The translations under genes and the position numbers were made by a program. A stretch of DNA of 45,999 nucleotides from an uncultured Prevotella sp. (GTDB taxonomy: Bacteria > Bacteroidota > Bacteroidia > Bacteroidales > Bacteroidaceae): contig ONKL01000038.1 in assembly GCA_900318395.1 (NCBI GenBank), forward strand, positions 1 through 45,999. The letters run 5' to 3'. This document shows positions 1 through 45,999 of the stretch, in pieces. Position 1 is the stretch's first letter. Each line of letters opens with the position of its first letter. The notes beneath the pieces were generated by a model. The model made no database searches. It was not told the origin of the DNA and was given only the letters and a program-made list of their open reading frames with translations.

Positions 1-124
1 CCGACAGTTGCACCGAAGCTATCCCAAGGCCCTCATCGTAGGTCATCACGACCTGAACCCGCAGAAGGCCTGTCCCTGCATCGACAACGTCGCCCGCGAG
101 TACGCCGACCTACAGCCTAAATAG
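1..124 (+). CDS. C-terminal end of N-acetylmuramoyl-L-alanine amidase (partial)
   Basis: Only the last 40 codons are present, read in the frame starting at base 2 and ending at TAG 122-124. The peptide has a GHHDLNP segment followed by KACPC. In zinc amidases of the T7-lysozyme/Amidase_2 type the late histidine and the cysteine of such a pair are zinc ligands, so I read this as the end of a peptidoglycan-cleaving amidase (MurNAc-L-Ala bond). The 5' part lies outside the window, so any signal peptide cannot be judged. It ends at its own terminator and lies just upstream of a spike cassette with a separate promoter. It may be a phage-like endolysin, a cell-wall enzyme or an injection-system lysozyme; the sequence here does not decide. 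Confidence 0.7.
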   Translation, partial: RQLHRSYPKALIVGHHDLNPQKACPCIDNVAREYADLQPK

Positions 125-162
125 AATCATCCCCGCCAGACCACTGGCAGGGATGATTGTTT
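125..162 (+). terminator. Hairpin terminator after the amidase
   Basis: Arms AATCATCCC (125-133) and GGGATGATT (150-158) pair perfectly and the inner CGCCA/TGGCA adds more pairs, followed by a short T run. Nearly the same arms recur at 7468-7500. Confidence 0.75.
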
Positions 163-208
163 CAAACCCCAAAAAAGCACACACAAACGTTAATAATCAC
201 GCCATTGT

Positions 209-240
209 TTTGGCGGTATCGAGAAATATTAGTAATTTTG
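209..240 (+). promoter_or_regulatory. Promoter of the spike cassette
   Basis: The -7 box TAATTTTG is at 233-240 and the -33 box TTTG at 209-212, with 20 nt between, matching the Bacteroidota housekeeping sigma consensus. Transcription would start near 245, giving a leader of about 40 nt. The cassette therefore has its own promoter, separate from the amidase. Confidence 0.75.
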
Positions 241-283
241 CGCCGAACTTTAACATTAAACATTCTTTCTTTAGATTATATCC

Positions 284-3200
284 ATGTCAGATCAAACTAC
301 AGGAACAACGATGCCAGATGTGAAAAATGCCACCTACGTCTTCAGAATGACGTTTGGCAACACGATTTCCAGTCCTGGTAAGCAACTGCAAGAGCTGGTG
401 CTCGAGCAGGATGCCGAAAAGAGAGTAACAGCAGACAAAAGCGTGAACAAAGAGACTTACAGCATCACACTCCGTGGCGTGAAGGTAAACAAGAAGATTT
501 ACCAGCCCAATGAGATTGATGCAGAGTTGGACTTCATGGAGGTGGGAAACGACGGCATTACGTTGAAAGTGCCGTCCATCCAAGCCGTGACCGACCTGTT
601 GCTGAAACGACAAGTGACGGTGGATTTCCTGCACGTCAGCAAGGCCGTCGATGACTCATCCAAGACCGTGTATGGCATGAAGCACAACGTGGGCAAGAAC
701 TACTACGTCTACGAGGTGAATCCGCAGCTGAAGCGTGACACGACCGGCAGTAAACTGTACGTGAAACTCAGCATCTTCAGTATGGACAAACTGATGACGA
801 TCGACAAGTACAGCAAGGCCTATGTGGCCAAGAAGCTGGGTTCGGGTATCCTGGAGCGCGAGAAAATGTCGTTTGGCAAGCAGGCCGACGACGTCAATGC
901 CCTGATAAGCACCAACATCAAGGGCATGCAGAATCTGAGATATGATGAAGACATCATCATTAACAACGAGACTGTTTCTGTGCCATCTGAGTTTATCCAC
1001 CCCTATCTGGTACAGTATAACGAGACGTTCTACGACCTGCTGGTGCGCACGACGAACCGCTGCGGTGAGTTCCTTTTCTTTGAGGACGGGCAGCTGACCA
1101 TCGGTCTGCCTCATATCAAGGAGGAAGCTGTCACGATCAGCGACTTCGAGTCGGTAACTTTCCAGAGCATCACGCCTGGACCACTGCTCATTGAAGACTA
1201 TGTCCGCGACAGTGCGAAAGAGGTCGACAAGAATGGCAAGGTGAGCATGGGAGAACTGAACCACTCCGTCGTTGATAAAAACGATAAGGGCTATCCAAAC
1301 GACATCTTCCCTGACACACCGAAATATAACTCGGAGCTGGCGACCGACGAATATTTCGTCCCGCTCTACAAGGGCAAATTCACCAATCTGCTTCGCGAGA
1401 TGTGCCTGAACGGCGGTGCCGACAAGGCTACCATCTTCAAGGTGATGCAGGTGATGAAGTCGACACTGGCCAGTTCTCAAGGAACCGACAACAGCCTGAA
1501 GGGAGCCCTCACGGGTCTAGGGGTAAATCTGCTTGCAAGCAACAGCGTCAGTGAGGTCGGCATGGTATTATTCTCGGCCTCGGCCATGATCGACAAGAAC
1601 AAAAAACAGAAGGCCGCCTTCTTCGATGTCCTTGAGGGTGTTGAAGAGCAGGTCAAGAACGATTGCGTCGTCCAGTTCGGTACGTACGACACAAAAGGCT
1701 GGACCACGCTGGACTACTATCATGACATCCGCCAGCATGAAGAGGCCCAGCAGAGCAAGATCATCTGCATCAGTTTGGGCACCTACTACCAACCACTAAG
1801 GCTGGGACAGAAGATCAAGGTGGAAGGACAGCCACAGGAGTATATCGTCATACAGATTCTGCAGCAGTCGGAGCAGGCGTGGAGCCGCGACTACGACACC
1901 TACGGCAACACCGCCTCAGACAAGTTCTCCGGCTCGCGTTCGCTAAAAGTCTATGCCATCCCCGCCTATACCGAGCAGGAAGAAGGAGAAACGCAGGCAA
2001 AGACCAAATACATCCCGCCAATACAGCCCGTATCAGCAATCCGCAAAGCCGGTCCACAGACCGCCTTCATCGTAGCAAGCAACGACCCGAAGTTCCAGGG
2101 CCGTGTGCGCATTGCTTATCCCTGGCAGTCAGTGGGCAATCTGAAAAAGCGCCAAGCTGAGGATGCCCAACAACAGCTGGACGAAGCCAAGCAAGACGTG
2201 GAGAATCAGATTCAACTGACAGCCGAGCAACTGAAGAATGTGAATCTATTCAAGCGACTGGCAGACAACCTCCTGGCCTATCTGAGAATGACGGAGGAAG
2301 GGCGTAAAACAGAGAAAGAGCGGTTAGAGAAAGAAAAGGCGGATTATCAGGACAAAATTTCAACGGCTGAAGGGAAAATGACTGCCCTCCAAGACGAATG
2401 GAACAAGACGAAGAATCTGATGCTCTCATACGTCAATGAGGATCAGGCAGAAGACCGCGCACAAGCAGAAGCGAAACTGGTGGCTATTGAGTCCGAAATG
2501 GAGCAGGAGAAGCAAGAGCTTGACGACTTGAAAGAGAAGCTGGCAGAAGTCGAGAGACAGCTTGAGCTCTATGATGAGGCCGTGGAGAACGAGAAAGAGC
2601 AGAAAGAGCTTTATTCACACTATAGCCCAGAGATAAATCGGACGTACCTCGAGATCTATCAAGACTATGAGGATGCCAGCAAGGGCTATCAGGTATCACT
2701 GAAAAAGCAAGACGAGAAAGAGAAGGCCCTGGAAAAACAGCAGAAAGCGGCCGATGCCGCCTATGCGAATCTCCAAGCCGAAATCGAAGGTTTGGCATCG
2801 CCATGGATACGCGTCTCTACACCGATGGCTACCGACGGCGGTGGATTCCACTTCAAGTTCAGAAAAGGCGACGAGGTGCTCGTGAACTACGACAACGACA
2901 ACATTGAGCGTCCTTACGTGGTGGGCAGCCTCTTCTCGAAGAACGTGCTCGAACCGAAGGAGAACCTGAACCGCTATATGAGCAACGTATTCCAATATGG
3001 CGACGACCTGACGACCTCGTTCATGTCGCCTAACGGTCATCATATCACCTTTACCGACCCCGACAATGGCATGAAGTTCATTGCGGGTCTCAATCCCGGT
3101 ACTGGCTACCTGCACACTTTTGGTGCCGTAAAGAATACGCTCCCCGACGTCAAGGATGCGAAGGATCTGACGGGTGGCGTGCATATCGGCGACCGTTACG

Positions 3201-4714
3201 GACTGTACGAGATCGAGATGAAGTCGCACAGTCGAGAGATCAAGATCAACTCACCATTAGGACAAATCAAGCTGAATGCCTTTACAGGTATCACCATCAA
3301 TGCGCCGAATGGCGACATCAACTTGGTAGGCCAGAATGTAAGTATCAAGGCTGGCAACAAACTGGAACTCATTTCCGGAACGAACATACTGCCACCTGAC
3401 ATCGGTAGCCCCGAGATGCACTGGAGCCAATTATGGAGCAAGTCGAAGCCAACCGACAAGTGGTACGAGCAGGTCGGCCGTTGGTTTACGAAGCCAGCCC
3501 ACGCAGTGGGGCACTACGTTATTCTGCCTAGTGCAACCGCAGGAGCAGCCGTAGGGGCCAACAAGGTGCCGCTGGCCGACATGACGTTCTTCCGCTGCTT
3601 GCTGCAGACATTCATGCGCCCTCTCGACGGTACGATGCTGATCAAGTCGAAGAAGTACATGCTGCTGGAGGCTGGCGGCGGTAACGCCCAGGTGAATCCC
3701 ACCCGCTATAACAAAAAGAAAAGTGACAAGAAGACACTGGCCATCGATATTAACAAGAAACTGATCGAAAGCGTCACGGTAATCAATACACGCTTGGATA
3801 ATTTCTTCAAGGATTATGATGATAAGTACAAGGCAATGAGTGAAGCCAAGAGCAAATACACTAACTATGCCAAAACTTATCTCAATAACGACACGGATCC
3901 GAATATCCTAGAAAAAGCCTACGCAGCCAATTTCAATCTTGTGGAAATCACGCCAGATCTGTATGAAGGGAAAATAGCTAATTCTCAAGTCTCAATGAAA
4001 ACGCTTATTGATTACGCTAAGGTATACGCCTCCACAACTTACGATTTGTGCAAGCATATCAACACGTACACATCACTTTTTGACAATTTGAATAATACCC
4101 AAGTAGGTAATATCCTAACCGCCACTTTCGAAAGCCTCCGTGATGAACTGTCGGACCAGTGGAACGAAAAGTACGGCCTGAACGGCACACCCAACGACGA
4201 TTTTGGCGCTCTTGCAACGCCCGAAGTCCCCTCAGCCACTGACCGTACCATCTTCAAGCGCAAGATGGTGGCCACGTTCCTGCTGAATCTGGCGAAGAAC
4301 GAAGAAACCAAGGACTACTTCGCTTTCAAGTTCAAGGAGAGTGACATCAATTACAAGAACCTGAAACAGGACTACTATTGGAAGCGTTTCATCCAGAACA
4401 CCAACCGAGGTGTCGACTGGGAAGGCAAATGGTATAAGAATATTGGGGCTGCTTTCGTTAACCACTTTGCACAGAACAACTTCCTCGCTTCAACCCTGGA
4501 ATCGTTCTTAAGCACATGGAAGGCACAACTGAAGCCAGATAAATGGCAGTTGGACGTATGGAGCGATGAAAAGGGGCAGATACTCATGTCGGACCATGAG
4601 GATGTAACTGTCCACATCGACTCGGAAAGCGGCCAGCCCACACTGGAGGTAGATAAGGATGCGAACAAGTACAGTGAGCAGCGCTTTATGAAACTGCTGA
4701 TGAGTATCAAGTAA
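284..4714 (+). CDS. VgrG-like spike protein of a contractile injection system, with coiled-coil inserted in the gp5 OB-fold
   Basis: A 1476-residue protein without signal peptide. Residues 1 to about 585 look like the gp27-like half of VgrG, including a YNETFYDLLVRTTNRCGEF segment. The gp5-type OB-fold begins near 590 with GRVRIAYPW and resumes near 839 with SPWIRVSTP, then KGDEVLVNYDND and RPYVVGSLF (to about 887). Between these halves lie about 215 residues of charged Q/E/K-rich coiled coil (about 620-832), where ordinary family members have a short loop. Residues 983-1036 are short beta repeats (INSPLGQIKLNAF, INAPNGDINL) like the triple-stranded needle below gp5. Residues 1037-1476 are largely helical, unrecognised, and close with another short beta stretch (GQILMSDHEDVTVHI). 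The expected role is the trimeric tip of a T6SS or Bacteroidales-type injection apparatus. No sheath, tube or TssB/C gene is in the window, so the parent machine is inferred. The gene is 15 nt upstream of its partner. Confidence 0.75.
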   Translation: MSDQTTGTTMPDVKNATYVFRMTFGNTISSPGKQLQELVLEQDAEKRVTADKSVNKETYSITLRGVKVNKKIYQPNEIDAELDFMEVGNDGITLKVPSIQAVTDLLLKRQVTVDFLHVSKAVDDSSKTVYGMKHNVGKNYYVYEVNPQLKRDTTGSKLYVKLSIFSMDKLMTIDKYSKAYVAKKLGSGILEREKMSFGKQADDVNALISTNIKGMQNLRYDEDIIINNETVSVPSEFIHPYLVQYNETFYDLLVRTTNRCGEFLFFEDGQLTIGLPHIKEEAVTISDFESVTFQSITPGPLLIEDYVRDSAKEVDKNGKVSMGELNHSVVDKNDKGYPNDIFPDTPKYNSELATDEYFVPLYKGKFTNLLREMCLNGGADKATIFKVMQVMKSTLASSQGTDNSLKGALTGLGVNLLASNSVSEVGMVLFSASAMIDKNKKQKAAFFDVLEGVEEQVKNDCVVQFGTYDTKGWTTLDYYHDIRQHEEAQQSKIICISLGTYYQPLRLGQKIKVEGQPQEYIVIQILQQSEQAWSRDYDTYGNTASDKFSGSRSLKVYAIPAYTEQEEGETQAKTKYIPPIQPVSAIRKAGPQTAFIVASNDPKFQGRVRIAYPWQSVGNLKKRQAEDAQQQLDEAKQDVENQIQLTAEQLKNVNLFKRLADNLLAYLRMTEEGRKTEKERLEKEKADYQDKISTAEGKMTALQDEWNKTKNLMLSYVNEDQAEDRAQAEAKLVAIESEMEQEKQELDDLKEKLAEVERQLELYDEAVENEKEQKELYSHYSPEINRTYLEIYQDYEDASKGYQVSLKKQDEKEKALEKQQKAADAAYANLQAEIEGLASPWIRVSTPMATDGGGFHFKFRKGDEVLVNYDNDNIERPYVVGSLFSKNVLEPKENLNRYMSNVFQYGDDLTTSFMSPNGHHITFTDPDNGMKFIAGLNPGTGYLHTFGAVKNTLPDVKDAKDLTGGVHIGDRYGLYEIEMKSHSREIKINSPLGQIKLNAFTGITINAPNGDINLVGQNVSIKAGNKLELISGTNILPPDIGSPEMHWSQLWSKSKPTDKWYEQVGRWFTKPAHAVGHYVILPSATAGAAVGANKVPLADMTFFRCLLQTFMRPLDGTMLIKSKKYMLLEAGGGNAQVNPTRYNKKKSDKKTLAIDINKKLIESVTVINTRLDNFFKDYDDKYKAMSEAKSKYTNYAKTYLNNDTDPNILEKAYAANFNLVEITPDLYEGKIANSQVSMKTLIDYAKVYASTTYDLCKHINTYTSLFDNLNNTQVGNILTATFESLRDELSDQWNEKYGLNGTPNDDFGALATPEVPSATDRTIFKRKMVATFLLNLAKNEETKDYFAFKFKESDINYKNLKQDYYWKRFIQNTNRGVDWEGKWYKNIGAAFVNHFAQNNFLASTLESFLSTWKAQLKPDKWQLDVWSDEKGQILMSDHEDVTVHIDSESGQPTLEVDKDANKYSEQRFMKLLMSIK

Positions 4715-4729
4715 AAAGAAACAACGCGT

Positions 4730-6715
4730 ATGGACTACATATTCGAAGATTGGGAGAAAAAGATGTCGGCTTATGCTGACAGCGTGGAGAAAGACCTGGA
4801 AGAAGTCAGGAAGTGTAAGAACGATATCCTGAAGATCTCTGAGGAAATCGGCGATAAACTCCAAAGAGGGCACTATATCCACGACGACGACCGCATCATC
4901 ATCTCTGCGCCAGAGGTGATAATCGGCCACGTAGATCAGAACGGCATATTGCTGGGTGGCAAATCGGCCATCATCGTCAGGGGTACCCAGGTGGGGCTGC
5001 AAGCCTCAGGCGAGGGCGGAACCGTAGAGACACAGGCTACGAACATCCGACAGATAGCCGAGGATCCTGGTGTTGACGGGCGTGAACACGTCGTCAACAC
5101 TGCCTCATCCATGGTGAGTCAGGCCCGCACCATCGTCATTCAGGGTGAGGATGCCGATGGCATGTTCGCTGCTCCGACATCGCCCAACAGCAACTGCGGT
5201 GTGTTTATCCGTTCCGATCAGCACATAGACATCAGCGCTGCCCGTGAAGCAGAGACCCGCGAGGCATACCTCGACAATATGATCAAGGCCCTTGAGAGTC
5301 AGAAAGACAGTCTGAAAGAGCAGGCTGCCGACCACAAGGATGCCTTCAAGCAGATGCAGGAAGAGGTGGAGGGCCTGCTCAAGGAGAAGGAGGAAACACT
5401 GACTGACGAAGACAGCATCCTGGAGAATTTCGACGATATCAACTCGCTGAACACCTTTATCGATGAAGCCTCGATGGCTCTGGCTGAAGAGACATCGAGC
5501 TATGCCGCCGTACTCTCGCTGCTGGCTGAGACAAACCGACAGCTGAAGTGCCTGAAGAAAGAAAAGGAGGAGATCAAGAAAGGCGATGAGTATAAGAACA
5601 ACACGACGGGAGCCGCTGTAGCTATCACAGGCGAGGCCATCAGTCTCGTTTCGGCAGACGGCGAGGGCAACCTGCGTGACAACCTAGAATCGGGCATCAC
5701 GATGAAGGCCAACACAATCGGCATCGCCTCTGTAGAGGCCGACGGCCAGTTGAAGAAGGAAGGCAAGGTGAGCATCACGGCGAAGAACATCGACGTAGCT
5801 ACAGCCGGTGAGGCCGGTCAGGAGTATGAGGATGGCGAGCTGAAGACCGCCACCTATGAGGCAGAGGGCGACTTCACGCTGCGCTCGAAGAACATCACCA
5901 TCGAGGCTGCCGACTATGAGGTGGCCGAGAAGAAGCGCAAAGAGAAGCAACTGACCGCCGACAGCAAGATCAAGCTCAGGGCAAAGACCATCGAAGTCTC
6001 GACCGAAGGTTCGAAGGATATCGAGGTCGACGACGAGGGCAAACTCACGAAAGCCACCTACACGTCAGAAGGCGACCTCATCGTGCGCTCGAAGACCGTC
6101 ACCGTGGAGAGCAACGACCGCAACGTGGAGAACGGCGAGGCCAAGGAGACGGCGCTCACAGCAGACAGCAAGTTCAGCGTCAGGGCCGAGAAGATGGAAC
6201 TCGCAGCCACCGACACCGAAGGCAAGGCTACAGGCAGCGTGAACATCAATGCCAAGGCCGTCAGCGTGAAGTCGATGGACGTGGAGAAGGAGAAACGGAC
6301 AGACGACAAGCTGGCCGAGGGCAGCACGATGACACTCGTATCGGAGAAACTGTACATCGGCTCGAAGTCGAAAGACATCAAGAGCAAGCTGCTACAGGCC
6401 CAGAGCGAGGAGATCGGCCTCTTTGCCGACAAGACGTTCGAAGCCCAGCAGGGCGAGGCCAAGGCCGTGGTACAGCTGGCCGACGGCAAGACGGCCCTGG
6501 GCGGCGACAAGACCGACATCTACGGCGACACGACCATCAATGCCAAAGCCGAGGTCAAAGGCGAGATCAAGACACCGAAGGCTACCATCGACAACATCGA
6601 GGCCAAGACCTCGTTCAAGTCGCCCAACATCTCCGACGGCATGGCAGTGGGCGCTGGCGGCAGTGGAGGCAGCGTGAGTGCGAAGATGAAGGCCGAAGAC
6701 GCCCCCAAGGAGTAA
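4730..6715 (+). CDS. Coiled-coil / beta-repeat spike-associated protein
   Basis: A 661-residue protein with no signal peptide or membrane segment. It opens with a short coiled coil (1-45), then beta strands with the flavour of VgrG needle repeats (RIIISAPEVIIGHV, TIVIQGED). A second coiled coil spans about 172-287. From about 290 to 640 it is made of alternating short beta strands: ITMKANTIGI, VSITAKNIDV, FTLRSKNITIEA, IKLRAKTIEVST, LIVRSKTVTVES, FSVRAEKMEL and so on. Residues 379-446 and 447-514 are a 68-residue tandem duplication (204 bp offset, 5864-6067 and 6068-6271). The tail is Gly/Ser-rich and charged. The repeats suggest a trimeric beta-helix that docks with, or extends, the upstream spike protein, but no PAAR motif or enzyme motif is seen. 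It could also be a carrier for an effector. Function is inferred only from repeat style and gene order. Confidence 0.55.
   Translation: MDYIFEDWEKKMSAYADSVEKDLEEVRKCKNDILKISEEIGDKLQRGHYIHDDDRIIISAPEVIIGHVDQNGILLGGKSAIIVRGTQVGLQASGEGGTVETQATNIRQIAEDPGVDGREHVVNTASSMVSQARTIVIQGEDADGMFAAPTSPNSNCGVFIRSDQHIDISAAREAETREAYLDNMIKALESQKDSLKEQAADHKDAFKQMQEEVEGLLKEKEETLTDEDSILENFDDINSLNTFIDEASMALAEETSSYAAVLSLLAETNRQLKCLKKEKEEIKKGDEYKNNTTGAAVAITGEAISLVSADGEGNLRDNLESGITMKANTIGIASVEADGQLKKEGKVSITAKNIDVATAGEAGQEYEDGELKTATYEAEGDFTLRSKNITIEAADYEVAEKKRKEKQLTADSKIKLRAKTIEVSTEGSKDIEVDDEGKLTKATYTSEGDLIVRSKTVTVESNDRNVENGEAKETALTADSKFSVRAEKMELAATDTEGKATGSVNINAKAVSVKSMDVEKEKRTDDKLAEGSTMTLVSEKLYIGSKSKDIKSKLLQAQSEEIGLFADKTFEAQQGEAKAVVQLADGKTALGGDKTDIYGDTTINAKAEVKGEIKTPKATIDNIEAKTSFKSPNISDGMAVGAGGSGGSVSAKMKAEDAPKE
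5864..6271 (+). repeat. Two tandem 204-bp (68-codon) repeats inside the spike-associated gene
   Basis: The segments beginning EGDFTLRSK and EGDLIVRSK, each followed later by LTADSK, are offset by exactly 204 bp. The copies differ at many positions, so the duplication is not recent. Confidence 0.75.
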
Positions 6716-6754
6716 TTAGGAAAGAAATAAAAGAAGATAAACCGAAAAGAAGAT

Positions 6755-7462
6755 ATGGAACCAATCATCGAAGGACAAATCAGCAGTGCCGAGGAGAAAA
6801 TGACCAGTTATCTGCTGTTGCTCAGTTATCGCTATATGAACCTCTGTGTGAAGGCTGAAATGGGCGCATTGATGCCCGTCAGCATACTTACAACGACCGG
6901 ACCGAAAGATTTGGAGAATGTGGCCGATGTGGGGCTGCCCAATGAGTACCAGTTCGCCATCATTCCCAAGTCGCCTGACCTCCTGCAGAATATTATCCAT
7001 GGCATCTTCGATGCCCACCCGGAGTTCAAAATGGAAATCAAGGCGGGACAGGTGACGTATGTCGACAACGACCACATGCCTGATGCCATGGAATGGGACG
7101 GCCGTTACCTGCTCTACACGATGCCATCAGTAGACAAAAACAGGCGTGACCTGCTCAACGAGGCCGTTAAGAGCCTTCATAAAGAGTGTGTAGCTCGTCT
7201 GAACATGACGCAGGCAGAGAAGATCGCTTTTGCAGTAGGGTATCTCAAAGAAAAACCCGAAGACATACCTGAAGCGAAGGAGGTATTTGAGAGCCTGCAT
7301 GACGAGTACAAGATGAAGGCCGATGAAATCCTCCAGAATAAGCTCGACGAGATAGAGGAGGGCTACCAGCGCTATCTGGTTTACGAGGCTGATCAAGAAC
7401 AGAATGTAACCCCCGACTTCGACTACAGCCATGGCATGAGGCTGGATCAGGATCAGGAATAA
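6755..7462 (+). CDS. Unrecognised 235-residue protein of the spike cassette
   Basis: I do not recognise this family. It is a soluble, acidic, cysteine-poor protein. The first 130 residues mix short helices and strands, with a well-formed hydrophobic core (MTSYLLLLSYRYMNLCVKAEMG; EYQFAIIPKSPDLLQNIIHGIF). Residues from about 140 are helical and highly charged (AVKSLHKECVARL, KADEILQNKLDEIEEG). It follows the beta-repeat gene by 39 nt, is on the same strand and ends at a strong terminator, so it is the last gene of a three-gene transcription unit. Genes in this position next to VgrG-type proteins are often adaptors/chaperones or immunity-type partners. A chaperone role would fit the charged helical half, but this is inference from position alone. 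Confidence 0.6.
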   Translation: MEPIIEGQISSAEEKMTSYLLLLSYRYMNLCVKAEMGALMPVSILTTTGPKDLENVADVGLPNEYQFAIIPKSPDLLQNIIHGIFDAHPEFKMEIKAGQVTYVDNDHMPDAMEWDGRYLLYTMPSVDKNRRDLLNEAVKSLHKECVARLNMTQAEKIAFAVGYLKEKPEDIPEAKEVFESLHDEYKMKADEILQNKLDEIEEGYQRYLVYEADQEQNVTPDFDYSHGMRLDQDQE

Positions 7463-7467
7463 TCAAA

Positions 7468-7507
7468 CAATCATCCCCACCATGTTGGCGGGGATGATTG
7501 TTTTTTT
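7468..7507. terminator. Strong bidirectional hairpin terminator
   Basis: CAATCATCCCC (7468-7478) pairs perfectly with GGGGATGATTG (7490-7500), with inner CCA/TGG pairs, followed by seven T on the plus strand. On the minus strand it also sits just after the stop of the GH43 gene (7506), followed there by TTTGATT. Confidence 0.85.
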
Positions 7508-8966
7508 AATAGTGGCGGAAGTTCCACTTGGAATTATCGCTCTTGAAATCGTACTCGGCAAGGGTCGGTGTGGAGTCGCCTGCGGAGTAAAGGCAATACT
7601 TTGTATTAATGCCTTCGATACCCGGGATGGCCTTCGGCATGATGCGGAAGGTGCCATCGGTGAGCTGTTCGATGCGCCAGAGCTGTTCGTCGGCTCCTGT
7701 ATAGGCAGGAACGGTGGTCACCTCCTTATCGGCTGTAGCGGCGAGGGCGCGCTCAGTGCCTTCGATGGTGATCTTGAAGTAAGGATTGCTGAGATAGCCA
7801 CCTGCCTCGTTGACGGGGGTAATGGTCCAGCGCTGGTGAGGACGGAACATATAATCGCCGATACGGGCGGGAATATCACCCTGAGGCCAAGTGCCTTTCA
7901 CCTCGTCTAAAGTCTGGCTGGCAATGGGCTTGGCAGGCTGCTGCATCTGCTCACGGTTGAACCATCCCTGACGTTCCTGCTTGATGCGGACGAAATCGAC
8001 AGCGAGTTCTAGGGCATAGCCGCGACGCTCACTCAGAATCGCCAGATTGCCACCCTTGAAGTTGTCGCCAACCACAGGCCAGCCATTCTTCCATACCAAC
8101 GGACGGACGGCAAGCGTAGAACGGCCACTCAGTTCGAAGTCGGCCTCCCAATGGAACGACATCACCTCGACGCCCTCGTCAATGATGTAACGCCCGAAGT
8201 GTCCGGCACCACAGGCGCGCTCCTCAGCTGCCACCACCATCTTGCCACCACCATGGAACATGTCGCGACCCACATTGTCGAGATACGGACCTTCTACACT
8301 CTTAGAACGGCCAACCACGATGTTATAGGTAGAGTTGACACCGTCGCAGCAGGTGCCGTGGGTACCAAGCAGGTAATACCAACCGTCGCGATACATCAAG
8401 TCGGAAGCCTCGCAGTCGATGGCAATGTCCTTCTCCTTATTACCCTTGACACGGAAACCAGTCTTGGGATCGAGCTCGATAAGACGGATGGTACCGAAAT
8501 ACGTGCCGTAGCTCACCCAGAGACGGCCAGTGGTAGGATCGAGCAAAAGGCCCGGGTCGATGGCATCCTGATCCTCCATACCATCGGAGTAACACACCTC
8601 GACAGCCTCACTCCACTTGAAGTCGGGCGACTTCGGGTCGAGTGTCTTGTTCCACATCGTCAGGATGCGGCCTGCATGACCACCTCCAAGGCCACCACCA
8701 GTGGCGCCATAGATACAGAGGTAACGGTCGCCGATCTTCAGGACGTCGGGGGCAGCACCGCCACCAGGACGGTCAGCGCCACTGTGCCAAGACCAGCCAT
8801 CGTCGCTAATGAGGCCACCTCCGCCAGTGCCGAAAGTATAATACTTACCATCGCACTCGGCCAGTGTCGAGGGGTCGTGGATATAAGGTTCACCAATCTG
8901 AGCCATGACAGGCGTCATGGTAATGTAAAAATTTAACAATGATATAATGAGAAATATACGTTTCAT
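7506..8966 (-). CDS. Secreted GH43 glycoside hydrolase (arabinanase-like) with C-terminal lectin-like domain
   Basis: A 486-residue protein with a Sec signal (about 1-22, cut after PVMA-Q). The five-bladed GH43 propeller is recognisable by the general base D31 (IHDPS), the pKa-modulating D137 (DAIDPG) and the acid E186 (DCEASDL). The strand GRSTLAVRPLVWKNGWPVV near residue 290 resembles endo- or exo-acting arabinan GH43 enzymes more than xylosidases. The last 115 residues (QLWRIEQLTDGTFRI ... YCLYSAGDS ... WNF) look like a ricin-B/CBM13-type lectin module. Inverting hydrolysis of arabinan or arabinoxylan side chains in the periplasm or outside is the expected role. It is 57 nt downstream of a second GH43 gene and shows no promoter of its own, so the two form an operon. 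The substrate is inferred. Confidence 0.85.
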   Translation of the reverse strand: MKRIFLIISLLNFYITMTPVMAQIGEPYIHDPSTLAECDGKYYTFGTGGGGLISDDGWSWHSGADRPGGGAAPDVLKIGDRYLCIYGATGGGLGGGHAGRILTMWNKTLDPKSPDFKWSEAVEVCYSDGMEDQDAIDPGLLLDPTTGRLWVSYGTYFGTIRLIELDPKTGFRVKGNKEKDIAIDCEASDLMYRDGWYYLLGTHGTCCDGVNSTYNIVVGRSKSVEGPYLDNVGRDMFHGGGKMVVAAEERACGAGHFGRYIIDEGVEVMSFHWEADFELSGRSTLAVRPLVWKNGWPVVGDNFKGGNLAILSERRGYALELAVDFVRIKQERQGWFNREQMQQPAKPIASQTLDEVKGTWPQGDIPARIGDYMFRPHQRWTITPVNEAGGYLSNPYFKITIEGTERALAATADKEVTTVPAYTGADEQLWRIEQLTDGTFRIMPKAIPGIEGINTKYCLYSAGDSTPTLAEYDFKSDNSKWNFRHY

Positions 8967-9023
8967 ATAGCGTCGAATTTTAATTGTTACATTATTGAAT
9001 TATTGAATTTTTACATTCTTACA

Positions 9024-11147
9024 TTATTTAATATTTACATTATAATTGGTGACGGGGTTGCCTTTCTCATCGAGGAAGCGGACGCAGAAGTCGCTCATGC
9101 CTGGGCCGTTGATGATGGCACCACGCAGGATATTGCGGCCTTTCTTCAGCGTCAGACGGGGCGACATGCCATCATCCTTCACCATGCGACGGTCGCCAGA
9201 GAGCAGCAGGACCTCCTGACCGTTGAGCCACCACATAGAGGCCGAGTTAGATCCGACAGCCAGACGGACGTTCTCGATGTCCTCATCGCAGTCGATGATC
9301 GTCACAGCCCAGAAGAGGACGCCATAGACCTGCTGTCCCCACTTCTCGGCAAAGCGGAAGAGCTTCACGTTGTAGTTCTCGCTATCGAGCGCGTGCCATG
9401 TCAGTGTCTGGCTGACAGTCTTGACCTCAGGCTGGGCAGGTGCCTCAGCGCCGCGTCCGAAGCCTGCAGGAGCCTGTTCCTGCTTGAATGTAGCCTTCAC
9501 CTTCTGACCGTCCTTCGGCAGGATGGTCTGCTGGCCTTTGAAATATTCTCTGTTGAAATGCTCACGCAGATAAGTGTCTGTGAAGACGGTATTGCCAGGA
9601 TTGGGCTTGTCGATAGGTTCAAGGAGCATCCAGCGACGGATGAAGCCGTCTTCATCGGGCTGGGCGGGTTGAGCTGTTGCAGGTGAGAAGTACTTAGGTC
9701 GGTTCTTAAACTGGATCCAGTCGACACTGACACCAGCATCGCCCTCACAAGTGATGACCAGGTCGCTGACACCCTTTGGTGTGAAAGCCAACGGAGCGGT
9801 CATCGTCAGCCACTGGTTGCTGAAGTCACGACGGAACATGGCAGGCATGCCGGCAGGTGTCTCGGGCTTCACGGTCATATCAATCTTGGCCAGGATCTTG
9901 CCGTCGGCACTCTTCTCACGGATATAGAAGGTCGTGTTCTCGGCAGCCTTGGCAGAAATGACCAGATAACCGTCGGTCAGACAGTTGAAGTCGATATCAT
10001 TATAACGGAGCCAGCTCCCTTTAGCGGGAAGTGTGGCCTGGAAACTGCGGAAAGTGTTAACGGTGTCGATCAGCTGAGTGGTCACATCAGCACTGGCATC
10101 ACTATAACGGTCGATCTCGATCTTCTCGGTAGCCTGATTGACACCTACGCCACGCTTGCTCTGGAAAACCTCCTGGATGGTGCCATCGGGATTGAAGCTG
10201 ACCTTTTCGATGCAGACAGAACGGCGTTTGTCGTCACGTGGAGAGAAGTGGTTGCGATGATAGAACAGATACCACTGTCCCTTGTACTCTACGAGGCTGT
10301 GGTGATTGGTCCAGCAGGTATTGTCGTGCTCTGCCATGATAATACCCTTAAAGTCCCAAGGGCCGAGCGGAGACTTCGACATGGCATAAGCCAAGGTCTC
10401 CGTAGGATTCTTGCCGTCGCTGGTGTCGCCACGAACCCATGGGAAGGAGAGATAATACCAGTCACCACGTTTGAAGGCGAAGGGACCCTCCTTGAAGCCT
10501 TCAGGCAGACCCTCCATCACCTGACCGCCAACCTTCATCGGCGGCATCTCAGGCATGCCTTCACGGTTCGGGAACTGCACTTCCTGCAGTTCTCCATCGA
10601 GTTCGAGCATATTGCTCTTCAACTTGGCGCCACGGATGCCCATGCCACTCCAGTAGATATACGCCTGACCATCGTCGTCGACGAGAACGCAGGGATCGAT
10701 GCCAGAGACACCTTTAATAGGCTCTGCCTCACACTTGAACGGACCTTCCGGGTTGCTGGCAATTGCAACACCGATGCCAAAGCCACGTCCGCCCTTCGGA
10801 GCGTTGGGGAAGTAGAAATAATACTTCCCGTTCTTGTAGACACAGTCGGGCGCCCACATGGAATAGCCCTCGGGGTTACCCCAAGGAACGATCTCCTGAG
10901 AAATGATCATACCATGATCGGTCCAATCAGTCAGGTTCTCAGAAGAGAACACATGGTAGTCTGCCATACAGAACCAGTCCTGCCTTTGTCCGGCAGGAGG
11001 CATGATGTCGTGCGATGGGTAGACATACACCTTATTATTAAATACGCGAGCAGTAGGGTCGGCAGCGAACTGATCGCGAATCACCGGGTTCTGTGCCACT
11101 GCCAAGAGCGGCACACCCATGAAAACAAAACTTAGTAATTTTTTCAT
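9024..11147 (-). CDS. Secreted multidomain GH43 family hydrolase
   Basis: A 707-residue protein with a signal peptide (about 1-18, LLAVA-Q). The N-terminal GH43 propeller carries D30 (FAADPTARV), D151 (SGIDPCVLVDDDG) and a glutamate near residue 220 (FKEGPFAFKRGDWYYLSF), the usual base, modulator and acid. A beta-sandwich follows (about 345-480) ending in VSVDWIQF, typical of CBM6-like sugar-binding modules. A third region (about 520-700; SASMWWLNGQEVLLLSGDRR) resembles the jelly-roll modules of large glycosidases. Likely activity is alpha-L-arabinofuranosidase or beta-xylosidase on hemicellulose; the exact linkage cannot be read. It is divergent from susC and first in the two-gene GH43 operon. 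Confidence 0.85.
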   Translation of the reverse strand: MKKLLSFVFMGVPLLAVAQNPVIRDQFAADPTARVFNNKVYVYPSHDIMPPAGQRQDWFCMADYHVFSSENLTDWTDHGMIISQEIVPWGNPEGYSMWAPDCVYKNGKYYFYFPNAPKGGRGFGIGVAIASNPEGPFKCEAEPIKGVSGIDPCVLVDDDGQAYIYWSGMGIRGAKLKSNMLELDGELQEVQFPNREGMPEMPPMKVGGQVMEGLPEGFKEGPFAFKRGDWYYLSFPWVRGDTSDGKNPTETLAYAMSKSPLGPWDFKGIIMAEHDNTCWTNHHSLVEYKGQWYLFYHRNHFSPRDDKRRSVCIEKVSFNPDGTIQEVFQSKRGVGVNQATEKIEIDRYSDASADVTTQLIDTVNTFRSFQATLPAKGSWLRYNDIDFNCLTDGYLVISAKAAENTTFYIREKSADGKILAKIDMTVKPETPAGMPAMFRRDFSNQWLTMTAPLAFTPKGVSDLVITCEGDAGVSVDWIQFKNRPKYFSPATAQPAQPDEDGFIRRWMLLEPIDKPNPGNTVFTDTYLREHFNREYFKGQQTILPKDGQKVKATFKQEQAPAGFGRGAEAPAQPEVKTVSQTLTWHALDSENYNVKLFRFAEKWGQQVYGVLFWAVTIIDCDEDIENVRLAVGSNSASMWWLNGQEVLLLSGDRRMVKDDGMSPRLTLKKGRNILRGAIINGPGMSDFCVRFLDEKGNPVTNYNVNIK

Positions 11148-11194
11148 TGGCGTTATTTAACGTTTTTGTTAGTGAATAGTTGAACTTTCGGATG

Positions 11195-11202
11195 CAAATA
11201 TA
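11195..11202 (-). promoter_or_regulatory. -7 promoter box of the GH43 operon
   Basis: Read on the minus strand it is TATATTTG followed by C. The leader to the ATG at 11147 would be about 43 nt. No good -33 TTTG is visible, which is common for regulated promoters. Confidence 0.6.
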
Positions 11203-11383
11203 CTAAATAATCATGATATTAGATGCATTTTCTTATAAATAGTTTAATTAATATTACTTATAATTAAGATAAATACTTTAGCAAATGTAACAGGGATTTT
11301 GCAAAATGTAACATTCGCGACTATAATACCTAATAAACAAAGTCTGCGTTACAATAAATAAAGTATTTAAGTTAAATTTATAA

Positions 11384-11391
11384 TATCTTTG
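11384..11391 (+). promoter_or_regulatory. -7 promoter box of susC/susD
   Basis: TATCTTTG followed by C, giving a leader of about 68 nt to the susC ATG. The expected -33 position (around 11360-11365) has no TTTG, in keeping with activator-dependent control. Confidence 0.65.
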
Positions 11392-11464
11392 CACACGAAA
11401 TTGCGAACAATAACAATTATAAATCTACATTATCATAACAATTATCTAACTAATTCATTAAATT

Positions 11465-14400
11465 ATGTGGAATTTTAAATCACTGCAAAAGCCGTTAATG
11501 GCACTGTTCTTGCTCTGTTTGTTCCCTCTGGGAGCTTTGGCTCAGAGCGTAGTCAAGGGAACGGTGAATGATGAAGCAGGTGAACCGATCATCGGTGCAA
11601 CTGTAAAGGTAGCTGGCTCAAACATTGGAGCAATTACCGATTTCAATGGTAATTTCTCTGTTGACGCAGCCTCAAACGCTACTCTCGAAATCTCTTATGT
11701 GGGCTACACCACCCAGAAAGTGAAGGTAGCTGGAAAGAACAACATCACAGTCGTTATGAAAGAAGACGCTCAGATGCTGAGTGACGTGGTTGTTGTAGGT
11801 TACGGTACAATGAAGAAGAGCGACATCTCTGGATCAGTTGCAACTGTAGACCAGGAAGCCGTTATGAAGCGTGTTCCTCAGAATATCGGTCAGGCTCTGC
11901 AGGGAGCTGCTGCCGGTGTGATGGTATCACAGCAGGACGGTTCACCTGACGGAAAGGCTGCTATCCGCATCCGTGGTGTCGGAACTATCAATGGTGATGC
12001 TTCTCCTCTCTACGTAGTAGACGGTGTACAGGTTGGTAACAACGCCGACTTCGTAAATCCCTCTGATATTGAGCGTATTGAGATCTTGAAGGACGCCTCT
12101 GCAACCGCTATCTACGGTTCTGCAGGTGCCAATGGTGTTGTGATGATCACCACCAAGCACGGCCAGAAGGGTCACACCAATATTACTATTACAGCCGACT
12201 TCGGTCTGCAGACTCTGCCTTACAAGCTTGATGTATTAGGTCTGAACCAGTATGCAGCAGCTATTAAGGAGGCTAAGTCAAACGACGGTGCTATGTTCAT
12301 CAACCAGATCTGGAATGCCAACCCAAGCAGCCTCAGAGAGGTTAACTGGCAGAAGGAGATGACACGCGCAGCTCTTCGTCAGCAGTACGGTGCATCAGTA
12401 AACGGTGGTAACGATAAGACCACATACAACATCTCATTCGGTTACAATCATGTAAATGGTTTGGTTATCAACACCAACTATCAGCGTTTCACTACACGCG
12501 CGAACATTACTTCTAAGGTCAACAAGTATCTGGAGATTGGTGGTGACATCAACTACACTCACAGTGAGAGCCATGGTTCTAACGCCTCTATGGGTAACAA
12601 CCAGAACCTGTCTTCACTTCGTGACTTCGCTTCAATGACTCCTACACTGGACTACTACGATCAGAACGACGCCAGCAAGGAGATTATTCATCCGTATCTG
12701 ACGAACCCCGACGGTGCTCCTGGTTCTTACGGTGCAGGTTACCTGATGACTCCTAACGGATGGGAAGGTAACACCTCTATCGCAGCTAACCCCTATGCTA
12801 CACAGATGGAGAACGGTGAGCGCGCTCGTAACGGTTTCGACCGTATTCAGACAACCGCTTTCGTCGACATAACATTCTTCGAGCTGGCACACCACAAACT
12901 GGACATCCGCAGCCAGGGTACCTATACATACTGGGGCAACAACAGCTCTGACTACACTGGTGGTCGTACACGTTGGAACCAGATTGGTGGAAATTGGACA
13001 GAGGTTCTGCTTCCTTCAGGATCAGACCAGAGCTTCGCTTTCTCTCTGAACAACAGCCACGGCTACAGCCTCGGCCTTCAGACATATCTGACCTACAACC
13101 TGGATTTCACCAACCATAACCTGACGCTGATGCTCGGTAATGAGGTTGGCAAGTCTTGGGGACAGTGGACCAGTGCAAGTGCCCGTGAGTTCGACTCTCT
13201 TGAAAACCGCAATATCAAGTTGACCAACAAGCCCGATGACATTCAGGGTAATGGTGCATACAACGCAGACGTTCACACGATCTCTTACTTCGCACGTGCT
13301 TCTTACACCTTGATGGACCGCTATATCATCACTGGTACAGTACGTAAGGACGGTAGCTCAAACTTCTCTGGTGGTAACCGTTGGGGTACATTCCCCTCAG
13401 TAGCCGGTGCATGGCGTATCTCTGAGGAGCCATTCCTCCGCGACGTGAAGTTCGTTAACAACCTGAAGCTCCGTGTAGGTTGGGGTCAGACTGGTAACGC
13501 CGGTGGTGTCGCTGGTAAGTCTATCGCAGCTTTGAACTCTAATGGTGGTAACAACGCCGTTATCTTCTATCCCTCATCTCCTGGTGTTGCTGGTGCCTTC
13601 GGTGGAAACCGCGACCGTCAGGGTGGTTGGCAGGCTGACCTGGTTGATACCAACCTGAAGTGGGAGACCACTGAAATGACCAATATCGGTATCGACTTCG
13701 CATTCCTCAACGACTTTGACATCACTTTGGATTACTTCATCAAGAAGACCAAGGATCTGCTCCTCTATCAGCAGATTCGTCCGACAGCTGGTTTCACTCA
13801 GATCTACACCAACTACGGTGAGATTGAGAACAAGGGATTTGAGTTCGCTATTGGTTATCACCACAACTTCAACAAGGACTTCAGCCTCAACGCTCGTCTG
13901 ACTGGTTCTACTATTAAGAATAAGGTAAAGAAGATGGGTGATCCTCTCTATAACACAGCTTCTGGCAACAACGGTGCAAGTGCATACGACGGTTCTCAGG
14001 TAGGTGCTATCGATGGTAACGGTGACTGGAACAACCACTCAATCTGTAAGGAAGGTGAGGCTGTAGGTTCATACTATGGCTATGTTACCGACGGTATCAT
14101 CAAGGATCAGGCTGACCTGCAGGCTTATCTGGCCAAGTTAGGCGGTTCAGAATCAGGCGTTCCCAACGATGAAATGACAAAGGTTGACGGTGACCACCCA
14201 CTGACAGTAGGTGACATGAAGTTCAAGGATATCAACAATGATGGTAGAATTGACTCTGAGGACCGTCAGATCCTCGGCAACGGATTCCCCGCTCTGAACT
14301 ACGGTCTGACTGTAGGTGCTACCTATAAGGACTGGGACTTCAACCTCTATATGTATGGTGTATTCGGACAGGACGTTCTGTCTTACTCAGCCATGAAGAT

Positions 14401-14797
14401 GAGCTCTATGCGTCAGCTTGATGACCAGTGTACTCCTAACATCCTTGCAGAGGCTTATGATCAGGCATTCCGCAATGGTAACGGTTCACTGCCTCGCCTG
14501 AGCATTATCGACTCTAACCGTAACTACCGTGTCAGCGACATGTGGGTAAGGAACGGTGACTTCCTCCGTATCTCTAACCTCCAGGTAGGTTACACACTGC
14601 CTCAGAACTTCTCTAAGAAACTCTCTATCCAGAAGGCTCGTATTTACTTAGGCGTAAGCAACCTGCTGACCATCTCTGGTTACAACAAGTACGGCGATCC
14701 TGAGTGCGGTAGTGGTTCTGTACTCTACGCAGGTCTCGACACTGGTCGTTATCCTCAGCCCCGCACATTCATGGGTGGTATCAATGTAACTTTCTAA
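11465..14797 (+). CDS. susC: SusC/RagA-type TonB-dependent outer-membrane glycan transporter
   Basis: An 1110-residue protein with a signal peptide cut after LGALA-Q (about 27). Residues 28-105 form the N-terminal carboxypeptidase-regulatory-like domain (VVKGTVNDEAGEPIIGATV). The conserved DVVVVGYGTMKK element and the plug follow (IRIRGVGTINGDASPLYVVDGV; DASATAIYGSAGANGVVMITTK). The rest is the 22-strand barrel, closing with a terminal phenylalanine (FMGGINVTF) as outer-membrane barrels do. It imports oligosaccharides using TonB energy, with the SusD lipoprotein acting as lid. It lies 46 bp upstream of susD and divergent from two GH43 genes, so arabinan- or hemicellulose-derived oligosaccharides are the likely cargo. 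Codon use and length are ordinary. The susC symbol is a family label. Confidence 0.95.
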   Translation: MWNFKSLQKPLMALFLLCLFPLGALAQSVVKGTVNDEAGEPIIGATVKVAGSNIGAITDFNGNFSVDAASNATLEISYVGYTTQKVKVAGKNNITVVMKEDAQMLSDVVVVGYGTMKKSDISGSVATVDQEAVMKRVPQNIGQALQGAAAGVMVSQQDGSPDGKAAIRIRGVGTINGDASPLYVVDGVQVGNNADFVNPSDIERIEILKDASATAIYGSAGANGVVMITTKHGQKGHTNITITADFGLQTLPYKLDVLGLNQYAAAIKEAKSNDGAMFINQIWNANPSSLREVNWQKEMTRAALRQQYGASVNGGNDKTTYNISFGYNHVNGLVINTNYQRFTTRANITSKVNKYLEIGGDINYTHSESHGSNASMGNNQNLSSLRDFASMTPTLDYYDQNDASKEIIHPYLTNPDGAPGSYGAGYLMTPNGWEGNTSIAANPYATQMENGERARNGFDRIQTTAFVDITFFELAHHKLDIRSQGTYTYWGNNSSDYTGGRTRWNQIGGNWTEVLLPSGSDQSFAFSLNNSHGYSLGLQTYLTYNLDFTNHNLTLMLGNEVGKSWGQWTSASAREFDSLENRNIKLTNKPDDIQGNGAYNADVHTISYFARASYTLMDRYIITGTVRKDGSSNFSGGNRWGTFPSVAGAWRISEEPFLRDVKFVNNLKLRVGWGQTGNAGGVAGKSIAALNSNGGNNAVIFYPSSPGVAGAFGGNRDRQGGWQADLVDTNLKWETTEMTNIGIDFAFLNDFDITLDYFIKKTKDLLLYQQIRPTAGFTQIYTNYGEIENKGFEFAIGYHHNFNKDFSLNARLTGSTIKNKVKKMGDPLYNTASGNNGASAYDGSQVGAIDGNGDWNNHSICKEGEAVGSYYGYVTDGIIKDQADLQAYLAKLGGSESGVPNDEMTKVDGDHPLTVGDMKFKDINNDGRIDSEDRQILGNGFPALNYGLTVGATYKDWDFNLYMYGVFGQDVLSYSAMKMSSMRQLDDQCTPNILAEAYDQAFRNGNGSLPRLSIIDSNRNYRVSDMWVRNGDFLRISNLQVGYTLPQNFSKKLSIQKARIYLGVSNLLTISGYNKYGDPECGSGSVLYAGLDTGRYPQPRTFMGGINVTF

Positions 14798-14843
14798 TAA
14801 TATAGTAAGAAGGTAAAATACAAAAAGTTTAAAGCATACAAAT

Positions 14844-16760
14844 ATGAAGACAAGATATATTTTATTTAGTACAGCACTGTGCAGCGCTATGGGTCTTGGT
14901 CTTACCTCCTGCAACAACGACAAGTTCCTGGAGGTCAACCAATACGAGATCGTCGCTATGGATGCTATGTACGAGAACGATGCCAATGCCAAGAAAGGTT
15001 TGAATGGTGTCTACGATATGATGTTCCCGAATGACGATTATGATGGTGACTGGGGTTTCAAGCCCAACCTTTTCACAGGTTGTCACCCGACTATCGATAC
15101 CCAGGCAACTGGATGGGATAAGAACTGGAACGTACAGGCATGGAACTCAGGTTCTTCTGAGCTCCTCGGCGGTTGGAAGCACGTTTATCACGGTATCTGC
15201 CGTGCCAACGACTTCTTGGCAGGTCTTGAGACTGCAGAGAATGTGACTCCCGCAGTTAAGCAGAAGCTGGAAGGTGAGGGCCGTGCTCTCCGTGGATTCT
15301 TCTATCACTGGCTGGCTACGACCTTCGGCCGTGTACCTATGCTGGCAACAGGTGAGAACTATACCAACACCCCGCAGAAAGCTCGCGCAGAGACTTATGC
15401 AGAGATGTGGGACTTCATCATCGCAGACTTCGAGGCAGCAGCCAACCTGCTTGACTGGCAGCCTATGGACGGCAACTACGGCCGTGCAACCAAGGGTATG
15501 GCTCTTGCATACCTGGGCGATGCTTACATGTGGAAGGCTTATCGTCTGACAGACGGTGCTAACGGACAGGCACAGGATGCTGGTGCAGCAGCACAGCTCT
15601 ACAGCAAGGCAGCAGACTGCTTCAAGCAGATTCTGAACAGCGGAACATACAAACTGAACGAGTCGTTCACCACTCTGTGGGATCCCGCCTCTGCATGGGG
15701 ACCTGAGACCATCTGGTGCGAGCAGCTCGATGAGGGTACAAACTGGGGACAGTGGGGTAACCTGACCACCAAGCTGATGCTGAAGTGGTATACCGCATGT
15801 CCTGAGAACGGTGGTTGGGGTTCACTCTACCTCTCATGGGAGTGGTACTCTTGCTATGAGAAGGGTGACAAGCGTCGTTCAGGTTCTTGCTACACAGGTG
15901 CCGTTCCTCAGATCGACCCGAACAACTCAGCTTACGATCCTAAGTATGAGGGTTGGTATGAGCCCGCTATCTACGGTGTGAACCCATACCTGCAGGAGGT
16001 TCTTGGTAAGGGTCAGTCTGGTACTACCACCAAGCAGTTCCACTTCAACAATGGTGAGTGGGCACCTGCTATCTGGAGTTCTAAGATGTGGCGTACAGCA
16101 TCTGCCAACTATAAGGGCTGGGCTGACGGACACTGGAGTCCAACTCCTATCTACTGGAAGCGTCTGCCTAACGTTATGCTCGACTATGCTGAGTGCTGCT
16201 TCCGTACAGGTAATGAGGCTGAAGGCTGGGCACAGCTGGATCAGCTGCGTGAGCGCGCCTTTGGTAAACTCGAGGCTGGCAACGAGGCTGCTCTGACCGC
16301 AAAGTATCTGCCTTACTACAACTCATTCGCTGAGTGGGTAGGTCGCGCAGAAGGTGAAGATCAGGATGGTGGTCCATTCTATAAGAACCGCAAGGAGTAT
16401 CCTATCCCCTTCGGCAGCAACGACGACATGCGTGAGGATGCTAAGACATACTACACCAAGTATACAGCTGACAAGGGCTTCAAGTCTGAGGTTTGGAAGG
16501 TTGCCGTTAACACAGAGCGTCGTAAGGAGTTCAACTGCGAGTGGTGCCTCCGTCCGGATATGCAGAAGTCAGGCTTCATGGCTGACCACGTAGCTACCAA
16601 CTATCCGAAGCAGAGCGTTGAGGATCTGAAGGATGTACCCTGGACCAATCGTGACTACGAATACAACGACCTGAAGATGGATATGCCTATTCCTGAGGAT
16701 GAGATCCTCAAGAATCCGCTTTGCGACCAGAACCCAGCTTATGTTGGTGGTGGCAATTAA
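14844..16760 (+). CDS. susD: SusD/RagB-family surface glycan-binding lipoprotein
   Basis: A 638-residue protein with a type II signal; the lipobox GLTSC places the lipidated cysteine at residue 23. The body has the SusD pattern: an N-terminal segment with EGEGRALRGFFYHWLATTFGRVPML, then TPR-like helices (RATKGMALAYLGDAYMWKAYRLT) and a C-terminal part with RLPNVMLDYAECCFRTGN and RRKEFNCEWCLRPDM, the usual SusD ending. It caps SusC and captures oligosaccharides at the cell surface. It is cotranscribed with susC and ends before a terminator at 16840. The many tryptophans and tyrosines in the middle (WEWYSCYEKGDKRRSG; WDKNWNVQAWN) are suitable for stacking on sugars, though binding residues cannot be assigned. 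Confidence 0.94.
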   Translation: MKTRYILFSTALCSAMGLGLTSCNNDKFLEVNQYEIVAMDAMYENDANAKKGLNGVYDMMFPNDDYDGDWGFKPNLFTGCHPTIDTQATGWDKNWNVQAWNSGSSELLGGWKHVYHGICRANDFLAGLETAENVTPAVKQKLEGEGRALRGFFYHWLATTFGRVPMLATGENYTNTPQKARAETYAEMWDFIIADFEAAANLLDWQPMDGNYGRATKGMALAYLGDAYMWKAYRLTDGANGQAQDAGAAAQLYSKAADCFKQILNSGTYKLNESFTTLWDPASAWGPETIWCEQLDEGTNWGQWGNLTTKLMLKWYTACPENGGWGSLYLSWEWYSCYEKGDKRRSGSCYTGAVPQIDPNNSAYDPKYEGWYEPAIYGVNPYLQEVLGKGQSGTTTKQFHFNNGEWAPAIWSSKMWRTASANYKGWADGHWSPTPIYWKRLPNVMLDYAECCFRTGNEAEGWAQLDQLRERAFGKLEAGNEAALTAKYLPYYNSFAEWVGRAEGEDQDGGPFYKNRKEYPIPFGSNDDMREDAKTYYTKYTADKGFKSEVWKVAVNTERRKEFNCEWCLRPDMQKSGFMADHVATNYPKQSVEDLKDVPWTNRDYEYNDLKMDMPIPEDEILKNPLCDQNPAYVGGGN

Positions 16761-16839
16761 TATACAACGATAAGAAAACTCTAAAGTTAGTTTTTTATAG
16801 TAGTTAGTAATTAGACACATTGTTTTGGTATTTAAAAAG

Positions 16840-16872
16840 GATGCTGCGTCGAGATGATGCGGCATCTTTTTT
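16840..16872 (+). terminator. Terminator of the susCD operon
   Basis: GATGCTGCGTC (16840-16850) pairs with GATGCGGCATC (16856-16866), including two G-U pairs, a 5-nt loop and six T. Confidence 0.85.
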
Positions 16873-16881
16873 GTCTATTTA

Positions 16882-16912
16882 TTTGTTATTTGCTCTTTTT
16901 TTCGTAATTTTG
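16882..16912 (+). promoter_or_regulatory. Promoter of the two-lipoprotein operon
   Basis: TTTG at 16882-16885 and TAATTTTG at 16905-16912, separated by 19 nt; the ATG is 19 nt further on. Confidence 0.8.
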
Positions 16913-16931
16913 CAGCAAATACGAATAAGAC

Positions 16932-17540
16932 ATGAAGAAAGTGCTATTGACGATGCTGACAGCGGTCCTGATGTGTTGTGCCTGCACCAGTGGGACAAGC
17001 GACGAAGCGTCGGGGACTGATGAAGAGAAGCGCTACGACGCCATGCTACGCAAGACACAGTGGGAGAAGATCGTAGAAGAGGCTGCAGAGCATCCTATCC
17101 AATCGCAGGCCTGCTACAAGGTGCTACGACTGGCCCAGTTCCGACTGGGACAGGCTGGCAAGGAAGCTATCATGGAATGTCTCTTAAACTCGAGGGACGT
17201 TCTGAGTAGTGAGACTGCAGCCCTGATGATGAGCGATGTCTATTTCCAACTCAGTATGGTGAACATGGCGCAACGTGCTGCCTTCGAGGCACTTGTAACA
17301 ACCAAGAGCGCCAACGCTAAGACACGAGCCCTGCAACGGCTCACAGAAACGGCACTCGTAACCGGACAATATGAAATTGCACGAAAATACATCTCCATTC
17401 TGGAGGAAGAAGGCTCCGTCGACAAATGGCTGAAAGACATCAAGCCTCTGGCAGAGCACCCAGAACGTATCGAGCAACATCCTGTCTATCAACAACTGCG
17501 TCAGAATCATGAGAAAGTCGAAGATCAGTTCTTTTTGTAG
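16932..17540 (+). CDS. TPR-like lipoprotein
   Basis: A 202-residue protein with a short lipoprotein signal (MKKVLLTMLTAVLMCCAC). The mature part is all helical with TPR-like periodicity: EEAAEHPIQSQACYKVLRLAQF, ALMMSDVYFQLSMVNMAQRAAFEAL, TRALQRLTETALVTGQYEIARKYI. Phrases such as MSDVYFQLSMVNMAQRAAFEA recall the C-terminal TPR part of DUF6057-type Bacteroidota proteins, here without their membrane-spanning half, but I hold that resemblance loosely. It has its own promoter and overlaps the next gene by 32 nt, so the two are translated together. A periplasm-facing scaffold or partner of the downstream propeller protein is the simplest reading. Specific function unknown. Confidence 0.75.
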   Translation: MKKVLLTMLTAVLMCCACTSGTSDEASGTDEEKRYDAMLRKTQWEKIVEEAAEHPIQSQACYKVLRLAQFRLGQAGKEAIMECLLNSRDVLSSETAALMMSDVYFQLSMVNMAQRAAFEALVTTKSANAKTRALQRLTETALVTGQYEIARKYISILEEEGSVDKWLKDIKPLAEHPERIEQHPVYQQLRQNHEKVEDQFFL

Positions 17541-19014
17541 TCTGGCAGTTCTGCTATGGCTGTTGACTGCCTGTCAGACCATCTCCACACCCAAAGACGT
17601 GGAGGTCATAGACGAATGGCCAGCCATCTACCCAGACTATATCGATGTCACTATCCCAACAGATATTGCTCCCCTGAATTTCACGATGCTCAGTGACAGC
17701 GTCACAACCATCGACGTGACGCTCAAAGGATCTAAGTCTGGCAACCTACATACCAATTCCTCAGAGAAAGGCAGCGGTGCGACAGCCGAGTTCGGCCTCG
17801 AAGACTGGCACCAGCTGGTGGCTGAGAACAAGGGCGGAAACCTGCAAGTGACCGTATGTACCGAGCAGGAAGGGCACTGGAAGCAATATCGGGAGTTCAC
17901 AATCCATATCAGTGAGGACTCATTAGGCGCATGGGGCATCACCTATCGACGTATCGCCCCAGGTTATGAGCATTACGGCCACATGGGTCTCTATCAGAGA
18001 AATCTGAGTACATTCGAGGAATCATCCTTGATTGAGAACAACGACCATCCTGGTATGTGCGTCAACTGCCATACCGCCAACCAGGCAGATCCCAGCCGGT
18101 ACGTTTTTCATGTCAGAGGCGAACACGGAGCGACAGCTTTCGTGAAAGATGGCCAAATAGAACTGCTACAATCCAAGAACGAGATACTTGGCGGCGCGAT
18201 GGTCTATCCCTACTGGCATCCTGGAGGTCGCTACTGTACCTTCTCGACCAATAAGACCTCACAGATGTTCCACGCCAGAAGTAATAAGCGCATAGAAGTG
18301 TATGATGCAGCTTCTGACGTCTTCGTCTACGACACAGAGACGAAAACAATTCTCAACGATACAACCGTCTTGCGGAAATACTGGGCAGAGAACTGTCCTG
18401 TCTTCTCACCCGACGGCCAATGGCTCTATTATATGACAGCGAAGAGACAGGTCTACCCTACCAACTACGATCAGGAGAAATACAGCCTTTGCCGTATCCA
18501 TTTCGATGCTGAAACCGGAAAGATCGGAGAAAAAGCAGATACCCTTATCAATGCCAGGCTGACAGGCAAGAGCGTCACATGGCCACGCCCTTCGTATGAC
18601 GGTCGCTATATCATGTACACACAGGCAGACTACGGCTATTTCTCTGTCTGGCACCAAGAGGCCGACCTCTGGCTATTGGATCTGCAGACCGGCGAGAGTA
18701 GAGCTATGGACGAAGTCAACAGCGACCGCTCAGAGAGTCTGCACAACTGGACGCCAAACAATCGCTGGTTCCTCTTCACGAGTCGACGTGAAGACGGGCT
18801 CTACACGCGAATCTATCTGGCCCACATTGACGCAGAGGGGAAGGCTACTAAACCGTTCCTCCTGCCACAACAGGATCCGAAACACTACTATCGCAGCCTG
18901 CTCTATTCGTACAACACGCCCGACTTTACCATCCGACGCATAGAAACAGATGCGAAAGCACTCATAAAACAACTGGAAAGCGATCAGCGGACAACGACCC
19001 AAACCGCCAACTGA
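17509..19014 (+). CDS. TolB-like beta-propeller lipoprotein with a CxxCH motif
   Basis: A 501-residue protein. The N-terminus has a lipobox (LLTAC, cysteine 22). Residues 30-150 are a beta-rich domain. Then comes a single CVNCH (C184, C187, H188) in the context NDHPGMCVNCHTANQADP, a c-type haem-binding consensus. From about 200 on there are TolB/PD40-like propeller blades: VYPYWHPGGRYCTFSTNKT, CPVFSPDGQWLYYM, SVTWPRPSYDGRYIMYTQ, LHNWTPNNRWFLFTSRR. Related Bacteroidota proteins are often annotated as cytochrome c biosynthesis or PD40 proteins, though assembly activity is not evident. The start chosen overlaps the upstream gene by 32 nt and supplies a proper lipoprotein signal. Its stop directly abuts the stop of the convergent mgtC-like gene (TGATCA), with no terminator between. 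Haem attachment is a prediction. Confidence 0.8.
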   Translation: MRKSKISSFCSLAVLLWLLTACQTISTPKDVEVIDEWPAIYPDYIDVTIPTDIAPLNFTMLSDSVTTIDVTLKGSKSGNLHTNSSEKGSGATAEFGLEDWHQLVAENKGGNLQVTVCTEQEGHWKQYREFTIHISEDSLGAWGITYRRIAPGYEHYGHMGLYQRNLSTFEESSLIENNDHPGMCVNCHTANQADPSRYVFHVRGEHGATAFVKDGQIELLQSKNEILGGAMVYPYWHPGGRYCTFSTNKTSQMFHARSNKRIEVYDAASDVFVYDTETKTILNDTTVLRKYWAENCPVFSPDGQWLYYMTAKRQVYPTNYDQEKYSLCRIHFDAETGKIGEKADTLINARLTGKSVTWPRPSYDGRYIMYTQADYGYFSVWHQEADLWLLDLQTGESRAMDEVNSDRSESLHNWTPNNRWFLFTSRREDGLYTRIYLAHIDAEGKATKPFLLPQQDPKHYYRSLLYSYNTPDFTIRRIETDAKALIKQLESDQRTTTQTAN

Positions 19015-19482
19015 TCAGCTTGTCTTACTGCGCCGACGGCCTCGACGGTCTATTTTGTGCAAGAACCAATTAAATGCTTCCAATCCGAAGAGCACCATAA
19101 TCGTCGCAGCGATACTCAAAATATACATACCGCCTCCACAGGCCAAACCGATGGCAGCTGTTACCCATACGCCAGCAGCGGTGGTCAGTCCACGTATCAC
19201 GTTCTCATTCTTATTGAAAATGATGGCACCTGCACCAATGAAACCGATACCCGACACCACTTGAGCCGCTACACGCGACACGTCGAGGCGATGGCCAGGC
19301 TGAGAGACGATATCCTCGAAGCCGTAAGCAGAAACAATCATAAACAAAGCCGAGCCCATCGCCACGAGGAAATGGGTACGGAATCCCACATCCTTGGCGC
19401 GATACTCACGCTCCAAACCTATCACACCACCCAAAAGGGCCGCTACGCAGATACGCAGCACAAATTCCCAAGTCATATCCAT
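19015..19482 (-). CDS. MgtC/SapB-family membrane protein
   Basis: A 155-residue integral membrane protein with four to five hydrophobic segments. The family signature is clear: LGGVIGLEREYRAKDVGFRTHFLVAMGSALFMIVSAYGF, then VSGIGFIGAGAIIFNKNENVIRGLTTAAGVWVTAAIGLACG. Members are linked to Mg2+ limitation, acid or virulence phenotypes and are thought to regulate rather than transport. The soluble C-terminal ACT-like domain of some MgtC proteins is absent; the protein ends in a basic tail (KIDRRGRRRSKTS). The start is 2 nt after the stop of the GNAT gene, so it is translationally coupled to it and lacks a promoter of its own. Confidence 0.9.
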   Translation of the reverse strand: MDMTWEFVLRICVAALLGGVIGLEREYRAKDVGFRTHFLVAMGSALFMIVSAYGFEDIVSQPGHRLDVSRVAAQVVSGIGFIGAGAIIFNKNENVIRGLTTAAGVWVTAAIGLACGGGMYILSIAATIMVLFGLEAFNWFLHKIDRRGRRRSKTS

Positions 19483-19484
19483 AG

Positions 19485-20615
19485 TTAAAGCTTTTTACGA
19501 TAACAACGATGCCGGCGGTGATTGATCGACTCCAGATACTGCCAGTGTGAGAGTACCCCCTCATTGGTCTCCATCTGCGGTCCAGTCTCAGCCCACTCAA
19601 AGCCGTAAGCCTGGAACTGACGGATCAGGTCGTCGAAAATCAATGCATTAGCACCCTTTGAACGATATTCAGGAAGCACACCGATCAGCAACAAATCAAC
19701 GATAGGCGTCTTGTGCCACTTCAGGATCTTCAACAAGTGCCACCAGCCAAAAGGCAGGAAACGCCCGTCGCGCGTCTTCTGCAAGGCTCTTGAGAACGAG
19801 GGGAAGGTAATGCCGAACCCCACCATCTTATCACCATCCATAATTGCCGTCACAAGGTTTAAGTCGGCTATCTTAATATAATCGTTGACAAGTTTATCCA
19901 CCTGTGTTTCTGAGAGTTGCGAGAATCCATAGAGATCCTTATATGTGGCATTCAGCAACTGGAACACTCGCCGGCCATAGTTCTGTTCTATCAATTCGCG
20001 GCGCGTAAACTTATGTACTCTAAGTCCATAGCGCTTCTTCACCATCTCCGTCAACTTCGCAAACTTTTCGGGAACGACCTCGGGCACCTTGACTTTCATT
20101 TCCAGATAATCGTTATCCTTCTGAAAGCCTTCCATGCGCTCCATGTGCTGCGGATAATAGGGATAATTATAATTGATATACATCGTTGAGAGTTGATCGA
20201 AGCCCTCTACGAGCATTCCCTCACGGTCGGTATCGATAAATCCTAATGGCCCAGCAATCTCATTCATGCCTTTTTCGATTCCCCAATCTTCGACAGCCTT
20301 CAACAAAGCCGTGCTCACGTCTATGTCGTCGATGAAATCGAACCATCCGAAGCGCACCTGATGGCAGTTCCAGCGCTCATTGGCGCGGCGGTTGATGATA
20401 GCAGCCACACGCCCGGCTATCTTCCCGTCCTTATAGGCGAGGAAATATTTAGACTCGCAGCACTCAAACGAAGGGTTCTTGTCGCTTCTGAGTGTTGCCA
20501 TCTCTTCCGAATATAAAAAAGGCACAGCACAATCGTTGCCACGATACAAATCATAATAGAACTGTACAAACAGTCCTAAATCTGCCTTCGTTGTCACCTC
20601 TTTAATCTCAACCAT
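19485..20615 (-). CDS. GNAT-family N-acetyltransferase
   Basis: About 376 residues. Two GNAT-like parts are visible: an N-terminal one with KYFLAYKDGKIAGRVAAIIN, and a C-terminal one with NLVTAIMDGDKMVGFGITFPSF and LLIGVLPEYRSKGANALIFDDLIRQF, whose VxPxxRxxGxxxxL pattern is the acetyl-CoA pyrophosphate-binding motif A. Substrate unknown; similar proteins are common in Bacteroidetes. A longer frame starts at a TTG at 20675, but that codon lies inside the -7 box of the promoter (20673-20680), so the ATG at 20613-20615, preceded by GAGGA, is preferred. It is first in an operon with the MgtC-like gene. Confidence 0.85.
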   Translation of the reverse strand: MVEIKEVTTKADLGLFVQFYYDLYRGNDCAVPFLYSEEMATLRSDKNPSFECCESKYFLAYKDGKIAGRVAAIINRRANERWNCHQVRFGWFDFIDDIDVSTALLKAVEDWGIEKGMNEIAGPLGFIDTDREGMLVEGFDQLSTMYINYNYPYYPQHMERMEGFQKDNDYLEMKVKVPEVVPEKFAKLTEMVKKRYGLRVHKFTRRELIEQNYGRRVFQLLNATYKDLYGFSQLSETQVDKLVNDYIKIADLNLVTAIMDGDKMVGFGITFPSFSRALQKTRDGRFLPFGWWHLLKILKWHKTPIVDLLLIGVLPEYRSKGANALIFDDLIRQFQAYGFEWAETGPQMETNEGVLSHWQYLESINHRRHRCYRKKL

Positions 20616-20672
20616 AGTTTCCTCAGGATTATCCTCACTTATCGTCTCGTCTATATCTATATAAAGATGGCG

Positions 20673-20704
20673 CAAAGATAAGGCTTTTTTCTTAAACAGC
20701 CAAA
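20673..20704 (-). promoter_or_regulatory. Promoter of the GNAT-mgtC operon
   Basis: On the minus strand TTTG (20704-20701), 20 nt, then TATCTTTG (20680-20673). The position rules out the upstream TTG start and leaves a leader of about 50 nt. Confidence 0.8.
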
Positions 20705-20745
20705 ATATTCGAAAAAAATGTTCTATTTATCCCAAACAAATATCC

Positions 20746-22659
20746 CTATAGGGCATCAATGTATTCGTAAAGCTTTTTGTAGAAAGGATGACGTGTCAGC
20801 GTGGAGGCATCGCCGAGGATGATCAGTTTCATCCTGGCTCGGGTGATGGCCACATTCATACGGCGCAAATCGCGCAAGAAACCTATCTGACCATCGTCAT
20901 TGGCACGCACCAGCGATATCAGTATGATGTCGCGCTCCTGTCCCTGAAAGCCGTCAACGGTATTCACGCTGATCAGCTGGCGGAAAGGCTTGGCCCAATC
21001 CTTCTTCTTGATCTCACGACGGAGATACTGCACTTGTGCCCTGTAAGGTGAAATGATACCCACATCAAGCCTTTCATCGAGAACGCGCTGTTTTCCGATC
21101 TTATTGAAATACTCCCTAAGCGCCAGAAGCGTCAGCTCTGCCTCCGCCTTGTTAATACGTCCGAAGCTCTCTCCAACAAACTGCTCCTTGAATGTGACAT
21201 CGCTCTCTTCAGGTATCTCGAACTTCGAAGTATCGATCCATGTCATGGGAATATCGAAATCCAATATACTGCGGAACTTCACTTCAGGGGCACTCTCCAC
21301 CTGATTGCCATAGAACCAGTTGGAAGAGAAGCGCATGATCTCCTCATTCATCCGATACTGCATCTTCAACAAGGTCACTACCTCAGGCTTGTTGTCAACG
21401 ATGCGTTCCATCAGCGTCTTGCCCAGTCCGGCCTTCAGGGCCGCAAAGCTCTTCACCGTCGGCGGCAACTGACAATGATCGCCTGCCAGGATCACCCTCG
21501 ACACCTTGCGGATCGGTATCCAGCAGGCAGCTTCCAAGGCCTGGGCCGCCTCATCAATAAACAAGGTGCCGAACTTCTGACCTTCCAGGAGGCGATTGGC
21601 TGAGCCCACTAATGTACAGGCGATGACACGGGCCTCACCGAAGAGTTGGGCGTTGATGCGCACCTCAAGTTCCGTAGCGCGTTCCTTCAGCCGTTCCAGT
21701 TTCTGATGATACTTCTCGTCGCCACGCTTCCGATGGCTACGCAGTTCGCGGATGGCCTTGCGGATGCTCCAAAGCTGTTCGTAGTCCGGATGATCCTCGA
21801 AACGTCGTTCATAAGTGAAGGACAGCATCTTGTCATTCACACGTGTCGGATTGCCTATACGGAGCACGTTGATGCCGCGATCCACGAGTTTCTCGGAGAT
21901 CCAATCGACCGCCATATTACTCTGTGCACAGACCAGCACCTGATTCTCCCGTCGCAACGTCTCGTAGATAGCCTCCACGAGTGTCGTGGTCTTGCCCGTT
22001 CCTGGCGGACCGTGCACGACGGCCACATCCTTCGCCCAGAGCACCTTGTTGACAGCCTCTTCCTGCGTATGGTTCAGATAGGGGAAATGCATGGGCGTGA
22101 ATGAAAAAGTCTCGGCTTTCTGACGCGAGTAGAAGAGGTCGCGCAGGTAGCCGAGCCTGCCCTTTCCCCTGATGACACGGTCGAGGGCGTCGAACATCGT
22201 CTTGTAGCTGGTCTCGTCGAAGAAGAGCTGTACGCCGACATGCTCTGCCGACTGCACGTCGATGAGCTGCCCATTGTCAGGCACAGCCACCACCATCCTG
22301 TCACCATCGACATAGCTGACGGTTCCCGTAAAGTTGAAATAGCGGATCTTAAGCGAACTGGGATTGCCAGAATCCTTATTAATACAAGTGAAAAACGCCA
22401 CAGGTCTGCCGAACTCGAAATTGTGCTCTATCTCTTCGTCGCCCTGTCGGAACACTTCCACCACGAGCTGGTTCAGCGAGTTATAGTAGCTCTTGCCCAT
22501 CTTCAGCGGATACCAGGCATCGCCACGCTTCACCTTCCGCTGCAGTCCCATCTCCTCGGTCTGCTTGCGGAAAGTCTCTTTCTCAGCCGCATACTCCATC
22601 TGGAGCAGCAGCCGCTGCTGTTGAAGCGCCAGTATCGGCGAAGCCTGCTGATTTCCCAT
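20746..22659 (-). CDS. Superfamily 1 DNA/RNA helicase (Dna2/NAM7/IGHMBP2-like)
   Basis: About 637 residues. All SF1B motifs are present: Walker A GPPGTGKTTT near residue 216, Walker B LFIDEAAQALE near 370, GDHCQLPPT, MQYRMNEEIMRFSS, SVNTVDGFQGQERDIILISLVR and MNVAITRARMKLIILGD. The N-terminal 200 residues contain a beta-barrel-like 1B region (RPVAFFTCINKD). Roles of the family range from nucleic-acid unwinding to RNP remodelling; I cannot say which applies. The longest frame reaches 22743, but a TATCTTTG promoter box (22676-22669) lies inside that extension, so the ATG at 22657-22659 (MGNQQASP) is chosen. The transcript would then be nearly leaderless. Confidence 0.88.
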   Translation of the reverse strand: MGNQQASPILALQQQRLLLQMEYAAEKETFRKQTEEMGLQRKVKRGDAWYPLKMGKSYYNSLNQLVVEVFRQGDEEIEHNFEFGRPVAFFTCINKDSGNPSSLKIRYFNFTGTVSYVDGDRMVVAVPDNGQLIDVQSAEHVGVQLFFDETSYKTMFDALDRVIRGKGRLGYLRDLFYSRQKAETFSFTPMHFPYLNHTQEEAVNKVLWAKDVAVVHGPPGTGKTTTLVEAIYETLRRENQVLVCAQSNMAVDWISEKLVDRGINVLRIGNPTRVNDKMLSFTYERRFEDHPDYEQLWSIRKAIRELRSHRKRGDEKYHQKLERLKERATELEVRINAQLFGEARVIACTLVGSANRLLEGQKFGTLFIDEAAQALEAACWIPIRKVSRVILAGDHCQLPPTVKSFAALKAGLGKTLMERIVDNKPEVVTLLKMQYRMNEEIMRFSSNWFYGNQVESAPEVKFRSILDFDIPMTWIDTSKFEIPEESDVTFKEQFVGESFGRINKAEAELTLLALREYFNKIGKQRVLDERLDVGIISPYRAQVQYLRREIKKKDWAKPFRQLISVNTVDGFQGQERDIILISLVRANDDGQIGFLRDLRRMNVAITRARMKLIILGDASTLTRHPFYKKLYEYIDAL

Positions 22660-22668
22660 AACCGCCTG

Positions 22669-22699
22669 CAAAGATACGACAATTTCATGAAAACCCAAC
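22669..22699 (-). promoter_or_regulatory. Promoter of the helicase gene
   Basis: Minus-strand GTTG (22699-22696), 19 nt, then TATCTTTG (22676-22669). Only 9 nt separate the box from the ATG. Confidence 0.65.
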
Positions 22700-22735
22700 G
22701 CACTTCCACGAAAAATGCCAGATTTCTGCTTTTTT

Positions 22736-22801
22736 AGTCCCAACGTGGGAACATCTCAGTCCCAAGGTGGGAATGTTTCAGTCCCAAGGTGGGACTGCTT
22801 C
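22736..22801. repeat. Three tandem 22-bp repeats, each a small hairpin
   Basis: Copies start at 22736, 22758 and 22780. Each begins AGTCCCAAsGTGGGA, so each can form a TCCCA/TGGGA hairpin; the third is the best (AGTCCCA-AGG-TGGGACT). They lie just upstream of the helicase promoter. Confidence 0.85.
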
Positions 22802-22897
22802 TGGCTCCCGCTTCCAATAACAGCAGGTTATTGGCAAATAAGAAACGAGTATTCATCGATAAGCGTACCTTATTGAAAAATAAGTGCCAATTATTGC

Positions 22898-23160
22898 AAG
22901 ACCTAACATGTTTTCCCGAAAAACTCCCTGTACATAAGGCTTTCAAGCATTTTTCAAGCCCTGAAGACCTAACAAAGAGGTAACTAAGACCTAACGTGAG
23001 ACCTACCGTAGAGGTAACGTGATTTCCAACACAATGCAGCCACTTCATGTTACCTCTTATGGTAGGTCTATGGTACCTCTATGTTAGGTCTTAGTGAGGT
23101 CTCAAAACGCCAATTTTGAGTGTAACATTCTGATAATAAGCAAACTGCCATTCTTTAACG
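22898..23160. repeat. Large inverted array of GACCTAAC / GAGGTAAC units
   Basis: Left arm 22966-23018 and right arm 23049-23101 are both 53 nt and form an imperfect inverted repeat around a 30-nt loop. Each arm contains five 8-bp units, either GACCTAAC-like or GAGGTAAC-like, spaced 11-12 bp apart. An isolated GACCTAAC lies at 22900-22907 and an inverted GTTAGGT at about 23160. No protein-coding function is credible here. Confidence 0.8.
23101..23120. repeat. Small inverted repeat next to the array
   Basis: CTCAAAA (23101-23107) and TTTTGAG (23114-23120) around a 6-nt loop, immediately following the right arm of the array. Confidence 0.6.
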
Positions 23161-23202
23161 TTAGGTTTTACAAGCTACGCCCAATTTTTCTTTGAATCCC
23201 AA

Positions 23203-23246
23203 AAATAGTTTCACAAGTCTTGTGAAAGACTATTTCATTTTTTTTT
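23203..23246 (+). terminator. Orphan strong intrinsic terminator
   Basis: AAATAG plus TTTCACAAG (23203-23217) pair with CTTGTGAAA (23219-23227), a GA bulge, then CTATTT (23230-23235). Nine T follow at 23238-23246. No plus-strand gene lies upstream for over 20 kb of minus-strand or untranslated DNA back to 19014, so it should end a non-coding transcript. Confidence 0.7.
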
Positions 23247-23278
23247 GTATAAAGCAATAGATATTCCCAGATTTTTTG

Positions 23279-23286
23279 TATATTTG
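23279..23286 (+). promoter_or_regulatory. -7 box in front of the structured RNA candidate
   Basis: TATATTTG followed by CATCG. No TTTG is found 19-21 nt upstream, so only the -7 half is supported. The start would be near 23291. Confidence 0.55.
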
Positions 23287-23289
23287 CAT

Positions 23290-23660
23290 CGTTTTCTGAA
23301 CAATGCCGAAGCCCAATGGGTGAAGGCTGCGGGACGGGAACCTATATATAGGAAAGGCGTTCTTGTAAAGGACAAACGCGTAAACGCGAGTTCTTAACGC
23401 TTTGTGCTTGACGCATCGGAATCTGGCAGTTCCAAACTAGTAGTCAGGAATCAAAGCAACATTGACGTCCATGGATATGTAGTATCCGACAAATGAATGC
23501 TGACAGCCATTATTGGCTTCGATGCAGTCATCGTCGTTTATATACATATCGGCGTGGGCTTCGGCGTTGCTCGTTCAACTACTAGGGCGATGCCAGAGCC
23601 TCGATGCGTGGGACGAGTGACAGGAAGATTCCACGCTTCTTTTATATGTAGTCACCAATA
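23290..23660 (+). ncRNA. Candidate large structured non-coding RNA
   Basis: This stretch has no credible ORF, is more GC-rich than the genes after it, and starts just after a -7 box. Its 3' part folds as one continuous rod: 411-418/602-609 (8 bp), 422-428/591-597 (7 bp), 437-444/578-585 (8 bp), 455-460/566-571 (6 bp), 474-481/543-550 (8 bp), 487-490/533-536, 493-496/528-531, 505-508/515-518 with a 6-nt loop (add 23000 to each). The rod thus spans 23411-23609. The 5' part contains the palindrome CCTATATATAGG (23341-23352) and GCGTT/AACGC hairpins. GTGAC (23617-23621) and GTCAC (23651-23655) could close the 3' end. A 199-nt rod resembles 6S RNA in size and shape, but I could not assign a family. 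The ends are approximate. Confidence 0.55.
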
Positions 23661-23670
23661 ACTAATGAAC

Positions 23671-23696
23671 CGCCAAGTTTTGGGAGTTTGCTTGGC
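23671..23696 (+). repeat. Hairpin before the 300-residue gene
   Basis: GCCAAG and CTTGGC (6 bp) around a 13-nt loop, 20 nt before the next ATG. It could be the end of the RNA or a leader element. Confidence 0.4.
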
Positions 23697-23716
23697 ACAA
23701 AAATGCTATTTTAGTT

Positions 23717-24619
23717 ATGAATGTAAAGGTAGGTGCAGCTATTATCAAAAAGATAGGAAAAAACTTGGAAGATAAAGCTTGTCTTGTGTTCATTTGCATC
23801 ATTATGTCTTTATCTATTATTGCAATAAACGCATGTGATAATACATATGTAAAATATGTCTCTGCAGATCAAATAGTTGAAGAGTTAGGCAAATCATATA
23901 TCCATTTTGAGGGAATTGGATACATTGAATCGGCTTGGATTTATTCACAATATGCAGAAGACAAGATTGCTGACTTTCACATTCATTTATCTGAAAAGCC
24001 AAAAGACATCACATACGGATTTGATCTCTCCGCAATTAACAACAACAAACATGCTGCCAAGGAATTATTTATGACAGAATTGAGAGGGCTAAAGGATAAT
24101 CATCGCGAACTATTTGACAGTTTGGCAAGTTTTAATCGTTCTGCTCGTTTCAACATAAATTCAGATAATGACACAATTACTGCAATAGTTATTCTGTCAC
24201 CCCATGACATAAAAGAAGCTCTTTCGAGACCTCCTTATAAAGACAATTCCGAATTGGGATTAGATGTTTTTTGTAGAACAATGAATATAACACTGCCAAT
24301 TTTGGTTGACAAATACACGAAATGGATGTCTGTAACATTAGACCAAAACTATGTTATATTTAAATATGAAATAAATGACTCTAATAGTCCTGTATATAAT
24401 TGGAATTTGGTACAACTGAAGCAGGAACTAACAACACAATATGGTCAAACTTTTGATTGTATTGAAAAGATTTTATGGAATGTGGTAGAAACAGACAGGG
24501 GCATGAAATATGTGTATTCAGGCACGTATTCTGGTAAAACTGCTGTAATAACTATTAACGAGAAAGAATTGAAGGACATATATTTCACGTTTTACAGATC
24601 AAAAAGATTGAATTTATGA
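23717..24619 (+). CDS. Unrecognised membrane-anchored protein
   Basis: I do not recognise this 300-residue protein. The N-terminus is basic (1-20), then one hydrophobic segment (about 22-39, LVFICIIMSLSIIAINAC) that is either a signal anchor or an atypical lipoprotein signal ending at INAC-D. The remaining 260 residues are polar and mixed alpha/beta, with no catalytic motif seen (ESAWIYSQYAEDKIADFHIHL; ITAIVILSPHDIKEALSR; AVITINEKELKDIYFTF). Codon use is strikingly AT-rich compared with the genes on either side of the region, which suggests transfer. It probably sits in the cell envelope facing the periplasm. It is followed closely by a broken small ORF and a zinc-ribbon membrane protein gene with the same composition. 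Confidence 0.6.
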   Translation: MNVKVGAAIIKKIGKNLEDKACLVFICIIMSLSIIAINACDNTYVKYVSADQIVEELGKSYIHFEGIGYIESAWIYSQYAEDKIADFHIHLSEKPKDITYGFDLSAINNNKHAAKELFMTELRGLKDNHRELFDSLASFNRSARFNINSDNDTITAIVILSPHDIKEALSRPPYKDNSELGLDVFCRTMNITLPILVDKYTKWMSVTLDQNYVIFKYEINDSNSPVYNWNLVQLKQELTTQYGQTFDCIEKILWNVVETDRGMKYVYSGTYSGKTAVITINEKELKDIYFTFYRSKRLNL

Positions 24620-24754
24620 ATATAATGAAAGAAAGTGTTAGGGCTTATTCAGAAAGAGAGGGGAAAATAAGAGTTTATCCTCTTCACATCTTTAATGGTA
24701 TTATATGCTATAATAGCCATAGGTTTTTCCAAGTATAACTTGGACATGAAATGA
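24616..24754 (+). pseudogene. Possible frameshifted small membrane protein
   Basis: An ATG overlapping the previous stop (ATGA) opens a 40-codon frame to 24738. In the +1 frame, directly after a stop, a hydrophobic stretch FILFTSLMVLYAIIAIGFSKY runs to TGA 24752-24754. Joined, they would make a small single-pass protein with a soluble N-terminus. This could be chance in AT-rich DNA. Confidence 0.25.
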
Positions 24755-24794
24755 ATAATATCAAAGAACAATTAATCGTTAAAGACTGTAACTT

Positions 24795-25979
24795 ATGTAT
24801 TGTAGAAAATGTGGCAAAGAGCTACCTGCCGACTCTAATTTCTGCCCGAACTGTGGTGCAAGGCAGAAAGAAGCGACATCTGGGCTTAAGAATCAGATTG
24901 TGACCTTTTATTATAATCACAAAACGGTATCTCGTATTTATTTGGCTTGGTTAGTATTACATGTTTTCCTTCTTTTATTAGCCAATCCAAGGGAGCATAC
25001 ATACAGAACGTATAGAGTCATAAGAAGAAGTGCAACTGATGTTAAAGCTGCTTTTTACCCCTTCAATAATTATGGAGTTGATTCGTATGACGTATCTGAG
25101 TTTTTCTTCTACACAATAGTATCTCCAATTATATTGTATAGTTTGTATAAACTTTTGTCGTATGGTTTTGCTGGTCTTCGCAAGCTATTTACCTTTATCT
25201 TCATTAGAAGAAAAGGTGAACCTAAATCAAGCCAAGAAACAACTTATGGTACTACAAAAGAGAAGATGGAAGATACGTCTAATCCGTCCATTGTAGTAGT
25301 TGAAAGCAGTCTCCAATCAGGATCCCCCGATTCAGAACTTTCAGAAGAAGTGACCCTGAAAGAGGCCATGCCATTAACCTCTGAAAATTCAGAAACAGGA
25401 ACTATAGTAGAAGACAGTAACCAAATAGAAATGATGCCATTACTCCGGAGATTCTTCGGCAGTATAATTGATAAAGTTTTCCTGTTGGTGTTCTTCTTCC
25501 TTACTTGTGAAAGTAATCCATTTCTTCAATCAGGCGATATAGGAGGCTACATTGGAATAATCGATAAATCTCCACTCAATTATAGAATATATGAACAACT
25601 TAGCATAACTAATTTGGGATTTGAAGCTTTGGACAAACGCGTAACATATTCTTTTATTCTACTTAATATCCTGTTCTATCTTCTTTTTGAAACTTTCAAG
25701 AAGGCCTCCCCAGGAAAGTACTTACTTGGTGGTATGTTGATAGACAATTTCTCTGATGCAATTGACTTCAGTAAAGCATTTTCAAGAGGATTATTGGGAG
25801 GATTTATGATGGTTGCATTCTATTTTTTGTTCCATCTGGCAATGGGACTAAACTTGGTCGTTGTCTTTTGCCTGTTTTTTCTCTGCATGGATTTACCTGT
25901 ATTATTTGTAAAGCGTTCGCTGCTTGACATCTGCACAAGGACGTATTATGTTAAACGCAAAACTAATACGAAATTTTGA
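24795..25979 (+). CDS. Zinc-ribbon protein with RDD-like membrane domain
   Basis: A 394-residue protein. An N-terminal zinc ribbon has C3-x2-C6 and C17-x2-C20 (CRKCGKE ... FCPNCGAR). A hydrophobic segment follows (about 49-64), with another near 105-125. A polar low-complexity linker rich in Ser/Glu runs from about 150 to 210. The C-terminal part (about 214-390) begins LLRRFFGSIIDKVFLLVFFF and has three to four membrane spans with ASPGKYLLGGMLID, which is the layout of RDD-family proteins. Zinc-ribbon/RDD fusions are common in Bacteroidota; function is unclear, with transport or envelope sensing suggested. The DNA is AT-rich like the neighbour upstream. It may share a transcript with that gene across a 175-nt gap. 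Confidence 0.75.
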   Translation: MYCRKCGKELPADSNFCPNCGARQKEATSGLKNQIVTFYYNHKTVSRIYLAWLVLHVFLLLLANPREHTYRTYRVIRRSATDVKAAFYPFNNYGVDSYDVSEFFFYTIVSPIILYSLYKLLSYGFAGLRKLFTFIFIRRKGEPKSSQETTYGTTKEKMEDTSNPSIVVVESSLQSGSPDSELSEEVTLKEAMPLTSENSETGTIVEDSNQIEMMPLLRRFFGSIIDKVFLLVFFFLTCESNPFLQSGDIGGYIGIIDKSPLNYRIYEQLSITNLGFEALDKRVTYSFILLNILFYLLFETFKKASPGKYLLGGMLIDNFSDAIDFSKAFSRGLLGGFMMVAFYFLFHLAMGLNLVVVFCLFFLCMDLPVLFVKRSLLDICTRTYYVKRKTNTKF

Positions 25980-26054
25980 AACGGCATCTCTCTTTCCGCA
26001 TTATTACCGTTTTCCTTATTTCTTAACGGACTACATATGATTCTATGGAAGAAC

Positions 26055-26085
26055 TTTCTTAACTAGAATAAAAGTCGTACCTTTG
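26055..26085 (+). promoter_or_regulatory. Promoter of the short ORF at 26094
   Basis: TTTC (26055-26058), 19 nt, TACCTTTG (26078-26085). Only 8 nt separate the box from the ATG, so the mRNA would be close to leaderless. Confidence 0.65.
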
Positions 26086-26093
26086 CAATCGAT

Positions 26094-26309
26094 ATGTACA
26101 CAATAAAAGAAATATGTAGCGGGGTATCTATGATGGTTCGGAGTGTGTTAGGCAGGAAGCGAGAGTATCGTATCCAGTTCAGCAAGGAGAAGAATGGCTG
26201 TTGGTATGTCGATTTCCCTCATTGGCCTTTCTCTCATGATAGCTTGGCTATGGTTTCTGGGGCAGACAAGATGCTGCTTTTCGTTCCAAAATCACGCAGA
26301 CATTTTTAA
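26094..26309 (+). CDS. Short protein, possibly a truncated remnant
   Basis: A 71-residue frame with its own good promoter. Its core YRIQFSKEKNGCWYVDFPHWPFSHDSLAMVSGADKML resembles small Bacteroidota proteins of roughly 120 residues (DUF6717-like, held loosely), with WYxDxP and a GAD motif. After ADKML the reading becomes unlike the family and stops. Other frames stay open further down: KITQTFLIANDFCKKLVEKV to about 26388, then KTINTHEVWTKRYGYQGTWARY to the TAA at 26478-26480. The intact length to that stop would be about 129 codons, so two indels could explain the present form. It may equally be a genuine short protein. Confidence 0.45.
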   Translation: MYTIKEICSGVSMMVRSVLGRKREYRIQFSKEKNGCWYVDFPHWPFSHDSLAMVSGADKMLLFVPKSRRHF

Positions 26310-26484
26310 TTGCCAACGATTTCTGCAAAAAACTTGTGGAAAAAGTGGCTTCTTTCCGAAATAATGCTTACCTTTGCCCACACAAATAAGATCAAGACTA
26401 TCAACACCCATGAGGTTTGGACTAAGCGATACGGTTATCAAGGAACTTGGGCCAGGTATTCTTTGAAGTTGCGTAAATAAGATA
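26310..26484 (+). other. Possible 3' remnant of the preceding ORF
   Basis: Open segments in two other frames continue from the 71-residue ORF up to a stop 4 nt before the pdxK-type start. No promoter with a correct spacing was seen here; TATTCTTTG at 26457-26465 is one base too long. Confidence 0.3.
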
Positions 26485-27297
26485 ATGAAACAAATTTTAC
26501 TCATAAACGACGTTGTGGGATATGGCAAGGTAGGCATGGGGGCCATGCTGCCTATCCTCTCTTATCTGGGCATTCCGACGTATAGTCTGCCTACAGCACT
26601 TGTGTCGAATACACTCAACTATGGAAAGTTCAATATCCAGGACACCACGGAATATATAAGAGGTACACTGCCCGTGTGGAAGGAACTGGGATTCAGTTTC
26701 GATGCCATCTGTACAGGACTGATGTTCAGTGACGAACAGGCCAAGCTTGTGGCCGGCTACTGCATGGAGCAGGGCAAGCAAGGCACGACAGTCTTCGTCG
26801 ACCCCATCTTAGGCGATGGTGGTCAGCTGTATAACGGTGTCACCCAGAAACAGGTGGCGCTGATGCGCGAGATGGTCAGTGTGGCACATCTCACCTTCCC
26901 GAATTATACAGAGGCCTGCTATCTGACTGATACACCTATCAAAATGGAAGGTATCACCTGGGAGGAGGCGGGCGACCTGCTCGACAAATTGCGCAAGATC
27001 GGTAGCAAATCGGCTCTTATCACGAGTTGTAAGATCGACGGACAGTGCTCCGTAGCAGGCTTCAACCATTTCGACGACAGCTATTTCCATCTCGAATATC
27101 ACGAGATTCCAGGTCTGTTTCATGGCACCGGCGATATCTTCTCAGCCGTTCTTATTGGTCATCTGCTCAACGGCGAGAGCCTGAAAGTAAGCACGCGCAC
27201 GGCCATGGACACCGTGTTCCGTATGATCGACCGCTACAGAGATACGAAGGACAAGAACCGCGGCATTCCCATTGAGAAATGCCTTGATCTGCTTTAA
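26485..27297 (+). CDS. pdxK: Pyridoxamine / pyridoxal kinase
   Basis: A 270-residue ribokinase-fold enzyme that phosphorylates B6 vitamers with ATP in PLP salvage. The N-terminus ILLINDVVGYGKVGMGAMLPIL is the PdxK/PdxY substrate-site signature. VDPILGDGGQLY and LTFPNYTEACYLTD are typical of the central fold. FHGTGDIFSAVLIGHLL carries the GTGD anion hole and the catalytic aspartate. The length fits the pyridoxamine kinase type found in Bacteroidota and Firmicutes. It is the first housekeeping gene after the AT-rich stretch. A hairpin follows at 27314. The choice between pyridoxal and pyridoxamine preference cannot be read from sequence. Confidence 0.9.
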   Translation: MKQILLINDVVGYGKVGMGAMLPILSYLGIPTYSLPTALVSNTLNYGKFNIQDTTEYIRGTLPVWKELGFSFDAICTGLMFSDEQAKLVAGYCMEQGKQGTTVFVDPILGDGGQLYNGVTQKQVALMREMVSVAHLTFPNYTEACYLTDTPIKMEGITWEEAGDLLDKLRKIGSKSALITSCKIDGQCSVAGFNHFDDSYFHLEYHEIPGLFHGTGDIFSAVLIGHLLNGESLKVSTRTAMDTVFRMIDRYRDTKDKNRGIPIEKCLDLL

Positions 27298-27313
27298 TTC
27301 ACCTATAGACATG

Positions 27314-27356
27314 AAAAAAGCCGGGACACCTGGTAAAGAAGTGGTCCGGCTTTCAT
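27314..27356. terminator. Hairpin after the pyridoxamine kinase gene
   Basis: AAAGCCGG (27317-27324) and CCGGCTTT (27346-27353), extended by flanking CATGAA/TTCATG and TATAGA/TCTATA pairings. The T run on the plus strand is short (TTT); the minus-strand read-out has six T. Confidence 0.6.
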
Positions 27357-27487
27357 GATCTATAAAAAATTAAATGCACAGATAGCGTTTCGCAACGCGA
27401 TTCTACTACTATAACTGAGAAATCGAAAAACCTTGCAAGAAAATCCGTTAAAAAATGTTATTTCGCTGCATTTTCCTAAATTCTTTG

Positions 27488-27495
27488 TAATTTTG
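27488..27495 (+). promoter_or_regulatory. -7 box of the pseudouridine synthase gene
   Basis: TAATTTTG followed by C, ending 6 nt before the ATG at 27502. This places the start of transcription almost at the start codon. No good -33 box. Confidence 0.65.
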
Positions 27496-27501
27496 CACCT
27501 A

Positions 27502-28818
27502 ATGAGACGGTTTCACCCCCTCCATACAACCCTTTCAAAACCCGAGCGGTTTACTTGGCCGTTCTGTTATGAACCCCACCCGCTCTGCCTGCTGGCTGCC
27601 GAAGAGGTAAAGAGGGAGATTGCCCGAATTGAACCCAGCGAGGGAAAGATGTTCGGCGTGTTGGTGGTGGATACCGACGAGGGACTGGGGTTCCTCGCAG
27701 CCTATTCCGGACTGCTCGAAGGGCGTAACGACTGGGAATACTTCGTACCGCCTGTTTACGACGCCCAGCAACCCGACGGGTACTTTAAGACGCGTGAGCG
27801 CGAAATCATGCAGGCCGAGGAGCATAAGCAGATGTCGCAGGAACTGCAGATATGGCTTTTCCAGCAATATCGCCTCCTTAACGCCAAAGGCGAAGTACAC
27901 GACCTTGTAGAGATCTGGAACGACTATCACAGTGCCCCTCGCATCCGTGAGAAGTTTCCCCTACCACCAGGCGGCACAGGCGACTGCTGCGCTCCCAAGC
28001 TGTTACAATATGCCTATCAGCAGGGATTCCAGCCCCTTTGCATGGCCGAATTCTGGTGGGGCGACAGCCCGAAGGGCATTATCCGCCATCACGGCCAGTA
28101 TTATCCTGCCTGTCGAGGCAAGTGTCTGCCAGTGCTGACGTGGATGCTGCAGGGACTGCAGGTCGATCCTGATCCTGACAAAGAGCCCCACACCCGTCAC
28201 GACGTTGAGATTGTCTACGAAGACGAGGCTTTGGCTGTTGTCAATAAGCCCTCTGACATGCTCAGTGCCCCCGGGCGTACCGAACACTACAGCGTAGCCA
28301 CCTGGGCACAGGAGCGCTGGCCAGGCAGTATGATAGTCCATCGCCTCGACATGATGACCTCCGGACTACTCGTCGTGGCAAAGACTGCAGAGGCCTATCA
28401 CCACTTGCAGGATCAGTTCACGGCCCGTACGGTCAAGAAGAAATACCTCGCCCTCGTAGAGGGAACGCCTCGGAGTGAGCACGGCGTCATCGACCTGCCC
28501 TTGAGCAGTGACCCCATGAACCGTCCGTTGCAGACGGTCGACACCGAGCACGGCAAAAGAGCCATCACCGAGTACCGTGTACTTCACAGCGGCCCGCATT
28601 CCCTCCTCGCCTTGTGGCCACACACAGGACGGACTCATCAGCTGAGGGTACACTGCGCTCATCCCGACGGCTTAGGCTGTCCGATTGTGGGCGATGAGCT
28701 CTATGGCAAGAAGGCCGATCGCCTCTATCTTCAGGCGCAGGCCATCAGTTTCATCAACCCCTCGACTGGTAAATGGCAGCATATTGAACTCACGGATATA
28801 TTAAATATTAAACATTAA
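27502..28818 (+). CDS. RluA-family pseudouridine synthase with N-terminal extension
   Basis: About 438 residues. The C-terminal 210 residues are the RluA catalytic domain: VVNKPSDMLSAPG, the catalytic motif HRLDMMTSGLLVVAKT near residue 279 (nucleophilic aspartate in HRLD), KKKYLALVEG, and LWPHTGRTHQLRVHCAHPDGLGCPIVGDELYG. The N-terminal half (about 1-210) is not an S4 domain. It has a cysteine-containing segment PPGGTGDCCAPKLLQYAYQQG and CRGKCLPVL, as seen in the longer RluA proteins of Bacteroidota. It isomerises uridine in rRNA or tRNA; the site is not predictable. A longer frame from 27433 includes the promoter box, so ATG 27502 (MRRFHPLH) is chosen. The Dabb gene follows after 12 nt. Confidence 0.88.
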   Translation: MRRFHPLHTTLSKPERFTWPFCYEPHPLCLLAAEEVKREIARIEPSEGKMFGVLVVDTDEGLGFLAAYSGLLEGRNDWEYFVPPVYDAQQPDGYFKTREREIMQAEEHKQMSQELQIWLFQQYRLLNAKGEVHDLVEIWNDYHSAPRIREKFPLPPGGTGDCCAPKLLQYAYQQGFQPLCMAEFWWGDSPKGIIRHHGQYYPACRGKCLPVLTWMLQGLQVDPDPDKEPHTRHDVEIVYEDEALAVVNKPSDMLSAPGRTEHYSVATWAQERWPGSMIVHRLDMMTSGLLVVAKTAEAYHHLQDQFTARTVKKKYLALVEGTPRSEHGVIDLPLSSDPMNRPLQTVDTEHGKRAITEYRVLHSGPHSLLALWPHTGRTHQLRVHCAHPDGLGCPIVGDELYGKKADRLYLQAQAISFINPSTGKWQHIELTDILNIKH

Positions 28819-28830
28819 ACATTAGAGATT

Positions 28831-29136
28831 ATGGTTAAGCACATTATTCTTTGGACACTGAATCCAGAACTTACAGAAGAGCAGAAAGCAACAGTAAAGG
28901 CCGGTATCAAGGCTGGTTTGGAAGGTTTGTTAGGCAAAGTGCCTGGACTCCTTGACGTCAAGGTACACATCGACGGCCGACTGGCTTCATCGAATGCAGA
29001 CGTCATGCTCGACAGCACCCTGGAGAGCGAGGAGGCTTTGAAGGGCTACGCCGTTCATCCTGAGCACGTTGCAGTAGCCAACGGTAAGGTTCGCCCCTAC
29101 ACCGTGCAGCGCAGCTGTCTTGACTTCGAGATTTAA
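28831..29136 (+). CDS. Dabb-family (stress-responsive A/B barrel) protein
   Basis: A 101-residue protein with the dimeric alpha/beta-barrel pattern. It starts MVKHIILWTL, continues with a helix rich in lysine and alanine (EEQKATVKAGIKAGLEGLLGKVPGLLDVKV), then ADVMLDSTLESEEALKGYAVHPEHVAVA, the usual YxxHPxH ending. Its role in bacteria is mostly unknown. It is 12 nt downstream of the pseudouridine synthase gene and probably cotranscribed. Confidence 0.9.
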   Translation: MVKHIILWTLNPELTEEQKATVKAGIKAGLEGLLGKVPGLLDVKVHIDGRLASSNADVMLDSTLESEEALKGYAVHPEHVAVANGKVRPYTVQRSCLDFEI

Positions 29137-29142
29137 AAATTG

Positions 29143-29173
29143 AAGCCCCGCCAAATGGCGAGGCTTTAATTTT
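29143..29173 (+). terminator. Terminator after the Dabb gene
   Basis: AAGCC-CGCC (29143-29152) pairs with GGCG-GGCTT (29157-29166) with one C/A mismatch, followed by TAATTTT. It also faces the convergent GGGtGRT gene. Confidence 0.75.
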
Positions 29174-29190
29174 GATATTAAAAGTAAATT

Positions 29191-30167
29191 TTACTTCTTG
29201 TTGATAGCGAGGTCGATAGCAACGGCTACAGAAACTGTTGCACCTACCATTGGGTTGTTACCCATACCGAGGAAGCCCATCATCTCAACGTGAGCAGGAA
29301 CAGAAGAAGAACCTGCGAACTGAGCGTCAGAGTGCATACGGCCCAGAGTATCAGTCATACCATAAGAAGCAGGACCTGCAGCCATGTTATCTGGGTGCAG
29401 TGTACGACCTGTACCACCACCACTGGCTACTGAGAAATAAGGCTTGCCAGCGAGCACGCGCTCCTTCTTATATGTACCAGCTACAGGGTGCTGGAAACGA
29501 GTCGGGTTGGTAGAGTTACCAGTGATAGAAACGTCTACATTCTCCTTCCACAGGATAGCTACACCCTCACGAACATCGTCAGCGCCATAGCACTTTACCT
29601 TCAGACGGTTGGGGTTGTTGCCGTAAGGAACTTCCTTAGTACGTATGTGAAACCGTTGATACGGCTGATGATCTGGGCAGCGTCCTTGCCAAGACCGTTC
29701 AGGATCACGCGAAGTGGCTTCTGACGTACCTTGTTGGCCATCTCGGCAATCTTGATGGCACCCTCGGCAGCAGCGAAGCTCTCGTGACCTGCCAGGAAAG
29801 CGAAGCACTCAGTCTCCTCGCGGAGCAAACGAGCGGCGAGGTTACCGTGACCGATACCTACCTTACGATCGTCGGCTACTGATCCGGGGATACAGAAGCT
29901 CTGCAGACCGATACCGATGGCCTCAGCAGCCTCGGCAGCTGTCTTCACGCCCTTCTTGATGGCGATAGCAGCACCACAAACGTATGCCCACTTGGCGTTC
30001 TCGAAGCAGATCAGCTGTGTGTCCTCACACATCTGATAGGGGTCGATACCAGCCTTTTCACAAATCTCATTGGCCTCTTCAATACTGTTGATGCCATTCT
30101 CCTTCAGAGCAGCAAGAACCTGGTTGATACGGCGCTCCTGACTCTCAAACTGTACTTTTCTAATCAT
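29191..30167 (-). pseudogene. GGGtGRT-family protein gene, frameshifted
   Basis: Read from 30167 the protein runs MIRKVQFESQERRINQVL ... IISRINGFTYV and then leaves frame. The continuation TKEVPYGNNPNRLKVKCYGADDVREG ... FSVASGGGTGRTLHPDN ... AVAIDLAINKK is in the next frame down to 29191. The named motif GGGTGRT is intact in the second part. The break is at about 29637-29646, where the minus strand reads TACGTACTAAGG. One more GTAC (4 bp) or one more base would restore a protein of about 325 residues, the normal family size. The partner gene upstream encodes an IscU-like protein, as usual for this family. Both halves are otherwise well conserved, so the lesion is recent, phase-variable or a sequencing/assembly error. 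The family's biochemical function is unknown. Confidence 0.85.
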
Positions 30168-30182
30168 AGTCGTATCCTCCTT

Positions 30183-30884
30183 TTATTCTTTACGTGGGTC
30201 AATAGCCTTAACTGCACCCTGCTCCTCGCTTGTGCGACCATAAGAGCCGGTGAACTTCTTCAGAGCCTCATTAGCATCCATGCCACCCTTGATGGCCTCC
30301 ATCATCTTGCCGAGGTGTACATACTCGTAACCGCAAACCTCATTGTTGGCATCGAGATACATCTTAGTGATGTAACCCTCGGTGAGCTCGAGATAACGGG
30401 TACCCTTGGCAACGGTACCATAGAGAGTACCAGTCTGTGAGCGAAGACCCTTACCCAGATCCTCAAGACCAGCACCGATAGCCAGACCACCCTCAGAGAA
30501 AGCACTCTGTGTACGGCCGTAGACAATCTGCAGGAAGAGCTCACGCATAGCGGTGTTGATAGCATCGCAAACGAGGTCGGTGTTCAGAGCCTCGAGGATG
30601 GTCTTACCAGGCAGAATCTCGCTGGCCATAGCAGCTGAGTGCGTCATACCTGTACATCCGATAGTCTCTACCAGAGCCTCCTGAATCACACCGTCCTTCA
30701 CGTTCAGGCTCAGCTTGCAGGCACCCTGCTGAGGTGCGCACCAACCGATACCGTGGGTGTAACCAGAGATTTCCTTGATTTCTTTCACTGCAACCCACTT
30801 GCCCTCCTCGGGGATTGGTGCAGGTCCATGGTAAGCGCCCTTACAAACGCTACACATGTTTTCCACTTCTTTTGAATAAATCAT
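30183..30884 (-). CDS. IscU/NifU-like Fe-S scaffold-type protein
   Basis: A 233-residue protein. The segment IQEALVETIGCTGMTHSAAMASEILPGKTILEALNTD matches the core of IscU/NifU-N proteins, where a cysteine and SxAxAS-like helix bind a nascent cluster. Further cysteines are at the N-terminus (MCSVCKGAYHG) and in GIGWCAPQQGACKLSL. The family is annotated as iron-sulfur assembly scaffold-like and is found with GGGtGRT proteins. The GGGtGRT gene starts 15 nt downstream, so they form an operon. Two starts are possible, M1 (MIYSKEVENM) or M10 (MCSVCKG); the promoter at 30938-30968 allows both and the longer is reported. Whether it builds Fe-S clusters is unproved. Confidence 0.8.
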   Translation of the reverse strand: MIYSKEVENMCSVCKGAYHGPAPIPEEGKWVAVKEIKEISGYTHGIGWCAPQQGACKLSLNVKDGVIQEALVETIGCTGMTHSAAMASEILPGKTILEALNTDLVCDAINTAMRELFLQIVYGRTQSAFSEGGLAIGAGLEDLGKGLRSQTGTLYGTVAKGTRYLELTEGYITKMYLDANNEVCGYEYVHLGKMMEAIKGGMDANEALKKFTGSYGRTSEEQGAVKAIDPRKE

Positions 30885-30937
30885 TGATAATAAAACATTT
30901 AAATGTTAAACAACTATATTAGTCCTTTTATAGCCTA

Positions 30938-30968
30938 CAAAATTAGTCGTTTTCCACGAATATTCCAA
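30938..30968 (-). promoter_or_regulatory. Promoter of the IscU-like / GGGtGRT operon
   Basis: Minus strand TTG (30968-30966), 20 nt, TAATTTTG (30945-30938). Leader of about 50 nt. Confidence 0.7.
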
Positions 30969-31020
30969 GCCTTTGCCTCCGCATTTAGAAATAATTAACA
31001 TCATATCTATTATCCCCATC

Positions 31021-32184
31021 CTACAAATGGAGGCCAAGACCCAGCATCAGGTTATTGGGGTAATGAAAATCGTATAGACTGTAGCCGATATGGAGGTAAG
31101 CCTGACGCATGACGGCTATCTTCAGTGCCAGTATCTCATAGAAGCCCTTCAGGTCGCCAGAACCTGTATTGACAAGGTTATGACCCACGCCGAAGTTAAT
31201 GGTGAAATAGGGCATGACAAACTCTACGCGGCCTGAAAGTCCGAGTCCCACCTTGCGATACCAAGCTGGTTGGTGGACATCATGCTCAGAGTCATGCCAT
31301 TTCTCTTCTTGCAGGGCAATGTCGTCGATCTCGATGTTGGCACTGCCATCATAGGAGGCATCGAACGAAGCGCCCACGTTGAGCCAATGATTCAGATGAT
31401 AGAGAGGATTAAAGTGGAAGCCGGCAACGCCATAAGTGCCAGGTATGGGATAGGAGCCGTTGGCTGTCTCCACGCCCTTGCGCTTCCAGGCGCCCCAGAG
31501 CGTGAGATCCCACAACCAGTAGCGTTCGGACGGCGGTACGACAGACTCTTCCTGACGGGACTGCTGACGGTTGAAGTACCAAGCGACGCTGGCGCGGGCT
31601 CCCACCACGTTGAGACCTGCATTGGGAATGGAGGTATTACCGTTGCTGTAATGGGTGAAGGTGGCACCAAGATTGAGGTCGCACTGTCGCGAGAGCATCC
31701 AACGGAGGTAGATGTCGGCATCGAGATAAGCAGTCAGCTTAGAGCCGATGACGCGGTTCTCGGGATGATTCTTCTCATCGTAGGACTTCCAGCCGTAGGT
31801 CAGACCCAGGTTCCACTCATAGTTGAGCGACAGCCTGCTGGAAAGGTTCTTAATAGTGGCACCCTGGAAGAGATAGGCTGAGACTGGATTGCCCAACTGG
31901 GGATTAAAATGGTGATAGGAGAGACCGACACCCTGATATACACCTTTATATATAATAGCCTCCCGAGAACCCTCAGGAGGCATAAAAGCATACTTCAGGT
32001 GCGCCACAAACGAACGATTCATCATACGAACCTCAGTATTGTTTCCTTTCAGGAATGCGTTCGTATGAAGGATGATGCCTGGCACGACCTCAGCTTCGAG
32101 GCGATGCACACGGGCACTATCGTCAGAGGCAGCTGTGGCAGCAACGGCCCAGGCCATCGCTGCCACAACCATATTACTTCTCAC
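31021..32184 (-). CDS. PagL-like lipid A deacylase / acyloxyacyl hydrolase-type outer-membrane protein
   Basis: A 387-residue protein with a signal-like start (MRSNMVVAAMAWAVAATAAS). The rest is amphipathic beta strand, as in an outer-membrane barrel, ending with a terminal LGLHL. The motif ATFTHYSNGNTSIPNAGLNVVG near residue 178 matches the His-x-Ser-Asn active site of PagL-type lipid A 3-O-deacylases. PagL itself is about 150-190 residues; this is roughly twice that length, as in the longer Bacteroidota members. It would trim an ester-linked acyl chain from lipid A in the outer membrane. The first 11 nt overlap the end of the upstream OmpA-like gene, so translation is coupled. Confidence 0.75.
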   Translation of the reverse strand: MRSNMVVAAMAWAVAATAASDDSARVHRLEAEVVPGIILHTNAFLKGNNTEVRMMNRSFVAHLKYAFMPPEGSREAIIYKGVYQGVGLSYHHFNPQLGNPVSAYLFQGATIKNLSSRLSLNYEWNLGLTYGWKSYDEKNHPENRVIGSKLTAYLDADIYLRWMLSRQCDLNLGATFTHYSNGNTSIPNAGLNVVGARASVAWYFNRQQSRQEESVVPPSERYWLWDLTLWGAWKRKGVETANGSYPIPGTYGVAGFHFNPLYHLNHWLNVGASFDASYDGSANIEIDDIALQEEKWHDSEHDVHQPAWYRKVGLGLSGRVEFVMPYFTINFGVGHNLVNTGSGDLKGFYEILALKIAVMRQAYLHIGYSLYDFHYPNNLMLGLGLHL

Positions 32185-33037
32185 CGTCGGGAGCCTGCCC
32201 GATCAAATCCATGAATTCATCGAGCTTAGGAGTGATGATAATCTGCGTGCGGCGGTTGCGCTGCTTGCCGAGCTCCGTATCGTTGGTGGCAATGGGGTTA
32301 TACTCGCCACGACCGCCAGCCGTCAGTCGCTTGGGGTCTACACCATAGTCGTTCTGCAGGGCCTGAACCACTGAAGAGGCACGGAGGGTAGAGAGGTCCC
32401 AGTTGTTACGGATGTTGGTCTTCTTGATGGGCACATTATCCGTGTTACCCTCAACCAGTACGTCGTAATCCTTGTAGTCCTTGATGATCTTGGCAATCTT
32501 CGACAGCGTCTGGGCTGCACGGCTGTTAATCTCATAAGAGCCGCTCTTATAAAGCATATTGTCAGCCAGCGAGATGTATACAACACCCTTGAGCACCTGA
32601 ACGTCAACCTCTTTCAGTTCGTCCTGCGAGAGCGAGCGTGTCAGATTGTTCGTCAGTACCATGTTCAGCGAGTCGCTCTTCGACTTTACCTCTACCAGAT
32701 GGCGGATGTACTGATTCGACTCATTGATCTGATCGACGAGCTTCTCGATAGAGATATTGTTCTGCGAAGCATTCGTCAGACTCTTATCGAGCGACTCCTG
32801 CAGCTTGGCGTACTTATCCTCAGCGTTCTTAAGAGCCTGCTGAAGGCCACGCTGCTGCTCTTCCAAAGCTGTGATGCGGGCGTTCTTCCCTGCCAGATCC
32901 TCACGGGCATCCTGCAGTTTCTCCGTTAGCGACTTATTCTCCGTCTGGCAGTTGGCCAGGTCCTTCTTACTGGCACAGCTGGTCATAATCAGACCAAAGG
33001 CTATTGCCATCAAAAATACACTCTTTTTCATACTCAT
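32174..33037 (-). CDS. OmpA-like peptidoglycan-associated lipoprotein with coiled-coil
   Basis: A 287-residue protein with a lipobox (IMTSC, cysteine 21). A long coiled coil occupies about 25-115 (KSLTEKLQDAREDLAGKNARITALEEQQRGLQQAL). The C-terminal OmpA domain has YKSGSYEINSRAAQTLSKIAKIIKDY, VLVEGNTDNVPIK, NWDLSTLRASSVVQAL and RLTAGGRGEYNPIATNDTELGKQRNRRTQIII. The TDN and NRR motifs bind meso-diaminopimelate in peptidoglycan. It links the outer membrane to the wall. It is first in an operon with the PagL-like gene, overlapping it by 11 nt, which puts two outer-membrane maintenance functions together. Confidence 0.9.
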   Translation of the reverse strand: MSMKKSVFLMAIAFGLIMTSCASKKDLANCQTENKSLTEKLQDAREDLAGKNARITALEEQQRGLQQALKNAEDKYAKLQESLDKSLTNASQNNISIEKLVDQINESNQYIRHLVEVKSKSDSLNMVLTNNLTRSLSQDELKEVDVQVLKGVVYISLADNMLYKSGSYEINSRAAQTLSKIAKIIKDYKDYDVLVEGNTDNVPIKKTNIRNNWDLSTLRASSVVQALQNDYGVDPKRLTAGGRGEYNPIATNDTELGKQRNRRTQIIITPKLDEFMDLIGQAPDGEK

Positions 33038-33064
33038 TTTTGTTCTAAAATCACTTTAACGATG

Positions 33065-33072
33065 CAAATTTA
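33065..33072 (-). promoter_or_regulatory. -7 box of the OmpA-like operon
   Basis: Minus strand TAAATTTG followed by C, about 28 nt before the ATG. The -33 region has a weak TTGG. Confidence 0.6.
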
Positions 33073-33126
33073 AGCAACAAACCGAAAAAACCAAGAAAAA
33101 ATGGTGGTTATTAGATTTATTTTAAT

Positions 33127-33134
33127 TAAATTTG
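33127..33134 (+). promoter_or_regulatory. -7 box of the M1 aminopeptidase gene
   Basis: TAAATTTG followed by C, 17 nt before ATG 33152. It lies inside the longest open frame and so rules out the ATG at 33101. Confidence 0.6.
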
Positions 33135-33151
33135 CAGTCAAAAACCAAATA

Positions 33152-35665
33152 ATGATGAAAAAACTCAAATTATCACTCATGTTATTACTGAGTATTCTGA
33201 CGCTTAGCGCCAATGCTCAGATGCTTTCTAAAGGGGTCTCAAAACTGTTGGCAGACAATCGGAATGCCAACATTACCAACGTGCTGTATGACCTCAGTTT
33301 CAACATTCCTGCCGACGTCAACCAGAAGGTGACGGGTAAGAACATCATCACCTTCGAACTGAAAGAGAAGGCCGATGTGGTGCTCGACTTCCAAGGTGGT
33401 TTCGACGGTACCTATTACGTCTATACTGGTAAGAAAGGTAAGCGCCGCCAAGCTTTCGCCACTTACAAAGACGAACACATTATCATCTCGGAGAAATATC
33501 TCGAGGCAGGAAAAAACAAGATTGAGTTGAGCTTCACCAGTCTCGACAAGGCGCTGAATCGCCAAAAGGACTATATGTACACGATCTTCGTGCCCGACAA
33601 AGCCCGTTCGGTGTTCCCATGCTTCGACCAGCCTGATCTCAGGGCCCGCTATCTGACAAAGCTCAACGTGCCCAACGGCTGGAAAACGATGACCAGCGAC
33701 GGCTGCTGCCCGCTGCCCACTTATCTCTATTCCTTCGTAGCAGGAAACTTCTATGAGAAGACCTCTACCCGCGACGGACGCGAGATGCGCGCACTCTACC
33801 GCGAGACTGACCCTGAGAAGGTAGCACAGCTCGACAAGGTGTTTGACGAGGCTGCCGCCGCCTTGAAATGGTTGGAAGGCTATACAGGTATTGCAAACCC
33901 CTTTGCCGACAAATACGGTATCGTGCTCATCCCCGACTATCAGTTTGGCGGTATGGAGCACCCAGGCGCCATCCAGCTCAATGCCCGCAGGATTTTTCTT
34001 GAGAAAAACGCCACACAGGAGGAACTGCTGGCACGTACCGAACTCATTGCCCACGAGACTGCTCACCTCTGGTTTGGTGATCTCGTAGCCCCAAAATGGT
34101 TTGAGGATGTATGGGCCAAGGAGGTGTTTGCCAATTTCATGGCATCGAAGATCACCCGCCGTCAATATAATAAGGTGGATCACGCTCTCAACTTCATCAA
34201 GACCTATCAGGCCAAGGCTATCGCGGCAGACCGCACGGAGGGCACTCACCCCATCGCACAGAATATCGACAACATCAATCACGCCAGTCTGCTCTACGAT
34301 GATATCGTCTACGACAAGGCCCCTGTGATGATGCGCATGCTCGAAAAGATGATGGAGCCCCAAGTCATGCAGCGCGGCCTGCAGAAGTATCTCGCTGACC
34401 ACGCTTATAGCAACGCCTCATGGGACGATCTCATCGCCACCCTCGACAAGGAAGCCCCCGCTATCGGCATCCGTCAGTTCAGCGATGTCTGGGTCAAGCA
34501 GAAGGGCATGCCTCACATCCACACAACTTACCGAGACGGCAAGGTGACCATCACCCAGACCGATCCCTATGGACGTGGTCTCGTATGGCGCCAGAAGTTC
34601 AAGGTGCAGCTTATCTATGAACTGGGCCGCAGCCGTGTGCTCGACGTAGAGATGGATCAGCCGCAGAAGACCTACACCGTGGCTTTCAAGCCCGACTATA
34701 TCCTTCCCAACTACGATGGTCAGGGCTATGGCCGCTTCACGCTCGACGAAGAGTTCTCGAAGAAGCTGCCCATGCGTCTGCTTACCACCCGTGATGATCT
34801 GGCACGCTACGCACTGCTGCTCACCATCCACGATAATTACCTGATGGGCAGAATCGCTCCCTCACACTTTGGAGAGCTCTACCGTATGATGATGCGCGAG
34901 AAGAACCCGCTCATCATGTCGACGGCTGTAGATCACATGCACAAGATCGCCTTCGACATGACTCTCGCCCAGCGTAAGACCCTCGAACTCTGTATGCTCG
35001 ACCTGCTTGGTGAGAACCGCTCAAAGGAGTGCAGTCAGTATATCATCCGCAAACTGGCCAACAACGCCGTTTCGCCAGAGGTACTCGACAATATCTACAC
35101 CCTCTGGAAACTCCATAACGATCCAGCCTTCAACGAGCATGATTATATGGATATGGCTTATCGCCTCGCAATGACGCGCCCTGATCAGCGCCAGGATATC
35201 TTCGCTACCCAGCGTGGAAGGCTCACTAACAATGAGCTCCGGGAGGAATTCGACTTTATCAGCCGTGCTTGTGACCCCTCTGCCGAGGCACGCACCAAGC
35301 TGTTCAACGAACTGTTGAAGCCAGAGAACCGTAAGCATGAGCCTTGGGCCATTCGCGCCATCGATTTGCTGAGCGCCGATATCTATGAGCCCCAGAACAA
35401 CAACCTTATCGCACCCAGTCTCAAGTCACTGGAATATATCCAGGAGACCAGCGACATCTTCTTCCCCGAGAAGTGGGTAAAGGCTGTGCTCTGTCATCAC
35501 AAGAGCAACGAGGCCAAGCAGGAAGTGGAGAAATTCCTCAATGCGAATTCTAACTTCCCCGATAATCTGAAGAATAAGATTCTCGCCGCAGCCTTCGTTC
35601 TGATGAAACAAGATCCGTACATCGAGAAAGCCAAGCCCAAAGTTGTCAAGAGCAAGAAACGCTAA
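33152..35665 (+). CDS. Secreted M1-family metallo-aminopeptidase
   Basis: About 837 residues. The start chosen (ATG 33152, MMKKLKLSLMLLL...SANA-Q) gives a proper signal peptide, whereas the longer frame from 33101 reads through the promoter. The exopeptidase motif is GGMEHPG (near residue 267, equivalent to GAMEN). The zinc site HETAHLWFGDLV (near 301) is followed 18 residues later by the glutamate in KEVFANF, completing HExxH-x18-E. The N-terminal beta domain has FPCFDQPDLRARY. A helical C-terminal domain follows to the basic tail. It removes N-terminal residues from peptides in the periplasm or outside, supporting peptide use. It stands alone between its promoter and a terminator. Confidence 0.92.
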   Translation: MMKKLKLSLMLLLSILTLSANAQMLSKGVSKLLADNRNANITNVLYDLSFNIPADVNQKVTGKNIITFELKEKADVVLDFQGGFDGTYYVYTGKKGKRRQAFATYKDEHIIISEKYLEAGKNKIELSFTSLDKALNRQKDYMYTIFVPDKARSVFPCFDQPDLRARYLTKLNVPNGWKTMTSDGCCPLPTYLYSFVAGNFYEKTSTRDGREMRALYRETDPEKVAQLDKVFDEAAAALKWLEGYTGIANPFADKYGIVLIPDYQFGGMEHPGAIQLNARRIFLEKNATQEELLARTELIAHETAHLWFGDLVAPKWFEDVWAKEVFANFMASKITRRQYNKVDHALNFIKTYQAKAIAADRTEGTHPIAQNIDNINHASLLYDDIVYDKAPVMMRMLEKMMEPQVMQRGLQKYLADHAYSNASWDDLIATLDKEAPAIGIRQFSDVWVKQKGMPHIHTTYRDGKVTITQTDPYGRGLVWRQKFKVQLIYELGRSRVLDVEMDQPQKTYTVAFKPDYILPNYDGQGYGRFTLDEEFSKKLPMRLLTTRDDLARYALLLTIHDNYLMGRIAPSHFGELYRMMMREKNPLIMSTAVDHMHKIAFDMTLAQRKTLELCMLDLLGENRSKECSQYIIRKLANNAVSPEVLDNIYTLWKLHNDPAFNEHDYMDMAYRLAMTRPDQRQDIFATQRGRLTNNELREEFDFISRACDPSAEARTKLFNELLKPENRKHEPWAIRAIDLLSADIYEPQNNNLIAPSLKSLEYIQETSDIFFPEKWVKAVLCHHKSNEAKQEVEKFLNANSNFPDNLKNKILAAAFVLMKQDPYIEKAKPKVVKSKKR

Positions 35666-35673
35666 ATACAGTT

Positions 35674-35710
35674 AATCCCTCCGTTCATCACTGATTGGAG
35701 GGATTATTTT
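35674..35710. terminator. Bidirectional terminator
   Basis: AATCCCTCC (35674-35682) pairs with GGAGGGATT (35697-35705), then ATTTT. It sits between the convergent M1 peptidase and RelA/SpoT genes. Confidence 0.8.
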
Positions 35711-35733
35711 GACCGTCTATTTGCTGACTAACC

Positions 35734-36831
35734 CTATGACTGCATGAACGATAGATTGCTTGCCTGTTCGATAAACATATCAGCCATCATCTCGTTAGAG
35801 GAGTCTTCGCCATTAAGGACGTTCAAGATAAACAGGACTCCATCACGACCAAGCCCCATCTTCAAAGCATAAACAATGCAGAGGTTCAGTAATCCCACGT
35901 TTTCAGAAAGGATATCAAGGTCGGTAAGAGCCAACTGAGAGAGAGCCAGTTGAAAGGCCGCATCGCTATAGGTTTCGATGAAGCGCTGTACTTCGCCGAG
36001 CGTATCAAAATGGAAATACTCAAGCACAGGCAGGAAAGGCATCTGAGATACAGGGTAGATTTCTGCCTGATTAGTAGCTGCGATACGCTGATTAAGCTGA
36101 TCGAATGGCTTCATAGAGATGAAACTACGGAAAGAGGCTTCATCGAGAGGCACTTCGTCGAGCTTACCCGAGGCGACCAGCGACTGTATGCGGCGGCGAT
36201 AGTCGGTAAGCGTGGTGCGCAGGCGACTGAACTCATCGTCGACAAGTTCGAGCATGCCAGCCAGACGGCTGAACTGGCGACGATACTCCTTGGGAATACG
36301 GACATCACCTTTATAACCCGTGTCGTGCTCGATGGTAGACCACACATGCTGGAGGGCGGTACGCATCTGGATTTCAAAGCGGTACTCATTGAGCTCGGGC
36401 ATCTGATAGTCAGAGATAAGACTCTTAGGTATACGGCAGATATAATGGAGGGAGTTATAGCCGAAGCTATCAAGCTGGTGGAGTTTGCGCTTATCTACCG
36501 ATTCACGCCAATCGACATCGAAGACATGCTTCACGATAGCAGCCACCTTGTCGACATCATCGGTATAGAAGGTGATGATGCGCACTCCGAGTATATCGGT
36601 GATATCGTCGAGCGTCTTATATTTGGCACCTTTCAGCTCAAGTTTTCCACGTAGTGACTTTTCCGTCTTGATGCGATGCTCGATAGAGTTGATGTATAAG
36701 CCGTTCTCCTGAAATGTCCAGCGCAGCTTGTCGAAAACGAGCTTATCCATACGTTCAAAGATATGCCTGCGCTCCTTATACTGCTGCATGAGCATCTCTC
36801 CATGAGGGTCTAATGAAATTTGGCTTGTCAT
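35734..36831 (-). CDS. RelA/SpoT-domain (p)ppGpp synthetase, synthetase-only type
   Basis: About 366 residues. The synthetase domain is clear: DDITDILGVRIITFYTDDVDKVA, the G-loop-like FGYNSLHYICRIP, and EIQMRTALQHVWSTIEHDTGYK with the catalytic EIQxRT-type motif. No HD hydrolase domain, TGS or ACT domain is present. A C-terminal helical region of about 170 residues (after DYRRRIQSL) is longer than in minimal alarmone synthetases and is unrecognised. It would transfer pyrophosphate from ATP to GDP/GTP in the stringent response. The longest frame starts at 37038, beyond the promoter and overlapping purL, so the ATG at 36829-36831 (MTSQISLD) is taken. It is divergent from purL. Confidence 0.85.
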   Translation of the reverse strand: MTSQISLDPHGEMLMQQYKERRHIFERMDKLVFDKLRWTFQENGLYINSIEHRIKTEKSLRGKLELKGAKYKTLDDITDILGVRIITFYTDDVDKVAAIVKHVFDVDWRESVDKRKLHQLDSFGYNSLHYICRIPKSLISDYQMPELNEYRFEIQMRTALQHVWSTIEHDTGYKGDVRIPKEYRRQFSRLAGMLELVDDEFSRLRTTLTDYRRRIQSLVASGKLDEVPLDEASFRSFISMKPFDQLNQRIAATNQAEIYPVSQMPFLPVLEYFHFDTLGEVQRFIETYSDAAFQLALSQLALTDLDILSENVGLLNLCIVYALKMGLGRDGVLFILNVLNGEDSSNEMMADMFIEQASNLSFMQS

Positions 36832-36854
36832 GACTGATATATTCTTGCTGGCTG

Positions 36855-36862
36855 CAAAGTTA
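36855..36862 (-). promoter_or_regulatory. -7 box of the RelA/SpoT-domain gene
   Basis: Minus strand TAACTTTG followed by C, 23 nt before the ATG at 36831. No clear -33 box. Confidence 0.6.
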
Positions 36863-36903
36863 AGGATAATTTTTGTAAGTTCACGCCTTTTTGCAAAAAG
36901 AAT

Positions 36904-36934
36904 TTTGTAATATGCGGATTTTTGACTACCTTTG
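36904..36934 (+). promoter_or_regulatory. Promoter of purL
   Basis: TTTG (36904-36907), 19 nt, TACCTTTG (36927-36934), with a leader of about 28 nt. Confidence 0.8.
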
Positions 36935-36966
36935 CGCGCAAAATCAGAATAAATAATTAATAAGGT

Positions 36967-39900
36967 ATGATACACTTCTTTCAGACCCCACAAAAAACTG
37001 TGATAGCCACAGAGGTTGATCACACACTCAGTGAACAAGAAATCAAGGAATTAAACTGGCTGTACGGCGAGGCATCACTGTTGAATGCAGAGCATCTGGA
37101 TGGCTACTACATTGGTCCGCGACGCGAAATGGTGACTCCATGGTCGACCAATGCCGTCGAGATTACTCAGAACATGGGTATCAAGGGCATTAGCCGAATA
37201 GAGGAATATTTCCCTGCTGCCAGCAAGGATGCTGAGCACGATGAGATGTTGCAGCGTATGTATGATGGCTTGAACCAGGATATCTTTACCATCAACATCC
37301 AGCCAGAGCCTATCAAGTATGTGGATAATCTAGAAGAATATAACGAGCAGGAAGGTCTGGCCCTCTCACCCGAAGAGATCGAGTATCTGCACGGTTTGGA
37401 GAAACAGAACGGTCGCCCCCTGACCGACTCAGAGATCTTCGGTTTTGCACAGATTAACTCAGAGCACTGTCGTCATAAGATCTTCGGAGGTACGTTCATC
37501 ATCGACGGCAAGGAGATGGAGAGCTCGCTCTTCGCTATGATCAAGAAGACCACACAGGAGAATCCTAACAAGATTCTCTCGGCATACAAAGACAATGTGG
37601 CTTTTGCACAGGGACCTGTTGTAGAGCAGTTTGCACCAAAGGATCAGAGCACCAGCGACTATTTTCAGATAAAAGATATCGAGAGCGTGATCTCGCTGAA
37701 GGCTGAGACACACAACTTCCCCACTACCGTAGAGCCATTCAACGGTGCCGCTACGGGTACAGGCGGTGAGATCCGCGACCGTATGGGTGGTGGTGTCGGT
37801 TCATGGCCTATCGCTGGTACTGCCGTTTATATGACAGCCTATCCCCGTCTGCACGATGATGAGGGCGCAGCCCGTGACTGGGAGGATATCCTGCCTGTTC
37901 GCCAGTGGCTGTATCAGACACCACAGCAGATTCTGACCAAAGCTTCAAATGGTGCCTCAGACTTCGGCAACAAGTTCGGCCAGCCACTCATTTGTGGTTC
38001 TGTGCTGACTTTCGAGCACCAGGAGGGTAAGGAGAAGTATGCTTACGATAAGGTGATTATGCTGGCAGGTGGTGTAGGTTACGGCACCAAGCGCGACTGT
38101 CTGAAGAAGGAGCCTCAGAAGGGTAACAAGGTGGTCGTCGTTGGTGGTGATAACTACCGCATCGGTCTTGGTGGTGGTTCTGTATCATCGGTTGATACTG
38201 GTCGCTATAGCAATGGCATCGAGTTGAACGCCGTTCAGCGAGCTAATCCAGAGATGCAGAAGCGTGCTTACAACCTGGTTCGTGCTCTGTGCGAAGAGGA
38301 TGTGAACCCCGTGGTTTCTATCCACGACCATGGTTCTGCTGGCCACTTGAATTGCTTGTCAGAGCTCGTTGAGGAGTGCGGTGGCGAGATTGACATGACC
38401 AAGTTGCCTATTGGTGACAAGACTCTTTCTTCGAAGGAAATCATCGCCAACGAGAGTCAGGAGCGTATGGGCTTGCTCATCGACGAGAAGCATATCGAAC
38501 ATGTACGTAAGATTGCCGAGCGTGAGCGTGCCCCGCTGTATGTAGTCGGAGAGACCACTGGCGATGCCCACTTCTCGTTCAAACAGGGCGACGGCGTGAA
38601 GCCTTTCGATCTGGATGTGGCCCAGATGTTCGGTCACTCGCCCAAGACCATCATGAAAGATAATACTGTAGAGCGTCACTACGAGGACGTGACCTATAGT
38701 CAGGATAAGATCAATGAATACCTTGACCGCGTGCTCCAGTTGGAAGCTGTGGCATGTAAGGACTGGCTGACTAATAAGGTTGACCGTTCCGTAACAGGAA
38801 AGATTGCCCGTCAGCAGTGTCAGGGTGAGATCCAGCTGCCTTTGAGCGACTGTGGTGTTGTAGCCCTCGACTATCGTGGTGTGAAGGGTATCGCCACCGC
38901 CTTAGGACATGCGCCTCAGGCAGGTTTGGCTAATCCTGCTGCTGGTAGTGTACTGTCTGTGGCCGAGGCGCTTACCAACATCGTTTGGGCACCATTGGCT
39001 GAAGGTATGGATTCACTGAGTCTCTCAGCCAACTGGATGTGGCCTTGTCGTTCTCAGGAGGGTGAGGATGCCCGTCTGTATGCCGGTGTAAAGGCCCTCT
39101 CAGATTTCTGTTGTGACCTGCACATCAATGTACCAACAGGTAAGGACTCACTGTCACTCTCTCAGCAATATCCTAACGGCGAGAAGATTATCTCTCCAGG
39201 AACAGTCATCGTAAGTGCCGGTGGTGAGGTTAGCGACATCAAGAAGGTGGTAAGCCCCGTCTTGGTGAACGATAAGAACGCCTCGCTCTATCATATCGAC
39301 TTCTCTTTCGATGAGCAGCGCCTGGGTGGTTCTGCCTTTGCCCAAAGCTTAGGCAAGGTGGGCGACGATGTGCCTACTGTAAAGAATGCCGAGTACTTTG
39401 CTGATGCCTTCATGGCTGTTCAGCAGATGATTGAGAAGGGTTGGATTATGGCAGGTCACGATATCTCTGCTGGTGGTCTTATCACCACACTGCTCGAGAT
39501 GTGCTTCGCTAATACCAAGGGCGGTATGCATATCAACTTGCACGACATCTGCAAGGAGGGTGACATCGTGAAGGCACTCTTCGCTGAGAACCCAGGTGTG
39601 GTTATAGAGGTAAGCGACGAGCACAAGCAGGAGTTCAAGGACTTCATGGAGGAGCAGGGCGTAGGCTTTGCCAAGATCGGTTATCCTGTAGAAGACAGCC
39701 GAAGCATCGTGGTAAAGGCTGACGATAAGAACCTGACCTTCGACATCGACACTCTGCGCGACACCTGGTACAAGACCTCTTACCTGCTCGATCGCAAGCA
39801 GAGCTTCAATGGCAAGGCTAAGGAGCGCTTCGAGAACTATAAGAAACAGCCCATCGAGATGCAGTTTAATAAAGACTTCACAGGTAAGCTGGCTCAGTAT

Positions 39901-40674
39901 GGTATTTCTGCCGATCGTCGCGAGAAGACTGGTGTAAAAGCTGCGATCATCCGTGAGAAGGGTACCAACGGTGAGCGCGAGATGGCTTATAGTCTCTACC
40001 TTGCCGGTTTCGATGTGAAGGACGTGATGATGACCGACCTGATCAGCGGTCGCGAGACACTCGAGGACATCAATATGATTGTCTTCTGTGGTGGTTTCTC
40101 TAACTCCGACGTACTTGGTTCGGCTAAGGGCTGGGCTGGTGCTTTCCTCTTCAATCCCAAGGCCAAGGAGGCTCTCGATAAGTTCTATGCCCGCAAGGAC
40201 ACCCTGTCGCTGGGTATCTGCAACGGTTGTCAGCTGATGGTTGAACTTGGTCTCACAGGTGCCAAAGGTGCTAAGATGCTGCATAACGACTCACATAAGT
40301 TCGAGAGTGAGTTCATCTCTCTGAATATTCCACAGAACAATTCTGTGATGTTTGGAAGCCTGAGCGGTAACAAACTCGGTCTGTGGGTAGCTCACGGAGA
40401 AGGTAAGTTCTCACTGCCTGAGGCCGAGAGCGCATACAATGTCATCGCAAAATACAACTATGCGGGCTATCCTGCTAATCCTAACGGCTCTGACTATCAT
40501 GTAGCAGGTATCTGCTCTGAGGATGGTCGTCATCTCTGCATGATGCCTCATCTGGAGCGTGCCATCTTCCCTTGGCAAAACGCCTGGTATCCAGCAGATC
40601 GTCGCAATGACGAGGTCACCCCATGGATTGAGGCCTTCGTCAACGCACGCAAGTGGATCGAGAAGAGAATCTAG
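36967..40674 (+). CDS. purL: Phosphoribosylformylglycinamidine synthase (large, single-chain)
   Basis: A 1235-residue protein, the large PurL type with synthetase and glutaminase in one chain. The N-terminal part carries FGFAQINSEHCRHKIFGG and SLKAETHNFPTTVEPFNGAATGTGGEIRD, the ATP/FGAR-binding signatures. Two AIR-synthetase-like halves follow (VSIHDHGSAGHLNCLSEL; WIMAGHDISAGGLITTLLEM). From about residue 985 the class I glutaminase domain has the nucleophile in SLGICNGCQLMVELG (about 1083) and the His/Glu pair in MMPHLERAIFP (about 1194). It converts FGAR, ATP and glutamine to FGAM in purine synthesis. It has its own promoter, divergent from a (p)ppGpp synthetase. Downstream the chromate-transporter genes follow after 44 nt without a clear terminator. 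Confidence 0.96.
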   Translation: MIHFFQTPQKTVIATEVDHTLSEQEIKELNWLYGEASLLNAEHLDGYYIGPRREMVTPWSTNAVEITQNMGIKGISRIEEYFPAASKDAEHDEMLQRMYDGLNQDIFTINIQPEPIKYVDNLEEYNEQEGLALSPEEIEYLHGLEKQNGRPLTDSEIFGFAQINSEHCRHKIFGGTFIIDGKEMESSLFAMIKKTTQENPNKILSAYKDNVAFAQGPVVEQFAPKDQSTSDYFQIKDIESVISLKAETHNFPTTVEPFNGAATGTGGEIRDRMGGGVGSWPIAGTAVYMTAYPRLHDDEGAARDWEDILPVRQWLYQTPQQILTKASNGASDFGNKFGQPLICGSVLTFEHQEGKEKYAYDKVIMLAGGVGYGTKRDCLKKEPQKGNKVVVVGGDNYRIGLGGGSVSSVDTGRYSNGIELNAVQRANPEMQKRAYNLVRALCEEDVNPVVSIHDHGSAGHLNCLSELVEECGGEIDMTKLPIGDKTLSSKEIIANESQERMGLLIDEKHIEHVRKIAERERAPLYVVGETTGDAHFSFKQGDGVKPFDLDVAQMFGHSPKTIMKDNTVERHYEDVTYSQDKINEYLDRVLQLEAVACKDWLTNKVDRSVTGKIARQQCQGEIQLPLSDCGVVALDYRGVKGIATALGHAPQAGLANPAAGSVLSVAEALTNIVWAPLAEGMDSLSLSANWMWPCRSQEGEDARLYAGVKALSDFCCDLHINVPTGKDSLSLSQQYPNGEKIISPGTVIVSAGGEVSDIKKVVSPVLVNDKNASLYHIDFSFDEQRLGGSAFAQSLGKVGDDVPTVKNAEYFADAFMAVQQMIEKGWIMAGHDISAGGLITTLLEMCFANTKGGMHINLHDICKEGDIVKALFAENPGVVIEVSDEHKQEFKDFMEEQGVGFAKIGYPVEDSRSIVVKADDKNLTFDIDTLRDTWYKTSYLLDRKQSFNGKAKERFENYKKQPIEMQFNKDFTGKLAQYGISADRREKTGVKAAIIREKGTNGEREMAYSLYLAGFDVKDVMMTDLISGRETLEDINMIVFCGGFSNSDVLGSAKGWAGAFLFNPKAKEALDKFYARKDTLSLGICNGCQLMVELGLTGAKGAKMLHNDSHKFESEFISLNIPQNNSVMFGSLSGNKLGLWVAHGEGKFSLPEAESAYNVIAKYNYAGYPANPNGSDYHVAGICSEDGRHLCMMPHLERAIFPWQNAWYPADRRNDEVTPWIEAFVNARKWIEKRI

Positions 40675-40679
40675 GTTAT

Positions 40680-40695
40680 CCTAGGGAGTCCTAGG
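40680..40695 (+). repeat. CCTAGG hairpin with flanking CTAGGTTAT direct repeat
   Basis: CCTAGG (40680-40685), GAGT, CCTAGG (40690-40695) can form a 6-bp hairpin. CTAGGTTAT occurs at 40671 and 40691. There is no T run, so it is not a standard terminator. Confidence 0.5.
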
Positions 40696-40718
40696 TTATT
40701 CTAAAAAGACTGAGACTG

Positions 40719-41291
40719 ATGAATCTCTACTGGGAATCATTTAAGACCTTCTTTAAGATTGGCATATTCACCCTGGGTGGTGGATATGCCATGATACCCT
40801 TGATAGAGGAAGAGGTGGTGAACAAGCACAAATGGGTAGAAAAGGACGAGATGCTCGACCTGATAGCCATCGCCCAAAGCTGTCCTGGTGTGTTTGCCAT
40901 CAACATTGCCATCTTCATCGGCTATAAGCTGAAAAAGGTGCGTGGTGCCATTGCCACTACTCTTGGAACGGCTCTCCCCTCTTTCATGATCATTCTGGCC
41001 ATCGCCATCTTCTTCAAGCAGTTTGAGGACAATAAGGTGGTGGCTGCCATCTTCCGAGGCATCCGTCCTGCCGTCGTAGCACTGATTGCCGTACCTACGT
41101 TTCGTCTGGCACAGCGTGCGAAACTGAACTGGTACACCTTCTGGATCCCCATCGTCGCAGCCCTTGCTATCTGGAAATACGGATTCTCACCTATCTACGT
41201 CATCATCATAGCCGCCATCGCTGGCTATGCCTATGGAAAGATCGTTCAAGAGAACGACAGTCGTAACCAACAAAAAGTGAAAGAGCCATGA
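40719..41291 (+). CDS. Chromate transporter family protein, first half-size subunit
   Basis: A 190-residue integral membrane protein of the CHR family, half-size type. The start MNLYWESFKTFFKIGIFTLGGGYAMIPLIEEEVV has the conserved GGGYAMIPL signature. LIAIAQSCPGVFAINIAIFIGYKLKK is the second conserved loop. About five or six membrane spans follow. Half-size CHR proteins work as pairs in opposite orientation. The next gene overlaps by 4 nt (ATGA) and is the partner. Chromate efflux is known for some members, but in gut or rumen anaerobes the real substrate is uncertain. It probably shares the purL transcript, as no separate promoter is seen. Confidence 0.88.
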   Translation: MNLYWESFKTFFKIGIFTLGGGYAMIPLIEEEVVNKHKWVEKDEMLDLIAIAQSCPGVFAINIAIFIGYKLKKVRGAIATTLGTALPSFMIILAIAIFFKQFEDNKVVAAIFRGIRPAVVALIAVPTFRLAQRAKLNWYTFWIPIVAALAIWKYGFSPIYVIIIAAIAGYAYGKIVQENDSRNQQKVKEP

Positions 41292-41863
41292 TATTCCTGT
41301 CGCTATTCATCACGTTCTTCGAGATCGGACTCTTCGGATTCGGTGGCGGCTACGGTATGCTCTCACTGATACAACATGAGACAGTAGAATCCCATCACTG
41401 GCTGTCGACCGCTGAATTTACTGACATCGTGGCCATCTCGCAGATGACACCAGGACCTATTGGCATCAACTCGGCCACCTATTGCGGCTATACAGCCATC
41501 CACAATGCAGGTTATGGAAGCATGATGGCCGTACTAGGCAGTGCCACTGCCACCTTCGCCCTCGTGCTACCTTCACTCATCCTGATGATACTTATCAGCA
41601 AGATGTTCATGAAATATATGAATACCCCACTGGTGCAGTCGGTATTCAAGGGACTGCGCCCTGCCGTTGTGGGACTGCTCGCAGCTGCCACATTGCTACT
41701 CTGCAACAAGGAGAACTTCTCAACCCCATCGGAAAATCCCTGGCAGTTCTACATCAGTTGCGCTCTTCTCGCTGCCACAGCCTTCGGCACTGGCTACCTG
41801 AAAATCAATCCCATCCGCATGATCTGCTATGCGGGTATCGCCGGACTTTTATTATTATACTGA
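41288..41863 (+). CDS. Chromate transporter family protein, second half-size subunit
   Basis: A 191-residue membrane protein paralogous to the gene upstream. FFEIGLFGFGGGYGMLSLIQHETV and VAISQMTPGPIGINSATYCGYTA match the CHR signatures. KGLRPAVVGLLAAATLLLC corresponds to RGIRPAVVALIAVPTFRLA in its partner. Its ATG overlaps the stop of the first subunit (ATGA), giving coupled, near-equal expression. It ends 1 nt before the start of the amylase gene. Confidence 0.88.
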   Translation: MIFLSLFITFFEIGLFGFGGGYGMLSLIQHETVESHHWLSTAEFTDIVAISQMTPGPIGINSATYCGYTAIHNAGYGSMMAVLGSATATFALVLPSLILMILISKMFMKYMNTPLVQSVFKGLRPAVVGLLAAATLLLCNKENFSTPSENPWQFYISCALLAATAFGTGYLKINPIRMICYAGIAGLLLLY

Positions 41864-41864
41864 T

Positions 41865-43682
41865 ATGAAGAAACTGACTATGACCCTACTAACCCTGTTG
41901 ACAGCCATTGTCACAATGGCACAGGGATGGCCGCAGAACTATGGCGGCGTGATGCTACAAGGATTCTACTGGGACGGCTATGCCGACTCAAAGTGGACCG
42001 TGCTCGAGAAACAGGCCGATGACATGTCACAGTACTTCGACCTCATCTGGATTCCCCAAAGCGGCAAGACTTCTGAATATTACCACACGAAACGACAGAC
42101 GATGGGCTACGATCCCTGCTTCTGGCTTGATCACAACAGTTGCTGGGGTACAGAGGCAGAACTGAAGAAGATGATCAAGGCCTTCAAGGACAAGGGTACT
42201 GGCATTATCGAGGACGTGGTCATCAACCACAAGAACGGACTGACGACGTGGGTAGACTTCCCCGATGAGACCAACGGCGCTTACAGCATTGCATGGGATA
42301 ATGAGAAGTTCTCAGGTATCACAAGTGATGACGAGTGTAACAAAAACGGCTACAAGACCACTGGTGCCAAGGATACAGGTGATAACTTCGACGGCTATCG
42401 CGATCTGGACCATACCAACGAGACTGTACAGAAGAACGTAAAGACCTACCTCGAGTTCCTGCTGAAGGAACTGGGCTACGTGGGCTTCCGCTACGATATG
42501 GTGAAAGGGTATGATGCCAAATATACAGGCAAATACAATACGGAAGTCAATCCTACCTATAGCGTCGGCGAATGCTGGGACGGTAACAAGAGTGTGGTAA
42601 CGAAATGGATCGACGGAACAAAGGTCGATGGCAAGATACAGAGTGCTGCCTTCGACTTCCCCATGAAGTACTACATCAATTCAGCCTTCGGAGGCGGCAA
42701 CTGGAGTGCCTTAGCAAAGAGCATGCTCAGCAACGATAACGCCTACAAGCGTTACAGCGTGACCTTCGTGGACAATCACGACACCTATCGTGAAAACGAT
42801 AAGCTCAGGACAAATGTCTGTGCCGCCAATGCCTATATCCTCGCGATGCCAGGCACACCTTGTCTCTTTCTGAAGCACTGGCAGTCGAACAAGGGTACCC
42901 TAAAGCGTCTCATCGCCTTGCGTAAGGCAGCTGGTATCACCAACGAGAGTGAGATTCTCACAGCTGAAACCATCGGAGGTGGATTCCTGCTCGTCGTACA
43001 AGGTTCGAATGGGAAGTTGCGACTTCATCTGGGACCTGTTGGCGATCTCTCTTTCAACAATCCCGTGGATATGTGGACACTGGCCATCGAAGGCAAGAAC
43101 TTCCAAGTATATGCCAGCAAGGATGTAGACCAGACAGCCATGAAGGCCATCACCGAAGCAGACGAGAGTCCAGAGGACAACACATCAGCGGAAGTGCCCT
43201 CGTTCTGCACCGTCAGTGAGGGCGAGACCTGCGCTTTCTTCGTGGCACCCAAGAACTGGGGAGCACAAATCAAGTGCTGGCGCTGGGACAAGCAGTATAA
43301 CTACACCACCAACCAATGGCCAGGTGTGAACTGCGAGAAACTTGGCGAAGACAGCAAGGGCAACTCCGTATGGAAGTGGACCTACAAAGCAAGCGACCGC
43401 AAGAGTCAAAGCAGCACCAACGAGGGCATCATCTTCAACGACGGCACGAACCAGACTGCCGACCTTGCCTTTATCAATGGCGGCTACTACAATCAGGACG
43501 GACTGCAGGCTGTCGTCTCAGTTACAGCCATCAAGGCTGCCAAGGCTGAAGCCTACAGCGATGTCAAGGTATACACCCTCGATGGCAGGCTACTACGCAC
43601 AGCCAAGAATGCCAGCGAAGCACTCGGCGGACTCGACAAGGGCGTATACATTATTAATAATAAGAAAGTAATTATCAGATAA
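41865..43682 (+). CDS. Secreted GH13 alpha-amylase with starch-binding module and T9SS-like C-terminus
   Basis: About 605 residues. ATG 41865 gives a signal peptide (MKKLTMTLLTLLTAIVTMA-Q); the longer frame from 41829 overlaps the transporter and is not needed. The GH13 barrel shows region I DVVINH, the nucleophile in VGFRYDMVKG (about 208), the acid in SVGECWDG (about 234) and FVDNHDTY (about 302). Near residue 455 a module of about 100 residues (CAFFVAPKNWG ... CWRWDKQYNY ... WPG ... GIIFNDGTNQTADL) resembles CBM26-type starch binding. The last 40 residues (VKVYTLDGRLLRT ... GLDKGVYIINNKKVIIR) resemble type IX secretion sorting domains. It should cleave internal alpha-1,4 bonds of starch at or outside the cell surface. 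The start is 1 nt after the transporter stop. Confidence 0.9.
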   Translation: MKKLTMTLLTLLTAIVTMAQGWPQNYGGVMLQGFYWDGYADSKWTVLEKQADDMSQYFDLIWIPQSGKTSEYYHTKRQTMGYDPCFWLDHNSCWGTEAELKKMIKAFKDKGTGIIEDVVINHKNGLTTWVDFPDETNGAYSIAWDNEKFSGITSDDECNKNGYKTTGAKDTGDNFDGYRDLDHTNETVQKNVKTYLEFLLKELGYVGFRYDMVKGYDAKYTGKYNTEVNPTYSVGECWDGNKSVVTKWIDGTKVDGKIQSAAFDFPMKYYINSAFGGGNWSALAKSMLSNDNAYKRYSVTFVDNHDTYRENDKLRTNVCAANAYILAMPGTPCLFLKHWQSNKGTLKRLIALRKAAGITNESEILTAETIGGGFLLVVQGSNGKLRLHLGPVGDLSFNNPVDMWTLAIEGKNFQVYASKDVDQTAMKAITEADESPEDNTSAEVPSFCTVSEGETCAFFVAPKNWGAQIKCWRWDKQYNYTTNQWPGVNCEKLGEDSKGNSVWKWTYKASDRKSQSSTNEGIIFNDGTNQTADLAFINGGYYNQDGLQAVVSVTAIKAAKAEAYSDVKVYTLDGRLLRTAKNASEALGGLDKGVYIINNKKVIIR

Positions 43683-43686
43683 TCGT

Positions 43687-43720
43687 TAATCCCCGCCAAC
43701 TGACGGGGATTATTTATTTC
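43687..43720. terminator. Bidirectional terminator after the amylase gene
   Basis: TAATCCCCG (43687-43695) pairs with CGGGGATTA (43704-43712), followed by TTTATTT. It also serves the convergent glycosyltransferase operon, whose last stop is at 43714. Confidence 0.8.
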
Positions 43721-44484
43721 ACAAGAGAACGGACGACGAACCAGCAGTGTAGCAAGAACGTCTGAAGTCGACCATAATGACGCTCCATCACCCGATAACG
43801 CTCCCAAAGCGACTCACGGTGGTGGAGCGTTGTCTGTCCTTCTTCAGTATAGTTGGCCACCACCATCTTCAGATTCTGTAGGGGGATATTCTCCTTGGCA
43901 GCCGCTTTCATGACACGAATGCACCAGTCTACATCAGCAGAATAGCGATAATGGGTATCGTAAGGTGTGGCAATGGCAAAATCGGTACGCGCATAGAAAG
44001 CCTGATGGCACACCAGCATACCCTGACGGAATGATTTCCACGACAGATTCTCTGGTGGAGCGAGACGACGGTGGTGCAGAAAGTGCCCTTCACCGTCAAC
44101 AATATCAGTATCACCATAGAGCACGGCCGGCAGCTGCGCATCGTCAACAGCTGCGACAATACGACTGACCGTATCCGAAGCTGGCAGGAAATCGCCCGCA
44201 TTCAAGAAACACACATAGTCGCCATCAAGACTGCGCAGCCCCTTGTTCATGGCATCATAGATGCCCTTATCGGGCTCGGACATCATCTGGATGCGATGTC
44301 CGTTCTCTGCTGCATTCGAACGCTCTATATAGGTTTCGACCAGCCGCAGTGTGTCATCAGTAGAAGCCCCATCGATAATCAGATGCACTATCTCAGGATA
44401 ATCCTGCTGCAACACACTGTCGAGCGTTCGCTGCAACACACCGGCAGCATTATAAGTCACCGTCACATAGGTAATCCGGATCAT
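43714..44484 (-). CDS. Family 2 glycosyltransferase
   Basis: A 256-residue GT-A enzyme. ITYVTVTYNAAGVLQRTLDSVLQQDY is the nucleotide-binding start. LIIDGASTDDTLRLV, SEPDKGIYDAMNKGLRSLDGDYVCFLNAGD and the late YSADVDWCIRVMKAA cover the DxD-like and acceptor regions. It adds a sugar from a nucleotide donor during surface polysaccharide or O-antigen-like synthesis. Donor and acceptor are not predictable. It overlaps the upstream glycosyltransferase gene by 4 nt and so is translated with it. Confidence 0.9.
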   Translation of the reverse strand: MIRITYVTVTYNAAGVLQRTLDSVLQQDYPEIVHLIIDGASTDDTLRLVETYIERSNAAENGHRIQMMSEPDKGIYDAMNKGLRSLDGDYVCFLNAGDFLPASDTVSRIVAAVDDAQLPAVLYGDTDIVDGEGHFLHHRRLAPPENLSWKSFRQGMLVCHQAFYARTDFAIATPYDTHYRYSADVDWCIRVMKAAAKENIPLQNLKMVVANYTEEGQTTLHHRESLWERYRVMERHYGRLQTFLLHCWFVVRSLVK

Positions 44485-45734
44485 AGCTTATAATGTTTGA
44501 AGGCCATCGCCTGTTGGTATACTTCGAGATACTTCATCGCCACACTCTGCTGCGAGTAATGACGGACGACTTTCTCAACAGCCTGGCGACTCAGTGCCTC
44601 AGCATCGGCCTCTGTCAGAATCCAACGGATACCTCGTGCCAAATCCTCTGCATCTCGATAAGCAGCCACATAGCCGTTACGTTGATGGTCGATTTCCTCC
44701 GGGATGCCCCCCACCTTGAATCCCACACAAGGCACTCCGCAGGCCATCGCCTCCATGATAGTATTGGGCAGATTCTCAGAGAGCGAAGGCAATACGAAGA
44801 CATCTACTGCCTGATAGACATCGACAATCCGCTTCTCGTCATTGACATAGCCCAGAGGATAGGCCTCAAGCGGCAACTGTGCCGTCAGTTCTTCGGCATG
44901 GCCACCCAGAATCACGACACCAGGTTTTATATCTGTCAACAACCTACATGCCTCAATGAGATACTGCATGCCCTTGTTGACCATAGTCACGCGCTGTGAA
45001 GCAAACAGGATCAGCTGTTTGTCGAGAGGGAGTCCCAAGCGCTTCCTCGCTTCCTCCTTTACACCTCTTTTATATATATGCGTGTCTATCGGGTTGGGAA
45101 TGCTGGTAATCTTCTGCCCCTCCAACAGAGCACTCTTCTTCGCCTCCGACTCCAGCCATCGGCTACAAGCGACAAAATAGATGTTCTCACCTTCCAGCAT
45201 CCGCTGCTTCTTTTGCCAGACAGAGGCAGAGAGATCGTGTGCCGAGCCCTTACCAGGCAACAGCCTGCAATTCCGGCACTTTGTTGTAAAGTTACGGCAA
45301 TCCAACGTCACATGGCAAATCGCTGTTGCAGGCCAGATGTCATGCATGGTCCATACCACCGGCTTTCCACTTCGCAAGATCTTCCTTATACCACTCAGCG
45401 AGAGCATACCCTGATTGATCCAGTGCAGATGGATGATGTCTGCCTCCTGAAACTCACGCAGACGGGTGATGTCAGACCCCGCGTTGGCGATGTCGACTTC
45501 GAAAAGATGCTTACGAGAATGCATTCTCAGAAAGATGCAGAGCCGCTCCCAAAGAAAGTTCCATCGCTGATGAGGTGATGAGGGAAGCTCAGACACCGTC
45601 AGCGCATCAGTCTCCTTATCGCGCACCAGCATCTTCGCCTTAACTCCATAATTGTTCAATGCTTTCATCAAACGGTTAGCAGCCACAGCAGCTCCACCCG
45701 TCCGTTCGCTCGTATTCACTATCAGTATTTTCAT
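44481..45734 (-). CDS. Family 4 glycosyltransferase
   Basis: A 417-residue GT-B enzyme. The N-terminus MKILIVNTSERTGGAAVAANRLMKAL has the glycine-rich acceptor loop. ADIIHLHWINQGMLSL and PVVWTMHDIWPATAICHV are typical of wcaC-like GT4 proteins of Bacteroidota. A cysteine cluster (CRNFTTKCRNCRLLPGKG) follows, a common variable insertion. The donor site is VFVLPSLSENLPNTIMEAMACGVPCVGFKVGGIPEEI, the EX7E-type motif. It is the first gene of a two-gene operon with the GT2. The pair looks like part of a small polysaccharide-modification unit. Donor sugar unknown. Confidence 0.92.
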   Translation of the reverse strand: MKILIVNTSERTGGAAVAANRLMKALNNYGVKAKMLVRDKETDALTVSELPSSPHQRWNFLWERLCIFLRMHSRKHLFEVDIANAGSDITRLREFQEADIIHLHWINQGMLSLSGIRKILRSGKPVVWTMHDIWPATAICHVTLDCRNFTTKCRNCRLLPGKGSAHDLSASVWQKKQRMLEGENIYFVACSRWLESEAKKSALLEGQKITSIPNPIDTHIYKRGVKEEARKRLGLPLDKQLILFASQRVTMVNKGMQYLIEACRLLTDIKPGVVILGGHAEELTAQLPLEAYPLGYVNDEKRIVDVYQAVDVFVLPSLSENLPNTIMEAMACGVPCVGFKVGGIPEEIDHQRNGYVAAYRDAEDLARGIRWILTEADAEALSRQAVEKVVRHYSQQSVAMKYLEVYQQAMAFKHYKL

Positions 45735-45756
45735 GTCATCTTTCCGATTGATATTG

Positions 45757-45788
45757 CAAAGGTACGAATAAGTGCGTAAAATACCAAA
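45757..45788 (-). promoter_or_regulatory. Promoter of the glycosyltransferase operon
   Basis: Minus strand TTTG (45788-45785), 20 nt, TACCTTTG (45764-45757), 22 nt before the ATG. Confidence 0.8.
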
Positions 45789-45888
45789 GAAAATGGTATT
45801 TTAAAGCAGTATTTTATGTGTTTGCGCACACAATCGCTTGATTTAAGTCAAGAATGATGGGATTTTATACACTTATTACCCATAAAGT

Positions 45889-45920
45889 CTTGCAAAAAAC
45901 AAAAAATCGTCGTACCTTTG
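45889..45920 (+). promoter_or_regulatory. Promoter for a gene beyond the right edge
   Basis: CTTG (45889-45892), 20 nt, TACCTTTG (45913-45920) followed by C. No start codon of a convincing gene follows before 45999; the DNA is AT-rich leader. Confidence 0.7.
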
Positions 45921-45999
45921 CATCGTCAAAAGGTTAATAGATTGTTTTAGGTTAGTAGTAATATTTATAGTTTTAGGTTTTTAGTTATTGGTAAAAGAA

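What the first reader, a model, noticed from the sequence alone, without database searches (positions are those of the whole stretch)
23290..23660. Candidate large structured RNA with a 199-nt rod
Eight consecutive helices nest in order from 23411/23609 inward to a 6-nt loop, with only small internal loops, in a GC-richer island with a -7 box in front. The rod has the size and shape of 6S RNA, but there is also a 120-nt structured 5' part, which 6S lacks. This may be a known Bacteroidales RNA I cannot name or an undescribed one.
Basis: partly seen in the sequence, partly recalled or inferred. Interest (0 to 1): 0.7.

Follow-up and report, generated by a model that had tools for sequence, protein, structure and literature searches.

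The report
Undescribed switch-like leader RNA, Bacteroidales
In front of many accessory genes of gut Bacteroidales (surface proteins, capsule regulators, phage defence) sits a long, intricately folded RNA leader ending in what looks like a stop-transcription signal; it matches no family in the RNA library and may be a shared control switch for acquired genes.

Summary
It is the core of an RNA family with no Rfam 15 match: a covariance model finds it in 83 of 120 genomes of the genus (up to 10 copies each) and 46 of 295 across the order. Covariation is very strong: the 13 best of 38,919 column pairs are all rod pairs. It is not 6S RNA. The next ORF is on the same strand in 74 of 80 loci and 59 of 61 of a second set, typically about 100 nt on; the promoter box lies upstream and rarely in between, so this is a 5' leader. 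The genes differ widely. The leader also has a terminator-like hairpin with a U-tract, a helix that pairs that U-tract, and a downstream hairpin whose loop covaries with the terminator's 3' arm. Two sets of helices that compete for the same bases are each supported. Best reading: a transcription attenuator that flips between a terminating fold and a long-range rod fold. The signal is unknown and the switching is inferred.

The parts
23279..23286 (+). -7 promoter box TATATTTG of the Bacteroidetes type (TAnnTTTG; consensus recalled); transcript would start about 23294 (inferred)
   Evidence: TAnnTTTG occurs in 75 of 81 loci in -420..-60 of the rod, 58 of 89 occurrences at -120 to -81
23294..23716 (+). 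whole leader RNA from inferred start to just before the downstream ORF
   Evidence: inferred
23342..23359 (+). P1 5' strand (CTATATATAGGAAAGGCG), pairs with 23634-23651 including the U-tract
   Evidence: in the window's minimum-energy fold; family support z -7.0 and -6.4
23356..23400 (+). H0 hairpin GGCGTT...AACGC, competes with P1; carries a window-specific insert within 23362-23395
   Evidence: family z -3.9
23404..23452 (+). P_A1 (23404-23412 / 23443-23452) with P_A2 (23418-23421 / 23430-23433): local hairpin of strand A, competes with the rod
   Evidence: family z: P_A1 -4.7 and -3.7, its outer part alone -1.6; P_A2 -7.1
23411..23609 (+). rod: h2 23411-23418/23602-23609, mid 23421-23428/23591-23598, h1 23437-23444/23578-23585, GCAAC 23456-23460/GTTGC 23566-23570, variable tip about 23471-23550
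23551..23559 (+). GGCGTGGGC: in the rod (h7), or pairs with the terminator 3' arm (Z)
   Evidence: family z for Z -7.0 and -7.2
23566..23576 (+). X 5' strand GTTGCTCGTTC, pairs with 23611-23621
   Evidence: family z -9.2; not testable in the second set
23606..23613 (+). terminator-like hairpin T, 5' arm GCGTGGGA; overlaps rod strand h2' by 4 nt
   Evidence: family z -9.2 and -6.8
23611..23621 (+). X 3' strand GGACGAGTGAC
23629..23643 (+). terminator 3' arm TTCCACGC and U-tract TTCTTTT
   Evidence: a permissive T-run pattern is met in 81 of 81 loci with enough flank and 70 of 72
23672..23696 (+). K hairpin GCCAAG-loop-CTTGGC; loop bases 23683-23689 pair with terminator arm 23626-23632 (pseudoknot)
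   Evidence: family z -8.6 and -9.9; in the window itself the duplex is weaker than average (-7.5 against -10.9 kcal/mol)
23717..24619 (+). downstream ORF, 300 aa, no Pfam match at E<=0.01
24795..25979 (+). second ORF, zinc ribbon (RDD match just under its cut-off); 23717-25979 is 34% GC

Best explanation
A cis-acting 5' leader of about 420 nt that gates transcription of the genes behind it. It can take two folds. OFF fold: local hairpins H0, P_A1/P_A2 and X, with the terminator 3' arm paired to GGCGUGGG (Z) or GUGGGA (T) right before a U-tract, so polymerase stops. ON fold: strands A and B zip into the long rod (h2, mid, h1, GCAACG/CGUUGC, h7); this takes GGCGUGGGC and part of GUGGGA away from the terminator arm, P1 pairs the ACGC and the U-tract, and once polymerase is through, the loop of hairpin K pairs with the CUCCC that is left. 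Most ON helices share bases with an OFF helix. Shown: the family, its position as a leader, and base-pair support for both sets. Inferred: that the hairpin terminates, which fold is ON, and that a cell signal or protein chooses.
For: Rod covariation. Leader position: first ORF on the same strand in 74 of 80 and 59 of 61, background 249 of 356 neighbour pairs. Promoter box upstream in 75 of 81, between U-tract and ORF in 2 of 62. Pairing against shuffled partners, z: P1 -7.0, h7 -5.4, GCAACG -9.6, GAAC -5.9, h1 -29.2, mid -16.1, h2 -32.7, K -8.6; H0 -3.9, P_A1 -4.7, P_A2 -7.1, X -9.2, Z -7.0, T -9.2; five controls 1.7 to -2.3. Retested in 73 other loci: h2 -32.2, h1 -28.7, P1 -6.4, K -9.9, Z -7.2, T -6.8, P_A1 -3.7; three controls -0.5 to -1.8. 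Leaders 80-81% alike over their rod part precede different ORFs in two sister species.
Against: No expression or termination data. Minimum-energy folds of the RNA up to the U-tract show rod strand h2 in 76 of 80 loci but T in only 14 of 80; X forms in only 36 of 80 when A-B pairing is penalised; for the window itself neither T nor X appears. P_A1's outer part alone scores only -1.6. X gave z +1.6 in the second set, where the search pattern had fixed one of its arms; H0, P_A2, h7, mid and the two short rod helices were not retested there. The rod overlaps T by only 4 nt, so both could partly coexist. The shuffles do not model descent; the within-cluster control (H0 -3.1, P_A1 -2.9, h7 -3.1) is dominated by two clusters. 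One control reached -2.3. The alignment behind one search was fitted to the rod model and leans towards it; that behind one search was not. K lies behind the U-tract, so it cannot act on a polymerase paused there. 37 of 120 genus genomes gave no match.
Confidence: 0.55

Rival explanations
1. Processive antitermination leader (as EAR, put or the UpxY/LoaP leaders): the folded RNA recruits a factor or modifies the polymerase so that it runs through its own terminator and through long, AT-rich accessory operons.
For: Downstream genes look accessory: of 77 first same-strand ORFs 11 match BspA repeats, 6 NusG, 4 LytTR, 2 hit DrmD/SNF2-type and 1 SspB defence models; the first 1.5 kb downstream is lower in GC than the upstream flank in 51 of 70 loci. 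UpxY is reported to prevent premature termination within 5' leaders in B. fragilis (PMC7819879, passage seen).
Against: A NusG match is the first ORF in only 6 of 77. Genomes with many leaders (G006 7, G027 10, G088 5) gave no NusG match, but that search found none at all, housekeeping NusG included, in 30 of 120 genomes and missed the NusG-like gene at this genome's C69, so this is weak. It does not by itself explain the competing helices.
Confidence: 0.2
2. Metabolite- or second-messenger riboswitch with many copies per genome; conserved letters of the rod form the binding site.
For: Sequence conserved beyond the variable helices, many copies, terminator-like platform.
Confidence: 0.15
3. 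Stand-alone small RNA of about 340 nt ending at the U-tract; the gene behind it is only a neighbour.
For: Own promoter box and terminator-like end.
Against: Same-strand ORF in nearly every locus, usually near 100 nt on, with rarely a box between; K covaries with the terminator arm across the U-tract.
Confidence: 0.05
4. Translational control: rod, P1 and K form a compact domain just before the start codon that helps or blocks ribosome entry; the U-tract hairpin is incidental.
For: K lies close to the start codon in many loci and P1 buries the U-tract.
Against: T and Z covary with the arm next to the U-tract, as a terminator would need.
Confidence: 0.05

Closest known systems
UpxY-dependent leaders of Bacteroides capsule loci
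   Same: Long 5' leader in Bacteroidales with premature termination before accessory operons (PMC7819879, passage); 6 of 77 first ORFs behind this RNA match NusG
   Different: 71 of 77 first ORFs here do not match NusG. Whether the published leaders hold this RNA was not tested; the 2024 UpxY paper cited was not held
EAR, dfn/mln (LoaP) and put antitermination RNAs
   Same: Structured leader before long accessory operons, with a terminator (LoaP: PMC12691694, passages; EAR and put recalled)
   Different: The LoaP element is one small hairpin; here about 420 nt with a 77-bp rod and a pseudoknot
trp-type attenuators and terminator riboswitches
   Same: Mutually exclusive helices sharing strands in a chain ending in a terminator (recalled)
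   Different: Long-range rod and K pseudoknot; no common pathway seen among the genes; leader peptides were not looked for
6S RNA (RF00013, RF01685)
   Same: Long rod of similar length (recalled)
   Different: No model match in the window, many copies, leader position

Membership tests
6S RNA | match to the Rfam covariance model | tested here: not met
   no match in the window for any Rfam family; own genome searched for RF00013 only, none (where 6 of 14 control genomes ring)
6S RNA | free-standing, one or few copies (recalled) | tested here: not met
   up to 10 copies per genome, fixed place before genes
Any Rfam 15 family, including 6S-Flavo and Bacteroidales-1 | gathering score reached | tested here: not met
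   at E<=10 five rows, all below gathering score
tRNA / tmRNA | ARAGORN prediction | tested here: not met
Cis-acting 5' leader | promoter box upstream, same-strand gene close downstream, no box between | tested here: met
   (sequence only; no transcript data)
Transcription attenuator | terminator-like hairpin plus competing helices | tested here: met
   minimum-energy folds favour the rod
Transcription attenuator | transcripts end at the U-tract and the share changes with a signal | not testable with these tools
   no RNA data
UpxY leader | NusG paralogue required | tested here: inconclusive
   NusG match as first ORF in 6 of 77; genome counts unreliable
Riboswitch | ligand binding | not testable with these tools
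   -

The most novel reading that the evidence does not exclude
One RNA switch architecture, spread through the Bacteroidales and also found on plasmids, acts as a portable gate for acquired genes: surface proteins, capsule regulators and phage defence wired to one cell signal through the same bistable leader, each copy re-coding its own pairing strands and its own K lock.
Probability: 0.25. Interest if true: 0.9.

Novelty: new variant of a known kind. Interest (0 to 1): 0.78.

Why it matters
It would add a large, widespread regulatory RNA family to a dominant gut order and would point to a shared layer of control over capsule, adhesin and defence genes. Because copies rewrite their helices yet keep both sets of pairings, the family would be a natural data set for how RNA switches evolve.

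Tried and rejected
6S RNA, any Rfam 15 family, tRNA/tmRNA: rejected. Protein remnant: the ORFs of 50 aa or more in the region are a 50-aa one over the 5' part and a 54-aa one over the rod, and the covariation is that of paired RNA. Pairing Y (GGCTTC..GTTGC with GCAATGC..GAGCC): whole z -5.6 but its upper part -1.1, not kept. Terminator arm with the 5' domain: z +1.9, rejected; GGCGTGGGC region with the 5' domain: z -3.8, left open. Model R1 (RNAalifold structure) was replaced by R2 (rod structure). Phages: no match. Phylum sample at E<=1e-5: 3 of 395 genomes, own included, one weak.

Rows dropped. Of the 30 loci, L012, L020, L021, L022, L028 and L030 were left out of alignment A1, hence 24 rows; L020 and L021 are second pieces of two copies, L012 and L022 look like two contig ends of one copy. 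In one search, 2 of 82 loci (L087, L139) had no downstream ORF; in 6 of the other 80 the first ORF is on the other strand; for three of these a later same-strand ORF was used in A4, the other three were left out, giving 77 proteins, each cut to its first 480 aa. The ORFs come from my own simple caller; 47 of 77 start 60-140 nt after the rod and some were called from start codons inside the RNA. For K's stem, 18 of 80 loci with a weak K duplex were dropped. In one search, 9 of 82 rows were dropped as equal to, duplicate of, or over 90% alike to the first set. The K and P1 windows were chosen after looking at the first set; the second set is the retest.

Literature: searches gave search listings; passages only were seen of PMC7819879, PMC12691694, PMC8040213, PMC2864571, PMC7366714 and PMC10994844. 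In none of what I saw is this RNA described. Supplementary tables of PMC8040213 could not be read, so it may be hidden there; subscription papers and preprints are not held.

Full report
What is there. The 199-nt rod is real. Window 23290-23660 folds 8 standard deviations below dinucleotide shuffles, and 23411-23609 alone forms one rod of 77 bp. The region is a GC island, 47.7% against 36.7% before and 37.5% after it. No Rfam 15 family reaches its gathering score in the window; in 22900-23800 at E up to 10 five rows appear, all below their gathering scores. No tRNA or tmRNA is predicted and RF00013 (6S) has no match in this genome.

It is a family. A blastn search of 60 genomes, own included, found matches in 14, several with more than one copy. 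Twenty-four copies were aligned with MAFFT (A1). On the RNAalifold structure (36 pairs) 90.8% of cells pair, against 32-42% when partners are slid by 1-3 columns; 19 pairs have changes on both sides; the covariation score is 0.456 against 0.234 shuffled (the structure came from the same alignment, which favours it over the slid versions). A covariance model of the rod (R2; variable tip removed) found the RNA in 83 of 120 genomes of the genus at E<=1e-4 with up to 10 copies each, in 46 of 295 genomes and 29 of 184 genera of the order, and in 3 of 395 genomes of a phylum-wide sample at E<=1e-5, own included and one weak. This genome has 4 copies. Two Phocaeicola plasmids carry it. Four IMG/VR contigs hold the core pattern, three of which match R2. 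The phage collection gave no match. With 84 copies, an all-against-all column test put 13 rod pairs at the top of 38,919 pairs; that alignment was fitted to the rod model, so it leans towards it.

It is a leader. I fetched 82 loci. The first ORF behind the rod is on the same strand in 74 of 80, and in 59 of 61 in a second set, against 249 of 356 neighbouring ORF pairs as background. The ORF starts a median 103 nt after the rod, 47 of 77 within 60-140 nt. A TAnnTTTG box lies in the 420-60 nt before the rod in 75 of 81 loci, 58 of 89 occurrences at -120 to -81, at 3.05 per kb against 0.54 per kb in a control stretch; between U-tract and ORF it occurs in 2 of 62. In the second set it is upstream in 62 of 68. 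So the RNA and the gene very probably share one transcript; no RNA data were at hand.

The genes behind it. Of 77 same-strand ORFs (the first one in 74 loci, a later one in 3), 11 match BspA leucine-rich repeats, 6 NusG, 4 LytTR, 3 ResIII, 2 SrfB, 2 SNF2, 2 short-chain dehydrogenases, and single ones AbiH, DUF4007 and MBOAT (25 of 59 families shown). Of the PADLOC defence models, DrmD/SNF2-type ones are hit by 2 members and SspB by 1 (25 of 64 shown). In this genome the other three copies precede an SNF2-type helicase, a NusG-like protein and an ORF whose first 480 aa match no Pfam family. In the window the two genes behind the leader form a 34%-GC stretch between genes of 53%; over 70 loci the first 1.5 kb behind is lower in GC than the upstream flank in 51. 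Leaders 80-81% alike to this one over their rod part lie before ORFs of other lengths and sequences in two sister species (137 and 94 aa, judged by eye). The module therefore seems to move between genes.

More of the RNA than the rod. Reading the 3' flanks showed a hairpin K before the start codon whose loop is complementary to the terminator 3' arm, and the fold showed a closing helix P1 in which the 5' strand pairs with ACGC plus the U-tract. Against shuffled partners K scored z -8.8 and P1 -6.7; the three controls of that call gave 0.0, -1.0 and -1.0. K's own stem arms scored -4.0 in the 62 of 80 loci with a strong K duplex. Because these windows were picked on the same data, I repeated the test on 73 loci not more than 90% alike to the first set: K -9.9, P1 -6.4, controls -0.5 to -1.8.

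Two folds. Besides the rod set (P1, h7, GCAACG/CGUUGC, GAAC/GUUC, h1, mid, h2, K) a second set that shares bases with it has support: H0, P_A1, P_A2, X, Z, T. All 14 beat shuffles over all rows (z -3.9 to -32.7) and shuffles within clusters (-2.9 to -24.3), while five controls lay between 1.7 and -2.3. X is the most telling for the second set, because its 3' strand has no partner in the rod set; but the second data set could not test it (z +1.6), since the search pattern had fixed its other strand. P_A1 and H0 are the weakest. The within-cluster control is only partial (two clusters hold 74 of 84 rows). A tree-aware test was not run.

Mechanism. In the window, rod strand h2' (23602-23609) overlaps the terminator 5' arm (23606-23613); GGCGTGGGC (23551-23559) is wanted by the rod and by Z; the P1 5' strand overlaps H0; K takes part of the terminator arm. 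The simplest reading is an attenuator: rod + P1 = read-through, X + Z or T = stop. Polymerase makes strand A first, which can fold as P_A1; the rod then has to zip from the tip outward while strand B is made, in competition with X. What tips the balance is unknown. Which fold is ON is inference, and some results do not fit easily: T appears in only 14 of 80 minimum-energy folds, X in 36 of 80 folds with A-B pairing penalised, neither of them for the window itself, and the unrestricted fold is a median 11 kcal/mol better than that local one. K lies behind the U-tract and could only lock the RNA after read-through.

What is known. Seven literature searches and passages of six papers turned up no description. 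The nearest idea is the UpxY leader of B. fragilis capsule loci (PMC7819879, passage), but 71 of 77 first ORFs here do not match NusG. I therefore call it a new RNA family and, as a device, a new variant of the transcription attenuator.

Noticed in passing
window 22964-23102: A large imperfect inverted repeat (38-nt arms, 82% complementary, 53 nt apart) built of GACCTAAC / GAGGTAAC units lies between the helicase gene and the leader's promoter.
   Followed up: partly
window 22736-22801: Three tandem copies of a 22-nt unit (AGTCCCAAxGTGGGAA...; 82% and 73% alike to the first) at and just before the start of the helicase ORF.
   Followed up: no
G328:C7:92116-92240 and similar: Short (about 115-125 nt) model matches in other Bacteroidales genera suggest a compact variant of the rod with a much smaller tip.
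   Followed up: no
L144 (own genome C69): A weaker copy (54 bits) precedes a NusG-like 216-aa gene that the genome-wide NusG search did not list.
   Followed up: partly
L289 7896-8073, L290 7896-8073: Phocaeicola dorei and P. vulgatus plasmids carry the leader before the same hypothetical gene.
   Followed up: partly
window 23303-23340: GCCGAAGCCCA near the 5' end is complementary to TGGGCTTCGGC in strand B; over 80 loci the 5' domain with that region scores z -3.8, a possible further competitor.
   Followed up: partly
L285-L288: Four viral-collection contigs hold the core pattern and R2 matches three of them (L286-L288); whether they are phages or host DNA was not checked.
   Followed up: partly
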